Origin: Hyphomicrobiales bacterium
GTDB taxonomy: Bacteria; Pseudomonadota; Alphaproteobacteria; Rhizobiales; Aestuariivirgaceae
Length of the DNA: 49,630 nucleotides
Assembly (NCBI GenBank): GCA_023266715.1
Contig: JAHFPK010000002.1
Span: forward strand, 1 to 49,630
Direction of reading: 5' to 3'
Shown: positions 1 to 49,630 of the stretch, in pieces
Position numbering within the stretch: position 1 is the first letter of the stretch
Layout: every line of letters begins with the position of its first letter
Translations under genes and position numbers: made by a program
The notes under the pieces: generated by a model
The model's database searches: none
The model's input: the letters and a program-made list of their open reading frames with translations, nothing else
Told to the model about the DNA's origin: nothing

Positions 1-510
1 ATGGCCCACGAGCTGACCCATATCAAGAACCGTGATACCCTTGTCATGACCATGACGGCAACCCTTGCTGGCGCCATATCCATGCTGGCAAATTTTGGCT
101 TTCTCTTCGGCGGTCGCGACCGCAACAGTCCGTTAGGGCCCCTGGGCGGCATATTGCTCATCATCCTGGCACCCCTTGCCGCCATGATCGTGCAATTGGC
201 GGTGAGCCGCACCCGTGAATATGAAGCCGACCGGGGTGGGGCGGAAATATCTGGTGCGCCCCTGTCACTAGCCTCAGCCCTTCACAAAATTTCAGGGACT
301 GCTCGGCACATACGAAATGAAAACGCCGAAGCCAATCCCGCCATGGCCCATCTTTTCATCATAAATCCTTTGTCTGGACAGCGCATGGACAATCTGTTCT
401 CATCGCACCCCGCAACCGAAAATCGCGTCGCGGAGCTTCAGAAAATGGCGGCACAGATGGACCCTCGCGAGACTTTCCAGAACCCAGCACCGAAGGGCCC
501 CTGGGGCTGA
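1..510 (+). CDS. htpX: Protease HtpX, C-terminal part (truncated by window start)
   Basis: ORF opens at the window edge with the zinc-metalloprotease motif HELTH, followed by TM segments and a conserved EYEADR...ASAL...HPATENRV C-terminus typical of HtpX. Confidence 0.9.
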
Positions 511-513
511 TCA

Positions 514-1836
514 GTGTCAGCACAAAAAAATGAGAAGCCGGGCCTGCAGGCCCGGCGTGCCGCCATAAGCCTTCTGCAAGGCGTCACCCTCGATCAGCGG
601 CCGCTTGATCAATTGCTCGAAACAAATGCCGAATTTCGCAAGCTTGAAGCCCGCGACCGATCCTTTGCCCATGCCCTTGTGGCATCGTCCCTTCGCCACG
701 GCGGTGAAATCAAAGCAATCCTTGGCAAATTTCTAACCAAACCATTGCCGCGGTCTTCCGGCATGACGGTTGATATCCTGACTGTTGCTACGGCCCAGCT
801 CCTGTTCATGGACGTAAGCCCCCATGCGGTTATTGATCTCTCCGTTGATTTGGCAAAACAGGACAGGAAAGCCCAGCACTTTTCCGGGCTGATCAACGCT
901 GTGCTGCGCAAGGTTTCAACCGATGGAAAGGCGGTCCTTAGGAATATGGATGGGCCAAGGCTCAACACACCGGACTGGTTGTGGGAGCAATGGATCTCAG
1001 CCTATGGCGAGGAAACAGCGCATGACATTGCAACCTCCCACCTTCTTGAGGCGCCGCTTGATATTTCAGTCAAGGGCAAGCCTGAATACTGGGCCACTGA
1101 ATTGGGAGGCGAGCTTCTTCCAACCGGAACCATCCGTTTGACGTCCGCCGACAGGAATTTGCAGGACCTGCCGGGGTTCCGTGATGGCGAGTGGTGGGTG
1201 CAGGATGCGGCATCGGCCTTGCCGGTGAAACTCTTAGGGAACATCAAAGGCCAGTCCGTGCTCGATCTCTGCGCGGCACCAGGCGGGAAGACCGCGCAGC
1301 TTGCTTCTGCCGGGGCAGTTGTTACGGCAGTTGATGATTCCCCATCACGCATGAAGAGGTTGCGGGAAAATCTGGCGCGCCTGAAACTATCGGCCAGAAC
1401 ACTAATTGCCGATATGTTGTCCCCTCCTGCCGATACTCCCTATGACAATGTCCTCCTGGATGCCCCCTGTACCGCTACGGGAACAATCAGGCGCCATCCC
1501 GATCTGGTTTATCTGAAATCGCCCCAACAACTGGCAGGGCTCGTGGGCCTGCAACAGAAAATGCTTGAGCGCGCGGCCAGCCTTGTGCGGCCAGGCGGAA
1601 GGCTGGTTTACTGCACCTGTTCCTTGTCTCCCCTCGAAGGGGAGCGGCAAGTGTTCAAATTCCTGCGGACCCATGAAGACTTTGTGCTTGCGCCAATCAC
1701 TCCAAATGACCTTGCCCAGCAGGAACAGTTCATAACCCCCGCGGGCCTTATGCGCTGTTTGCCATCCCTGACGATTGGCACCAGTCCAGGTCTTGACGGC
1801 TTCTTCGCAGCCCGCCTGGACCGGCTGTCTCCTTGA
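514..1836 (+). CDS. rsmB: 16S rRNA (cytosine-C5)-methyltransferase RsmB/Sun family
   Basis: NusB-like N-terminus plus SAM motif VLDLCAAPGGKTAQLA and catalytic motif DAPCTATGTIRRHPD / CTCSLSPLEGE; GTG start. Confidence 0.9.
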   Translation: MSAQKNEKPGLQARRAAISLLQGVTLDQRPLDQLLETNAEFRKLEARDRSFAHALVASSLRHGGEIKAILGKFLTKPLPRSSGMTVDILTVATAQLLFMDVSPHAVIDLSVDLAKQDRKAQHFSGLINAVLRKVSTDGKAVLRNMDGPRLNTPDWLWEQWISAYGEETAHDIATSHLLEAPLDISVKGKPEYWATELGGELLPTGTIRLTSADRNLQDLPGFRDGEWWVQDAASALPVKLLGNIKGQSVLDLCAAPGGKTAQLASAGAVVTAVDDSPSRMKRLRENLARLKLSARTLIADMLSPPADTPYDNVLLDAPCTATGTIRRHPDLVYLKSPQQLAGLVGLQQKMLERAASLVRPGGRLVYCTCSLSPLEGERQVFKFLRTHEDFVLAPITPNDLAQQEQFITPAGLMRCLPSLTIGTSPGLDGFFAARLDRLSP

Positions 1837-1903
1837 TCGTTAGCACTTCGTTAACCATCTTCGCGCCAGTGTATTTTTTGCATCATTACGAAAACATTAA
1901 TTT

Positions 1904-3580
1904 TTGACGCGGCAGAACATGCGCGATCACGGACCTACGCAACGTTTCAGTACCCCCTCGTATTGGCAGGAATTGTCCAGCCATGGCGCCACATTCATGC
2001 ATTGGGCCTCCTATGGATTTGGCCTCGCTTCACCGCAACGCATGGCCATTTCCGGTCTCGGACCAAAGCTTTCGACCCTGAGATCGGGTGATTCGGCCAT
2101 TGCTCAGGAAATGGCCCGCGGCAAATTTGGTTTTGCCGGAGCAACGGTTAACGGAAAACCTGTCGAGGTGTTTGACGCAACTCCGCCCAATCCTGAATGG
2201 ACGTCAGCTCTTCACAATCTGTCATGGCTCCAGCACTTCATTGTCAGCGGCCAGGAACTCCACCGCATTGTGGCGCGCTCGCTGGTTTTGAAATGGGACG
2301 ACCGGCGCAATGGCTTCCGCTCACCCCAGGTGTATTTTCGGGCTCTGATTTCGCTCTCCTGTGCCGCGCATTTTCTGGTGGGGCCAGCTCCTTCCTCGTT
2401 TGAAAAACCATTCTATGGGCTTGTCGAAAAACTGATCCGCCGGGTTCTGGCCATGCATCCCGCCACACCCAACGACATTCTGTGGCAAGCCATGGCGTTG
2501 CAATACGCAAGTCTTGCGTTTCGCGGTTCAGAGGCGCTGCGTGGCGACGCAAATGCCAAATTCTGCGCTATCATCAATCAGGTCATTTTGCCCGACGGCG
2601 GGCATGTCTCGCGCAATCCCCAAATGCTCCTCGAGGTCCTTTTGGATGTCATCCCCCTCAAAGATGCAATGACCGCAAGACATGAGGCTGTTCCGCAGCC
2701 TTTGAATGGTGCCATCGAAAGAATGCTTCCAATGCTCCGCATGCTTAGCCATGGGGATAGGGGCCTCGGCAATTTTCAAGGCGCTGGGGTGACCGATCTT
2801 GAGTGCGTGAAGGCCGTTTTTGAGCAAGATAAAATTGCCGGAAGGCCGCTTCTGCTGGCGCCTCATTCCGGCTACTGCAGGCTTTCCCATCGCTCTGGCC
2901 TCCTGATTGTGGACGTGGGCGCCCCAAAGGAATGCAACAGCCCCTTGGCGTTTGAATTTTCGGACGGCCCCCACCGCATTTTCAACAATTGCGGCATGCC
3001 GCATTCCGCCTCCGCCGCCTGGCAAAAGGCGGCAGCAGATATCGCAGCCCATAATACGGTTGAAGTTGCCTCCTTCGAAAGCGGAACACAAAATGTTCCG
3101 AGTGCCGAAGTGATAACTTCGCCCCAAGGCTCCTTGATGAATTGCACCAACGAAATCACGGGCAGATCCGGCAAAATTGCTCACCACAGAAATATCTTCC
3201 TGTCCCATACCGGCAATGACCTCCGGGGTGAGGATCGCATTTTTCATATCGCATCGAAAAACCATTCGCCAGGACAACTCGATTTCACCATCAGGTTTCA
3301 CCTCCATCCCGGCGTGAAAGCAACTTCCACCCGCAAGACAACGCGGATTGTCATCATGCTGGCAAATCGAACCGCCTGGCAATTTTCAGTCCGCGGGGGA
3401 ACCATGTCCCTTGAGGAAAGCGTATTTCTGGGAGACGATCTTGGCCCCAGAAATACCCAGCAAATTGTCATTCGGAGCGCAACGGATAACGCAGACCCGG
3501 TAAAATGGGCACTTCGCCGCGTGGAGAAATCGGCCACCACCGGACCCGATACGGCGGAAATGCCGCAACTTCCTTTCTAG
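1904..3580 (+). CDS. Heparinase II/III family protein
   Basis: 558 aa; C-terminal half resembles the heparinase II/III-like domain (GYCRLSHRSGLLIVDVGAP...HNTVEV). Family by recognition; substrate unknown. Confidence 0.8.
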   Translation: MTRQNMRDHGPTQRFSTPSYWQELSSHGATFMHWASYGFGLASPQRMAISGLGPKLSTLRSGDSAIAQEMARGKFGFAGATVNGKPVEVFDATPPNPEWTSALHNLSWLQHFIVSGQELHRIVARSLVLKWDDRRNGFRSPQVYFRALISLSCAAHFLVGPAPSSFEKPFYGLVEKLIRRVLAMHPATPNDILWQAMALQYASLAFRGSEALRGDANAKFCAIINQVILPDGGHVSRNPQMLLEVLLDVIPLKDAMTARHEAVPQPLNGAIERMLPMLRMLSHGDRGLGNFQGAGVTDLECVKAVFEQDKIAGRPLLLAPHSGYCRLSHRSGLLIVDVGAPKECNSPLAFEFSDGPHRIFNNCGMPHSASAAWQKAAADIAAHNTVEVASFESGTQNVPSAEVITSPQGSLMNCTNEITGRSGKIAHHRNIFLSHTGNDLRGEDRIFHIASKNHSPGQLDFTIRFHLHPGVKATSTRKTTRIVIMLANRTAWQFSVRGGTMSLEESVFLGDDLGPRNTQQIVIRSATDNADPVKWALRRVEKSATTGPDTAEMPQLPF

Positions 3581-3640
3581 TGGCCTAATCGCCCCGGCAT
3601 GCTATGTGCCTAGCCGGCATCTAGTTCTGGGATTTGTTCA

Positions 3641-5224
3641 ATGACCCATCCGATCCGGCGCGCGCTTATTTCGGTTTCCGACAAGACCGGACTGGTTGAA
3701 TTTGCCAGGGCGCTTGCAACCTTCAACATAGAAATCATTTCAACCGGCGGCACTGCAAAAAGCCTGCACGCTGCTGGCATTCCAGTCCTTGATGTTGCCT
3801 CAGTTACGGGTTTTCCGGAAATCATGGATGGCCGGGTTAAAACCCTGCATCCCAAAATTCATGGCGGACTACTTTCTGTGAGGGGGGACACCGCCCATGA
3901 GAGCGCCAAAAAAACCCATGACATCAGTGATATCGATCTCCTGGTTGTTAATCTTTACCCTTTTGAAGAAACCGTAGAGAAAAAATCCGATTGGGAAACC
4001 ACCATTGAGAACATTGATGTGGGTGGCCCAGCGATGATCAGGGCCGCAGCCAAAAATCATGACCGCGTCACCGTTGTCGTAAGCCCTGATGATTACCCGG
4101 CGGTGCTGTCGGAACTCAAGGCCCATGGGGGAATTACCGCCGAAGCAACACGCCGTTCATTGGCCGCCAAGGCATTTGCCAGAACCGCCGCCTATGACGC
4201 CGCAATTGCCCAATGGTTTTCCGCTGAACTTGCAGAGACCACGCCAGGTTATTTTGCCATTGGCGGCAAGCGCCTTCAGATTCTGCGCTACGGTGAAAAC
4301 CCCCATCAGACCGCTGCCCTCTACAGCAGTCCGGACCAACGCAAAGGGGTGGCGAGTGCTGAACAGGTTCAGGGCAAGGAACTTTCCTATAATAACATCA
4401 ACGACACCGATGCGGCTCTTGATTGCCTGTCCGAGTTCAGAAATGAGCCCGAGGCCGCCTGCGTCATTGTAAAGCACGCCAATCCCTGTGGCGTTGCCAT
4501 TGGCCACTCTCCTTTTGAGGCCTATGGCAAGGCCCTGGCCTGTGATCCCGTCAGTGCCTTTGGCGGCATCTTGGCTTTCAATCGCAACCTCGATGAGGAA
4601 ACAGCCTTTGAGGTTTCAAAACTTTTCACTGAAGTCATTATTGCACCGGGCGCGGATGACGGAGCCCGGGCAATTCTAGCCACCAAGAAAAATCTTCGCC
4701 TTTTGCTGCTCGGCGATATTCCCAATGCGCAAGCTCCGGCTATCGCGGTAAAATCCATTATTGGCGGACTTCTGGTGCAAACCCGTGATGGCTATTCTGT
4801 TGATGAGATGAATTTGCGGGTCGTCACCAGGCGCGAGCCCACAAAATCAGAGATCAAGGATCTGAAATTTGCTTTCAGGATTGCCAAGCACGTGAAATCC
4901 AACGCGATCATCTATGCCAAGAATGGCGCAACCGTTGGTATCGGAGCAGGCCAAATGTCACGCGTTGATGCGGCCCGCATAGCAGTGCGGAAGAGCGAGG
5001 ATGCGGCAAAGGCGGCAGGCCAGACGCTGCCACTGGTGCACGGCTCCGTTGTGGCATCCGACGCATTTTTCCCGTTTGCCGATGGACTGTTGCAGGCAGC
5101 AGAGGCGGGGGCCACTGCCATCATCCAGCCCGGCGGCTCAATCAAGGACGATGACATCATCCGCGCTGCCGACGACGCCGGGCTCGCCATGATTTTTACC
5201 GGCATTCGGCATTTTCGTCATTAA
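3641..5224 (+). CDS. purH: Bifunctional AICAR transformylase/IMP cyclohydrolase PurH
   Basis: [52 protein letters not shown], ending [10 protein letters not shown]. Confidence 0.97.
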
Positions 5225-5250
5225 ACTGAACCCGCAACAGGGAGAACGCC

Positions 5251-5571
5251 ATGCTGGTCACCACCACCCATAATGTCGAACGCAAACGAATCATTGAGTA
5301 CAAGGGGTTGGTTGCCGGCGAGGCCATTCTCGGTGCCAATCTTTTCCGTGATCTCTTTGCTTCAATCCGCGATATCGTCGGCGGCCGTTCCGGCTCCTAC
5401 GAAAAAGTTTTGAATGACGCGCGCAAAACCGCAGTTGGTGAAATGACCGGCAAGGCCGAACAGCTGGGTGCCAATGCTGTCATTGGCGTTGACCTCGATT
5501 ATGAAACGGTGGGAACCAACGGCAGCATGCTGATGGTGACAGCAGCCGGAACCGCTGTCAGAATAGAGTAG
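5251..5571 (+). CDS. YbjQ family (UPF0145, heavy-metal-binding domain) protein
   Basis: 106 aa, pattern ...[43 protein letters not shown]...[16 protein letters not shown] typical of YbjQ. Confidence 0.93.
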
Positions 5572-5577
5572 TTGCGA

Positions 5578-6036
5578 TCAATTGGGAGCAGTCTGATAGC
5601 CGATGCCAACCAAAGGCGCCTTGGTTGGCAAAACATTCTGGTCGACATCCGATTTGAAAACCTGCTCAACCATAGCAAGTTCTATGCCCGTGTTGGCTTC
5701 AAGAAGCTTAAGCTGAACCTTATAGGGCGTGTTCTTCTGAACCCCGCGCAAAGCTTCGGTTTCAAAACTGTATTGCAGCTGTCCGGCTTTCACCGGCTTT
5801 GTGATCACAAATTTCCGGTCGGTATCGGGCAGGTCAAAGCTCGCTTCCAGCACACTGCCCTCAGGCAGGGGCCTGAGTTGCCGTGCGACAAAACCATAGG
5901 TCATCTTGGAATAGCGGTAATTGAACATGATGCTGCCGCCAACAATCTTCAGGAAGGGTTCCGGTGTCTGTTCCTTGCAGCCCGACAAGACAAGACCAAG
6001 ACAACAGCAAATGGCAAATACGAGCCGGCCTTTCAT
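5578..6036 (-). CDS. Uncharacterised lipoprotein
   Basis: Signal peptide with lipobox (LGLVLSGC); start codon directly follows the frame-restored stop of the upstream permease (TAGATG). Confidence 0.75.
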   Translation of the reverse strand: MKGRLVFAICCCLGLVLSGCKEQTPEPFLKIVGGSIMFNYRYSKMTYGFVARQLRPLPEGSVLEASFDLPDTDRKFVITKPVKAGQLQYSFETEALRGVQKNTPYKVQLKLLEANTGIELAMVEQVFKSDVDQNVLPTKAPLVGIGYQTAPN

Positions 6037-6970
6037 CTAATCCTCGCTTTCCTGCCTTGTGGCGGAACTGTAAAGTCCTTCCGGTTTTAACATGAGAATT
6101 AAGGATAATGAAACCAAACACCGCTACATCGCGGTAGGCCAAGGGAAAGGTAGCCGTCCACAGGGTTTCGAGGAAGGCCAGGAATATGCCGCCGATGATG
6201 GCTCCGCTGACCGTCCCAAAGCCGCCGATAACAGAGGCAAACATCGCCTTGAATCCCAGCATTAGGCCCATCGAAAAGGTAACGCCGCCATAGGAAACGG
6301 CGATGATCCAGCCCGAAACACTGGCAAGGGCCGCCGAGCCAATGCACGACCAGCGCAAGACGGTGAGCGTATTCACACCACTGAGCTTCGCCAGGCGTTC
6401 CGATTGCGAGCACGCCTTCCAATAGCGGCCCGCCGCCGTAAACTGCATGATGAAAAACACAGTGCCGATGGCGAGAGCAGAAGTTGCCACCGAAATAATC
6501 TGCATGACGCCGATTTGGACCGGAAAGGTGCCTTCAAAAATCCGGAATGCCGCACCATCGAACAGCGGCATCATCCACAAGTCGCGGGCGCCACCCTGAA
6601 GTCGCATGACTTCCTGAAGGGCAATGGAAACACCAATGGAGGCAATCATGAAGGCCTGCGATGTGTGGCCAATGAGCGGTGCAAAAACGTGGGTGGCGGC
6701 AAATTGGCCAAGCGCGGAAGAGGAAAATACTGCCAGTGCCAGGGATATGGCAAGTATGACGGCCGTGTTGTTGCCAGCCAGAAGACCTGCAAGGCCCGCA
6801 TAAATCGCCGCAAATGCCGCATACATGGCAAAATCGCCAAACGACAGGAATATCTTGTTGGTGAGGCCCTGCACCAGGGCAAAGGCCATCGCCAGCGGCA
6901 CGTAAAAGCTTGCCAGCGTGCAGGCATTCAGGAATTGCTGCAACCAATAGCCAAATTCATGGGCGGACAT
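6037..6970 (-). pseudogene. LivH-like branched-chain amino acid-type ABC permease with an apparent 3' frameshift
   Basis: Hydrophobic LivH-like permease (FGDFAMYAAF, FKAMFASVIGGFGTVSGAIIGGIFLAFLE). Removing one A within 6097-6102 changes FGFIIL-NSHVKTGRT to FGFIIL-ILMLKPEGLYSSATRQESED-stop at 6037-6039. The uninterrupted ORF instead runs to 5861, through the lipoprotein gene. Could be a sequencing error rather than a true pseudogene. Confidence 0.72.
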
Positions 6971-6973
6971 TTG

Positions 6974-7837
6974 CTATTGCACCTCATCTTGCGGTTCGCC
7001 ATGTCCCGACAGGATTTGCGCGGAACCCCGCATGGTACTGCGAAACGCCGCGTCGAAATTTACATTCTCGATCTGCCAGTGATGGGAGCCACCAACCGAG
7101 TGGAGTTGCCAATCCCCCTTCCATCCCAGCATTCCCTTGTTCCATGCAATGCTGCCAACCAGTACAATCCCGCCACCGCTCGCCCGTGCAATTTTCGTCA
7201 ATTCCCCTTGATCAGCCGTTGGCAATTTTTCAGCGGTCATCCCGGCTTCGTTAAATGCATTGGTGGACGGTAACACCATCGGCATGCCTGTCAGCCAGGC
7301 CGCTGACATGAATGATTCACGCTGGTCAAATCCCTCGTCCGCATCGCCTGTAAGAAGATATGACCTGGCCTCATATTTCACGGCAAGAATTACCACTATT
7401 GTCGGCCTGCGGGCTATCCAGGGTTTTTCCCCCAGCGCCTGCAATAGTTCATCAATCTTCTCCGGATAAAAATCAACGGTAAGGTCATAGGGCCTGTCCC
7501 GCGTGCCCTGTTCGTCGTGAATGGGTATGCCTTCCATTCTGTCGCGGTAGCTGAATGTCTTCACATAGATCTGCGCCCGCTCTGCCATTCCTTCAACGCG
7601 GGGATCATGATCGATATCCGGATCGCCGGATACTTTTTTTAAAGCGTCTCTCAGGCACTGGCCAAGAACTGGCAACCTCGTCTCTTCCCTTTCGCCCGTG
7701 ACAATGGCTTTCGTCTGGTAGAGATTGCCAGTGAATCCCGGATTGTCATCACGATCAACAACAACCCAAAGCAACAATGCCAGGAACAGGACCAGACACG
7801 CAATCGAAAGAGTTCGAATCATGAATTCAAGACGCAT
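6974..7837 (-). CDS. DUF2066 domain-containing protein
   Basis: N-terminal TM/signal then YQTKAIVTGEREETRLPVLGQCLRDALKKVSGD, resembling DUF2066. Start taken at MRLEFMIR (7837) rather than the longer ORF at 7969. Confidence 0.65.
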   Translation of the reverse strand: MRLEFMIRTLSIACLVLFLALLLWVVVDRDDNPGFTGNLYQTKAIVTGEREETRLPVLGQCLRDALKKVSGDPDIDHDPRVEGMAERAQIYVKTFSYRDRMEGIPIHDEQGTRDRPYDLTVDFYPEKIDELLQALGEKPWIARRPTIVVILAVKYEARSYLLTGDADEGFDQRESFMSAAWLTGMPMVLPSTNAFNEAGMTAEKLPTADQGELTKIARASGGGIVLVGSIAWNKGMLGWKGDWQLHSVGGSHHWQIENVNFDAAFRSTMRGSAQILSGHGEPQDEVQ

Positions 7838-7953
7838 TGAATTGCCCTGCCAAATCTTATTTTTTACACTGAAGTATCGCAAACAAGCTTGAAGTATGAA
7901 TGGATGAAGTGTCAATTGGCGCTGCTCCTGCACTGGTTTGGATGCCTGACGAG

Positions 7954-8652
7954 ATGACCACGCCCTCAATTATCGGACTGGATGCCGATGATACCCTGTG
8001 GCAGAGCGAGCATTTTTTCAAGCTCTCGGAAGCCCGCTTTGTCGATCTTCTTTCGGAGTACGCCGAAGGTGCCGATCTGCGCGCACGCCTGTTGCAAGCC
8101 GAAAAGAGAAACCTGCGGTTCTATGGTTACGGCATCAAAGGCTTTGTCCTGTCGATGATCGAAACGGCCATTGACGTAACCCATGGTCAGGTTCCAGCCT
8201 CCATTATTCAGGAAATTCTCGGCGCCGGTCGCGAGATGCTGAACCACCCTATCTTGCCCCTGCCGCAGGTTCGCGAAACCTTGGAAAATTTAAACGGGAT
8301 ATATCGCCTTGTCCTGATCACCAAGGGCGACATCTTCGACCAGGAACGCAAACTTGCCCAATCAGGTCTCGGTGAACTCTTCCATGGGATTGAAATTGTC
8401 AGCAACAAAAACCCCGAGACCTACAAGCGCATTTTTGATCGCCATGGTGACGGGCCGGACCGGGCAGTCATGGTTGGAAATTCTTTGAAATCCGACATTG
8501 TGCCAGCTATCGCCGCCGGCTGTTGGGGCATTTTCATTCCCCATGAATTAACCTGGGTACTTGAGAATGTGGAACCGCCGACCCATCATCCACGCTTTAA
8601 GCAATTGAACGGCTTCAATGAACTCTATGAATTCATTACCAAAATTTCCTGA
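7954..8652 (+). CDS. HAD family hydrolase
   Basis: IIGLDADDTLW motif I, LITKGD motif II, MVGNSLKSDIVPAIAAGCWGIFIPHE motif IV; ATG at 7954 preferred over 7900. Confidence 0.88.
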   Translation: MTTPSIIGLDADDTLWQSEHFFKLSEARFVDLLSEYAEGADLRARLLQAEKRNLRFYGYGIKGFVLSMIETAIDVTHGQVPASIIQEILGAGREMLNHPILPLPQVRETLENLNGIYRLVLITKGDIFDQERKLAQSGLGELFHGIEIVSNKNPETYKRIFDRHGDGPDRAVMVGNSLKSDIVPAIAAGCWGIFIPHELTWVLENVEPPTHHPRFKQLNGFNELYEFITKIS

Positions 8653-8672
8653 GATGGAGGTTTTTGGAAAAC

Positions 8673-8747
<75 letters not shown>

Positions 8748-8861
8748 TGAGCGTAATACGAAGCCGGAAAAACCCGACGAGGTGGCGCGTCTTATTGCCC
8801 AAGCCTAGCGTAAATGCAATAGCAAGTTCAACTTGCTTGTTACTTGGGACGATTGACTATC

Positions 8862-9365
8862 ATGCCAGCCAGCCGTGAAGAGCTTTTCCAAAGATTTGCC
8901 GACCTCGGAATCGAAACGATGACAAAGAATCATATGCCCGTTTTTACCGTGGAAGAGGCCCAGTTGGTCCACCATGATATCCCCGGCGGCCATTGCAAGA
9001 ATCTCTTCTGCAAGGATGAAAAAGGCGTTCTTTGGCTCATTGTCTGTCTGGAAGACTCCCGTGTGGATTTGAAAGCAGCGCCTGCAAAAATCGGCTCAAA
9101 ACGCCTCTCCTTCGGCAGGGCCGAACTACTGATGGAAGTTCTGGGTGTTGCGCCCGGATCGGTTACCCCCTTTGGTCTCATCAATGATAAAAATGCCCGG
9201 ACAAATGTGATTCTTGATGCCCGCATGATGGAAAAGGAAATGCTGAACTATCATCCGCTGGCAAATGATGCGACGACGACAATCCGTTCCGGTGATTTAT
9301 TGACCTTCATCAGGTCTTGCGGCCACGAACCGCGGGTTGTGGCAGTAGCCGATCCCGCATTGTAA
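8862..9365 (+). CDS. YbaK/ProX-type prolyl-tRNA deacylase-associated domain protein
   Basis: GIETMTKNHMPVFTVEEAQLVHHDIPGGHCKNLFCKD...GVAPGSVTPFGLIND, typical of the ProX/YbaK editing domain. Confidence 0.87.
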   Translation: MPASREELFQRFADLGIETMTKNHMPVFTVEEAQLVHHDIPGGHCKNLFCKDEKGVLWLIVCLEDSRVDLKAAPAKIGSKRLSFGRAELLMEVLGVAPGSVTPFGLINDKNARTNVILDARMMEKEMLNYHPLANDATTTIRSGDLLTFIRSCGHEPRVVAVADPAL

Positions 9366-9419
9366 TTTGCTGTCAGAAGCGCCATTTTTACCCACGAAAC
9401 ACCAAACAGGCATAATAAA

Positions 9420-10340
9420 ATGAACGACATGATCATAGGACAAAATTCTGCTTCTTCGGTTCCCGCCGCTGAACTCGTCAAGGACACCGATACCAAGAGT
9501 TTTATGGCCGATGTCATTGAGGCGTCAAGGAAGGTCCCCGTTCTCGTCGATTTTTGGGCGCCTTGGTGTGGTCCCTGCAAGCAGTTGACGCCCCTTCTTG
9601 AAAAGGTCGTAAGGCAGGCCGGCGGCAAGGTGCGCCTTGTTAAAATCAATGTTGATGAGAACCAGCAGATTGCCGCGCAAATGCGCGTGCAATCAATCCC
9701 CGCCGTATTTGCCTTTGTGAATGGCCAGCCCATCGACGGCTTCATGGGGGCACTGCCAGAAGGTCAGATCCGGCAGTTCATCGACAAGCTTGGCAGCAAA
9801 GGTTCGCTGGCCGAGGAAATTGCCGCCGCCATGAAAGTTGCTGACGAAGCCATGCAGCGAAAGGCCTATGACGAAGCCCAGAATATTCTTGGACAAATAC
9901 TCAGCGTCGATCCCACCCATGTTGCGGCTCTCGCCAATTTTGCCAAATGCCAGATTGAGCTCGGCGATCTCGAAGGAGCAACAGCAACACTGAGACAGGT
10001 TCCCGCTGACAAGGCCGCAAACTCCGATGTTGTCAGTGCTAGGGCAGCTCTCGAACTCGCGCTTCACCCCGTTGACATGAGCCTTCTGGAACAATTGCAA
10101 CGAAGCGTAGCGGCCACGCCCGATGATTTTCAAAAGCGCCTCGATCTTGCCGTGGCTTTGAACGGAGCAGGCCAGAGACCTGAAGCCACTGACCAGTTGC
10201 TTTATGTCATCCGCAAGAAGCGTGACTGGAATGAAGATGCGGCCCGCAAGCAGCTCGTCCAGTTCTTTGAGGCCTGGGGTCCAAAGGATGAAGCCACCTT
10301 GCAAGGCCGCCGCAAATTATCTGCAATTCTCTTTTCGTGA
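9420..10340 (+). CDS. Thioredoxin-like co-chaperone (CnoX/YbbN family, TPR C-terminus)
   Basis: Thioredoxin fold with WAPWCGPCK, then a TPR-type C-terminal region. Confidence 0.9.
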   Translation: MNDMIIGQNSASSVPAAELVKDTDTKSFMADVIEASRKVPVLVDFWAPWCGPCKQLTPLLEKVVRQAGGKVRLVKINVDENQQIAAQMRVQSIPAVFAFVNGQPIDGFMGALPEGQIRQFIDKLGSKGSLAEEIAAAMKVADEAMQRKAYDEAQNILGQILSVDPTHVAALANFAKCQIELGDLEGATATLRQVPADKAANSDVVSARAALELALHPVDMSLLEQLQRSVAATPDDFQKRLDLAVALNGAGQRPEATDQLLYVIRKKRDWNEDAARKQLVQFFEAWGPKDEATLQGRRKLSAILFS

Positions 10341-10346
10341 GGACTA

Positions 10347-11015
10347 ATGAAATTCTTGAAAGACTACCACAGGCCAGCAGATTTACCTGAGAAGCTTCCC
10401 GTATTTCCGCTTCCCGGCGCTTTGCTCTTGCCGAGGGCCGATCTGCCACTGAATATTTTTGAACCCCGCTACCTCGAGATGATTTCCGATGCGCTGTCGG
10501 GCGAGCGTATTATCGGAATTATTCAGCCTAAGGACGATAGCGGCGAGGAAGCGCGGCCGGACTTGATGAAAGTCGGTTGTGCGGGAAGAATTACCTCCTA
10601 CGCGGAAACGCCCGACGGCAGAATGCTGGTGACCCTGACAGGCATCAGCCGCTTTTCCATCAAGAGTGAGATACCCGCCACAACGGCCTATCGCCAGGTC
10701 GTAGCCGACTTCAATCCCTTCGCAATTGATTTGGTGATGGATCTCGGCGCCAATGAGGTCAATCGGCCAGCCCTGCTCACGGCATTCAAGGATTACCTGA
10801 GCGCCAACAACATGAGCGCCGATTGGAATGAAATCAATGCGGCCTCAACCGAAGTTCTGGTCAATACACTCTCCCTTCTGGCGCCCTATCCCGCCAGCGA
10901 AAAACAGGCCCTTCTGGAGGCTCCCGATTTGAAAACCCGGGCCGACGTATTGGTGGCGTTGACTGAAATGGCGCTGTCAAAATCCTTCTCCGGCAAGCGC
11001 CAGAAATTGCAGTAG
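10347..11015 (+). CDS. LON N-terminal substrate-binding domain protein
   Basis: [34 protein letters not shown], characteristic of the LON-SB domain. Confidence 0.9.
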
Positions 11016-11017
11016 GA

Positions 11018-11212
11018 ATGACCATGGCTGAAGCACGCAAAGTGGATCCCAAGTTGCTTGAATTACTGGTGTGCCCGATCACCAAGACGCGCCTTGAGTA
11101 TGATGCGGAAAAACAGGAACTCATTTCAAAAGCTGCAGGCCTTGCCTATCCCATCCGCGACGGCATTCCCATCATGCTTCCCGATGAGGCGCGCGAACTC
11201 AAAAATGGCTGA
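11018..11212 (+). CDS. Trm112 family protein
   Basis: [18 protein letters not shown]...[25 protein letters not shown]. Confidence 0.95.
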
Positions 11213-11561
11213 CCCCTGGCCACTAGAACTTTTGTCGAAACAACAGGGGCGAATTCTCAATGTTCGCTTTGACACCGGCGAATCCTTTGATCTCGAGGCC
11301 GAATATCTTCGGGTGGAAAGTCCAAGCGCCGAGGTGAAGGGCCACGGGCCGGGACAGGAACAACTTGTCCACGGCAAAAGGAATGTTTCAATGACCAGGC
11401 TTGAGCCCGTCGGCACCTATGCCGTGCGGATAATTTTCAGCGATGGTCATTCCACTGGCCTATACACATGGAATTATTTGGCAAAGCTTGGCCGTGAGCA
11501 CGAAGTGATTTGGTCTGCCTATCTGGAAAAACTGGCCAAGGCTGGACAGACGCGGGGTTAA
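11205..11561 (+). CDS. DUF971 (gamma-butyrobetaine hydroxylase-like N-terminal) domain protein
   Basis: [48 protein letters not shown]...[23 protein letters not shown]; start overlaps the trm112 stop. Confidence 0.88.
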
Positions 11562-12781
11562 ATATTATCGCCGCGCAGCAATCTGGGCAACGAACCCGTT
11601 TGGCCAGCGGCTTCCCTTGCAAATACCTGCTTCAGGCCAGTCAACTGGTTGGTTGCCCGCAAACCAATGTCACGCAGAATCCGCAACAGCGAAATGTCGT
11701 TGGAAAAAAGCCGGTTGAACCCGTCCATGCTGGCAGCCGTTGCCACCGTATCAAAACGCCGCCAGGTGGAATAACGTTCGAGCACGGCCAGGCCGCCAAT
11801 GTCCTGTCCCAGCGCGTGGGCATCAGCCACACATTCCGCCAGTGCCGCCACATCGCGAAGGCCAAGATTGAGACCCAATCCCGCAAGCGGATGAATGACA
11901 TGGGCCGCATCGCCAACGAGAGCCAGGCGGGGACCATGAAATTCCTTGGCGAAAAACATCGACAGCGGATAGCCCTGCGGCTTGCCGATCAAGGTGATTT
12001 TTCCGAGATGACCCCCAATCTCGTTTTGCAATTCAATCTCAAAATCTGGAGCAGTCAAACTCAGAAGCCGTTTTGCCTCGACGGTCCCCTTGGTCCAGAC
12101 AATGGAGGAGCGATTTCCAAGCAATGGCAGGATTGCAAAGGGACCGACGGGGGTGAAATGTTCTTCAGCCCGTCCATTGTGAGGCAACTCATGATCAAAT
12201 GATGCAACGATTCCCATCTGTTCGTAAGCCCATCCGACGAGTTCGATGTGTGCAGCTTCTCTGCTGGCGGATTTTCCGCCATCGGCGGCAATGACAAGGC
12301 TGCAGGAAAATTGCGCGCCATTCGCAAGCTTGAGTTTAGCAAGCCCTGGGGCAAAGTTTTGCTCAGTGACGCCATGACCCGTTACCAGCGTGATGTTTGG
12401 CGACGTTTCGACAGCTGCCAGTAGCCCCGCCAGCATATGGCGGTTCTCCACCATGCAGGCTGATGATTCGCCTTCGCCAAACTGCAGCAGAACCGGCCGG
12501 TCGCCATGTCCTGCACCGTCAGTAACAATAATTTCGCGCATCGCCTGCGCCTGCTGCCCAACGTGATCCCAAACCCCCAGAGCCTCAAGCATCCGCCGGG
12601 AACTGGCCGTTATGGCGGAAGCCCGGGCATCATTGTCAGCCGAAATACTTTGACAGGGATCCCTGCTGTCGACAATTGCAACAGAAAGCGGGCGCTTGGC
12701 CCTGTGCCCCCCAAGTGCCAAGCCAGCGACAAGTCCATTCAAGGCCGCTCCCACAACAATCACATCAAAGCGCACGCTCAT
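11558..12781 (-). CDS. UbiH/UbiF/Coq6-family FAD-dependent ubiquinone-biosynthesis hydroxylase
   Basis: FAD motif DVIVVGAALNGLVAGLAL and second motif RLALVGDAAHVIHPLAGLGLNLGLRDVAAL. Confidence 0.9.
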   Translation of the reverse strand: MSVRFDVIVVGAALNGLVAGLALGGHRAKRPLSVAIVDSRDPCQSISADNDARASAITASSRRMLEALGVWDHVGQQAQAMREIIVTDGAGHGDRPVLLQFGEGESSACMVENRHMLAGLLAAVETSPNITLVTGHGVTEQNFAPGLAKLKLANGAQFSCSLVIAADGGKSASREAAHIELVGWAYEQMGIVASFDHELPHNGRAEEHFTPVGPFAILPLLGNRSSIVWTKGTVEAKRLLSLTAPDFEIELQNEIGGHLGKITLIGKPQGYPLSMFFAKEFHGPRLALVGDAAHVIHPLAGLGLNLGLRDVAALAECVADAHALGQDIGGLAVLERYSTWRRFDTVATAASMDGFNRLFSNDISLLRILRDIGLRATNQLTGLKQVFAREAAGQTGSLPRLLRGDNI

Positions 12782-12927
12782 GATTTGATCAGAAACGCCT
12801 AATCGATCACCTCGTCAAGATACTGCATTAAAATTAAGCAATTTGGAGTTATTGCATGAAAATGCAGCAGATGTTTGCGTGCCCGTCAAGCATCAAAATA
12901 AAAATCCAAATCATAACAAGAAGTTAA

Positions 12928-13329
<402 letters not shown>

Positions 13330-13352
13330 CACGATTAACAAAGGACAGTGAA

Positions 13353-14879
13353 ATGACATTTCCACCAAAATTACGCCAACTCCTCGTCGGCTTGCCGGCC
13401 GGATTTGCGCTCACGACGATCCTGACAGCAGCCCCGGCCTATGCCGCGGCTACCGTAAACAAGGGCGATACCGCCTGGATGCTCGTAGCCACAGCCCTTG
13501 TCATTCTCATGACAATCCCGGGTCTGGCTCTGTACTACGGCGGTCTGGTGCGCTCCAAGAACGTGCTGTCCGTATTGATGCAGGTTTTCATCTGCTTCTG
13601 CATGATCGCCCTGCTCTGGTTTGCCTACGGCTACTCGGTGGCCTTTACCAATGGCACCCCCTATTATGGCGGCCTCTCCAAGGCCTTCCTGGCGGGCGTA
13701 AATATTTCGACGCTGGCGGCAACCTTCTCGAAGGAAACCTACCTGCCGGAATTCACCTATGTCATCTTCCAGCTGACATTTGCGGCCATCACCCCAGCCC
13801 TTATCGTCGGCGCCTTTGCTGAACGGATGAAATTCTCAGCCGTTCTGTTGTTTTTGTTTATCTGGTTTACTTTTTCCTATCTGCCGGTGGCTCATATGGT
13901 CTGGTGGTGGGCAGGCCCCGACGCCTTTACGCTCAGCCCTGATAACATCGACATGGTCAAAGCTGCGGTAGGTGACAGCGCCGCCGCAGACTTCCTGGCC
14001 AAGCTTGCCGCAGCAACCGACGACGCCGCAAAGGCTGTCGTTTTGGCTGACTATGGTGCGGCCGTGAATGCCTCCAACGGCTGGTTGTTCAACTGGGGTG
14101 CCATCGATTTCGCCGGCGGCTCGGTTGTGCACATCAATGCCGGAGTGGCCGGCCTCGTCTGCGCCCTCATGCTTGGCAAGCGCCTAGGCGTTGGCAAGGA
14201 AGTCTTGGCTCCTCACAATCTGCCCCTGACCCTGATTGGCGCCTGCCTCCTTTGGGTGGGTTGGTTCGGCTTCAATGCCGGCTCAAACCTCGAAGCCAAC
14301 GGCCTTACCGGCCTTGCCTTCCTGAATACGATCCTCGCAACCGCTGCTGCAGCGCTGGCCTGGACCGCTGGCGAATGGGTGACCCGCGGCCATCCCAGCC
14401 TCCTGGGCGCCGCTTCTGGCTCCGTCGCGGGCCTCGTGGCCATTACCCCGGCTTGCGGCTGGGTAGGGCCCATGGGTGGCGTTGTAATCGGCCTGCTCGC
14501 CGGCACTATCTGCCTCTGGGCGGTGGTATGGCTGAAGGGCAAGCTTGGCTATGACGATGCTTTGGACGTCTTCGGCGTTCACGGTATCGGCGGTATGCTT
14601 GGGGCCCTCCTCACGGGTGTCTTCGTAAATCCAGCCTTGGGCGGCATGGGTGTGACGGACTATCTCGCTACAGACACGTCATCGAAGCTCGTTGACTACT
14701 CCTTCTCGGCACAAATGACCGGGCAGGTTGTTGATATCGTGACCGTGGTCATACTGTCAGGCGTTGTCAGCTACGTGGCCTTGCTGATCTGCAAGTACAC
14801 CACGGGCCTGCGCGTTGAGGAACAGGAAGAGCGCGAGGGCCTCGATATCGGCTCCCATGGTGAGCGCGCCTATTCGTAG
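13353..14879 (+). CDS. amtB: Ammonium transporter AmtB
   Basis: Signal peptide, then NKGDTAWMLVATALVILMTIPGLALYYGGLVRSKNVLSVLMQ ... VFGVHGIGGMLGALLTG. Confidence 0.97.
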   Translation: MTFPPKLRQLLVGLPAGFALTTILTAAPAYAAATVNKGDTAWMLVATALVILMTIPGLALYYGGLVRSKNVLSVLMQVFICFCMIALLWFAYGYSVAFTNGTPYYGGLSKAFLAGVNISTLAATFSKETYLPEFTYVIFQLTFAAITPALIVGAFAERMKFSAVLLFLFIWFTFSYLPVAHMVWWWAGPDAFTLSPDNIDMVKAAVGDSAAADFLAKLAAATDDAAKAVVLADYGAAVNASNGWLFNWGAIDFAGGSVVHINAGVAGLVCALMLGKRLGVGKEVLAPHNLPLTLIGACLLWVGWFGFNAGSNLEANGLTGLAFLNTILATAAAALAWTAGEWVTRGHPSLLGAASGSVAGLVAITPACGWVGPMGGVVIGLLAGTICLWAVVWLKGKLGYDDALDVFGVHGIGGMLGALLTGVFVNPALGGMGVTDYLATDTSSKLVDYSFSAQMTGQVVDIVTVVILSGVVSYVALLICKYTTGLRVEEQEEREGLDIGSHGERAYS

Positions 14880-14902
14880 GTCCTGATATCCCTGGCACTA
14901 AG

Positions 14903-14930
14903 AAAAAGCGTCCCTCGCGGGGCGCTTTTT
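14903..14930 (+). terminator. Rho-independent terminator downstream of amtB
   Basis: AAAAAGCGTCCCTCGCGGGGCGCTTTTT: GC-rich stem, short loop, T-tract, 24 nt after the amtB stop. Confidence 0.85.
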
Positions 14931-14941
14931 CATGTCCGGGT

Positions 14942-14956
14942 TTAACCCTGCTTTAA
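14942..14956 (+). promoter_or_regulatory. Candidate CtrA binding site upstream of ftsK
   Basis: TTAACCCTGCTTTAACC: perfect TTAA-N7-TTAA with both half-sites extended to TTAACC. Confidence 0.55.
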
Positions 14957-15030
14957 CCATGTGCCTTCAGACTGCCGTTAACTATTTGTTATGGCCCTGT
15001 GAGGTGATCTCCGGGCTGACGGAGAAGTCC

Positions 15031-17577
15031 ATGGCTTATAATCGTTCCTACGATACCGATGAAGGGGCAATTCCCGCCGCGCTCCGTCGTTTCATTCGCC
15101 ATCGTCTCTTTGAATTTTCTGGCGTCATTTTATTTGTATTGCTCGCCGCCGTGGGCATGGCCTTGGCAACCTGGTCGGTAGACGATCCCTCGTTCAATCA
15201 CGCAACCGATCAGATCGCTAAAAATTACTTGGGCTACCCCGGTGCTGCCATTGCCGACGAACTCATGCAGCTGATGGGCCTCGGCGTATTGCCTCTGATC
15301 GGCATTCCCATGGCCTGGGTCGTGAATTTTTTGAGCCATGAGCGGCCGGAGCGCCCATTCATGGCAATCCTCATGTGGTTTGCCTCGGCATTTCTGAGCT
15401 GTGGGGCTTTTGCTACCATACCGGCACCAGCATCATGGTCTCTGGCCGCGGGTCTTGGCGGCAATTCCGGCGATATCATCAGCGGCGGAATTCTTTCGCT
15501 CCTTGCCTTGGGTCTCAAAGGCACCTTCGCCCAAGTCTTCACCGGTATTTTATGTGCAGGCAGCGCCATATGGGCAGCTCTCCGCGCCACCGGACTTACC
15601 AAATCTGAAACAACAGGCGCTCTCGGAAATCTGCTCCGTTCAGTTGGGGTTTTCCTGATGCAGGTATTCCGCATGCTCCTCAGCAGCTTCAAGCACTGGA
15701 GAGCCTACAGGGCCCAGGAGAAATCTGCCCGTGCACTGCGTGCCGGAGCAGCAAACTCTCCACGCGACATTATTTCACGATTGGCGCCGGCTCGAAAACA
15801 ATTGCGCGGGGACCAGCGCATAGAACCGGTTTTGTCGCGTGATGATCATGGTGCCGCACCAAGGCTTCCCTTGTCTGGTCAGAACGTTGAATTGGAAGGG
15901 GGCGAGAATGATTATGCGGAATTTGAGCCAGGAGACGTTGAAGAGGAGGGGGAGACCCGGACTCCGCGCGTAACCCGCGATGCCAAGGAAATCAAGCTGG
16001 GCAAGAAAATCAAGAAGGATTCCCAGCTTAATCTGCGCTTTTCAAAATCAACCGAGTTTGAGTTTCCGCCGCTCACGCTGCTGGCCGAACCCAAGCGTGG
16101 CACCAAGCAATCAATCGACCTTTCCGACGAAGTGCTTGAGCAGAACGCCCGCATGCTGGAAGGCGTGCTGGAAGATTTTGGCGTGCGCGGCCAAATCATC
16201 AATGTGAAGCCAGGACCGGTTGTCACCCTTTACGAGCTGGAGCCTGCGCCCGGCATCAAATCTTCGCGCGTGATCAGCCTTGCCGATGATATCGCCCGCT
16301 CGATGAGCGCCGTGTCGGCTCGTGTGGCAGTTGTGCAGGGACGCAACGTCATCGGCATTGAACTCCCAAACAGCAAGCGCGAAACGGTCTATCTCCGTGA
16401 AATGCTGGCCTCCGAGGCCTTCGAAAAGACGGGGCAGAACCTGGCCTTTGCGCTTGGCAAGAATATCGGCGGTGAACCCATCTTCGCCGATCTCGCCCGC
16501 ATGCCGCATCTCCTGATTGCCGGTACAACGGGTTCCGGTAAATCCGTCGGCATCAATACCATGGTCCTGTCCTTGCTCTACAGGCTTTCTCCTGAGCGCT
16601 GCAAACTGATCATGATTGATCCCAAGATGCTGGAACTGTCCGTTTACGAAGGTATTCCTCATCTCTTGTCGCCAGTGGTGACCGATCCCCGCAAGGCCGT
16701 TGTCGCCCTGAAATGGGCGGTACGTGAAATGGAAGACCGCTACCGCAAAATGTCAAAGCTTGGAGTGCGTAATATTGACGGTTACAACGCCCGGCTGAAG
16801 CAGTCTTTGGCCAAGGGAGAGCAGATGTCGCGTACTGTGCAAACCGGCTTCAACCCCCAGTCTGGCGAACCTATCTTTGAGCAAGAGCAAATGGACATGA
16901 CGGCCATGCCCTACATCGTCGTCATCATCGACGAAATGGCGGACCTGATGATGGTAGCGGGCAAGGACATTGAAGGCACGGTCCAGCGTCTGGCCCAGAT
17001 GGCGCGTGCCGCGGGCATTCACGTGGTTATGGCTACCCAGCGGCCTTCGGTTGATGTCATCACCGGCACAATCAAGGCCAATTTCCCCACCCGCATTTCG
17101 TTCCAGGTCACCTCAAAAATCGACAGTCGCACCATTTTGGGCGAGCAGGGTGCAGAGCAACTCCTGGGGCAGGGTGACATGCTTTATATGGCCGGCGGCG
17201 GGCGCATTTCCCGTCTGCACGGACCCTTTGTCGCCGACGATGAAGTTGAGAAGATTGTCCGCTTCCTGAAGGCGCAGGGCGCTCCCGAATATGTTGATGC
17301 GGTGACCGAAGAGGTTGAAGATGAGACCTATGGTGATCCCGCCACCATGGCAGGCGTAGAAGGAAGCGGTTCGGGTGATGAGCTTTATGACCAAGCCGTG
17401 GCTGTCGTGCTGCGCGACAAGAAGGTTTCTACCAGCTATGTACAAAGGCGCCTGCAGGTGGGTTATAACAAGGCCGCAAGCCTGATCGAGCGCATGGAAA
17501 AGGAAGGGCTAATTTCATCGGCAAATGGCACCGGAAAACGGGAGATCCTGGTTCCCGGTGACAGTGCCAGAGCATGA
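15031..17577 (+). CDS. ftsK: DNA translocase FtsK
   Basis: Four N-terminal TM segments, Walker [10 protein letters not shown], Walker [14 protein letters not shown]-terminal gamma domain [30 protein letters not shown] at 15031 preferred (upstream GGAG). Confidence 0.96.
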
Positions 17578-17659
17578 AGGGCTGCCCCAAAATGGTCGGC
17601 TTTTCAATTCATATCAGATATACATACGGGAAATGGAAATCTTAGGTTTGGAACACAGA

Positions 17660-18304
17660 ATGACGCGATCCCTCAAAGCTGCCCTGCAGGCCCTCTCAGT
17701 TCTTTTGGTATTTGCGGTAGGAACGAGCAGTTTCGCCGCCGCAGCCAAACCTATTTCACTCAGTCCGGAACAGACTGAATCCATCAATAAAATTTCTGCC
17801 TATATGAACAGCTTTGTGACCCTCCAGGGTGAATTCACTCAGATAAGCCCCAAGGGGAACGTCTCAAAAGGCGTCATGTTTATCAGCAAGCCCGGTAAAC
17901 TGCGCTTTGAATATTCTCCGCCAAATCCCTTCCTTCTCGTTTCCGACGGCAAATGGGTGACCCTCAAGAATCGGGCCAAGGAAAAAGGCGATCAGTTTCC
18001 GCTTGCAGCTACGCCCTTGCGATTGGTCGTTTCGCCAAAAATTGATCTCCTGCAGGAAGCGAATATTCTGGGCTTTGAGCAGGCCGATGGCATTACGTCT
18101 GTTGTTCTCGAAGACCGCAAGGGTACGATTGGCGGTCAACTCGTCTTGATCTTTGATGAAACTCAAAATCAGCTGCAGCAGTGGATTATTATCGATGGCA
18201 AAGGCCGCCGCACCACCGTGTCGCTTGCCAATCTTGAATCCGGCATGACGATTAACCCAAAGCTCTTTGAGGTGAAAATCAACCGCCCGGAAAAAAGCAA
18301 ATAG
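17660..18304 (+). CDS. lolA: LolA-like outer-membrane lipoprotein carrier protein
   Basis: Signal peptide, then LQGEFTQISPKGNVSKGVMFISKPGKLRFEYSPPNPFLLVSDGKWV; start MTRSLKAA at 17660. Confidence 0.85.
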   Translation: MTRSLKAALQALSVLLVFAVGTSSFAAAAKPISLSPEQTESINKISAYMNSFVTLQGEFTQISPKGNVSKGVMFISKPGKLRFEYSPPNPFLLVSDGKWVTLKNRAKEKGDQFPLAATPLRLVVSPKIDLLQEANILGFEQADGITSVVLEDRKGTIGGQLVLIFDETQNQLQQWIIIDGKGRRTTVSLANLESGMTINPKLFEVKINRPEKSK

Positions 18305-18347
18305 GGTCACTTGCGTTTTCCCCCGGTCCTATGCTCATGCTTGCCAC

Positions 18348-19154
18348 ATGACACTCAAGATTGCCACCTGGAATATCAATTCAGTGCGCCTGCGCATTGG
18401 TCTGGTTGAGCGGGTTTTAAACCAATTGCAGCCCGACGTTCTTTGCCTGCAGGAGACGAAATGCCCGCAGGGGCAGTTTCCCTCAGGGCCACTGCGTGAT
18501 CTCGGTTATTCCCACATCGCTGAATTTGGCCAGAAGGGCTATCACGGTGTTGCCATTGTTTCGCGCCTGCCTTTTACCGCCCAATTCAGCAAATCATTTT
18601 GCGGCAAGGAGGATTGTCGTCACATTTCCATAAGCCTTGATGGACCCAAACCCATCACCGTCCACAACCTCTATGTTCCGTCTGGCGGTGACGAGCCTGA
18701 TCCCGGCATCAATGAAAAATTTGCCCATAAACTGAAGTTCATCGATGAGCTGGAGAGCTGGTTTGCGAACGGTTCAGTTCCCAAGGGCCATGAGGGCATC
18801 GTCGTGGGAGACCTCAACATTGCACCCCTGGAACACGATGTTTGGTCCCACAAGGATTTGCTTAAGGTCGTCAGCCATACGCCGATTGAAACAGCAGGCC
18901 TCATCCGCGTGATGATGGCAGGCAAGTGGGTTGATCTGATGCGTCAGCATACGCCCGCAAGCGAAAAACTCTATACCTGGTGGAGTTACCGGGCCAAGGA
19001 TTGGGCCCTGGCCAACCGGGGCCGCCGGCTTGATCATATTTGGTCAACGCCGGGACTTTCACCCTCCTGCAAGGATGTTACCATTTTGCGCGAAGCAAGA
19101 GGGTGGACGCAAACTTCCGACCACGTGCCGGTGATGGCGACGTTTGCTCTATAG
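18348..19154 (+). CDS. xthA: Exodeoxyribonuclease III
   Basis: LKIATWNINSVRLR, DVLCLQETKCP, GDLNIAPLEHDVW, RRLDHIW, SDHVPVMATF. Confidence 0.94.
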   Translation: MTLKIATWNINSVRLRIGLVERVLNQLQPDVLCLQETKCPQGQFPSGPLRDLGYSHIAEFGQKGYHGVAIVSRLPFTAQFSKSFCGKEDCRHISISLDGPKPITVHNLYVPSGGDEPDPGINEKFAHKLKFIDELESWFANGSVPKGHEGIVVGDLNIAPLEHDVWSHKDLLKVVSHTPIETAGLIRVMMAGKWVDLMRQHTPASEKLYTWWSYRAKDWALANRGRRLDHIWSTPGLSPSCKDVTILREARGWTQTSDHVPVMATFAL

Positions 19155-19625
19155 ATCGAGGAAAGGCTTGGTGCGCAAGAATTTCCCGCGCACGCTTTCG
19201 AAATCAAGCATCGAATTTTCGAGCCGTCTGGCCAAGACCCTGAATACGCTCTGGCCAAATTCCGGATATTCACTTGCAACGCGCAGGAAAAGCGCGTGAT
19301 CTAATCTGGCCGTGGAAACAGAACCCAGAGCCAAGGCCGTTATGGCATAGGTCGACTTTCCAATCATCGCGACCTCGCCGAGAAGGGCGCCGGGTTCCGC
19401 CTTGGCAATGGATTGGTTTTGCGAGCCCAACGACTGCTGGATATCGGCATATCCGCTTAGCAGGAGAAAGGCTGATTTCGCTTTTTTTCCCTGGGAGATA
19501 ATTATTTCTCCAGAGACAAAGTGCTGGCGCTCGGAAGCAAAGGCGAGGAGCTGCAAATGCACAGGCTCACACTCGGCAAAAATCGGAATTTGCCGCAACG
19601 TTTCCGCATCTGCCCGGACACTCAT
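19149..19625 (-). CDS. Cyclic nucleotide-binding (Crp/cNMP) domain protein
   Basis: IPIFAECEPVHLQLLAFASERQHFVSGEIIISQGKKAKSAFLLLSGYADI...PGALLGEVAMIGKSTYAITALAL; no obvious HTH in 158 aa. Confidence 0.88.
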   Translation of the reverse strand: MSVRADAETLRQIPIFAECEPVHLQLLAFASERQHFVSGEIIISQGKKAKSAFLLLSGYADIQQSLGSQNQSIAKAEPGALLGEVAMIGKSTYAITALALGSVSTARLDHALFLRVASEYPEFGQSVFRVLARRLENSMLDFESVRGKFLRTKPFLDL

Positions 19626-19712
19626 CGCACAAGCCCTACGCGAGCCCTAGAGAGCATGATTCCCCCAACTATCCCGTTGCCCGACCCATACAACGATGGA
19701 TAGGCCATAAGA

Positions 19713-20405
19713 TCAAGGGACGAGCTTATAACCACCGCCCTCAGTGACTAATATTTCCGCTTGGCTTGGATCACGCTCTATTTTTTGGCGCAGGCGGTAG
19801 ATGTGGGTTTCGAGTGTATGGGTCGTAACCCCGGCATTGTAGCCCCAGACATCGTGCAGCAATACATCACGGCCAACGATCTGTTCGCCGGAACGATACA
19901 GAAATTTGATAATGGCCGTTTCCTTTTCCGTAAGGCGCACCTTCTTGTTGTCATCCCTGATCAGGATTTTGGATGCTGGCTTGAAGGTATAGGGGCCGAC
20001 CTTGAACGTGGCATCTTCACTGTGCTCGTGCTGACGCAAATGGGCCCTGATACGCGCGAGTAGGACGCCAAATCGAAATGGCTTGGTAATATAGTCGTTG
20101 GCTCCTGAATCAAGCCCCAGGATAGTGTCGGAATCCGAGCTCTGGCCGGTCAGCATGATTACCGGCCCCTTGTAGCCATTGCGCCGCATCAGTTTGCAGG
20201 CTTCACGGCCGTCCATGTCCGGCAAGTTCACATCGAGGATCACCATATCCGCATGATCGGCCTTGACAGCCTTGACACCGGCCGTTGCGGTGGCAACATC
20301 CGTTACAATGTATTCCTCATGCAGGGAAAACTGGTCCCTCAGCGTCTCTCGCAGAGTATCGTCATCGTCAACGATGAGAATCTTTTTGGTGGTCGTCATT
20401 GCCAT
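19713..20405 (-). CDS. cenR: OmpR-family response regulator, CenR-like
   Basis: Receiver domain KKILIVDDDDTLRETL...DMVILDVNLPDMDGREA...KPF plus winged-helix C-terminus (VWGYNAGVTTHTLETHIYRLRQKIE). CenR assignment by recognition and neighbourhood, moderate certainty. Confidence 0.8.
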   Translation of the reverse strand: MAMTTTKKILIVDDDDTLRETLRDQFSLHEEYIVTDVATATAGVKAVKADHADMVILDVNLPDMDGREACKLMRRNGYKGPVIMLTGQSSDSDTILGLDSGANDYITKPFRFGVLLARIRAHLRQHEHSEDATFKVGPYTFKPASKILIRDDNKKVRLTEKETAIIKFLYRSGEQIVGRDVLLHDVWGYNAGVTTHTLETHIYRLRQKIERDPSQAEILVTEGGGYKLVP

Positions 20406-20485
20406 TCTTTCGCTAATTATGGAACATTGGATAGTTCTAGAGTGATCAATGGCCTTTTGATAGCCCGGGGGCAAGACAACAGACC

Positions 20486-21049
20486 GTGAGGAAAACAGTC
20501 ACATATCTTCACGTTCGCGCGATCAGTGCGTGTGCAACCAGAGGAGTCTTGACCTGTGGCCCACTTTCACTGCCCTGCGCCTTGGGGAGATCGGGGAGGA
20601 ATTTCCTAAAAAAGGAAGGCGACGGTGGAAGCCCGGTCGGGATTTGGTCCCTGCGGCAAATTTACTATCGGGATGACCACATTGTTCGCCCCCTGTCGAA
20701 AATACCCGCTTCACCGATCAGGAAGGGCTGGGGCTGGTGCGAGACGGTTGGCGACAGGAATTATAATCGTAGAGTTAACTTGCCCTATGCCACCGCCCAT
20801 GAGGAGCTTAAGCGCCCTGATGAGCTTTATGATGTAATCGTAGAGACCAGCCACAATCGAAGGCCTCGCATCCAGGGCCGCGGAAGCGCCATCTTCTTTC
20901 ATATCGCGCGGAAGAATTTTGCGCCAACAGCGGGCTGCATCGCAGTAGCGCTGAAGGATATGCAGAAGGTACTGCGTTACTGCTCAACCGGGACGCGCCT
21001 TGTGATTTGGCCACCTAATGGGGCCGCCCCTCACGCATTCCGAAAATAG
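20486..21049 (+). CDS. YkuD-type L,D-transpeptidase catalytic domain protein
   Basis: GDGGSPVGIWSLRQIYYR ... HIARKNFAPTAGCIAVALKDMQKVL (catalytic Cys context); GTG start. Confidence 0.85.
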   Translation: MRKTVTYLHVRAISACATRGVLTCGPLSLPCALGRSGRNFLKKEGDGGSPVGIWSLRQIYYRDDHIVRPLSKIPASPIRKGWGWCETVGDRNYNRRVNLPYATAHEELKRPDELYDVIVETSHNRRPRIQGRGSAIFFHIARKNFAPTAGCIAVALKDMQKVLRYCSTGTRLVIWPPNGAAPHAFRK

Positions 21050-21761
21050 CCGAGCCAACCCGCACATGGGTTGCACCATATTTGATTGCCGTCTCGAAAT
21101 CCCCGCTCATGCCCATGCTCAGATTCTTGAGACCATTGCGCTGAGCGATCTGCGCTAGAAACGCAAAGTGCTTTTCCGGTGCTTCATTGATTGGCGGAAT
21201 GCACATGAGGCCTGAAATGTGCAACCCATATTTATTTCGACACTCCTCTATAAAACTGTCGGCACTGGCAACGCTGACGCCAGCCTTTTGCTTTTCATCG
21301 CCAGTGTTGACCTGAATGAAAAGCTGAAGTTTTCGTGCTTGCTTCCCCATTTCCAAGGCAATGGCTTGTGCAATTCGTGGCCTGTCTATCGTATGAATGG
21401 CATCAAATAAATGGACGGCATCAGCAGCCTTGTTTGTTTGCAATGGACCGATCAAATAAAGTTGCAGTTGCGGTGTGGATGACCGCAAATCCGGCCACTT
21501 GCCCGCCGCTTCCTGGACCCGGTTTTCACCAAAGGCCATTTGCCCTGCTTTCAGGACCGGCAAGATATCTTCCGGACCAAAAGTCTTGCTGACCGCAATC
21601 AGCGTGATGTCAGCGGCATTGCGCCCCGCAGATCGGGCAGCCGTCTCGATTCGCCTGCGAACCTCCTGCAAAGCCCTGTGATGCGGTAAATTCATGATTT
21701 GCTTATGGCCAAGCTTGCAGGGCATTTCAAGGACTGGTAGTCCCTTGCCCTGTTGCCCCAT
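21015..21761 (-). CDS. YggS/PLPBP family pyridoxal phosphate homeostasis protein
   Basis: [38 protein letters not shown] ... GLMCIPP ... [28 protein letters not shown]. Confidence 0.95.
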   Translation of the reverse strand: [248 protein letters not shown]

Positions 21762-21789
21762 GATTGAAGTTTGTTAGGGACCAAGCACT

Positions 21790-24390
21790 GTGACATCTGA
21801 AAGATATAATTCCCGCGAGGCCGAACCCCGTTGGCAGAAATTTTGGTCCGAGAAAAATTGTTTCGAGGCAAAGGAGGACGTTTCAAGGCCCAAGTATTAC
21901 GTTCTGGAAATGTTTCCCTATCCCTCCGGGCGTATTCACATGGGCCATGTGCGCAATTACACGATGGGTGACGTCATTGCGCGGTTCAAGCGGGCCTGCG
22001 GTTTCAACGTGCTTCACCCTATGGGCTGGGACGCTTTCGGCATGCCCGCTGAAAACGCGGCAATCGAGCGCGGCGTGCATCCGAAATCCTGGACTTATGA
22101 AAATATTGCGGCCATGCGCGGCCAGCTTAAGTCGATGGGCCTGTCGCTGGATTGGAGCCGCGAAATTGCCACCTGCGATCCCTCCTACTACCGCCACGAA
22201 CAGGCCATGTTCATTGACTTTATGCAGGCTGGTTTGGTGGAACGCAAAGTCTCTCTCGTCAATTGGGACCCCGTAGACCAGACCGTACTGGCCAACGAGC
22301 AGGTAATTGACGGACGCGGCTGGCGCTCGGGTGCCGTGGTTGAAAAACGCGAACTCGCCCAATGGTTTTTGAAAATAACAGATTTCTCCGAAGAGCTTTT
22401 GCAGGCCTTGGACAGGCTCGAAAAATGGCCGGAGAAAGTGCGCCTCATGCAGCGCAACTGGATTGGCCGCTCCGAAGGCATGCGCTTCTCATTTGTTCTT
22501 GAGGACGAAAAGGGCAAAGAGCTGCCTGAAAAGTTGACGGTCTATACAACGCGTCACGACACGATTTTTGGCGCCAGCTTTTGTGCAATTTCTGTCGACC
22601 ATGAACTTGCCAAGCATTACGCGGTCAAAGACAAGGGACTGGCTGAATTTCGCCGCGAAGTCTCCGCCCTTGGAACCAGCGAAGAATCCATCGAACGCGC
22701 CGAGAAGAAGGGCTACCCGCTTGGCATCTATGCCCGCCATCCCTTTCTGCCCAAAACGAGACTGCCAGTCTATGCCGCAAACTTTGTTCTCATGGGCTAT
22801 GGCGAAGGCGCAATTTTTGGCTGCCCTGCCCATGATCAAAGGGACTTGGACTTCGCGCGAAAGTATGGCCTGCCGGTCATACCCGTCGTAGCGCCAAGAA
22901 ATACCAACGCAGCGTCATTTGAAATCGGCAACGAGGCTTATCTCGACAAGGATGGCACCGATTCTCAACTCATCAATTCCGAGTTCTTGAACGGCCTGCC
23001 GGTTCTTGAAGCAAAAGAAGAGGTAGCCAAACGCTTTGAGGCCGCAGGAATTGGCGAAAGAAAAGTAAATTTCCGCCTGCGCGATTGGGGCGTTTCGAGG
23101 CAAAGATACTGGGGCTGCCCGGTCCCTGTCATTCATTGCCCGGCCTGCAAAATTGTTCCTGTGCCTAAAGCAGATTTGCCCGTGACCCTGCCGGAAGATG
23201 TGACATTCGACAGACCGGGAAACCCGCTGGCCCATCATCCCACGTGGAAACATGTGAAGTGCCCGAAATGTGGAGCAAATGCCACGCGCGAAACCGACAC
23301 ATTCGATACGTTTATCGATTCATCCTGGTATTACGCCCGCTTCTGCTCACCAAAAGCAGACGTACCGGTTGCGGCCGACGCAGCCCGCTATTGGATGCCG
23401 GTGGACCAGTACATTGGCGGCGTCGAGCACGCCATCCTGCACCTTCTCTATTCACGCTTTTTTGCCCGTGCCATGGGCAAGACCCATCACCTCAACTGGG
23501 ACGAACCCTTCGCCAGCCTGTTTACCCAGGGCATGGTTGTCCATGAAACTTTCAAAGCCGAAAGCGGAGAATGGGTATTTCCCGCTGATGCCACCTTGCG
23601 CGATGGAAAATGGTTCCATGCCAAGACGGGGGAGGCTTTGACCATTGGCGGCATTGAGAAGATGTCGAAATCCAAGCGTAATGTGGTTGATCCCGAATCA
23701 ATCATAGAAAGTTATGGAGCCGACACGGCGCGCTGGTTCATGTTGTCTGATTCGCCGCCCGAGCGCGATATTGAATGGACCGAAGCTGGCGCAGAGGGGG
23801 CCTGGAAATTCACTCAAAGACTTTGGCGCATTCTGGGAGACGCAAGCACTCGCGATGCAACCGTCTTCACCGGCGAATTTGGCCCGGCAGCATTGGATCT
23901 GCGCCGCATCGCCCATCGAACTCTTGCTGCCGTGACCGATGACCTATCCTCGCTCCGTTTCAATCGGGCAATTGCGCGTATTTACGAACTTTCAAATGCC
24001 TTGAGCACAACCTTGGCAATTGCCAGTCCAACTCCGGATTTGGGCCATGCAATTCGTGAAGCCAGCAATTTTCTGGTTCTGATGTTTGCGCCCATGATGC
24101 CGCATTTGGCCGAGGAGTGTTGGAAGCTGTTGGGACATAGGCAGCCCGTTGTGGAAACGCCTTGGCCCACGCCTATTTCTGCTCTGATTGTGGATGATGA
24201 AGTAACAATTGCCGTTCAGGTCAATGGCAAGCGGCGCGATGAAATCAGGTTGCGGAAGGGACTAGGGAAAGATCTTGTCGAGGCGGCCGTCATGAAACTC
24301 GAAGGTGTGAAGCGCGCCCTTGACGGGAAGCCCGTGGTAAAGTTCATTGTCGTTCCTGACCGTATTGTGAATATTGTAATAAGCGGATAA
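21790..24390 (+). CDS. leuS: Leucyl-tRNA synthetase
   Basis: [25 protein letters not shown] (HMGH), [14 protein letters not shown] (KMSKS), 866 aa; start codon GTG/ATG near 21790. Confidence 0.98.
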
Positions 24391-24394
24391 GAGA

Positions 24395-24901
24395 TTGCGG
24401 GTGAAAAACGTCATCTATTTCCTTGTCGTTTTGCTCAGTCTCACTGGCTGTGGCTATAAACCGCTTTATTCGTCAGGCAGCGATGGCCGCGGCGTTGTTG
24501 CTTCGCTATCCTCAATAGCAATCCTGGAGCCTGATAGCAGGGCGGGCCAGCTTGTGAGAAACAGTCTGCTTTCGTCCATGCGGCCCGCCGGCACCGCCCA
24601 GGAAAACCTCTATAAGCTTGTCCTGAAATCTCAGGTGGCAAAGTCATCGCTGGTTGATGAGACTCTTCCTGGCATTAAGCGCGTAAGAATGCGTTTAACG
24701 GTATCATATCAGTTGCTTGAGGCAGGCTCCGGTTCCGAAGTAAATTCAGGAAAAACATTTTCCGCCGTGTCCTATGATGTTATTCGCGAACCCATTGCCG
24801 ACTTGCAGGCCGAATCAAATGCCATGGACCGGGCTGCCCGAGAAGTTGCCGCGGATATTCATACGCGCCTTGCAGCCTATATGGCGGGTCGCGGAAGCTA
24901 A
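24395..24901 (+). CDS. lptE: LPS-assembly lipoprotein LptE-like
   Basis: Lipobox LLSLTGCGYKPLYSS; located between leuS and holA as is common in bacteria. Confidence 0.85.
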   Translation: MRVKNVIYFLVVLLSLTGCGYKPLYSSGSDGRGVVASLSSIAILEPDSRAGQLVRNSLLSSMRPAGTAQENLYKLVLKSQVAKSSLVDETLPGIKRVRMRLTVSYQLLEAGSGSEVNSGKTFSAVSYDVIREPIADLQAESNAMDRAAREVAADIHTRLAAYMAGRGS

Positions 24902-24927
24902 TAAACCCGCCAAAAAAGGTCGATAAG

Positions 24928-25968
24928 ATGGCGATCATGAAGGCGGCGGAACTGATCAGTCACCTTTCAAATCCAAAGAAAGCTCCAGGCGCCGTTCTGA
25001 TTCATGGTGCTGACCGCAGTGCTGTCTATGAAGTTTGTCAGCGTGTCGTAAAGAAAATAACAGTTTCAAGTGATGAAACACTGAATGTGTCCCGCTTGAC
25101 GGAAGCCCAAGTCGTCAGTTCGCCGGGGCGCCTTTTCGAGGAGTTTTCATCCATATCTATGTTTGGAGGAAATCGCGTCATTTGGATATCGGGTGCCGGA
25201 GATGCTCTGACGAAACTAATTGAGCCCATCCTCTCCAGTGAAGCCCCTGGGAATCTGATTTTGATTGATACCGAGGCTTTATCAAAAAACTCACGCCTGC
25301 GTAAATTATTTGAAGCGAATTCGCGTGCCGCCAGTGTGGCGCTTTATGAGGAATCGCCGCATGAATTGCGGCTCCGGCTTGAACGCCTGATCAAGGCATC
25401 TGGATTGGAAATCGAAGAAGAAGCCATGCAGCGGCTTTTGGAATTTATGTCCTTTGAGCGTGCCGTTGCCGACAGTGAAACGCTTAAGCTCATCACCTAT
25501 TGCCATGGACAGGGCACAATAACTGTTGAAGATGTTCAGGCGATCTGCGGCGATACCTCCGACGCTTCAATGGATGATTTGGTGGATGCGGTTTTTGAAG
25601 GCAACTTGGATGACGTGGACCGTTACGTGATGTCGGTTGGTGCTTCTGCGAGCGCAGGTCGCGGAACTCTCAGCATGGTGTTGCAGCACATTGTAAAGCT
25701 TCAGGGAATGGCAACGCAAATCATCCAGGGCTCGTCCATTGACAGCGTGGTACATGCACCCCGCTTTGGAATCTTTTTCAAACGGCGCGCTTCCCTATCC
25801 CTGCAGCTAAGGATGTGGGATATCGACTCGCTCTTGAATGCCGAAGAAAAAATTTGCGCCGCAGTTTTGCTGACACGTCAACATCCCGATCTTGATGGCG
25901 CGATTATAAGTCGCACCCTTCTGGGATTAAGCCGTAGCGCACGGCTCAGGGATGCAAGAAATAACTGA
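24928..25968 (+). CDS. holA: DNA polymerase III subunit delta
   Basis: AVLIHGADRSAVYEVCQRVVKKI ... IWISGAGDAL; synteny leuS-lptE-holA. Confidence 0.93.
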   Translation: MAIMKAAELISHLSNPKKAPGAVLIHGADRSAVYEVCQRVVKKITVSSDETLNVSRLTEAQVVSSPGRLFEEFSSISMFGGNRVIWISGAGDALTKLIEPILSSEAPGNLILIDTEALSKNSRLRKLFEANSRAASVALYEESPHELRLRLERLIKASGLEIEEEAMQRLLEFMSFERAVADSETLKLITYCHGQGTITVEDVQAICGDTSDASMDDLVDAVFEGNLDDVDRYVMSVGASASAGRGTLSMVLQHIVKLQGMATQIIQGSSIDSVVHAPRFGIFFKRRASLSLQLRMWDIDSLLNAEEKICAAVLLTRQHPDLDGAIISRTLLGLSRSARLRDARNN

Positions 25969-25978
25969 TTAGTTATTT
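25959..25978. terminator. Possible bidirectional AT-rich hairpin at the holA/parB convergent junction
   Basis: AAATAACT-GATT-AGTTATTT followed by TT: 8-bp perfect stem spanning both stop codons; low GC so weak. Confidence 0.4.
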
Positions 25979-26836
25979 TTTGCGTGTGAGCCTATGCGTA
26001 ATGCCGTCAAGCTGGTCAAGCGTCTTGTATTTGATCAGGAGTGTTCCGCCTTCCCGTCCCTGCGTTTTGATTTCAACCCGAAGGCCTATGGTCTCTGATA
26101 TTTGTTTTTCCAGGGCACGGATGTCGGCATTCTTTTCCGCCTTAGCCTTGCGGGAAGAAGTCGCAGAGTTGCTTCGCGTAAGCGTCTCCGCCTCGCGGAC
26201 CGAAAGGCCAAGGCTGATAATCTTGTTCGCAAGGTCGGCAGGCGAATCAGTGGCAACCAGCGTTCTGGCATGACCCGCAGTCAGTTTTCCCTCTTCTATA
26301 TAGGCGCGGACCGAATCCGGCAGCGTGAGCAGACGTAAGGTATTGGCAATGTGGCTGCGGCTTTTCCCAACCGAGTCAGCAAGTTGCTGCTGTGTATAAG
26401 AGAATTGCTCGAGCAGTTGCCCATAAGCCCGCGCTTCTTCGAGAGGATTCAAATCAGAGCGCTGGATATTTTCAATGAGCGCTATTTCAAGCGTTTCACC
26501 GTCGCTGAGTTCACGGATGAGAACTGGCAATTCATGAAGGCCCGCCCGTTGTGACGCCCTCCAGCGGCGCTCACCGGCAACGATTTCATATTCGCCATCC
26601 GAACGTTGGCGAACCACAATCGGTTGCAGCAATCCCTTTTCACGAATGGATTTTGAAAGATCCTCGAGTTCCTCCTCGCCGAATTGCTTGCGTGGATTAT
26701 TTGGATTGGAATGGAGCAACTCTATAGGAAGATGGCGCAGGCCTCGGAATTCTTCCGGAGAGGCCGCTTCGATGACATCATCGCCGATAAGTGCGGCAAG
26801 GCCTCGACCCAACCTGCGTTTTTGTGCCTGCATCAT
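25973..26836 (-). CDS. parB: Chromosome partitioning protein ParB
   Basis: RRLGRGLAALIGD, LHSNPNNPRKQF, IVAGERRWRASQRAG, HTH SRSHIANTLRLL. Confidence 0.97.
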   Translation of the reverse strand: MMQAQKRRLGRGLAALIGDDVIEAASPEEFRGLRHLPIELLHSNPNNPRKQFGEEELEDLSKSIREKGLLQPIVVRQRSDGEYEIVAGERRWRASQRAGLHELPVLIRELSDGETLEIALIENIQRSDLNPLEEARAYGQLLEQFSYTQQQLADSVGKSRSHIANTLRLLTLPDSVRAYIEEGKLTAGHARTLVATDSPADLANKIISLGLSVREAETLTRSNSATSSRKAKAEKNADIRALEKQISETIGLRVEIKTQGREGGTLLIKYKTLDQLDGITHRLTRKK

Positions 26837-26908
26837 CGTTTTTTGCCCCTAAATACTGGATGGACTACAGTGGTCCATAAAATCCCGATTGTTCCGGAAG
26901 TGAATCGG

Positions 26909-27736
26909 TCAAGCCGCCCGAAGTTCACGCTCGCGGCGAATGACTTCCGATGCAAGTTTAATGTAGGCCTGGGATCCCGAACAGATGTTATCGTAAAGTA
27001 GGACTGGCTTGCCATAGGAAGGGGCCTCGGAAACTCTGACGTTGCGCGGTATGACTGTTTGGTAAACCTTGTCGCCAAGCACACTGCGAACGTCCTGTGC
27101 AACCTGGTCGGAAAGGCTGTTTCGCCGATCAAACATGGTAAGAACAACACCCTGAATGGTTAATTTTGGGTTAAGAGTTGTCCTGACCCGCTCCACTGTT
27201 TTCAAAAGCTGGCTGAGCCCTTCCAGGGCGAAAAATTCACATTGCAGGGGTACCAGTATGGCGTCTGCCGCCGAAAGTGAGTTGATGGTCAAAAGATTGA
27301 GGGAGGGAGGGCAATCAACCAGGATGTAGCTGTAACTGCGAGCCTTGTTTTGCTGCCGCGAGAGGCGCCCGATGGCATCGGCCAGCCGGTAGGCCTTGCG
27401 GTCAAAATCGGCCAATTCAAGTTCCGCGCCCAAAAGGTCAATGGTTGAAGGAACACAGTGCAGCCTTGGAATTCCTGAATCGACGATAACCTGGTCCAGT
27501 TCCGCCTCTCCAATGAGCACATGGTAGGAGGATTTTTGTTTGGGTCCGCGTACGATCCCTAGCCCGGTACTGGCATTGCCCTGGGGGTCGAGATCAACGA
27601 TAAGGACGGTCTCCCCAACTGCGGCAAGGGCCGTTCCCAGATTGATCGCCGTCGTCGTTTTACCTACCCCGCCCTTTTGATTGGCAATTGCAAGGATGCG
27701 GGGGCTGAAGGACTGAGTCTGCTTAAACACGGGCAA
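26909..27736 (-). CDS. parA: Chromosome partitioning ATPase ParA
   Basis: ILAIANQKGGVGKTTTAINL deviant Walker A; SYILVDCPPSLNLLTINSL. Confidence 0.97.
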   Translation of the reverse strand: MPVFKQTQSFSPRILAIANQKGGVGKTTTAINLGTALAAVGETVLIVDLDPQGNASTGLGIVRGPKQKSSYHVLIGEAELDQVIVDSGIPRLHCVPSTIDLLGAELELADFDRKAYRLADAIGRLSRQQNKARSYSYILVDCPPSLNLLTINSLSAADAILVPLQCEFFALEGLSQLLKTVERVRTTLNPKLTIQGVVLTMFDRRNSLSDQVAQDVRSVLGDKVYQTVIPRNVRVSEAPSYGKPVLLYDNICSGSQAYIKLASEVIRRERELRAA

Positions 27737-28349
27737 TCTCCTTTACCTCAAGAATGATACCGTCCGAATCGGTCATACTTGCATGCCTATTGATTGCACC
27801 CATTTTCCAGAATTTGGTAGCCTCGATCATTTCCCTGTCCACACCTTGTCCCTTGTGAAACAGACCAATGGCCCCCCGCTTCAGCAAGGGCTCGGCCCAG
27901 AAGAGCAACTTCTCAAGGGGTGCCAGCGCCCTGGCTGTCACATACTGCGGTATTTTTTCCGGCAAATGATCCTCAAGAGTTTCCAGCCGAATTTGGCGAA
28001 CACTCGCGTTGGCCTTTGTCTGCCGGATGGCCTCCCGTAAAAAAGCAACTTTCTTACCGTTGCTCTCATATAATTCCGCGCGGAGATTGCCCCCCAATGC
28101 CAAGACTAGACCGGGTATCCCAGCCCCCGACCCTAGGTCGGCGATTGCTTCTGCTTTGCGCATGAGAGGTAGGAGCTGCAGGGAATCCAGAACATGGCGC
28201 CGCCAGATATCCTCGATTGTCGACGGCCCAATCAGATTAATTTTCGTTTGCCACGTGAGAAGCAGCTCGACATAGCTTTCAATTTTGATGAGTGATTCAC
28301 GTGAAACATTCAACCGCGCCAACACGTCATCAGCAATATACTGAACCAT
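27723..28349 (-). CDS. rsmG: 16S rRNA (guanine-N7)-methyltransferase RsmG (GidB)
   Basis: AIADLGSGAGIPGLVLAL; YVTARALAPLEKLLFWAEPLLKRGA; position between mnmG and parA. Confidence 0.95.
   Translation of the reverse strand: MVQYIADDVLARLNVSRESLIKIESYVELLLTWQTKINLIGPSTIEDIWRRHVLDSLQLLPLMRKAEAIADLGSGAGIPGLVLALGGNLRAELYESNGKKVAFLREAIRQTKANASVRQIRLETLEDHLPEKIPQYVTARALAPLEKLLFWAEPLLKRGAIGLFHKGQGVDREMIEATKFWKMGAINRHASMTDSDGIILEVKEIARV
28293..28308. promoter_or_regulatory. Candidate parS site 1 (inside rsmG 5' coding region)
   Basis: TGATTCACGTGAAACA, one mismatch to the canonical parS 16-mer TGTTTCACGTGAAACA. Confidence 0.85.
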
Positions 28350-28352
28350 TCA

Positions 28353-30218
28353 TCAGGCGCTCTTGCGCTGATTTTGACGCTTGATGTGGCCCAACAAACA
28401 AGAAAGGGCCGCAGGAGTCATGCCCTCAATGCGCGAAGCCTGACCCAAAGTACTGGGCTTCACCCGCATAAGCTTTTGCCGGATTTCGATCGAGAGACTA
28501 GGTAGTCCCATATAGTCAGTATCAAGAGGCAGACTGACTTGATCTTCCCGGCGCAGTGCGATGATGTCTGCTGATTGCCGTGCGCTATATCCCGCGTAAA
28601 GTGAATCCGCAAACAATCCTTCCTTCGCAAAATCGGGTAAGGCCGCAACCTCGGGCCAAATCTCACACACGCGTTCAAGCCCTACTTCCGGCATGGCCAT
28701 GAGATCGAGAGCTGAGCGCCTTTGACCATCCTGATTGACCTTCAATCCGAGCTTGGCTGCCGTTGCCGAAGTCATACCCAGCTGCTCTGACAACCTGCGC
28801 GCGTCATTCAAGATGGTCATTCGCTCCGCAAAATGCTTCTGGCGATTCGAGCCGACAAGGCCCAAGGAAATACCCTTTGGTGTCAGTCTCTGATCGGCAT
28901 TGTCGGCGCGAAGTGACAACCGGTACTCAGCCCGCGAGGTAAACATGCGGTAGGGCTCGGTCACGCCACGAAGGACCAGATCGTCAACCATCACTCCGAG
29001 ATAGCCCTCAGCGCGGTCAAAACTGACCTCCTTCTGGCCACCCGCTTTTCGCGCCGCATTCAAGCCAGCGACGAGTCCTTGGGCTGCCGCTTCCTCATAA
29101 CCGGTCGTACCATTAATCTGGCCCGCCAAAGACAGACCGGGCAGGACCTTGACCTCCAGCCCGCTCGTCAATTCACGGGGGTCCACATAGTCATACTCAA
29201 TGGCATACCCTGGCCGCAGGATTGATACATTTTCCAACCCGGGAATAGTCCGGATAAACTGCTCCTGAACATCCTCCGGCAATGAGGTTGAAATGCCATT
29301 GGGGTAAATCGTGTCATCATCCAGTCCTTCCGGTTCAAGAAATATCTGGTGGGATGACTTGTCCTTAAAGCGGTGAATCTTGTCCTCAATGGAGGGGCAA
29401 TAGCGCGGCCCCGTTCCCTTGATCTGCCCTGAGTAAAGCGGTGAGCGATAAATATTACTGGCAATCAAGTCATGGGTTCGAGCAGTAGTCTGAGTGATGA
29501 AGCAGGAGACCTGCGGCGTTGTGATTGATTCAGTCAGAGTGGAAAACGGCGTTGGAATCTCATCGCCCTTTTGCTCATCAAGCGCGCTCCAGTTTATCGT
29601 TCGGCCATCGAGTCTTGCAGGCGTTCCGGTTTTCAAACGACCCAACTGCAGGCCTGCCGACCGCAACTGTTGTGAAATACCAAATGCCGGTGGCTCACCC
29701 ACACGGCCGGCCGGAATTTTTTTCTCCCCGATATGGATGAGGCCCGCAAGAAATGTCCCTGTGGTGAGAACAACAGAGCTAGCAAGTAGTTCTTCGCCAG
29801 CCTCTGTCGTGATCCCGACAACCCGGCCCTGATCAATCACAAAACCGCAGACGACCGCTTCAACAACACTCAGATTATCCTGGTTGCGGATTTCCTCTTG
29901 CATGCCAGCCCGGTAAAGCTTGCGATCCGACTGGGCCCGAGGCCCCCGCACCGCAGGCCCCTTGGAACGGTTGAGCAAGCGGAATTGAATTCCGGCACGG
30001 TCAGCAACCCGGCCCATCAGGCCATCAAGTGCATCGATCTCGCGCACCAGATGCCCTTTGCCCAAACCGCCGATAGCAGGATTGCACGACATCTCGCCAA
30101 TGGTCGAAAACTTGTGGGTGACGAGGACTGTCTTTGCGCCAAGGCGCGCAGATGCAGCAGCGGCTTCAACACCCGCATGGCCGCCGCCAATGACGATGAC
30201 ATCATACCTGCTGTTCAT
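28353..30218 (-). CDS. mnmG: tRNA uridine-5-carboxymethylaminomethyl modification enzyme MnmG (GidA)
   Basis: [45 protein letters not shown], 621 aa. Confidence 0.98.
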
Positions 30219-30263
30219 GACGGTTCTCTAGTCCATGCAAGTCAATTGGTCAAAGCCGAAACA

Positions 30264-30279
30264 AGTTTCACGTGAAACA
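30264..30279. promoter_or_regulatory. Candidate parS site 2 (mnmE-mnmG intergenic)
   Basis: AGTTTCACGTGAAACA, one mismatch (first base) to TGTTTCACGTGAAACA. Confidence 0.9.
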
Positions 30280-30281
30280 GA

Positions 30282-31601
30282 CTATTTGCCGATGCAGAAT
30301 TCGCTGAAAATCTTTCCCAGCAAATCCTCAACATCGACCCGTCCGGTTACGCGTGCGATGCTGAAACAGGCCTTGCGTAAGCATTCTGCAGCAAGTTCAA
30401 TTTGGTCCGCCCCATACAAAAGTGAATCGTTGAGGAACCGAATCGATTCCTCAACGGCATCTTTGTGCCGTGTACGGATGACAGAAGCTTGTTCCATGCC
30501 ACCAAAGCGTTCCTTCACCAGCTTTTCAAGTTCACTAATGAGGTCTGCAACACCTTCCCCGGTTTTTGCAGATATTCTTAGATCTGTTCCCTGAGCCGGG
30601 ACATCCCCCAATAGGTCCGACTTGTTCAAAATCCTGAGTGTCGGTAGTGCCGGGTTTTCTATTTCTTCCCTTACATCTACCGATGACACCCAGACCATGA
30701 TATCACCCGCAACTGCCTCAGACCTTGCGCGTTGCATGCCGATATTTTCGATCTCATCACCTGACTCTGGCCTGAGTCCCGCAGTATCGGTCAAAATGAC
30801 GGGAACACCGCCAAGGACAATCGAAACCTCAATGACATCCCTGGTAGTGCCTGGATGGGATGAGACAATGGCGGCCTCACGGGCAGCAACCAGATTCAAT
30901 AAAGTCGATTTGCCGACATTCGGCGCGCCGGCAAAAACAACCTTGACACCTGATCGAAGTGCGCCCGCGCGATCTGCCTCCGCCGCAGCCCTTTTAAGAC
31001 GCGCGACCAAGTCCAGAGTTTGGGGCTTCACATCAAGAAGGGCGGCAGTGGCAACGCCATCCTCCTCGACAAAATCAATCGCTGCCTCTAGGCGCGCAAG
31101 TATGGCTATCAATTCCGTTCGCCAAACCTCATACTGAGAACTGGCACGACCGAGCATGTGGTGCATGGCCATACGCCTCTGGGTCTCAGTGCGGGCATGA
31201 AGCAGATCGGCAAGCCCTTCGGCCTCAACCAGATCCATCCGATCATTAACGAATGCCCGCCGTGTGAATTCCCCAGGCTCTGCCAGTCTCACGCCAGCGA
31301 CCGAACGAAACACATCGAACATCACGTCAATGACAGCCATACTGCCATGGACATGAAATTCTGCCACGTCCTCACCGGTAGCGCTCGATGGACCGGGCAT
31401 CCACAAGACCAGTGCCTGGTCAATGACCTCTCCTGAACCGGGAATGTGCAGTTGCCGCACACTGGCCAAGCGCGGTAAAGGTAAAGGACCTGCAAGTGAA
31501 GCAAGAACACTTCCGGCCTTACCCCCGGACACGCGGATTACGGCAATTCCGGCCATACCGGAGCCACTTGAAACCGCAAAAATTGTGTCAGAACTATTCA
31601 T
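30282..31601 (-). CDS. mnmE: tRNA modification GTPase MnmE (TrmE)
   Basis: G1 FAGAPNVGKSTLLN, GTTRDVIEV, DTAGLRPESGDEIE, NKSD, C-terminal DLLGKIFSEFCIGK. Confidence 0.98.
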   Translation of the reverse strand: MNSSDTIFAVSSGSGMAGIAVIRVSGGKAGSVLASLAGPLPLPRLASVRQLHIPGSGEVIDQALVLWMPGPSSATGEDVAEFHVHGSMAVIDVMFDVFRSVAGVRLAEPGEFTRRAFVNDRMDLVEAEGLADLLHARTETQRRMAMHHMLGRASSQYEVWRTELIAILARLEAAIDFVEEDGVATAALLDVKPQTLDLVARLKRAAAEADRAGALRSGVKVVFAGAPNVGKSTLLNLVAAREAAIVSSHPGTTRDVIEVSIVLGGVPVILTDTAGLRPESGDEIENIGMQRARSEAVAGDIMVWVSSVDVREEIENPALPTLRILNKSDLLGDVPAQGTDLRISAKTGEGVADLISELEKLVKERFGGMEQASVIRTRHKDAVEESIRFLNDSLLYGADQIELAAECLRKACFSIARVTGRVDVEDLLGKIFSEFCIGK

Positions 31602-31654
31602 TTCGGATTCGAATCGATACCAATAACCTTAAATAATGACCCCCGGGACGGCCA

Positions 31655-33685
31655 ATGTCTAAGAACCTGCTCGACCAAGAGACCAGCCCCTATCTTCTCC
31701 AACACAAGGATAATCCCGTCCATTGGCAGGGCTGGTCAGAAAAGACACTTCAGCAGGCCCAAGATAGCAACAAGCCCATTCTTCTTTCAATTGGCTATGC
31801 CGCCTGTCACTGGTGCCATGTCATGGCCCACGAGAGTTTTGAAGACCCGGTGACTGCCGACCTTATGAACCAGAACTTCATCAACATCAAAGTCGATCGA
31901 GAAGAGCGGCCCGATTTAGACCGCATCTACATGGCGGCCCTCCACAGCCTCGGGGAACAGGGAGGATGGCCCCTCACCATGTTCCTGACGCCTGATGCTC
32001 TTCCTTTCTGGGGTGGCACTTATTTCCCGCCTGAGACGAGATTTGGAAGACCCGGCTTCCGCCATGTCCTGACCGAAATCTCACGCATCTGGAACCAGGA
32101 AAGAAATAAAATCACCCAAAACGCCGAAGCTATATCGAGTGCTCTACAGCGATCCAGATATATCACCAGCACGGATCAACTTGCTAGCAATGACATTAAT
32201 CGGGCCGCTGATGTCATCATCAACGCCACTGACGCGCAATATGGCGGTCTGAAAGGCGCTCCCAAATTTCCGCAAGGCTCCATCTTCACTTTTCTCTGGG
32301 AAGTCTATCTGCGCACCCAGAATGAAAGAGCCCGAGATGCCGTCCTCACAACTCTCATGCAGATCAGCAATGGCGGGATCTATGACCATCTCGCCGGTGG
32401 CATCGCGCGCTATTCCACCGACCACAAATGGCTGGCGCCCCACTTCGAAAAAATGCTGTACGACAATGCCCAGTATGTAAGCCTGCTCACGCGTGCCTGG
32501 CTCAAGACCGAAAATCCGCTGTATTTTTCACGCATTGAGCAGACCGTTGAATTTGTCCTCCGCGAGATGACCGGCAGCACTGGCTGCTTTACCTCCAGCT
32601 ACGACGCCGATTCAGAAGGCGAAGAGGGAAAATACTATGTTTGGAGCCAGGCCGAGATACAACTGCTATTGGAGCCCCACGAGTTCGAAATATTCCAAGC
32701 GGCCTATGACGTTACGGCTTCAGGCAATTGGGAAGGCAACATTATTCTTAATCGAACCCACGACAAAACACCTGCCACGCCCGAGAACGAAAAAATCCTT
32801 GCGGGCGCCCGCGCAAAATTATGGGCGGCGCGCAACAGGCGTATACCACCTCAACATGACGATAAGATCCTTGCTGATTGGAACGGTCTCTTTATTACGG
32901 CTCTTGCGGAAGCGTCCCTGATATTCGATCACAAGACGTGGGCCAGCGCAGCGATAAAAGCCTTTTCTGAATGTCTCAATCTGTTCTGGAAAGACGGCAG
33001 GCTCCTTCACAGCCACCGCGCCAACAGCACGCGGCATCAGGGAACCACCGATGACTATGCAAATCTCATTACCGCAGCACTTGCCCTCCATAACCTGACC
33101 GGCGATCCGCTCTATATAGTCAAGGCGCAAGAGCTCACTGCAGCGCTTGAAGAAAGCCACTGGGACAACATTGCTGGCGGCTTCTATCACGCGTCGCAAA
33201 AGCACACGAAACTGCCCATCAAAAGTCGCACCATTGAAGACGATGCGACGCCCAACGCAAATTCTGTGATGATCAAGAATTACAACGATCTCTATCATCT
33301 CACCGGGGGCAACAACTTCCACACCAAAGCCGTGAAGATAGCTGAAGCATTCACATCAGCAGCAAAATCAAACCCCTTCGCAGCACCCGGTTTGCTCAAA
33401 AATACTCTCTTGCTGCAGGATACGATCCAGCTCGTTCTCACCAACGATTCAAATTCCGCAAAGAACGAAATGTTGTTGTTAGCGCTAAAACACACGGGGC
33501 TTGATGCAACGATTCACATAACTGGGACAAATTCAGACTTGCCAGCAAATCATCCAGCGCATGGAAAAACAGTGAGCAGCGACAAACCGACACTCTATAT
33601 CTGCCGGGGCATGACCTGTGCAAACCCCGCCATAAACACAGTTGAAACACTGTCAGCCCTGCGTTTATTGGGAATTATGGGCTAG
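31655..33685 (+). CDS. Thioredoxin domain-containing protein (YyaL/DUF255, SPATA20-like)
   Basis: NLLDQETSPYLLQHKDNPVHW, GYAACHWCHVMAHESFED, KVDREERPDLDRIYM. Confidence 0.95.
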   Translation: MSKNLLDQETSPYLLQHKDNPVHWQGWSEKTLQQAQDSNKPILLSIGYAACHWCHVMAHESFEDPVTADLMNQNFINIKVDREERPDLDRIYMAALHSLGEQGGWPLTMFLTPDALPFWGGTYFPPETRFGRPGFRHVLTEISRIWNQERNKITQNAEAISSALQRSRYITSTDQLASNDINRAADVIINATDAQYGGLKGAPKFPQGSIFTFLWEVYLRTQNERARDAVLTTLMQISNGGIYDHLAGGIARYSTDHKWLAPHFEKMLYDNAQYVSLLTRAWLKTENPLYFSRIEQTVEFVLREMTGSTGCFTSSYDADSEGEEGKYYVWSQAEIQLLLEPHEFEIFQAAYDVTASGNWEGNIILNRTHDKTPATPENEKILAGARAKLWAARNRRIPPQHDDKILADWNGLFITALAEASLIFDHKTWASAAIKAFSECLNLFWKDGRLLHSHRANSTRHQGTTDDYANLITAALALHNLTGDPLYIVKAQELTAALEESHWDNIAGGFYHASQKHTKLPIKSRTIEDDATPNANSVMIKNYNDLYHLTGGNNFHTKAVKIAEAFTSAAKSNPFAAPGLLKNTLLLQDTIQLVLTNDSNSAKNEMLLLALKHTGLDATIHITGTNSDLPANHPAHGKTVSSDKPTLYICRGMTCANPAINTVETLSALRLLGIMG

Positions 33686-33687
33686 GC

Positions 33688-34971
33688 TCAGGCGTTCATG
33701 GAATCGAAGAAATCGCTGTTGGATTTTGTCTGGCGCAATTTATCTAAGAGGAACTCAATTGCATCAATCGTTCCCATCGGATTGAGAATGCGCCGCAAGA
33801 CGTAAGTTTTCTTGAGAAGATCGGCCTTGACCAGCAACTCTTCCTTGCGTGTGCCTGAACGCAAAATATCAATCGCTGGAAACACCCGCTTATCCGCCAC
33901 CTTGCGGTCCAGAATGATTTCCGAGTTGCCGGTTCCCTTGAACTCTTCGAAAATGACTTCGTCCATGCGGCTGCCCGTATCAATCAGGGCGGTTGCAATA
34001 ATTGTGAGCGATCCGCCTTCCTCAATATTGCGCGCCGCGCCAAAGAACCGCTTGGGTCGCTGCAAGGCATTGGCATCTACACCACCTGTGAGAACCTTGC
34101 CCGAAGAGGGAACAACCGTATTGTAAGCCCGGCCCAAACGTGTAATCGAATCCAGCAATATGATCACATCACGGCCGTGTTCCACCAGGCGCTTGGCTTT
34201 CTCAATGACCATTTCAGCAACCTGAACATGGCGTGTTGCCGGCTCATCAAAAGTTGAGCTGACAACCTCACCCTTGACCGAGCGCTGCATGTCGGTGACT
34301 TCTTCCGGCCGCTCATCGATCAAAAGCACGATCAAAAAACACTCGGGATGATTTGTCGCAATAGCATGGGCAATATTTTGCAGAAGAACCGTCTTGCCCG
34401 TGCGCGGAGGGGCCACAATCAGGCCACGCTGGCCTTTTCCCAAGGGCGATACGATATCAATCACCCGGGCGGAATAATCTTTCCGCGTTGGATCGGCAAT
34501 TTCCATCTCCAGGCGCTGATCGGGATAAAGCGGCGTCAGATTGTCAAAATGAACCTTGTGCCGGGTCTTCTCCGGGTCCTCAAAATTTATCGTGTTCACT
34601 TTCACCAAGGCGAAATAGCGCTCGCCATCCTTCGGACTGCGAATTTGTCCTTCAACCGTATCCCCGGTTCGCAAGGTGAATTTTCTGATCTGGCTCGGGC
34701 TCACATAGATATCATCGGGTCCGGCCAGATAATTTGCGTCGGATGATCGCAAGAAGCCGAATCCGTCCTGCAGAACTTCTACAACGCCTTCACCGATAAT
34801 TTCGATATCACGCAGGGCGAGATTCTTCAGAATTGCAAACATCAACTCCTGTTTGCGAAGCGCACTGGCATTTTCGACTTCGAACTCCTCGGCCAGGGTG
34901 ACGAGCTCAGCCGGCGTCTTCCGCTTAAGGTCCTTAAGCTTGATGTCTTTCAATTCAGCGATGTTTGTCAT
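33688..34971 (-). CDS. rho: Transcription termination factor Rho
   Basis: [76 protein letters not shown]. Confidence 0.98.
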
Positions 34972-35117
34972 GTTTTGAGATCAATACATTAGAGGTGAGA
35001 AATGACCCACGAAGTGCCAGGGCAGATCGGGAAATTGGAGGCGGGGAAAGCAAACGGGAATATGATCCCTTTGTTCGCGGTCTATATAACAAACTTCCGG
35101 GAACGAACCAACAGAAA

Positions 35118-35555
35118 TTATTGGAACGGCTTAACCACGACAAATACAACAATAATGATCAATAGGAGCGTCGGAACCTCATTGATGACGCGAAAAAACC
35201 GGGCATTCCTAGTGCGCTGGTCCCTGGCAAACTGCCGGAGATAGACCTCTAACGCCCCATAATACAAAAGCAGCAGGAAAACCGCCGCCAACTTTCCCAA
35301 GACCCAAATCTGAAAAAGCTCAATTTGGCCCGCGATCAGAAGCAAAACACCCGACAACAGACTCATTACCATTGCGGGCCTCATAATGACCCCCGTCAGG
35401 CGCCGTTCCATCGTCTTGAACAACTCGCTGGCTTCGCTGCCCGGAGAAACATCACAATGATAAACAAACAACCGTGGCAGATAGAATAAACCCGCCATCC
35501 ACGCAACAACCGAAACGATGTGAATGGCTTTAAGCCATAAAAACCACTCAACCAT
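35118..35555 (-). CDS. hemJ: Protoporphyrinogen oxidase HemJ (CopD-like membrane protein)
   Basis: 145-aa TM protein with WLKAIHIVSVVAWMAGLFYLPRLFVYH; adjacent to hemE. Confidence 0.93.
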   Translation of the reverse strand: MVEWFLWLKAIHIVSVVAWMAGLFYLPRLFVYHCDVSPGSEASELFKTMERRLTGVIMRPAMVMSLLSGVLLLIAGQIELFQIWVLGKLAAVFLLLLYYGALEVYLRQFARDQRTRNARFFRVINEVPTLLLIIIVVFVVVKPFQ

Positions 35556-36612
35556 GGTTATTCACTTCATCAAAATCCCTGATTGTTTTGACAATGCTTG
35601 CCAGAACGTGCGGATCGGTTTGTGGCTTAATTCCATGACCCAGGTTGAAAATATGACGGTTTCTGGAGATAGAGCTCACAAGATCCAGCGTATGCTTGCG
35701 CACTACATCATTATCGCAAAGCAATAACAATGGATCCAGATTTCCTTGTATGACCGCATCGGCAGGCAAAATCGACTGTAAAAATTTCAGTGAACATTCC
35801 GCCTCAACACCAATGGCCTGGCATTGGGTTTTTGAGTAGACCTCGCCATGGCGATACCCCGCCCCCTTGGTAAAAACAATAATTGGAATATCAGGAAATT
35901 TGACTTTCACGCCGGTGACAATAGCATGAATTGGTTCAATGCAATATTCGGTCAGTAATTCTCCGGGCAACTCACCAGCCCAGGAATCAAATATCTGTAC
36001 GACATCGGCGCCAGCTTCAATTTGAACACACAGATATTCAATTGAATTTTCAACTAGGCGGGAAACCAGCTCCTTGAACCAATCTTCCTTCTGATAGGCA
36101 ATTTTTCTCGCAAGTTCCCGCTCGGAGCTTCCGCCCTCAACCATGTAACTTGCAACCGTCCAGGGAGCGCCGCAAAAACCAATCAATGAAATTTTAGGAC
36201 CCAAATCATGCCGCACCCGGTTCACTGATGCTGCAACCGATTCAAACTGCATGGATTTATGTCCAGATTTCAGCCGCAGCAAATCAGCGCTGCTTCTCAC
36301 TGTCTCTAATTTGGGTCCCTCACCTTCAATGAATGTGAGACCATTGCCCATCGCATGCGGAACAACCAAAATATCTGCAAATATGATTGCCGCGTCGATA
36401 TCATAACGCCGCAATGGCTGCAGGGTAACTTCAGCAGAAAGAAAAGAAGAATAACATAATTCCAAAAACGATCCTGCTTGCTCCCTGACCTTACGATACT
36501 CAGGCAAGTAACGGCCCGCCTGTCGCATAAACCAAATCGGCCTTCTCACAGACTTACGACCCGTCAATACGTCTATTAACGGCTGATTGTTTGGTGCGGC
36601 CATTCTTCTCAA
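35548..36612 (-). CDS. hemE: Uroporphyrinogen decarboxylase
   Basis: PIWFMRQAGRYLPEYRKVR, IGFCGAPWTVASYMVEGG, FNLGHGI. Confidence 0.97.
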   Translation of the reverse strand: MRRMAAPNNQPLIDVLTGRKSVRRPIWFMRQAGRYLPEYRKVREQAGSFLELCYSSFLSAEVTLQPLRRYDIDAAIIFADILVVPHAMGNGLTFIEGEGPKLETVRSSADLLRLKSGHKSMQFESVAASVNRVRHDLGPKISLIGFCGAPWTVASYMVEGGSSERELARKIAYQKEDWFKELVSRLVENSIEYLCVQIEAGADVVQIFDSWAGELPGELLTEYCIEPIHAIVTGVKVKFPDIPIIVFTKGAGYRHGEVYSKTQCQAIGVEAECSLKFLQSILPADAVIQGNLDPLLLLCDNDVVRKHTLDLVSSISRNRHIFNLGHGIKPQTDPHVLASIVKTIRDFDEVNNHG

Positions 36613-36967
36613 AGATACTTTCTATAAATTGAATATGATGTTGTAGGCCCCAGAGCGGGATTAAAAAATAATCAATCCCCTATAATAAACGACATGGCGT
36701 TGAAAAATAATTTCTTGTTGTTAAATATATCATCAAAATTAACTGAACAAATTCAATATATTAACCAAAGAAACCGAATACAGATTGATGTTATCCACTC
36801 TTATCCACAGCAAAAACTTATCCCCATAATCGGGAAGGTGTGTATTCTCCAAATTGCCCTGTTAATAACATTCTCACAAAATTAACCAAATATTAACCGT
36901 TTAAATTTGCGAAAAATTATCCACAATTCACCTGTTAAAACTCCACATCTTCCGACGAGTTACTTAA
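36613..36967. other. oriC: Probable chromosomal replication origin (oriC)
   Basis: AT-rich hemE-maf intergenic region with DnaA-box-like TTATCCACT (36791-36799), TTATCCACA (36801-36809), TTATCCCCA (36818-36826), TTATCCACA (36917-36925) and a CtrA-type TTAA-N7-TTAA (36882-36896); hemE-flanked origin matches known alphaproteobacterial organisation. Confidence 0.88.
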
Positions 36968-37555
36968 TTGGACATCATGCTAGCTTCAACCAGCAAAATC
37001 CGCCGCAACATTCTGGACAATGCTGGAATAAAATTCACCGCGATTGATCCGGAGCTTGATGAGACAAAAGCAAAAAATTCAATGGCGGAATTTTCTGCGC
37101 AAGAAATTGCCATGCAACTGGCCAAGCTGAAATCGTCAAAGATATCCAATCAATACTCCAAAGCACTTGTCATCGGCGCAGATCAGGTACTTGGATTCAA
37201 AAATCAGATCTTCAATAAGCCGGCCTCGCGAGCCGAAGCCGAAAATCAATTGCTGAAGTTACGGAATGCCACACATATTCTATATTCTGCACTTTCCTGT
37301 GCTATTGCGGGTGTCGAAGTTTGGAGCCACTGCTCCGAAGCTCGATTGACCATGCGAAATTTTACTCCGGAATTTTTGTCGTCATACTTGGATAGTGGCT
37401 CCAAAGGCTATTTGTCCTCGGTCGGCGGCTATAAATTGGAAGAGACGGGCATTCAGTTATTTGACAAAATTGAAGGCGACTATTTTGCTATTCTGGGCCT
37501 GCCTATATTGCCGCTTCTTGACTTTCTGAGACGGCAAGAATTTATCCTATCATGA
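36968..37555 (+). CDS. Maf-like nucleoside triphosphate pyrophosphatase
   Basis: MLASTSKIRRNILDNAGI, VIGADQVL, GYLSSVGGYKLEETGIQLFDKIEGDYFAILGLPILPLLDFL; start TTG 36968 or ATG 36977. Confidence 0.93.
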   Translation: MDIMLASTSKIRRNILDNAGIKFTAIDPELDETKAKNSMAEFSAQEIAMQLAKLKSSKISNQYSKALVIGADQVLGFKNQIFNKPASRAEAENQLLKLRNATHILYSALSCAIAGVEVWSHCSEARLTMRNFTPEFLSSYLDSGSKGYLSSVGGYKLEETGIQLFDKIEGDYFAILGLPILPLLDFLRRQEFILS

Positions 37556-38391
37556 AGAAAGCATGCGTCATTGGTTGGCCAATTGAGCATTCGCGCTCAC
37601 CTCTCATACATAACTATTGGCTGAGAAAATATAACATCGACGGGTCCTATGAAAAAACACCGGTTGAACCCCAAAGCATTGAGACTTTCATTCGAACTCT
37701 GGCCGCGTCAGAATTCATTGGCTGCAACGTAACTATTCCGCACAAGGAAGCTGTATTTAACGCAGTTGATATAGTGGATGAGATCGCCGGCCGACTGGGC
37801 GCCGTAAATACGGTATTCCTCAAGAATAACAAGGTCTGTGGGACCAACACGGATGGTGAAGGATTTATCGCCTCCCTGCATCAAGCCTATCCCGCTTTCG
37901 GCTTGGGAAATAAAACTGCGATAATTGTCGGGGCAGGAGGAGCGGCAAAAGCGATTATCGGCGCGCTCCTGGATGAAGGAATGGGAAAAGTTGGAATCAT
38001 CAATCGCACACGCGAACGAATTCATAGTCTTCAAAGGCAGTTTGGTTCCCGCGTCTTCAAAATTGATATGGCTGCTGCAAGCAATGAATTGAAAACCTGT
38101 GGGCTTCTCGTTAACGCAACCTCCCAGGGCATGGAGGGTCAGCTTCCGCTTAAACTGGACATTCAAAATTTGAATCCGAACGCACTTGTTGCTGATCTTG
38201 TTTATGCACCCCTTGAAACTGTATTTATGGAAAGAGCCAAAAATCAGGGAAATCCTACTTTGGGCGGTTTGGGAATGCTGCTTCATCAAGCCGTGCGGGG
38301 GTTCGAGCTCTGGTTTGGCGTGAAACCTGAAGTTACGGCGGAACTCCATGCGCTGGTAGCCGCCGACATACAAAAAGCGCGCAAACCATGA
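37552..38391 (+). CDS. aroE: Shikimate dehydrogenase
   Basis: VIGWPIEHSRSPLIHNYWL, NVTIPHKEAVF, GAVNTV, NTDGEGF, VGAGGAAKAI, GGLGMLLHQAVRGFELW. Confidence 0.97.
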   Translation: MKKACVIGWPIEHSRSPLIHNYWLRKYNIDGSYEKTPVEPQSIETFIRTLAASEFIGCNVTIPHKEAVFNAVDIVDEIAGRLGAVNTVFLKNNKVCGTNTDGEGFIASLHQAYPAFGLGNKTAIIVGAGGAAKAIIGALLDEGMGKVGIINRTRERIHSLQRQFGSRVFKIDMAAASNELKTCGLLVNATSQGMEGQLPLKLDIQNLNPNALVADLVYAPLETVFMERAKNQGNPTLGGLGMLLHQAVRGFELWFGVKPEVTAELHALVAADIQKARKP

Positions 38392-38993
38392 TTACCGTCG
38401 GTCTTACTGGCTCCATTGCCACGGGGAAAAGTGAAGCCGCCAAATTATTCTCGACTGCCGGCATCCCGGTATTTGATTCAGACGCGGAGGTGCACGAGCT
38501 GTATGCCGCGAAGGCAACCATTGATGCAATTGGCAAATTGTTTCCAGATGTGGTTGTTGACGGAAAAATTGATCGTCAGCGATTAGGACAACAAGTTCTC
38601 ACGTCTCCGGAAGAAGTGAAGAAACTGGAAGCCCTTATCCATCCCCTTGTAAAAAAGAGCAAGGAGAGATTTATCTCCCATTGGCAAAAGCAAAACTGTC
38701 CTCTGGTGGTCCTCGATATTCCGCTTCTCTATGAAACCGGCGCAGACCACGAACTGGACTATGTCATTGTCGTTTCCGCCAATGAAGATGTTTTGAAAAA
38801 AAGAGCCATGGCCCGGCCGGGAATGACCCAGGACAAACTCGCCCGCATTTTGGCACGGCAAATGCCTGATTCAGAAAAGCGCAGCCGTGCTGATTTTATT
38901 ATTGAAAATTCCGGCAGCATGGAGCAATTGCGAAGCCAGGTCGTTGCACTGAGCAAGAGACTTGCAGAATTAGCCGGGAAACACAGGCCATGA
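38388..38993 (+). CDS. coaE: Dephospho-CoA kinase
   Basis: ITVGLTGSIATGKSEAAKLF, VFDSDAEVHELY, LDIPLLYETG. Confidence 0.97.
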   Translation: MITVGLTGSIATGKSEAAKLFSTAGIPVFDSDAEVHELYAAKATIDAIGKLFPDVVVDGKIDRQRLGQQVLTSPEEVKKLEALIHPLVKKSKERFISHWQKQNCPLVVLDIPLLYETGADHELDYVIVVSANEDVLKKRAMARPGMTQDKLARILARQMPDSEKRSRADFIIENSGSMEQLRSQVVALSKRLAELAGKHRP

Positions 38994-39676
38994 GAGAAAT
39001 TGTACTGGATACGGAAACAACCGGGCTGGATCCCCTGCAAGGCCATCGCATTGTGGAAATTGGAGCCATTGAATTGCTTAACCACATTCCAACCGGCAAC
39101 ACCTATCACAGCTTTATCAACCCGCTACGCGATGTGCCCCGCGAAGCCGAGGCCGTTCATGGACTGAGCGGCGAGTTCCTAAAGGACAAGCCCACCTTCT
39201 CGCAAATCGCCGATGAATTCCTGGAATTCATTGGTGAGACAGTTTTGATCATTCACAATGCCAGCTTTGATGTTGGTTTTCTGAATGCCGAACTGGATTT
39301 CATCAAGCGGTCGCCCATACTCTATGAGCGCATAATTGACACGCTGACACTCGCCAAGAAGCGTCATCCCATGGGCCCCAACAGTCTCGATGCGCTCTGC
39401 AAGCGCTACGGAATTGACATCGTAAAGCGCACGAAACATGGCGCCCTGGTGGACTCGGAACTTCTGGCCAGCGTCTATCTCGAACTCATCGGTGGCCGCC
39501 AAATCGCCTTGATCCTGCCACAGACCGATAATATCCGTCAGTTGCAATCTGGCAATACCCCAGTACAGGCAAAGCGAAGCATCGCACTTCCTGAACGGAT
39601 CACCCGTGAAGAAAAAGAGCGCCACGAGGCCTTGGTCAAAAGTCTGGGCGCTGCGGCGCTGTGGAAATCAACCTGA
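38990..39676 (+). CDS. dnaQ: DNA polymerase III epsilon subunit
   Basis: REIVLDTETTGLDPLQGHRIVEIGAIEL, HNASFDVGFLNAEL, KHGALVDSELLASVYLEL. Confidence 0.96.
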   Translation: MREIVLDTETTGLDPLQGHRIVEIGAIELLNHIPTGNTYHSFINPLRDVPREAEAVHGLSGEFLKDKPTFSQIADEFLEFIGETVLIIHNASFDVGFLNAELDFIKRSPILYERIIDTLTLAKKRHPMGPNSLDALCKRYGIDIVKRTKHGALVDSELLASVYLELIGGRQIALILPQTDNIRQLQSGNTPVQAKRSIALPERITREEKERHEALVKSLGAAALWKST

Positions 39677-40264
39677 AGCTTGGGCCCGTGCCGCAGATTG
39701 TTGCTGCATGCGCTTTTGATACATGCCGGCAAAATCTATCGGGTCCAGCATCAGGGGAGGAAATCCGCCATTGCGTGTCGCATCTGCAAGGATCTGCCGT
39801 GCGAACGGAAACAGCATCCGCGGGCATTCAATGAGAACGGCCGCATGAAGCATATTGGCCGGAAAATTTTCCATCCGGAAAACCCCTGCGAACAAAAGCT
39901 CTGAGGCAAATATAACCTTGCCCTCCGATGTCGCCTTTGCGTCGAGATGCAGCTCCACCTCAAAATCCGTTGGCGCCAGGTTGCGGGCATTGACGTTGAC
40001 CGCAATATTGATGTCGGGCTGGCTTTGCTGTGGTGCTAGGGCTTGAGGCGCATTCGGATTTTCAAAGCTCAGGTCTTTCAAATACTGGCCAAGAATGCGC
40101 ATCGAAGGCTGGGTCCCGGGTTGTGGCGGCGGAACCTGCAGATTGACCGCTCCGCCAGCTTGGCCTTCGGAGATTTTTGGTCCGTTTTCTGCCGGGCGCT
40201 TGCCACCGCCGTTGGTCGCCTTTGCCGCAGGCTTGCGGGGAGCGGGTTTTGCTGCTTTTGCCAT
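39668..40264 (-). CDS. secB: Protein-export chaperone SecB (with long N-terminal extension)
   Basis: SMRILGQYLKDLSFENPNAP, VELHLDAKATSEGKVIFASELLFAGVFRMENFP, ECPRMLFPFARQILADATRNGGFPPLMLDPIDFAGMY. Confidence 0.95.
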   Translation of the reverse strand: MAKAAKPAPRKPAAKATNGGGKRPAENGPKISEGQAGGAVNLQVPPPQPGTQPSMRILGQYLKDLSFENPNAPQALAPQQSQPDINIAVNVNARNLAPTDFEVELHLDAKATSEGKVIFASELLFAGVFRMENFPANMLHAAVLIECPRMLFPFARQILADATRNGGFPPLMLDPIDFAGMYQKRMQQQSAARAQASG

Positions 40265-40352
40265 CTGGAATGCCTCTCATATGCCGAATATTCTAATCAA
40301 ATCACAAGTTGCAGTGGCTAACATGAAGGGTGCGGAGCCGCAAGCTGGGTCT

Positions 40353-40820
40353 TTAATGATCCCTCGGGGAATTTATCTCCAGTTTTGGCGGTTCCTCGAT
40401 TTCTATGGCCTCCGCATCAATGACGGCGCCGCGGCTGGAACTCCTGCTGTAAAAGGTAAAATCGCCCGAAATATGGGTCTCAAAAAACCCGGCCATGCGC
40501 CGGCGAACCCATGGCATCAGAAGGGCCAAGGCAATGAAATCGCTGACGATCCCCGGAATGATGAACAAAAGCCCGGCGATGGCCAAAAGCAGGCTTTGCG
40601 CAGTTCCCCCTGAAACCGATTTCTTGTCGCTGACAGGCGTGTTCAACATGCTGAAGATATTGGTGCCGCTTCGGCGGATAAGGGCGCTGCCGATCAAAAT
40701 ATCCAGAACAACAAGCGCCAAGACGAGCAAAACGCCCACACGGCCTCCAAGCCAGATGAGGGATGCAAGGTCCGCAAACAGCAGGCCTAAAACCATGATT
40801 GGAAAGTAACGACGCAACAC
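40353..40820 (-). CDS. FxsA family membrane protein
   Basis: VGVLLVLALVVLDILIGSALIRRSG ... LLAIAGLLFIIPGIVSDFIALALLMPWVRR. Confidence 0.9.
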   Translation of the reverse strand: MLRRYFPIMVLGLLFADLASLIWLGGRVGVLLVLALVVLDILIGSALIRRSGTNIFSMLNTPVSDKKSVSGGTAQSLLLAIAGLLFIIPGIVSDFIALALLMPWVRRRMAGFFETHISGDFTFYSRSSSRGAVIDAEAIEIEEPPKLEINSPRDH

Positions 40821-40907
40821 CTGACTCCACTGGAAATGGTCCTTGGACCTGTCCCAAAGTCTCCTATATAGGACTCAACACAATACGAGTACAATGTGCT
40901 GCTATGA

Positions 40908-41669
40908 GTGTATGCTCCGAAGTGTGAGAGTTGCTTGATGAAAGAATTATTTGATCCCCTAAATCTGGCTCTGGCGGCGATTGCACTCATGGTGATCTGG
41001 CGTTTGCGTTCTGTGCTTGGCCAGCGGACGGGGCATGAGCGGCCGCCGATTGATCCCTACGCACCTCCCCGCCGGGCGAGCGGCAGCAGCTTGCCCGAAC
41101 CCGGCAATGGAAAAATTCTGGATTTTCCTCTCGGCAAGGAGGAATCCGAGAAAAAAATTGGCCTCAGCCCCGAACCAGCCGCACCCATCTGGACCGGCTA
41201 TGCGGAAGCAGCATCGCCTCTTGCTATGGGATTTGAAAAACTGGCTCAGGCTGATCCGTCGTTCTCGCCAAAGGTCTTTCTCGAAGGCGCAAAACTTGCC
41301 TATGAGATGATTGTCGAGGCTTTCGCCAAGGGCGATAAGCCGGCTCTTAAAGATCTCCTGTCGCGGGAAGTTTTCGATGGTTTCTCGAAGGCCATCGACG
41401 CTCGTAGCCAGACCGGAGAAAAACTAGATTTCCAATTCGTCGGATTCGAAAAAGTGGATTTCACCTCTGTAGCCCTGGTCGAAAAACGCGCCAGCATCGT
41501 AGTCGAATTTGCCAGCCAGTTGATTTCCGCAACCTTCGACAAGGCGGGCACCCTCATTGATGGCAATCCCAAGGAAGTGCGGGACATCACCGATATCTGG
41601 ACCTTTGAAAGGGACGTGGCGCAAAAGGACCCGAACTGGCGCGTTGTGGCCACTGAAACACAAGCGTGA
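40908..41669 (+). CDS. Tim44/TimA family putative adaptor protein
   Basis: N-terminal TM (LNLALAAIALMVIWRLRSVLGQRTGHE) and Tim44-like C-terminal domain (FLEGAKLAYEMIVEAFAKGDKPALKDLLSREVFDGF). Confidence 0.93.
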   Translation: MYAPKCESCLMKELFDPLNLALAAIALMVIWRLRSVLGQRTGHERPPIDPYAPPRRASGSSLPEPGNGKILDFPLGKEESEKKIGLSPEPAAPIWTGYAEAASPLAMGFEKLAQADPSFSPKVFLEGAKLAYEMIVEAFAKGDKPALKDLLSREVFDGFSKAIDARSQTGEKLDFQFVGFEKVDFTSVALVEKRASIVVEFASQLISATFDKAGTLIDGNPKEVRDITDIWTFERDVAQKDPNWRVVATETQA

Positions 41670-42823
41670 TCGGACGCTTGTGTCTTGCCTGCTTTTTCGC
41701 CATTTCTTTTGCCATGACTGCCGAAACCAAACCAATTCTCACCGCCATATCATTTCAGCAGATTGAAGGTTGGAACGCCGACCACCATGCGGCAGCACTC
41801 GCGGCATTTCTTAGGTCCTGTGAGGAAATAGAGCAAACCGGCCATGGCTTTGAGCGCGATGTTCGCTTTGGTGGCAAACGGACGGATTGGTTGCAGGTTT
41901 GCGAAAAGGCTGCTCATGCAAAGTCGGCACGGCAATTTTTTGAGGAAGAATTTGCAGCGCTGAAGGTTGCTGACACGGTTCGCCCCGAAGGCCTGTTCAC
42001 CGGCTACTACGAGCCGGAAGCGGAAGGCAGCCGAACACTAGGCAATGACTATGATGTTCCGATCTATCGCAAGCCCGATGACCTCGTGAGTTTCGATGCC
42101 GCAACTGAAAAGCAGATCAATTTCAAATACGGCCGCATGGCCCAGGGAAAACCTGCCGGATATTTTACCCGCCGTGAAATTGAAGGGGGCGCTTTGCATG
42201 GTAGGGGTCTTGAATTGGTCTGGCTCAAGAACCGGGTTGACGCGTTCTTCATTCATGTCCAGGGCTCGGGCCGCATTCGCTTTGAAGACGGCAGCACCAT
42301 GCGGCTGGCCTATGGCGCGAAATCCGGCCAGCCCTATACAGGCATTGGCGGCCTTCTGGTTGAGCGCGGCGTGCTCACTCGCGATAACATGTCGATGCAG
42401 GCCCTGCGCGCCTGGATGAAAGACAATCCCAAGGCGGCGCGTGAACTCATGTGGGAAAACAGGTCATTCGTTTTCTTTCGCGAGGTGAAGGTTGCTGACC
42501 CCTCGCTCGGTGCTCCGGGCGCGCAGAAAGTTTCCTTGACGCCGCTCAGAAGCCTGGCCGTTGATCGCAGCCTGTGGATGTTTGGCACCCCCATATGGCT
42601 TGATGCACAAGTGCCCTCCGGCCCCGCCAATGAATTACAGCCTTTCCACCATCTCATGATTGCGCAGGATGCTGGCACCGCCATAAAGGGCGCTCTGCGC
42701 GGCGATGTCTATTGGGGCTGGGGTGATGAGGCCGCGCGCATTGCCGGCCACATGAAAAGCCCGGGTTCCATGATCGTTTTGTTGCCCAAGAAACTCGCCC
42801 TCAGGCTTTTGAACGGCAAATGA
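41666..42823 (+). CDS. mltA: Lytic murein transglycosylase A (MltA)
   Basis: GLFTGYYEPEAEGSRT, FFIHVQGSGRIRFEDG, FHHLMIAQDAGTAIKGALRGDVYWGWGDEAARIAGHMK. Confidence 0.94.
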   Translation: MIGRLCLACFFAISFAMTAETKPILTAISFQQIEGWNADHHAAALAAFLRSCEEIEQTGHGFERDVRFGGKRTDWLQVCEKAAHAKSARQFFEEEFAALKVADTVRPEGLFTGYYEPEAEGSRTLGNDYDVPIYRKPDDLVSFDAATEKQINFKYGRMAQGKPAGYFTRREIEGGALHGRGLELVWLKNRVDAFFIHVQGSGRIRFEDGSTMRLAYGAKSGQPYTGIGGLLVERGVLTRDNMSMQALRAWMKDNPKAARELMWENRSFVFFREVKVADPSLGAPGAQKVSLTPLRSLAVDRSLWMFGTPIWLDAQVPSGPANELQPFHHLMIAQDAGTAIKGALRGDVYWGWGDEAARIAGHMKSPGSMIVLLPKKLALRLLNGK

Positions 42824-43389
42824 AAAAGAAATCTTTTGAAGTCCACGACCGCGGACTTTGGGATGAGGTCGCACGTAGGATAAGGCCCTTGGGAAAATCC
42901 GCCTTGAAGGCAAGCTCCTCATCGGTTTCCCTGCCGAAGCAACAGGCTCAATTCATGCCCCAGAAGGCTGTTGCGGCAAAACTGTCCTTGAGTAAGTCGC
43001 CGCCGCCGATCACCGGTTTCGACCGGCGCACCGAACAGAAGCTGACGCGCGGAAACGTGGAGATTGAATCGCGTATTGATTTGCATGGGCTTGGCCTCGA
43101 AGAGGCGCGCCTGCGCCTTCTCGATTTTATTTCCCACCGCCGCATGCAGGGCATTCGCCTGGTGCTGGTGATTACCGGCAAGGGCGCCTCGCCATTTTCC
43201 GGCCACACGCTCCATGGCAGGGATCATTTTTATGCCCCAGAGCGCGAAGGGCGCCTGCGCCGGCAATTGCCGGAATGGCTGCACGAGGCACAATTCCGCA
43301 CCCATGTTTCAGGTTTCCAGCAGGCCCACCCCAGGCATGGCGGCGGCGGCGCTTTTTATGTGAAGCTGCGGCGGAAAAGGGAGAATTGA
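42820..43389 (+). CDS. Smr/MutS2-family domain protein
   Basis: ESRIDLHGLGLEEARLRLLDFI ... RLVLVITGKG ... HGGGGAFYVKLRRKR. Confidence 0.93.
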   Translation: MKKKSFEVHDRGLWDEVARRIRPLGKSALKASSSSVSLPKQQAQFMPQKAVAAKLSLSKSPPPITGFDRRTEQKLTRGNVEIESRIDLHGLGLEEARLRLLDFISHRRMQGIRLVLVITGKGASPFSGHTLHGRDHFYAPEREGRLRRQLPEWLHEAQFRTHVSGFQQAHPRHGGGGAFYVKLRRKREN

Positions 43390-43390
43390 C

Positions 43391-43759
43391 ATGACCCCCT
43401 TTGGCGAGAAAATGCGGAAGCTGAGGGCCGACCGCGGCATTACGCTGAAACAAATGTCCGCGGCCATTGGCGTCTCCAGCGCCTATCTTTCCGCCCTCGA
43501 GCACGGCAAGCGCGGGCGGCCCGGCTGGCATTTGATCCAGCGCATCATCGCCTATTTCAATATCATCTGGGACGAGGCGGAAGAGGTGACGCGCCTGGCG
43601 CGCATTTCCCATCCCCGCATTACCATCGATACCTCCGGCCTCAATCCGCTTGCCACCGAACTTGCCAACCGGCTTGCCGACGATATTGGCAAACTGGAAC
43701 CGCAGACCTTGAGCGAGTTGCTGCACGTATTGTCAGCCAAGAAGCAGGGTTTGAAGTAG
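43391..43759 (+). CDS. XRE-family helix-turn-helix regulator
   Basis: FGEKMRKLRADRGITLKQMSAAIGVSSAYLSALEHGKRGRPGWHLIQRII. Confidence 0.92.
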   Translation: MTPFGEKMRKLRADRGITLKQMSAAIGVSSAYLSALEHGKRGRPGWHLIQRIIAYFNIIWDEAEEVTRLARISHPRITIDTSGLNPLATELANRLADDIGKLEPQTLSELLHVLSAKKQGLK

Positions 43760-43790
43760 GCCTGATCCACGCAGCGCGTCATTCCGGCTT

Positions 43791-43794
43791 TCGA
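43791..43794. repeat. Left TCGA target-site duplication of the IS
   Basis: TCGA flanks GGCTGTGAA at the left tip and follows TTCACAGCC at the right tip (45268-45271). Confidence 0.75.
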
Positions 43795-45267
43795 GGCTGT
43801 GAATTAATAGCGGATTTGTTTGATTTGCGATTCACTGTCGAAGCTTGAATTGATTTGCGGGAGACAGTTGGATGACGATTGGAGATGCGCGCGTTATCCG
43901 GCCACGGCGCGATCAGATCGGCTGGGAGATGGTTGAGATAGATTCTCTTTTGCCGGCGGGGCACGCGGCGCGGCTGGTGTGGACGTTTGTCACGCAGATG
44001 GCTCTGGATCGGTTTTATGCGGCGATAGGCTCGCGCGCGGGTGAGGCGGGGCGCCCGGCGGCGGACCCGCAGGTGCTTCTGGCGCTGTGGCTTTATGCGG
44101 CGGTGGAAGGCGTGGGCTCGGCCCGCGAACTGGAGCGGCTGGTGGAGCGCGATGTGGCATACCGGTGGATTGCAGGGGGAGTTCCGGTGAACTACCACGG
44201 CCTTTCCGACTTCCGGACGCAACATGGGGAGCTGCTTGACACGCTTCTCACCGACAGCGTCACGGCCCTGATGGCGGAAGGCCTGGTAAAGTTCGAAGAA
44301 GTGATTGCCGATGGCACCAAGGTGCAGGCTGCGGCGGGCAAAGGGTCCTATGGCGGAGCCTCGCGCATGGCACGGATCGGGCGGATTGCGGCGCAGCGGA
44401 TGGCGCAGCTGAAAGCCGAGGCCGATACCGATCCGGCAGCCTCCTCGCGGCGGCGCAAGGCAGCACAGTCGCGGGCGGCGCGCGAACTGGGCGAGCGGGC
44501 GGCAAAAGCCGCCGCCGCGCTGGCTGAGCTGCAAAAGGAAAAAGACAAGCGCCGCAAGACGCACCGCAGCGAAGAAGACGGTAAAGCCGGGCCCAAGGCT
44601 TCCCTCACCGATCCGGAGGCCCGGTATATGCGTTTTGCCGATGGCAGCATCAAGCCAGGCTACAACATGCAGATTGCTGCCAGCGGCAACGGCCTTGTGC
44701 TGGCCGTGATGGCAACCGACCGGCGCAATGACACCGGCCTGGCCCGCCCCATGGTGGATGACATCTTCAGCCGCTACGGCTGCAAGCCTGGGCGTCTCCT
44801 CGTCGACAGCACCTATGCCGCAGAGGATGACATTGTCAGCTTGGCCGGGGATGGCGTCATGGTGTTTGCGCCGGTTCCGGAAGGGCGGGCAGACGTCAAA
44901 CCTGAAACGCTCAGGCGGCGGCTTGCGAAAAAGCTCAACCAGCCGCAAGCCCTCAAGGACTGGCGCGAGCGCATGAACACATCACACGGCCAGGACGTCT
45001 TCAGGCGGCGCAAGCGCATCGAACTGGTCAATGCCAGCCTGAAGAACCGCGGGTTTGGCCGTCTCTGCTTGCGCGGCATCGCCAAAGCTAAAATCGCAGG
45101 CCTCCTGCAGGCTATTGCCCACAACATCATGCTGGCCAGCCATCTGCGAACCAAAGCCGCATAAGCGACCGCCCAGACAAAACGCCATCGCAAGCCAGCA
45201 ATCAAGGCAACATCAAAACCAGCACAAAACCCACCAGCCGGCCCTAAAAAGAGATTCCTTCACAGCC
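43795..45267 (+). mobile_element. IS1182-family-like insertion sequence, 1473 bp
   Basis: Terminal inverted repeats GGCTGTGAAttAAT / ATTccTTCACAGCC, 4-bp TCGA duplication at 43791-43794 and 45268-45271, one transposase ORF inside. Confidence 0.85.
43872..45164 (+). CDS. IS1182-family transposase
   Basis: 430 aa; RDQIGWEMVEIDSLLPAGHAARLVW, LSDFRTQHGELLDTLL, VIADGTKVQA, GYNMQIAAS, RRKRIELVNASLKNRGF...LQAIAHNIMLAS. Confidence 0.92.
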   Translation: MTIGDARVIRPRRDQIGWEMVEIDSLLPAGHAARLVWTFVTQMALDRFYAAIGSRAGEAGRPAADPQVLLALWLYAAVEGVGSARELERLVERDVAYRWIAGGVPVNYHGLSDFRTQHGELLDTLLTDSVTALMAEGLVKFEEVIADGTKVQAAAGKGSYGGASRMARIGRIAAQRMAQLKAEADTDPAASSRRRKAAQSRAARELGERAAKAAAALAELQKEKDKRRKTHRSEEDGKAGPKASLTDPEARYMRFADGSIKPGYNMQIAASGNGLVLAVMATDRRNDTGLARPMVDDIFSRYGCKPGRLLVDSTYAAEDDIVSLAGDGVMVFAPVPEGRADVKPETLRRRLAKKLNQPQALKDWRERMNTSHGQDVFRRRKRIELVNASLKNRGFGRLCLRGIAKAKIAGLLQAIAHNIMLASHLRTKAA

Positions 45268-45362
45268 TCGAAAGCCGGAACCCATTTCTCCGCGCTAAGA
45301 TTCCTTGATGATTAATGTTCGTACAAGCTGAGCTGTGGGTCCCGGCTTTCGCCAGGATGACA
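45268..45362. repeat. Inverted/palindromic intergenic repeat; left arm split by the IS (43779-43794 plus 45268-45284), right arm 45337-45362
   Basis: Reconstructed left arm GTCATTCCGGCTTTCGAAAGCCGGAACCCA is the inverted counterpart of TGGGTCCCGGCTTTCGCCAGGATGAC (3 mismatches, one 4-nt gap). Confidence 0.7.
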
Positions 45363-45372
45363 GAGTTTTGGA

Positions 45373-46830
45373 TCAGAACATCTTGTTCGCGGCATGCATG
45401 GGCGGTGGTTTTGGCGCTGACGAGCCGGTGACCGCGATCGATTCAAATTCCCTGTTGATGGCTTTTACCCAAGCCTTGGCCCGGTCGGTCAGTTGACGGT
45501 TATCGGTCTGGAAGCGGCCGCGCGAGACCATGATGCCGAGGTCGGCGCCATGGTAGCGATAGTCACCCGCTGTATAAACGCGGAGGTAAAACGCCTCGTC
45601 CTCATCGGAGACCACAAACCAGTCGATGGATTTGCGCACCAATTTAATCGCGCCCTTCGCATCCATGCGGTAGATGCCTGATGAGGGCGCCTTGGTAATC
45701 ATCTCAACCCGGTCAACCGGATATTTCAGGATGAGCTGGCTCCAGTTATCGAACTCGGACCATCGCTCCTGCACCTTGGAGAGATCAAGCTCCCACTCAA
45801 CATCCATGAATTCCAGCAAATGGAACATGTAAATGGGGCAGCCGCCATAGGTGGACGTGATCAGGTTTGTCAGTGGCGAGGCGCCCGAGATGCGGGGATT
45901 GATTTCACCGAGATAGACCTCGCGGGTATCCGTATCAATCAGGAAATCCATGCAGAAGGCGCCTTTGTAACCAGACTTGTAAAGCTGGTCGCCGAGCTTC
46001 TGCGCCATTTCGGTAACGGCTTTGCGTTCCTTGTCCATGCCGCCGGTAAACACATCATTGCCGCACCAGCCACCCTTGTAAGGCGTTACTTCAGGAAAAC
46101 CGGTGATATCGGTTTGCATCGGCCCCACCAGTGTGCCGTGCCGCGTGGCAACCGCTTCAACGGTGCCAGGGAGATGGTTAATGCGGCGCATGATTTTCAA
46201 CTGCTCATCCGCCATGTCGCTCTCATGGCTGTCCCAATCTCCCTCGGACTTGATGAAGAACGTGGTGCGGCCTGAATCGCCGTACGGGGTCTGTACCACA
46301 AGGTCGCGGCCTAGTTTTGCCCTGTCAGCAAGTTCACACAGCTCATCATAGGTTGTGGCCTCGCCCATGATGTTAGGGGCGCTCTGGATGCCCGCCTCGT
46401 TGCCGAGCTTGGTTGTGGTGATCTTGGAATCAATGTGCTTGCGCAATTTGGCTGGCGGAAGCGCTATCCTTTGGCCCAGTTCATTGGCAAGAAATTCGGT
46501 TTCCTCATCAAACATGACGAGCATCAAAAGACCAGGTCCACGCTCCTTGAGACGGGCGCGCACTTCCTTGTGACGCAGCAGGTAATTATTCACATCTTCG
46601 ATGGATTTGAACTCGTGGGGCCCGTGTTCGCGCGGCACAACAATCTTGGGATGGGTGCCATCAAAACTATCGAAAAAATTTATGTACTCGAACTTGTTGA
46701 TCCAGCGGCCAAGCCCCAGAATATTGTAAGGCGTTGGCGACAAAAACGTGATGGGGATTTGGTTTTGCCTGAAGTGGGCATAGATTTCAGACAGGCTTGT
46801 CAGGGTTGTTTTTTTTGCCGGTTTTGCCAC
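45373..46830 (-). CDS. ATP-grasp / biotin carboxylase-like protein of unknown substrate
   Basis: DLVVQTPYGDSGRTTFFIKSE, YKGAFCMDFLIDTDTREVYLGEINPRISGASPLTN: ATP-grasp core with the ExNxR metal-binding motif. Confidence 0.82.
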   Translation of the reverse strand: MAKPAKKTTLTSLSEIYAHFRQNQIPITFLSPTPYNILGLGRWINKFEYINFFDSFDGTHPKIVVPREHGPHEFKSIEDVNNYLLRHKEVRARLKERGPGLLMLVMFDEETEFLANELGQRIALPPAKLRKHIDSKITTTKLGNEAGIQSAPNIMGEATTYDELCELADRAKLGRDLVVQTPYGDSGRTTFFIKSEGDWDSHESDMADEQLKIMRRINHLPGTVEAVATRHGTLVGPMQTDITGFPEVTPYKGGWCGNDVFTGGMDKERKAVTEMAQKLGDQLYKSGYKGAFCMDFLIDTDTREVYLGEINPRISGASPLTNLITSTYGGCPIYMFHLLEFMDVEWELDLSKVQERWSEFDNWSQLILKYPVDRVEMITKAPSSGIYRMDAKGAIKLVRKSIDWFVVSDEDEAFYLRVYTAGDYRYHGADLGIMVSRGRFQTDNRQLTDRAKAWVKAINREFESIAVTGSSAPKPPPMHAANKMF

Positions 46831-46916
46831 TGGTACTCTCTCCTCGAAAATCGGAGACGAGTTAAGCCTAAATAATACAATTAGAAAAGCCGCTCATGGC
46901 GTGGGAAGGAGATATT

Positions 46917-47552
46917 TTAATTGGTTGCGCTGACGGACGCGCGTTCAATTGGCTGGACAAATTCGATAGCGACACCATTTTCGAGGTAGCGCACCACGCG
47001 TCCGCGCATTTTGCCCAGCATCACATAGGTTCCAAGGCCTGGCATGACATCCACGGTGATGCCGGCACCTGACACTGAAATGTCGATGACTTCGCAATTG
47101 TAAACCCGGCCATCGGGAAGGGTGATTTGTGACTGGCTATCGCGTGGTTCGAAACGTGCGTGTCTGCGGCCTTCTTCGCCAACGGCTGGACGCTCGCTCA
47201 GCCACTTGATGCGTGATTCAAGTTTTTCCAGCCGGGCGCCTTTGAGGGCAATTGTTATTTGGAAGCCGCCGGGAACGGCCTTGTCCGAGATCGCCTCAAT
47301 GCGGCCCAGTTCTTCGATATAGGCCACGATGTTCAGGCCAATCGGTGGAATCTTGTTAGTCAGAAAGGTGGCACCGGCTGTGGTCAGATTGGTGACTTCG
47401 CAGGGATGCTCGGACATGTCCGGGAGCATATAGCGCCCAAACAAAGCCTTGGGTTGATCTGGGTTTGCGGCCTGATCTTGTTTCTGGGCAGTGGCGTTCA
47501 CTATAGACCCTTTGATCTTCTTCCCGTTTTGGACTCGGTCCCAGGTGGGCAT
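46917..47552 (-). CDS. PilZ domain protein, probably two tandem PilZ domains
   Basis: C-terminal domain with RRHARFEP...CEVIDISVSGAGI (RxxxR and D/NxSxxG); N-terminal copy with RYMLPDMSEHPCEVTNLTTAG degenerate. Confidence 0.82.
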   Translation of the reverse strand: MPTWDRVQNGKKIKGSIVNATAQKQDQAANPDQPKALFGRYMLPDMSEHPCEVTNLTTAGATFLTNKIPPIGLNIVAYIEELGRIEAISDKAVPGGFQITIALKGARLEKLESRIKWLSERPAVGEEGRRHARFEPRDSQSQITLPDGRVYNCEVIDISVSGAGITVDVMPGLGTYVMLGKMRGRVVRYLENGVAIEFVQPIERASVSATN

Positions 47553-47631
47553 TTCTGGTCACACCTGTACCAGTTCGGTAACCCTAATGAGTTGCTGTAA
47601 AGGCGGAGTTAAGGAAAATGACATTTTCTTC

Positions 47632-48303
47632 CTAAGGACGACCGCCCCTGATCAGGCGGAAGCCACCCGAAACGATATCGGGTGGGCGCAAGCCTGCGAG
47701 CAACTTGTCGCCAGGCAGGGGCTCGGTCCAAATGAAACGGATGCCGGAAAGTTCCCTGTGGGTGATACTGTCATGGCCAAGATGGGCAATCTCACGGAAC
47801 GGGAAAACGCCGCCAAATATATGAAATCGCATACGATTTCGAGCGAGGACTGGCACGCCCAAGAGTTCCGCCCCAATCACCTGATCCTTGTCGGTTGTCA
47901 GGCGAAAACGAATGAGGCAGGGCTGCAGACTGGTTACCACCGTATCGAAAGCATGCTTCAGGGTATCGCGCTCAATACTTGTCCAGCCCTTGAGCGCATC
48001 TGTTCCAGTGAGACGTTGACGGAAAAGCTGGCAGGTTTCGCTGCCCGCCAGGCGCCACCTATAGGATTGATACAGATGATCTCTTTCCAGGATCAGCAGG
48101 TTTGGAACAATTCTGCTGATTTGTCTCAAATCGAGATCGCCACGGTCCGGGGCGGCATTTTCAGCCCGGATTTTTTCCCAGAAACGAAACAGCGTGCGGG
48201 TGCCGGGATGCAGGATTTGGGAATCGGCTTGGCTTGCGCCTCTATTGTCGTTAACTACCATCACGTAACCCCAAGGGCTGAGGCGGATCGCTGCCTGTGC
48301 CAA
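47632..48303 (-). CDS. PAS domain-containing protein (PAS_5-like)
   Basis: TRTLFRFWEKIRAENAAPDRGDLDLRQISRIVPNLLILERD...YRWRLAGSETCQLFRQRLTGTD; start may be MVVNDNRG downstream. Confidence 0.75.
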   Translation of the reverse strand: MAQAAIRLSPWGYVMVVNDNRGASQADSQILHPGTRTLFRFWEKIRAENAAPDRGDLDLRQISRIVPNLLILERDHLYQSYRWRLAGSETCQLFRQRLTGTDALKGWTSIERDTLKHAFDTVVTSLQPCLIRFRLTTDKDQVIGAELLGVPVLARNRMRFHIFGGVFPFREIAHLGHDSITHRELSGIRFIWTEPLPGDKLLAGLRPPDIVSGGFRLIRGGRP

Positions 48304-48364
48304 TCATGAACTTTCAGGCTTAGTGCTGCAGGGGTCATGCCATTTGACGGGAGACTGTTAGCCT

Positions 48365-49093
48365 ATGGACGAGCACGCGGCGATGGAGCTTGAGACTTCA
48401 GCTAAGGAGCCATTTTTCAGGGCGCCGAAGATCGTCGTGATTTTGATTGCTTTATTGGTTGTGATCCATCTTGCCATTCAGCTTGCGGGCCCGAGCTGGC
48501 AGGTTTGGAGTCTCTATGCCTTTTCATTCATACCGGCACGGATTTCCGGTGGCGCACCTTTTCCTGCTATCTGGGGATCACAGGTCTGGTCCTTCCTGAC
48601 CTATGCATTTCTCCATGCTGACCTGATGCATTTATTTTTCAATAGTCTATGGCTCTTGGTTTTTGGATCAGTTGTGGCACGACGGTTGGGTGCCTTGAAA
48701 TTTTTGATGCTTGCCGGTGCGTCGGCCATTGTGGGTGCGGTTGCAACTTTGATCACCCATTGGGGGGAAGCAGCAATCGTGATCGGCGCTTCGGGTGCCG
48801 TGTCAGGTGTGATGGCGTCGGCCATACCCTTGATGTATGGATCAGGTCTTCGCCTGGGCGATACCTATCGCACGGACGTAACCACGGTCACACCCTTGCG
48901 ACCTCTCGAAATTCTCAGCAACAGGCGCGCGTTCATATTTACTTTGATCTGGATCGCGGTCACGCTTTTTTCCGGCGCCAGTGGCTGGACCGGGGCTGAT
49001 TTCATCACGGAGGGCCGAATTGCCTGGGAGGCCCATCTCGGTGGATTTGCTGCGGGACTGTTAGCCTTTTACTGGCTTGATAGGCGGAATTGA
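48365..49093 (+). CDS. Rhomboid family intramembrane serine protease
   Basis: QVWSFLTYAFLHADLMHLFFNSLWLLVFGS, GASGAVSGVMA, AHLGGFAAGLL. Confidence 0.92.
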   Translation: MDEHAAMELETSAKEPFFRAPKIVVILIALLVVIHLAIQLAGPSWQVWSLYAFSFIPARISGGAPFPAIWGSQVWSFLTYAFLHADLMHLFFNSLWLLVFGSVVARRLGALKFLMLAGASAIVGAVATLITHWGEAAIVIGASGAVSGVMASAIPLMYGSGLRLGDTYRTDVTTVTPLRPLEILSNRRAFIFTLIWIAVTLFSGASGWTGADFITEGRIAWEAHLGGFAAGLLAFYWLDRRN

Positions 49094-49155
49094 TTTACCT
49101 TCAGCTCAAGCGTGATACAATGCTCTGAGCAGAGCTCAAGTTACGGGAGGTACGC

Positions 49156-49590
49156 ATGTCTGTTTCCCACATCCTTGGTGTCAAAGGTCGTTCCGTCATT
49201 ACGGCCACGTCAAAGGACACGGTCCAGAGCACGGCGCAGAAATTATCGCAGCATCGCATCGGAGCGGTTGTGGTGGTTGATGAAAAGGGAGCCATAGCGG
49301 GCATTGCTTCTGAGCGAGATATCGTGCGCGCGCTTGCTGAGCATGGAGCGAAATCCATGGCAATGCCACTGTCGAACATCATGAGCAAAACCGTGAAAAC
49401 CTGTAAAGTTGGCGACAGCGAAACCGAGTTAATGACGTTGATGACAACCCACCGGATTCGTCATTTGCCGGTGGTGGAAGGCGGCAAGCTCGCAGGGATG
49501 ATATCAATCGGGGATATTGTGAAATTCCGCATTGAAGCCATCGAGCGCGAGGCGGAAGATATGAAGAGTTATATTGCGTCGGCCGGATAG
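49156..49590 (+). CDS. CBS domain-containing protein
   Basis: Two CBS motifs: HRIGAVVVVDEKGAIAGIASERDIVRAL and HRIRHLPVVEGGKLAGMISIGDIVKF. Confidence 0.95.
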   Translation: MSVSHILGVKGRSVITATSKDTVQSTAQKLSQHRIGAVVVVDEKGAIAGIASERDIVRALAEHGAKSMAMPLSNIMSKTVKTCKVGDSETELMTLMTTHRIRHLPVVEGGKLAGMISIGDIVKFRIEAIEREAEDMKSYIASAG

Positions 49591-49594
49591 GTTC

Positions 49595-49630
49595 CTATTT
49601 TTCGTAGACGAAATCCGGATCGAAAAGCTT
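49595..49630 (-). CDS. Possible 3' end of a minus-strand gene running off the window
   Basis: Reverse strand reads KLFDPDFVYEK-stop to the window end; too short to identify. Confidence 0.3.
   Translation of the reverse strand, partial: KLFDPDFVYEK

Follow-up and report, generated by a model that had tools for sequence, protein, structure and literature searches.

The question raised by this locus is whether the AT-rich gap between hemE and maf is a chromosomal origin of replication (oriC), as an earlier note on this DNA had considered probable, or whether its DnaA-box-like sites serve some other function. We approached it within the whole stretch of DNA that was analyzed, 49,630 nt long and referred to below as the window, and within the genome to which it belongs, a 477-contig, 3.15-Mb draft, using published criteria for alphaproteobacterial origins (PMC1914354). 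The gap, its two flanking genes, and one further gene on the maf side are as follows:

36604..36976, no strand: predicted oriC, the divergent intergenic region between hemE and maf; 373 bp, 32% GC, start codons checked
35548..36603, minus strand: hemE, uroporphyrinogen decarboxylase, origin boundary gene (TIGR01464, 369.9 bits)
36977..37555 (ATG at 36977), plus strand: maf-like nucleotide pyrophosphatase, the other flank (TIGR00172, 120.1 bits)
39668..40264, minus strand: secB (family search)

The region is indeed AT-rich, its 32% GC comparing with about 53% across the 49,630-nt window, and it directly adjoins hemE (35548–36603), the boundary gene of hemE-type alphaproteobacterial origins. Its limits had previously been drawn at 36613 and 36967 from upstream TTG codons; the best-supported starts, at 36603 for hemE and at the ATG at 36977 for maf, move both. 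The gene names and strands assigned earlier held throughout, with hemE, hemJ, rho, mnmE, mnmG, rsmG, parA, and parB on the minus strand and maf, aroE, coaE, and dnaQ on the plus strand, and family searches confirmed all of these together with secB and genes for Tim44-like, MltA, and Smr-domain proteins. That the flanking genes mostly point away from the gap is true of the named genes, the exceptions being secB, on the minus strand, and a plus-strand gene at 31655–33685 within the minus-strand block. The latter is a DUF255/DsbH thioredoxin-like gene lying between mnmE and rho, opposite in orientation to its neighbors. By HemE identity, the closest named relatives are two genomes of uncultured Rhizobiales/Rhodobiaceae (79% and 70%) and an Aestuariivirga genome (56%), which places the organism in an uncultured Hyphomicrobiales lineage, probably close to Aestuariivirga. 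A search for RNA families across the window returned only a tRNA at 8676–8747, and scanning the gap for sigma-70 promoters gave no signal beyond chance. GANTC, the CcrM methylation site, occurs at about half its expected frequency window-wide (104 versus 207), and none was found in the gap.

Scanning the gap for binding sites gave the following features:

36791..36799, plus strand: DnaA box 1, TTATCCACT, one mismatch (box scan)
36801..36809, plus strand: DnaA box 2, TTATCCACA, perfect (box scan); position kept in relatives
36818..36826, plus strand: DnaA box 3, TTATCCCCA, one mismatch (box scan); 7/9 positions invariant in four relatives
36859..36870, minus strand: weak reverse DnaA-box-like site, TTATTAACA; 10/12 positions invariant
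36882..36896, plus strand: CtrA-type site, TTAACCAAATATTAA (TTAA-N7-TTAA; motif scan); partly kept in relatives
36917..36925, plus strand: DnaA box 4, TTATCCACA, perfect (box scan); 8/9 positions invariant

The four same-orientation DnaA-box-like sites of the earlier note were thus recovered in place, all on the plus strand. Two features had gone unmentioned: the weak reverse box at 36859–36870, which is TTATCAACA, a one-mismatch box, in the relatives G005, G010, and RBC017; and the CtrA motif, which separates box 3 from box 4 some 80 bp ahead of maf. First-order Markov simulations built on the gap itself (n = 3000) gave an expectation of 0.19 boxes carrying no more than one mismatch for the 373 bp, versus the four observed, and 0/3000 simulations reached four. 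The box count of the whole window is ordinary (11 versus 6.8 expected), and it is therefore the clustering of the boxes, not their number, which is significant. Within the 3.15-Mb, 477-contig draft, the cluster motif TTATCC-N5-35-TTATCCNCA occurs only here.

DnaA and CtrA double as transcription factors. We were concerned that the gap, which is divergently flanked and carries its CtrA site so close to maf, could be a divergent hemE/maf promoter at which DnaA (and CtrA) regulate transcription, with the origin elsewhere, for example near dnaA. A box cluster that is unique in the genome argues against this, and a promoter would leave unexplained why the gap is found at the very genes that bound the origins of Caulobacter and Rickettsia. 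The dnaA gene is on another contig, where 8 kb of sequence contain no CtrA site and two boxes, one perfect and one mismatched, separated by 2 kb; because there is no box cluster in these 8 kb, we rejected an origin beside dnaA.

An origin in the hemE–maf gap should also contain DNA that is easily unwound, and two stretches were identified:

36704..36763, 5' of the boxes: least stable 60-bp stretch of the window; putative alternative unwinding region or hemE promoter region
36861..36920, 3' of boxes 1–3: second least stable 60-bp stretch of the window; candidate unwinding region

Both of the least stable 60-mers of the 49.6-kb window are therefore inside the gap. In Escherichia coli and Bacillus subtilis, the unwinding region lies 3' of the adjacent TTATCCACA, and for this reason we favor 36861–36920. 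Neither strand of the gap contains an IHF consensus (WATCAN5WTR or WATCAN4TTR); this consensus is degenerate, not every origin element is required in each genome (PMC1914354), and we do not treat the missing site as excluding a hemE-type oriC. A DnaA-trio/BUS module, defined as three or more trios ([G/A]A[T/A]) whose central base is A and which lie no further than about 16 bp from a DnaA box (PMC8287927), was also sought. There is no trio run beside the boxes, the one three-trio run (at 36663) being far off, and the canonical BUS model is thus unsupported here; trios also escaped the published search in 15% of genomes (PMC8287927).

On the hemE side of the gap are the partitioning genes and their putative sites:

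25973..26836, minus strand: parB (ParB_N, HTH_ParB, ParB_C)
26909..27736, minus strand: parA (AAA_31/CbiA)
28293..28308, plus strand: parS-like site, TGATTCACGTGAAACA, one mismatch (motif match)
30264..30279, plus strand: parS-like site, AGTTTCACGTGAAACA, one mismatch (motif match)

The two parS-like 16-mers near parAB lie 6.5–8.5 kb from the boxes (expected by chance, 0.19 at up to three mismatches). Neither had been recorded previously. In Caulobacter, parS is at most 8 kb from the origin (PMC4468827). The nearness of parS and parAB, like the unstable AT-rich DNA, fits an origin better than a promoter.

The earlier note had proposed that the GC-skew minimum of the full replicon should fall near 36.6–37 kb. 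In the window, the cumulative minimum is at 37297 (block-permutation p about 1e-4), and gene orientation flips at the same spot. Among same-strand genes, third-codon skew shifts as expected in each case, from −0.142 to −0.053 on the plus strand and from −0.055 to +0.128 on the minus strand, a shift which per gene is not significant (p = 0.08 and 0.20, respectively) and suggestive only. Results from relatives were mixed: of six in which skew was tried, one was supportive and the other five were weak, absent, or offset. In the supportive congener, G004, cumulative skew across 400 kb bottoms out at 321159, within 600 bp of hemE (321733), and dnaA is 226 kb away. Skew was weak in G018, with a local dip only, and in the family member G088, and the minimum of G022 was about 20 kb off. 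The congener G050 (G050:C2, ~804804) has no turn, its skew falling steadily through hemE, and G030, from another family (G030:C2, ~959103), has no minimum at hemE; these two may have a relocated origin or a rearranged chromosome. We conclude that GC skew provides moderate support in the window and no general proof, consistent with its description as a weak indicator in alphaproteobacteria (PMC1914354).

The missing skew turn at hemE in G050 and G030 is a further point for the divergent promoter with an origin elsewhere, an explanation that we nevertheless consider very unlikely given the cluster, the unstable DNA, and the parS sites. The same uncoupling of skew from hemE would suit an inactive relic, that is, a former origin from which initiation has since moved. 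The window's own skew turn at this very spot speaks against a relic, as does the conservation of the predicted sites, which exceeds that of their surroundings in the nearest relatives, and we regard a relic as extremely improbable. In an alignment of six hemE–maf gaps, the boxes of relatives line up with those of the window. With invariance taken over four non-identical relatives, 45/65 positions in the predicted sites (the four boxes, the weak reverse box, and the CtrA site) are invariant versus 72/308 in the rest of the gap (Fisher p = 5e-12); the boxes and the CtrA site had been fixed in advance, and the reverse site was picked from the alignment, which biases its share of this statistic.

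A broader comparison of the 450 bp 5' of hemE pointed in the same direction as the conserved sites. The mean number of boxes having no more than one mismatch is 2.24 for 33 distinct members of the family, 1.54 for 28 genomes of other Hyphomicrobiales families, and 5.5 for Rickettsia/Orientia, versus 0.12 for eight gammaproteobacteria, whose origin is not known to lie at hemE. The Caulobacter value is 0.6, matching its weak G-boxes (PMC4468827), and box counts alone would therefore overlook the Caulobacter origin, Cori. Box pairs about 100 bp apart recur 5' of hemE in congeners. In the congeners G011 and G018, hemE and maf are separated by a Kinase-PPPase gene (PF03618), which we take to be COG1806. 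In Caulobacter and Rickettsia, the origin is enclosed by hemE and COG1806 (PMC1914354). No PF03618 match was found in the drafts of the window's genome, G004, G005, G010, G017, or G064. The simplest reading of these draft genomes seems to be that Kinase-PPPase was lost in the window's clade, with maf becoming the right-hand flank.

Given these results, we conclude that the hemE–maf gap is very probably (about 0.92) the chromosomal oriC of a hemE-type alphaproteobacterial chromosome, a judgment reached from sequence in which the hemE boundary gene, the clustered boxes unique in the genome, the CtrA site, the high AT content, and the window's own skew turn support the earlier call, with skew in relatives mixed and an IHF consensus lacking. 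The true origin may instead lie in sequence missing from the 477-contig draft. The call would fix the replication direction and the gene-dosage order of an uncultured lineage.

Within this probable origin, the CtrA-type site raises a separate question. Motif matching found one full TTAA-N7-TTAA in the gap, and a CtrA ortholog is encoded in the genome, a strong full-length match that shares 84% identity with the protein of Caulobacter. The whole draft holds 27 TTAA-N7-TTAA sites, versus 13 with a spacer of 8, and 3/27 fall in the 49,630-nt window; the others in the window are at 27160–27174, inside the parA frame, and at 14942–14956, at the start of the ftsK frame. We then have the distribution of the spacer-7 motif 5' of hemE, where the counts come from genomes that are related and cannot be treated as independent: 28 among family members versus 0.4 expected (spacer 6, 9; spacer 8, 0), 12 in other Hyphomicrobiales families versus 0.7 expected, and 14 in Caulobacter versus 0.03 expected, with none in the eight gammaproteobacterial controls (0/8). 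Many congeners carry paired TTAA-N7-TTAA motifs exactly 21 bp (two helical turns) apart, at distances from hemE of about 130 and 151 bp, and in eight relatives' loci (L025, L027, L029, L030, L259, L260, L263, and L271) such a pair lies at about 122–156 bp. The window's site is single and placed differently from these 21-bp pairs, and this unlikeness indicates that CtrA site positions turn over.

Published work bears on these motifs in both directions. CtrA does not bind the Sinorhizobium meliloti origin (PMC4433202), Brucella abortus CtrA does not bind its own origin (PMC2877005), and a 2015 review stated that CtrA sites in origins had not been seen beyond Caulobacter and possibly Rickettsia (PMC4468827); in Hyphomonas, CtrA binding was found near the origin (PMC7200025). 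The two negative precedents come from the same order as the window, and the site itself is degenerate in the close relatives G005 and G017 and shifted in other congeners to different positions nearer hemE. These observations are what one could cite for an origin that is correctly placed and whose TTAA-N7-TTAA is a CtrA promoter element of hemE/maf or a chance match with no replication role. Such a site would not account for the spacer-exact enrichment at hemE in the family and in other families, for the empty gammaproteobacterial controls, or for how few such sites the genome contains, and we hold it to be a serious if somewhat doubtful explanation. We see the chances as evenly poised that CtrA directly binds and restrains the origin in Aestuariivirgaceae and several other Hyphomicrobiales families, so that gating would extend far beyond Caulobacter (and perhaps Rickettsia), with positions turning over and with loss in the Sinorhizobium/Brucella branch. 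The motif at 36882–36896 is, on its sequence, a candidate gate in an order whose model species lack one. We judge the spacer-exact motif excess at Hyphomicrobiales hemE-side origins to be more useful than the origin call itself; it makes the timing of the rise of CtrA replication control testable across an order.

A working model of the predicted origin can be proposed. DnaA-ATP would bind boxes 1–3 together with box 4, about 100 bp off, forming an oligomer that spans them; this oligomer would melt an AT-rich segment, most likely 36861–36920, where helicase would be loaded and from which forks would depart both ways. In non-replicating cells, phosphorylated CtrA on 36882–36896 would block the access of DnaA to box 4 and to the unwinding segment. 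ParA and ParB acting at parS would then separate the copied origins.

Among known systems, Caulobacter crescentus Cori is similar in being hemE-sided and AT-rich, in having DnaA sites with interleaved TTAA-N7-TTAA motifs (PMC1914354), and in having parS no further than about 8 kb away (PMC4468827). Cori differs in its weaker G- and W-boxes, versus near-consensus boxes in the window; in its five CtrA sites, versus one full site; and in its COG1806 flank, whereas in the window maf is the flank, COG1806 is missing, and there is no IHF consensus. The Rickettsia origins (hemE/COG1806) are likewise AT-rich, with near-consensus boxes mostly in one orientation, and in Rickettsia rhipicephali (L082) two perfect boxes lie at 259 and 373 bp from the hemE match, a spacing of about 115 bp; unlike the window, the Rickettsia origins have more boxes, much lower GC, and another arrangement of CtrA-like motifs. 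S. meliloti and B. abortus belong to the same order as the window, and their chromosomal origins presumably also lie beside hemE. Those origins were published without CtrA sites or binding (PMC4433202; PMC2877005), whereas the window has a full motif. The predicted origin thus appears ordinary in kind for its bacterial class, with a possible CtrA on/off site as its extra feature.
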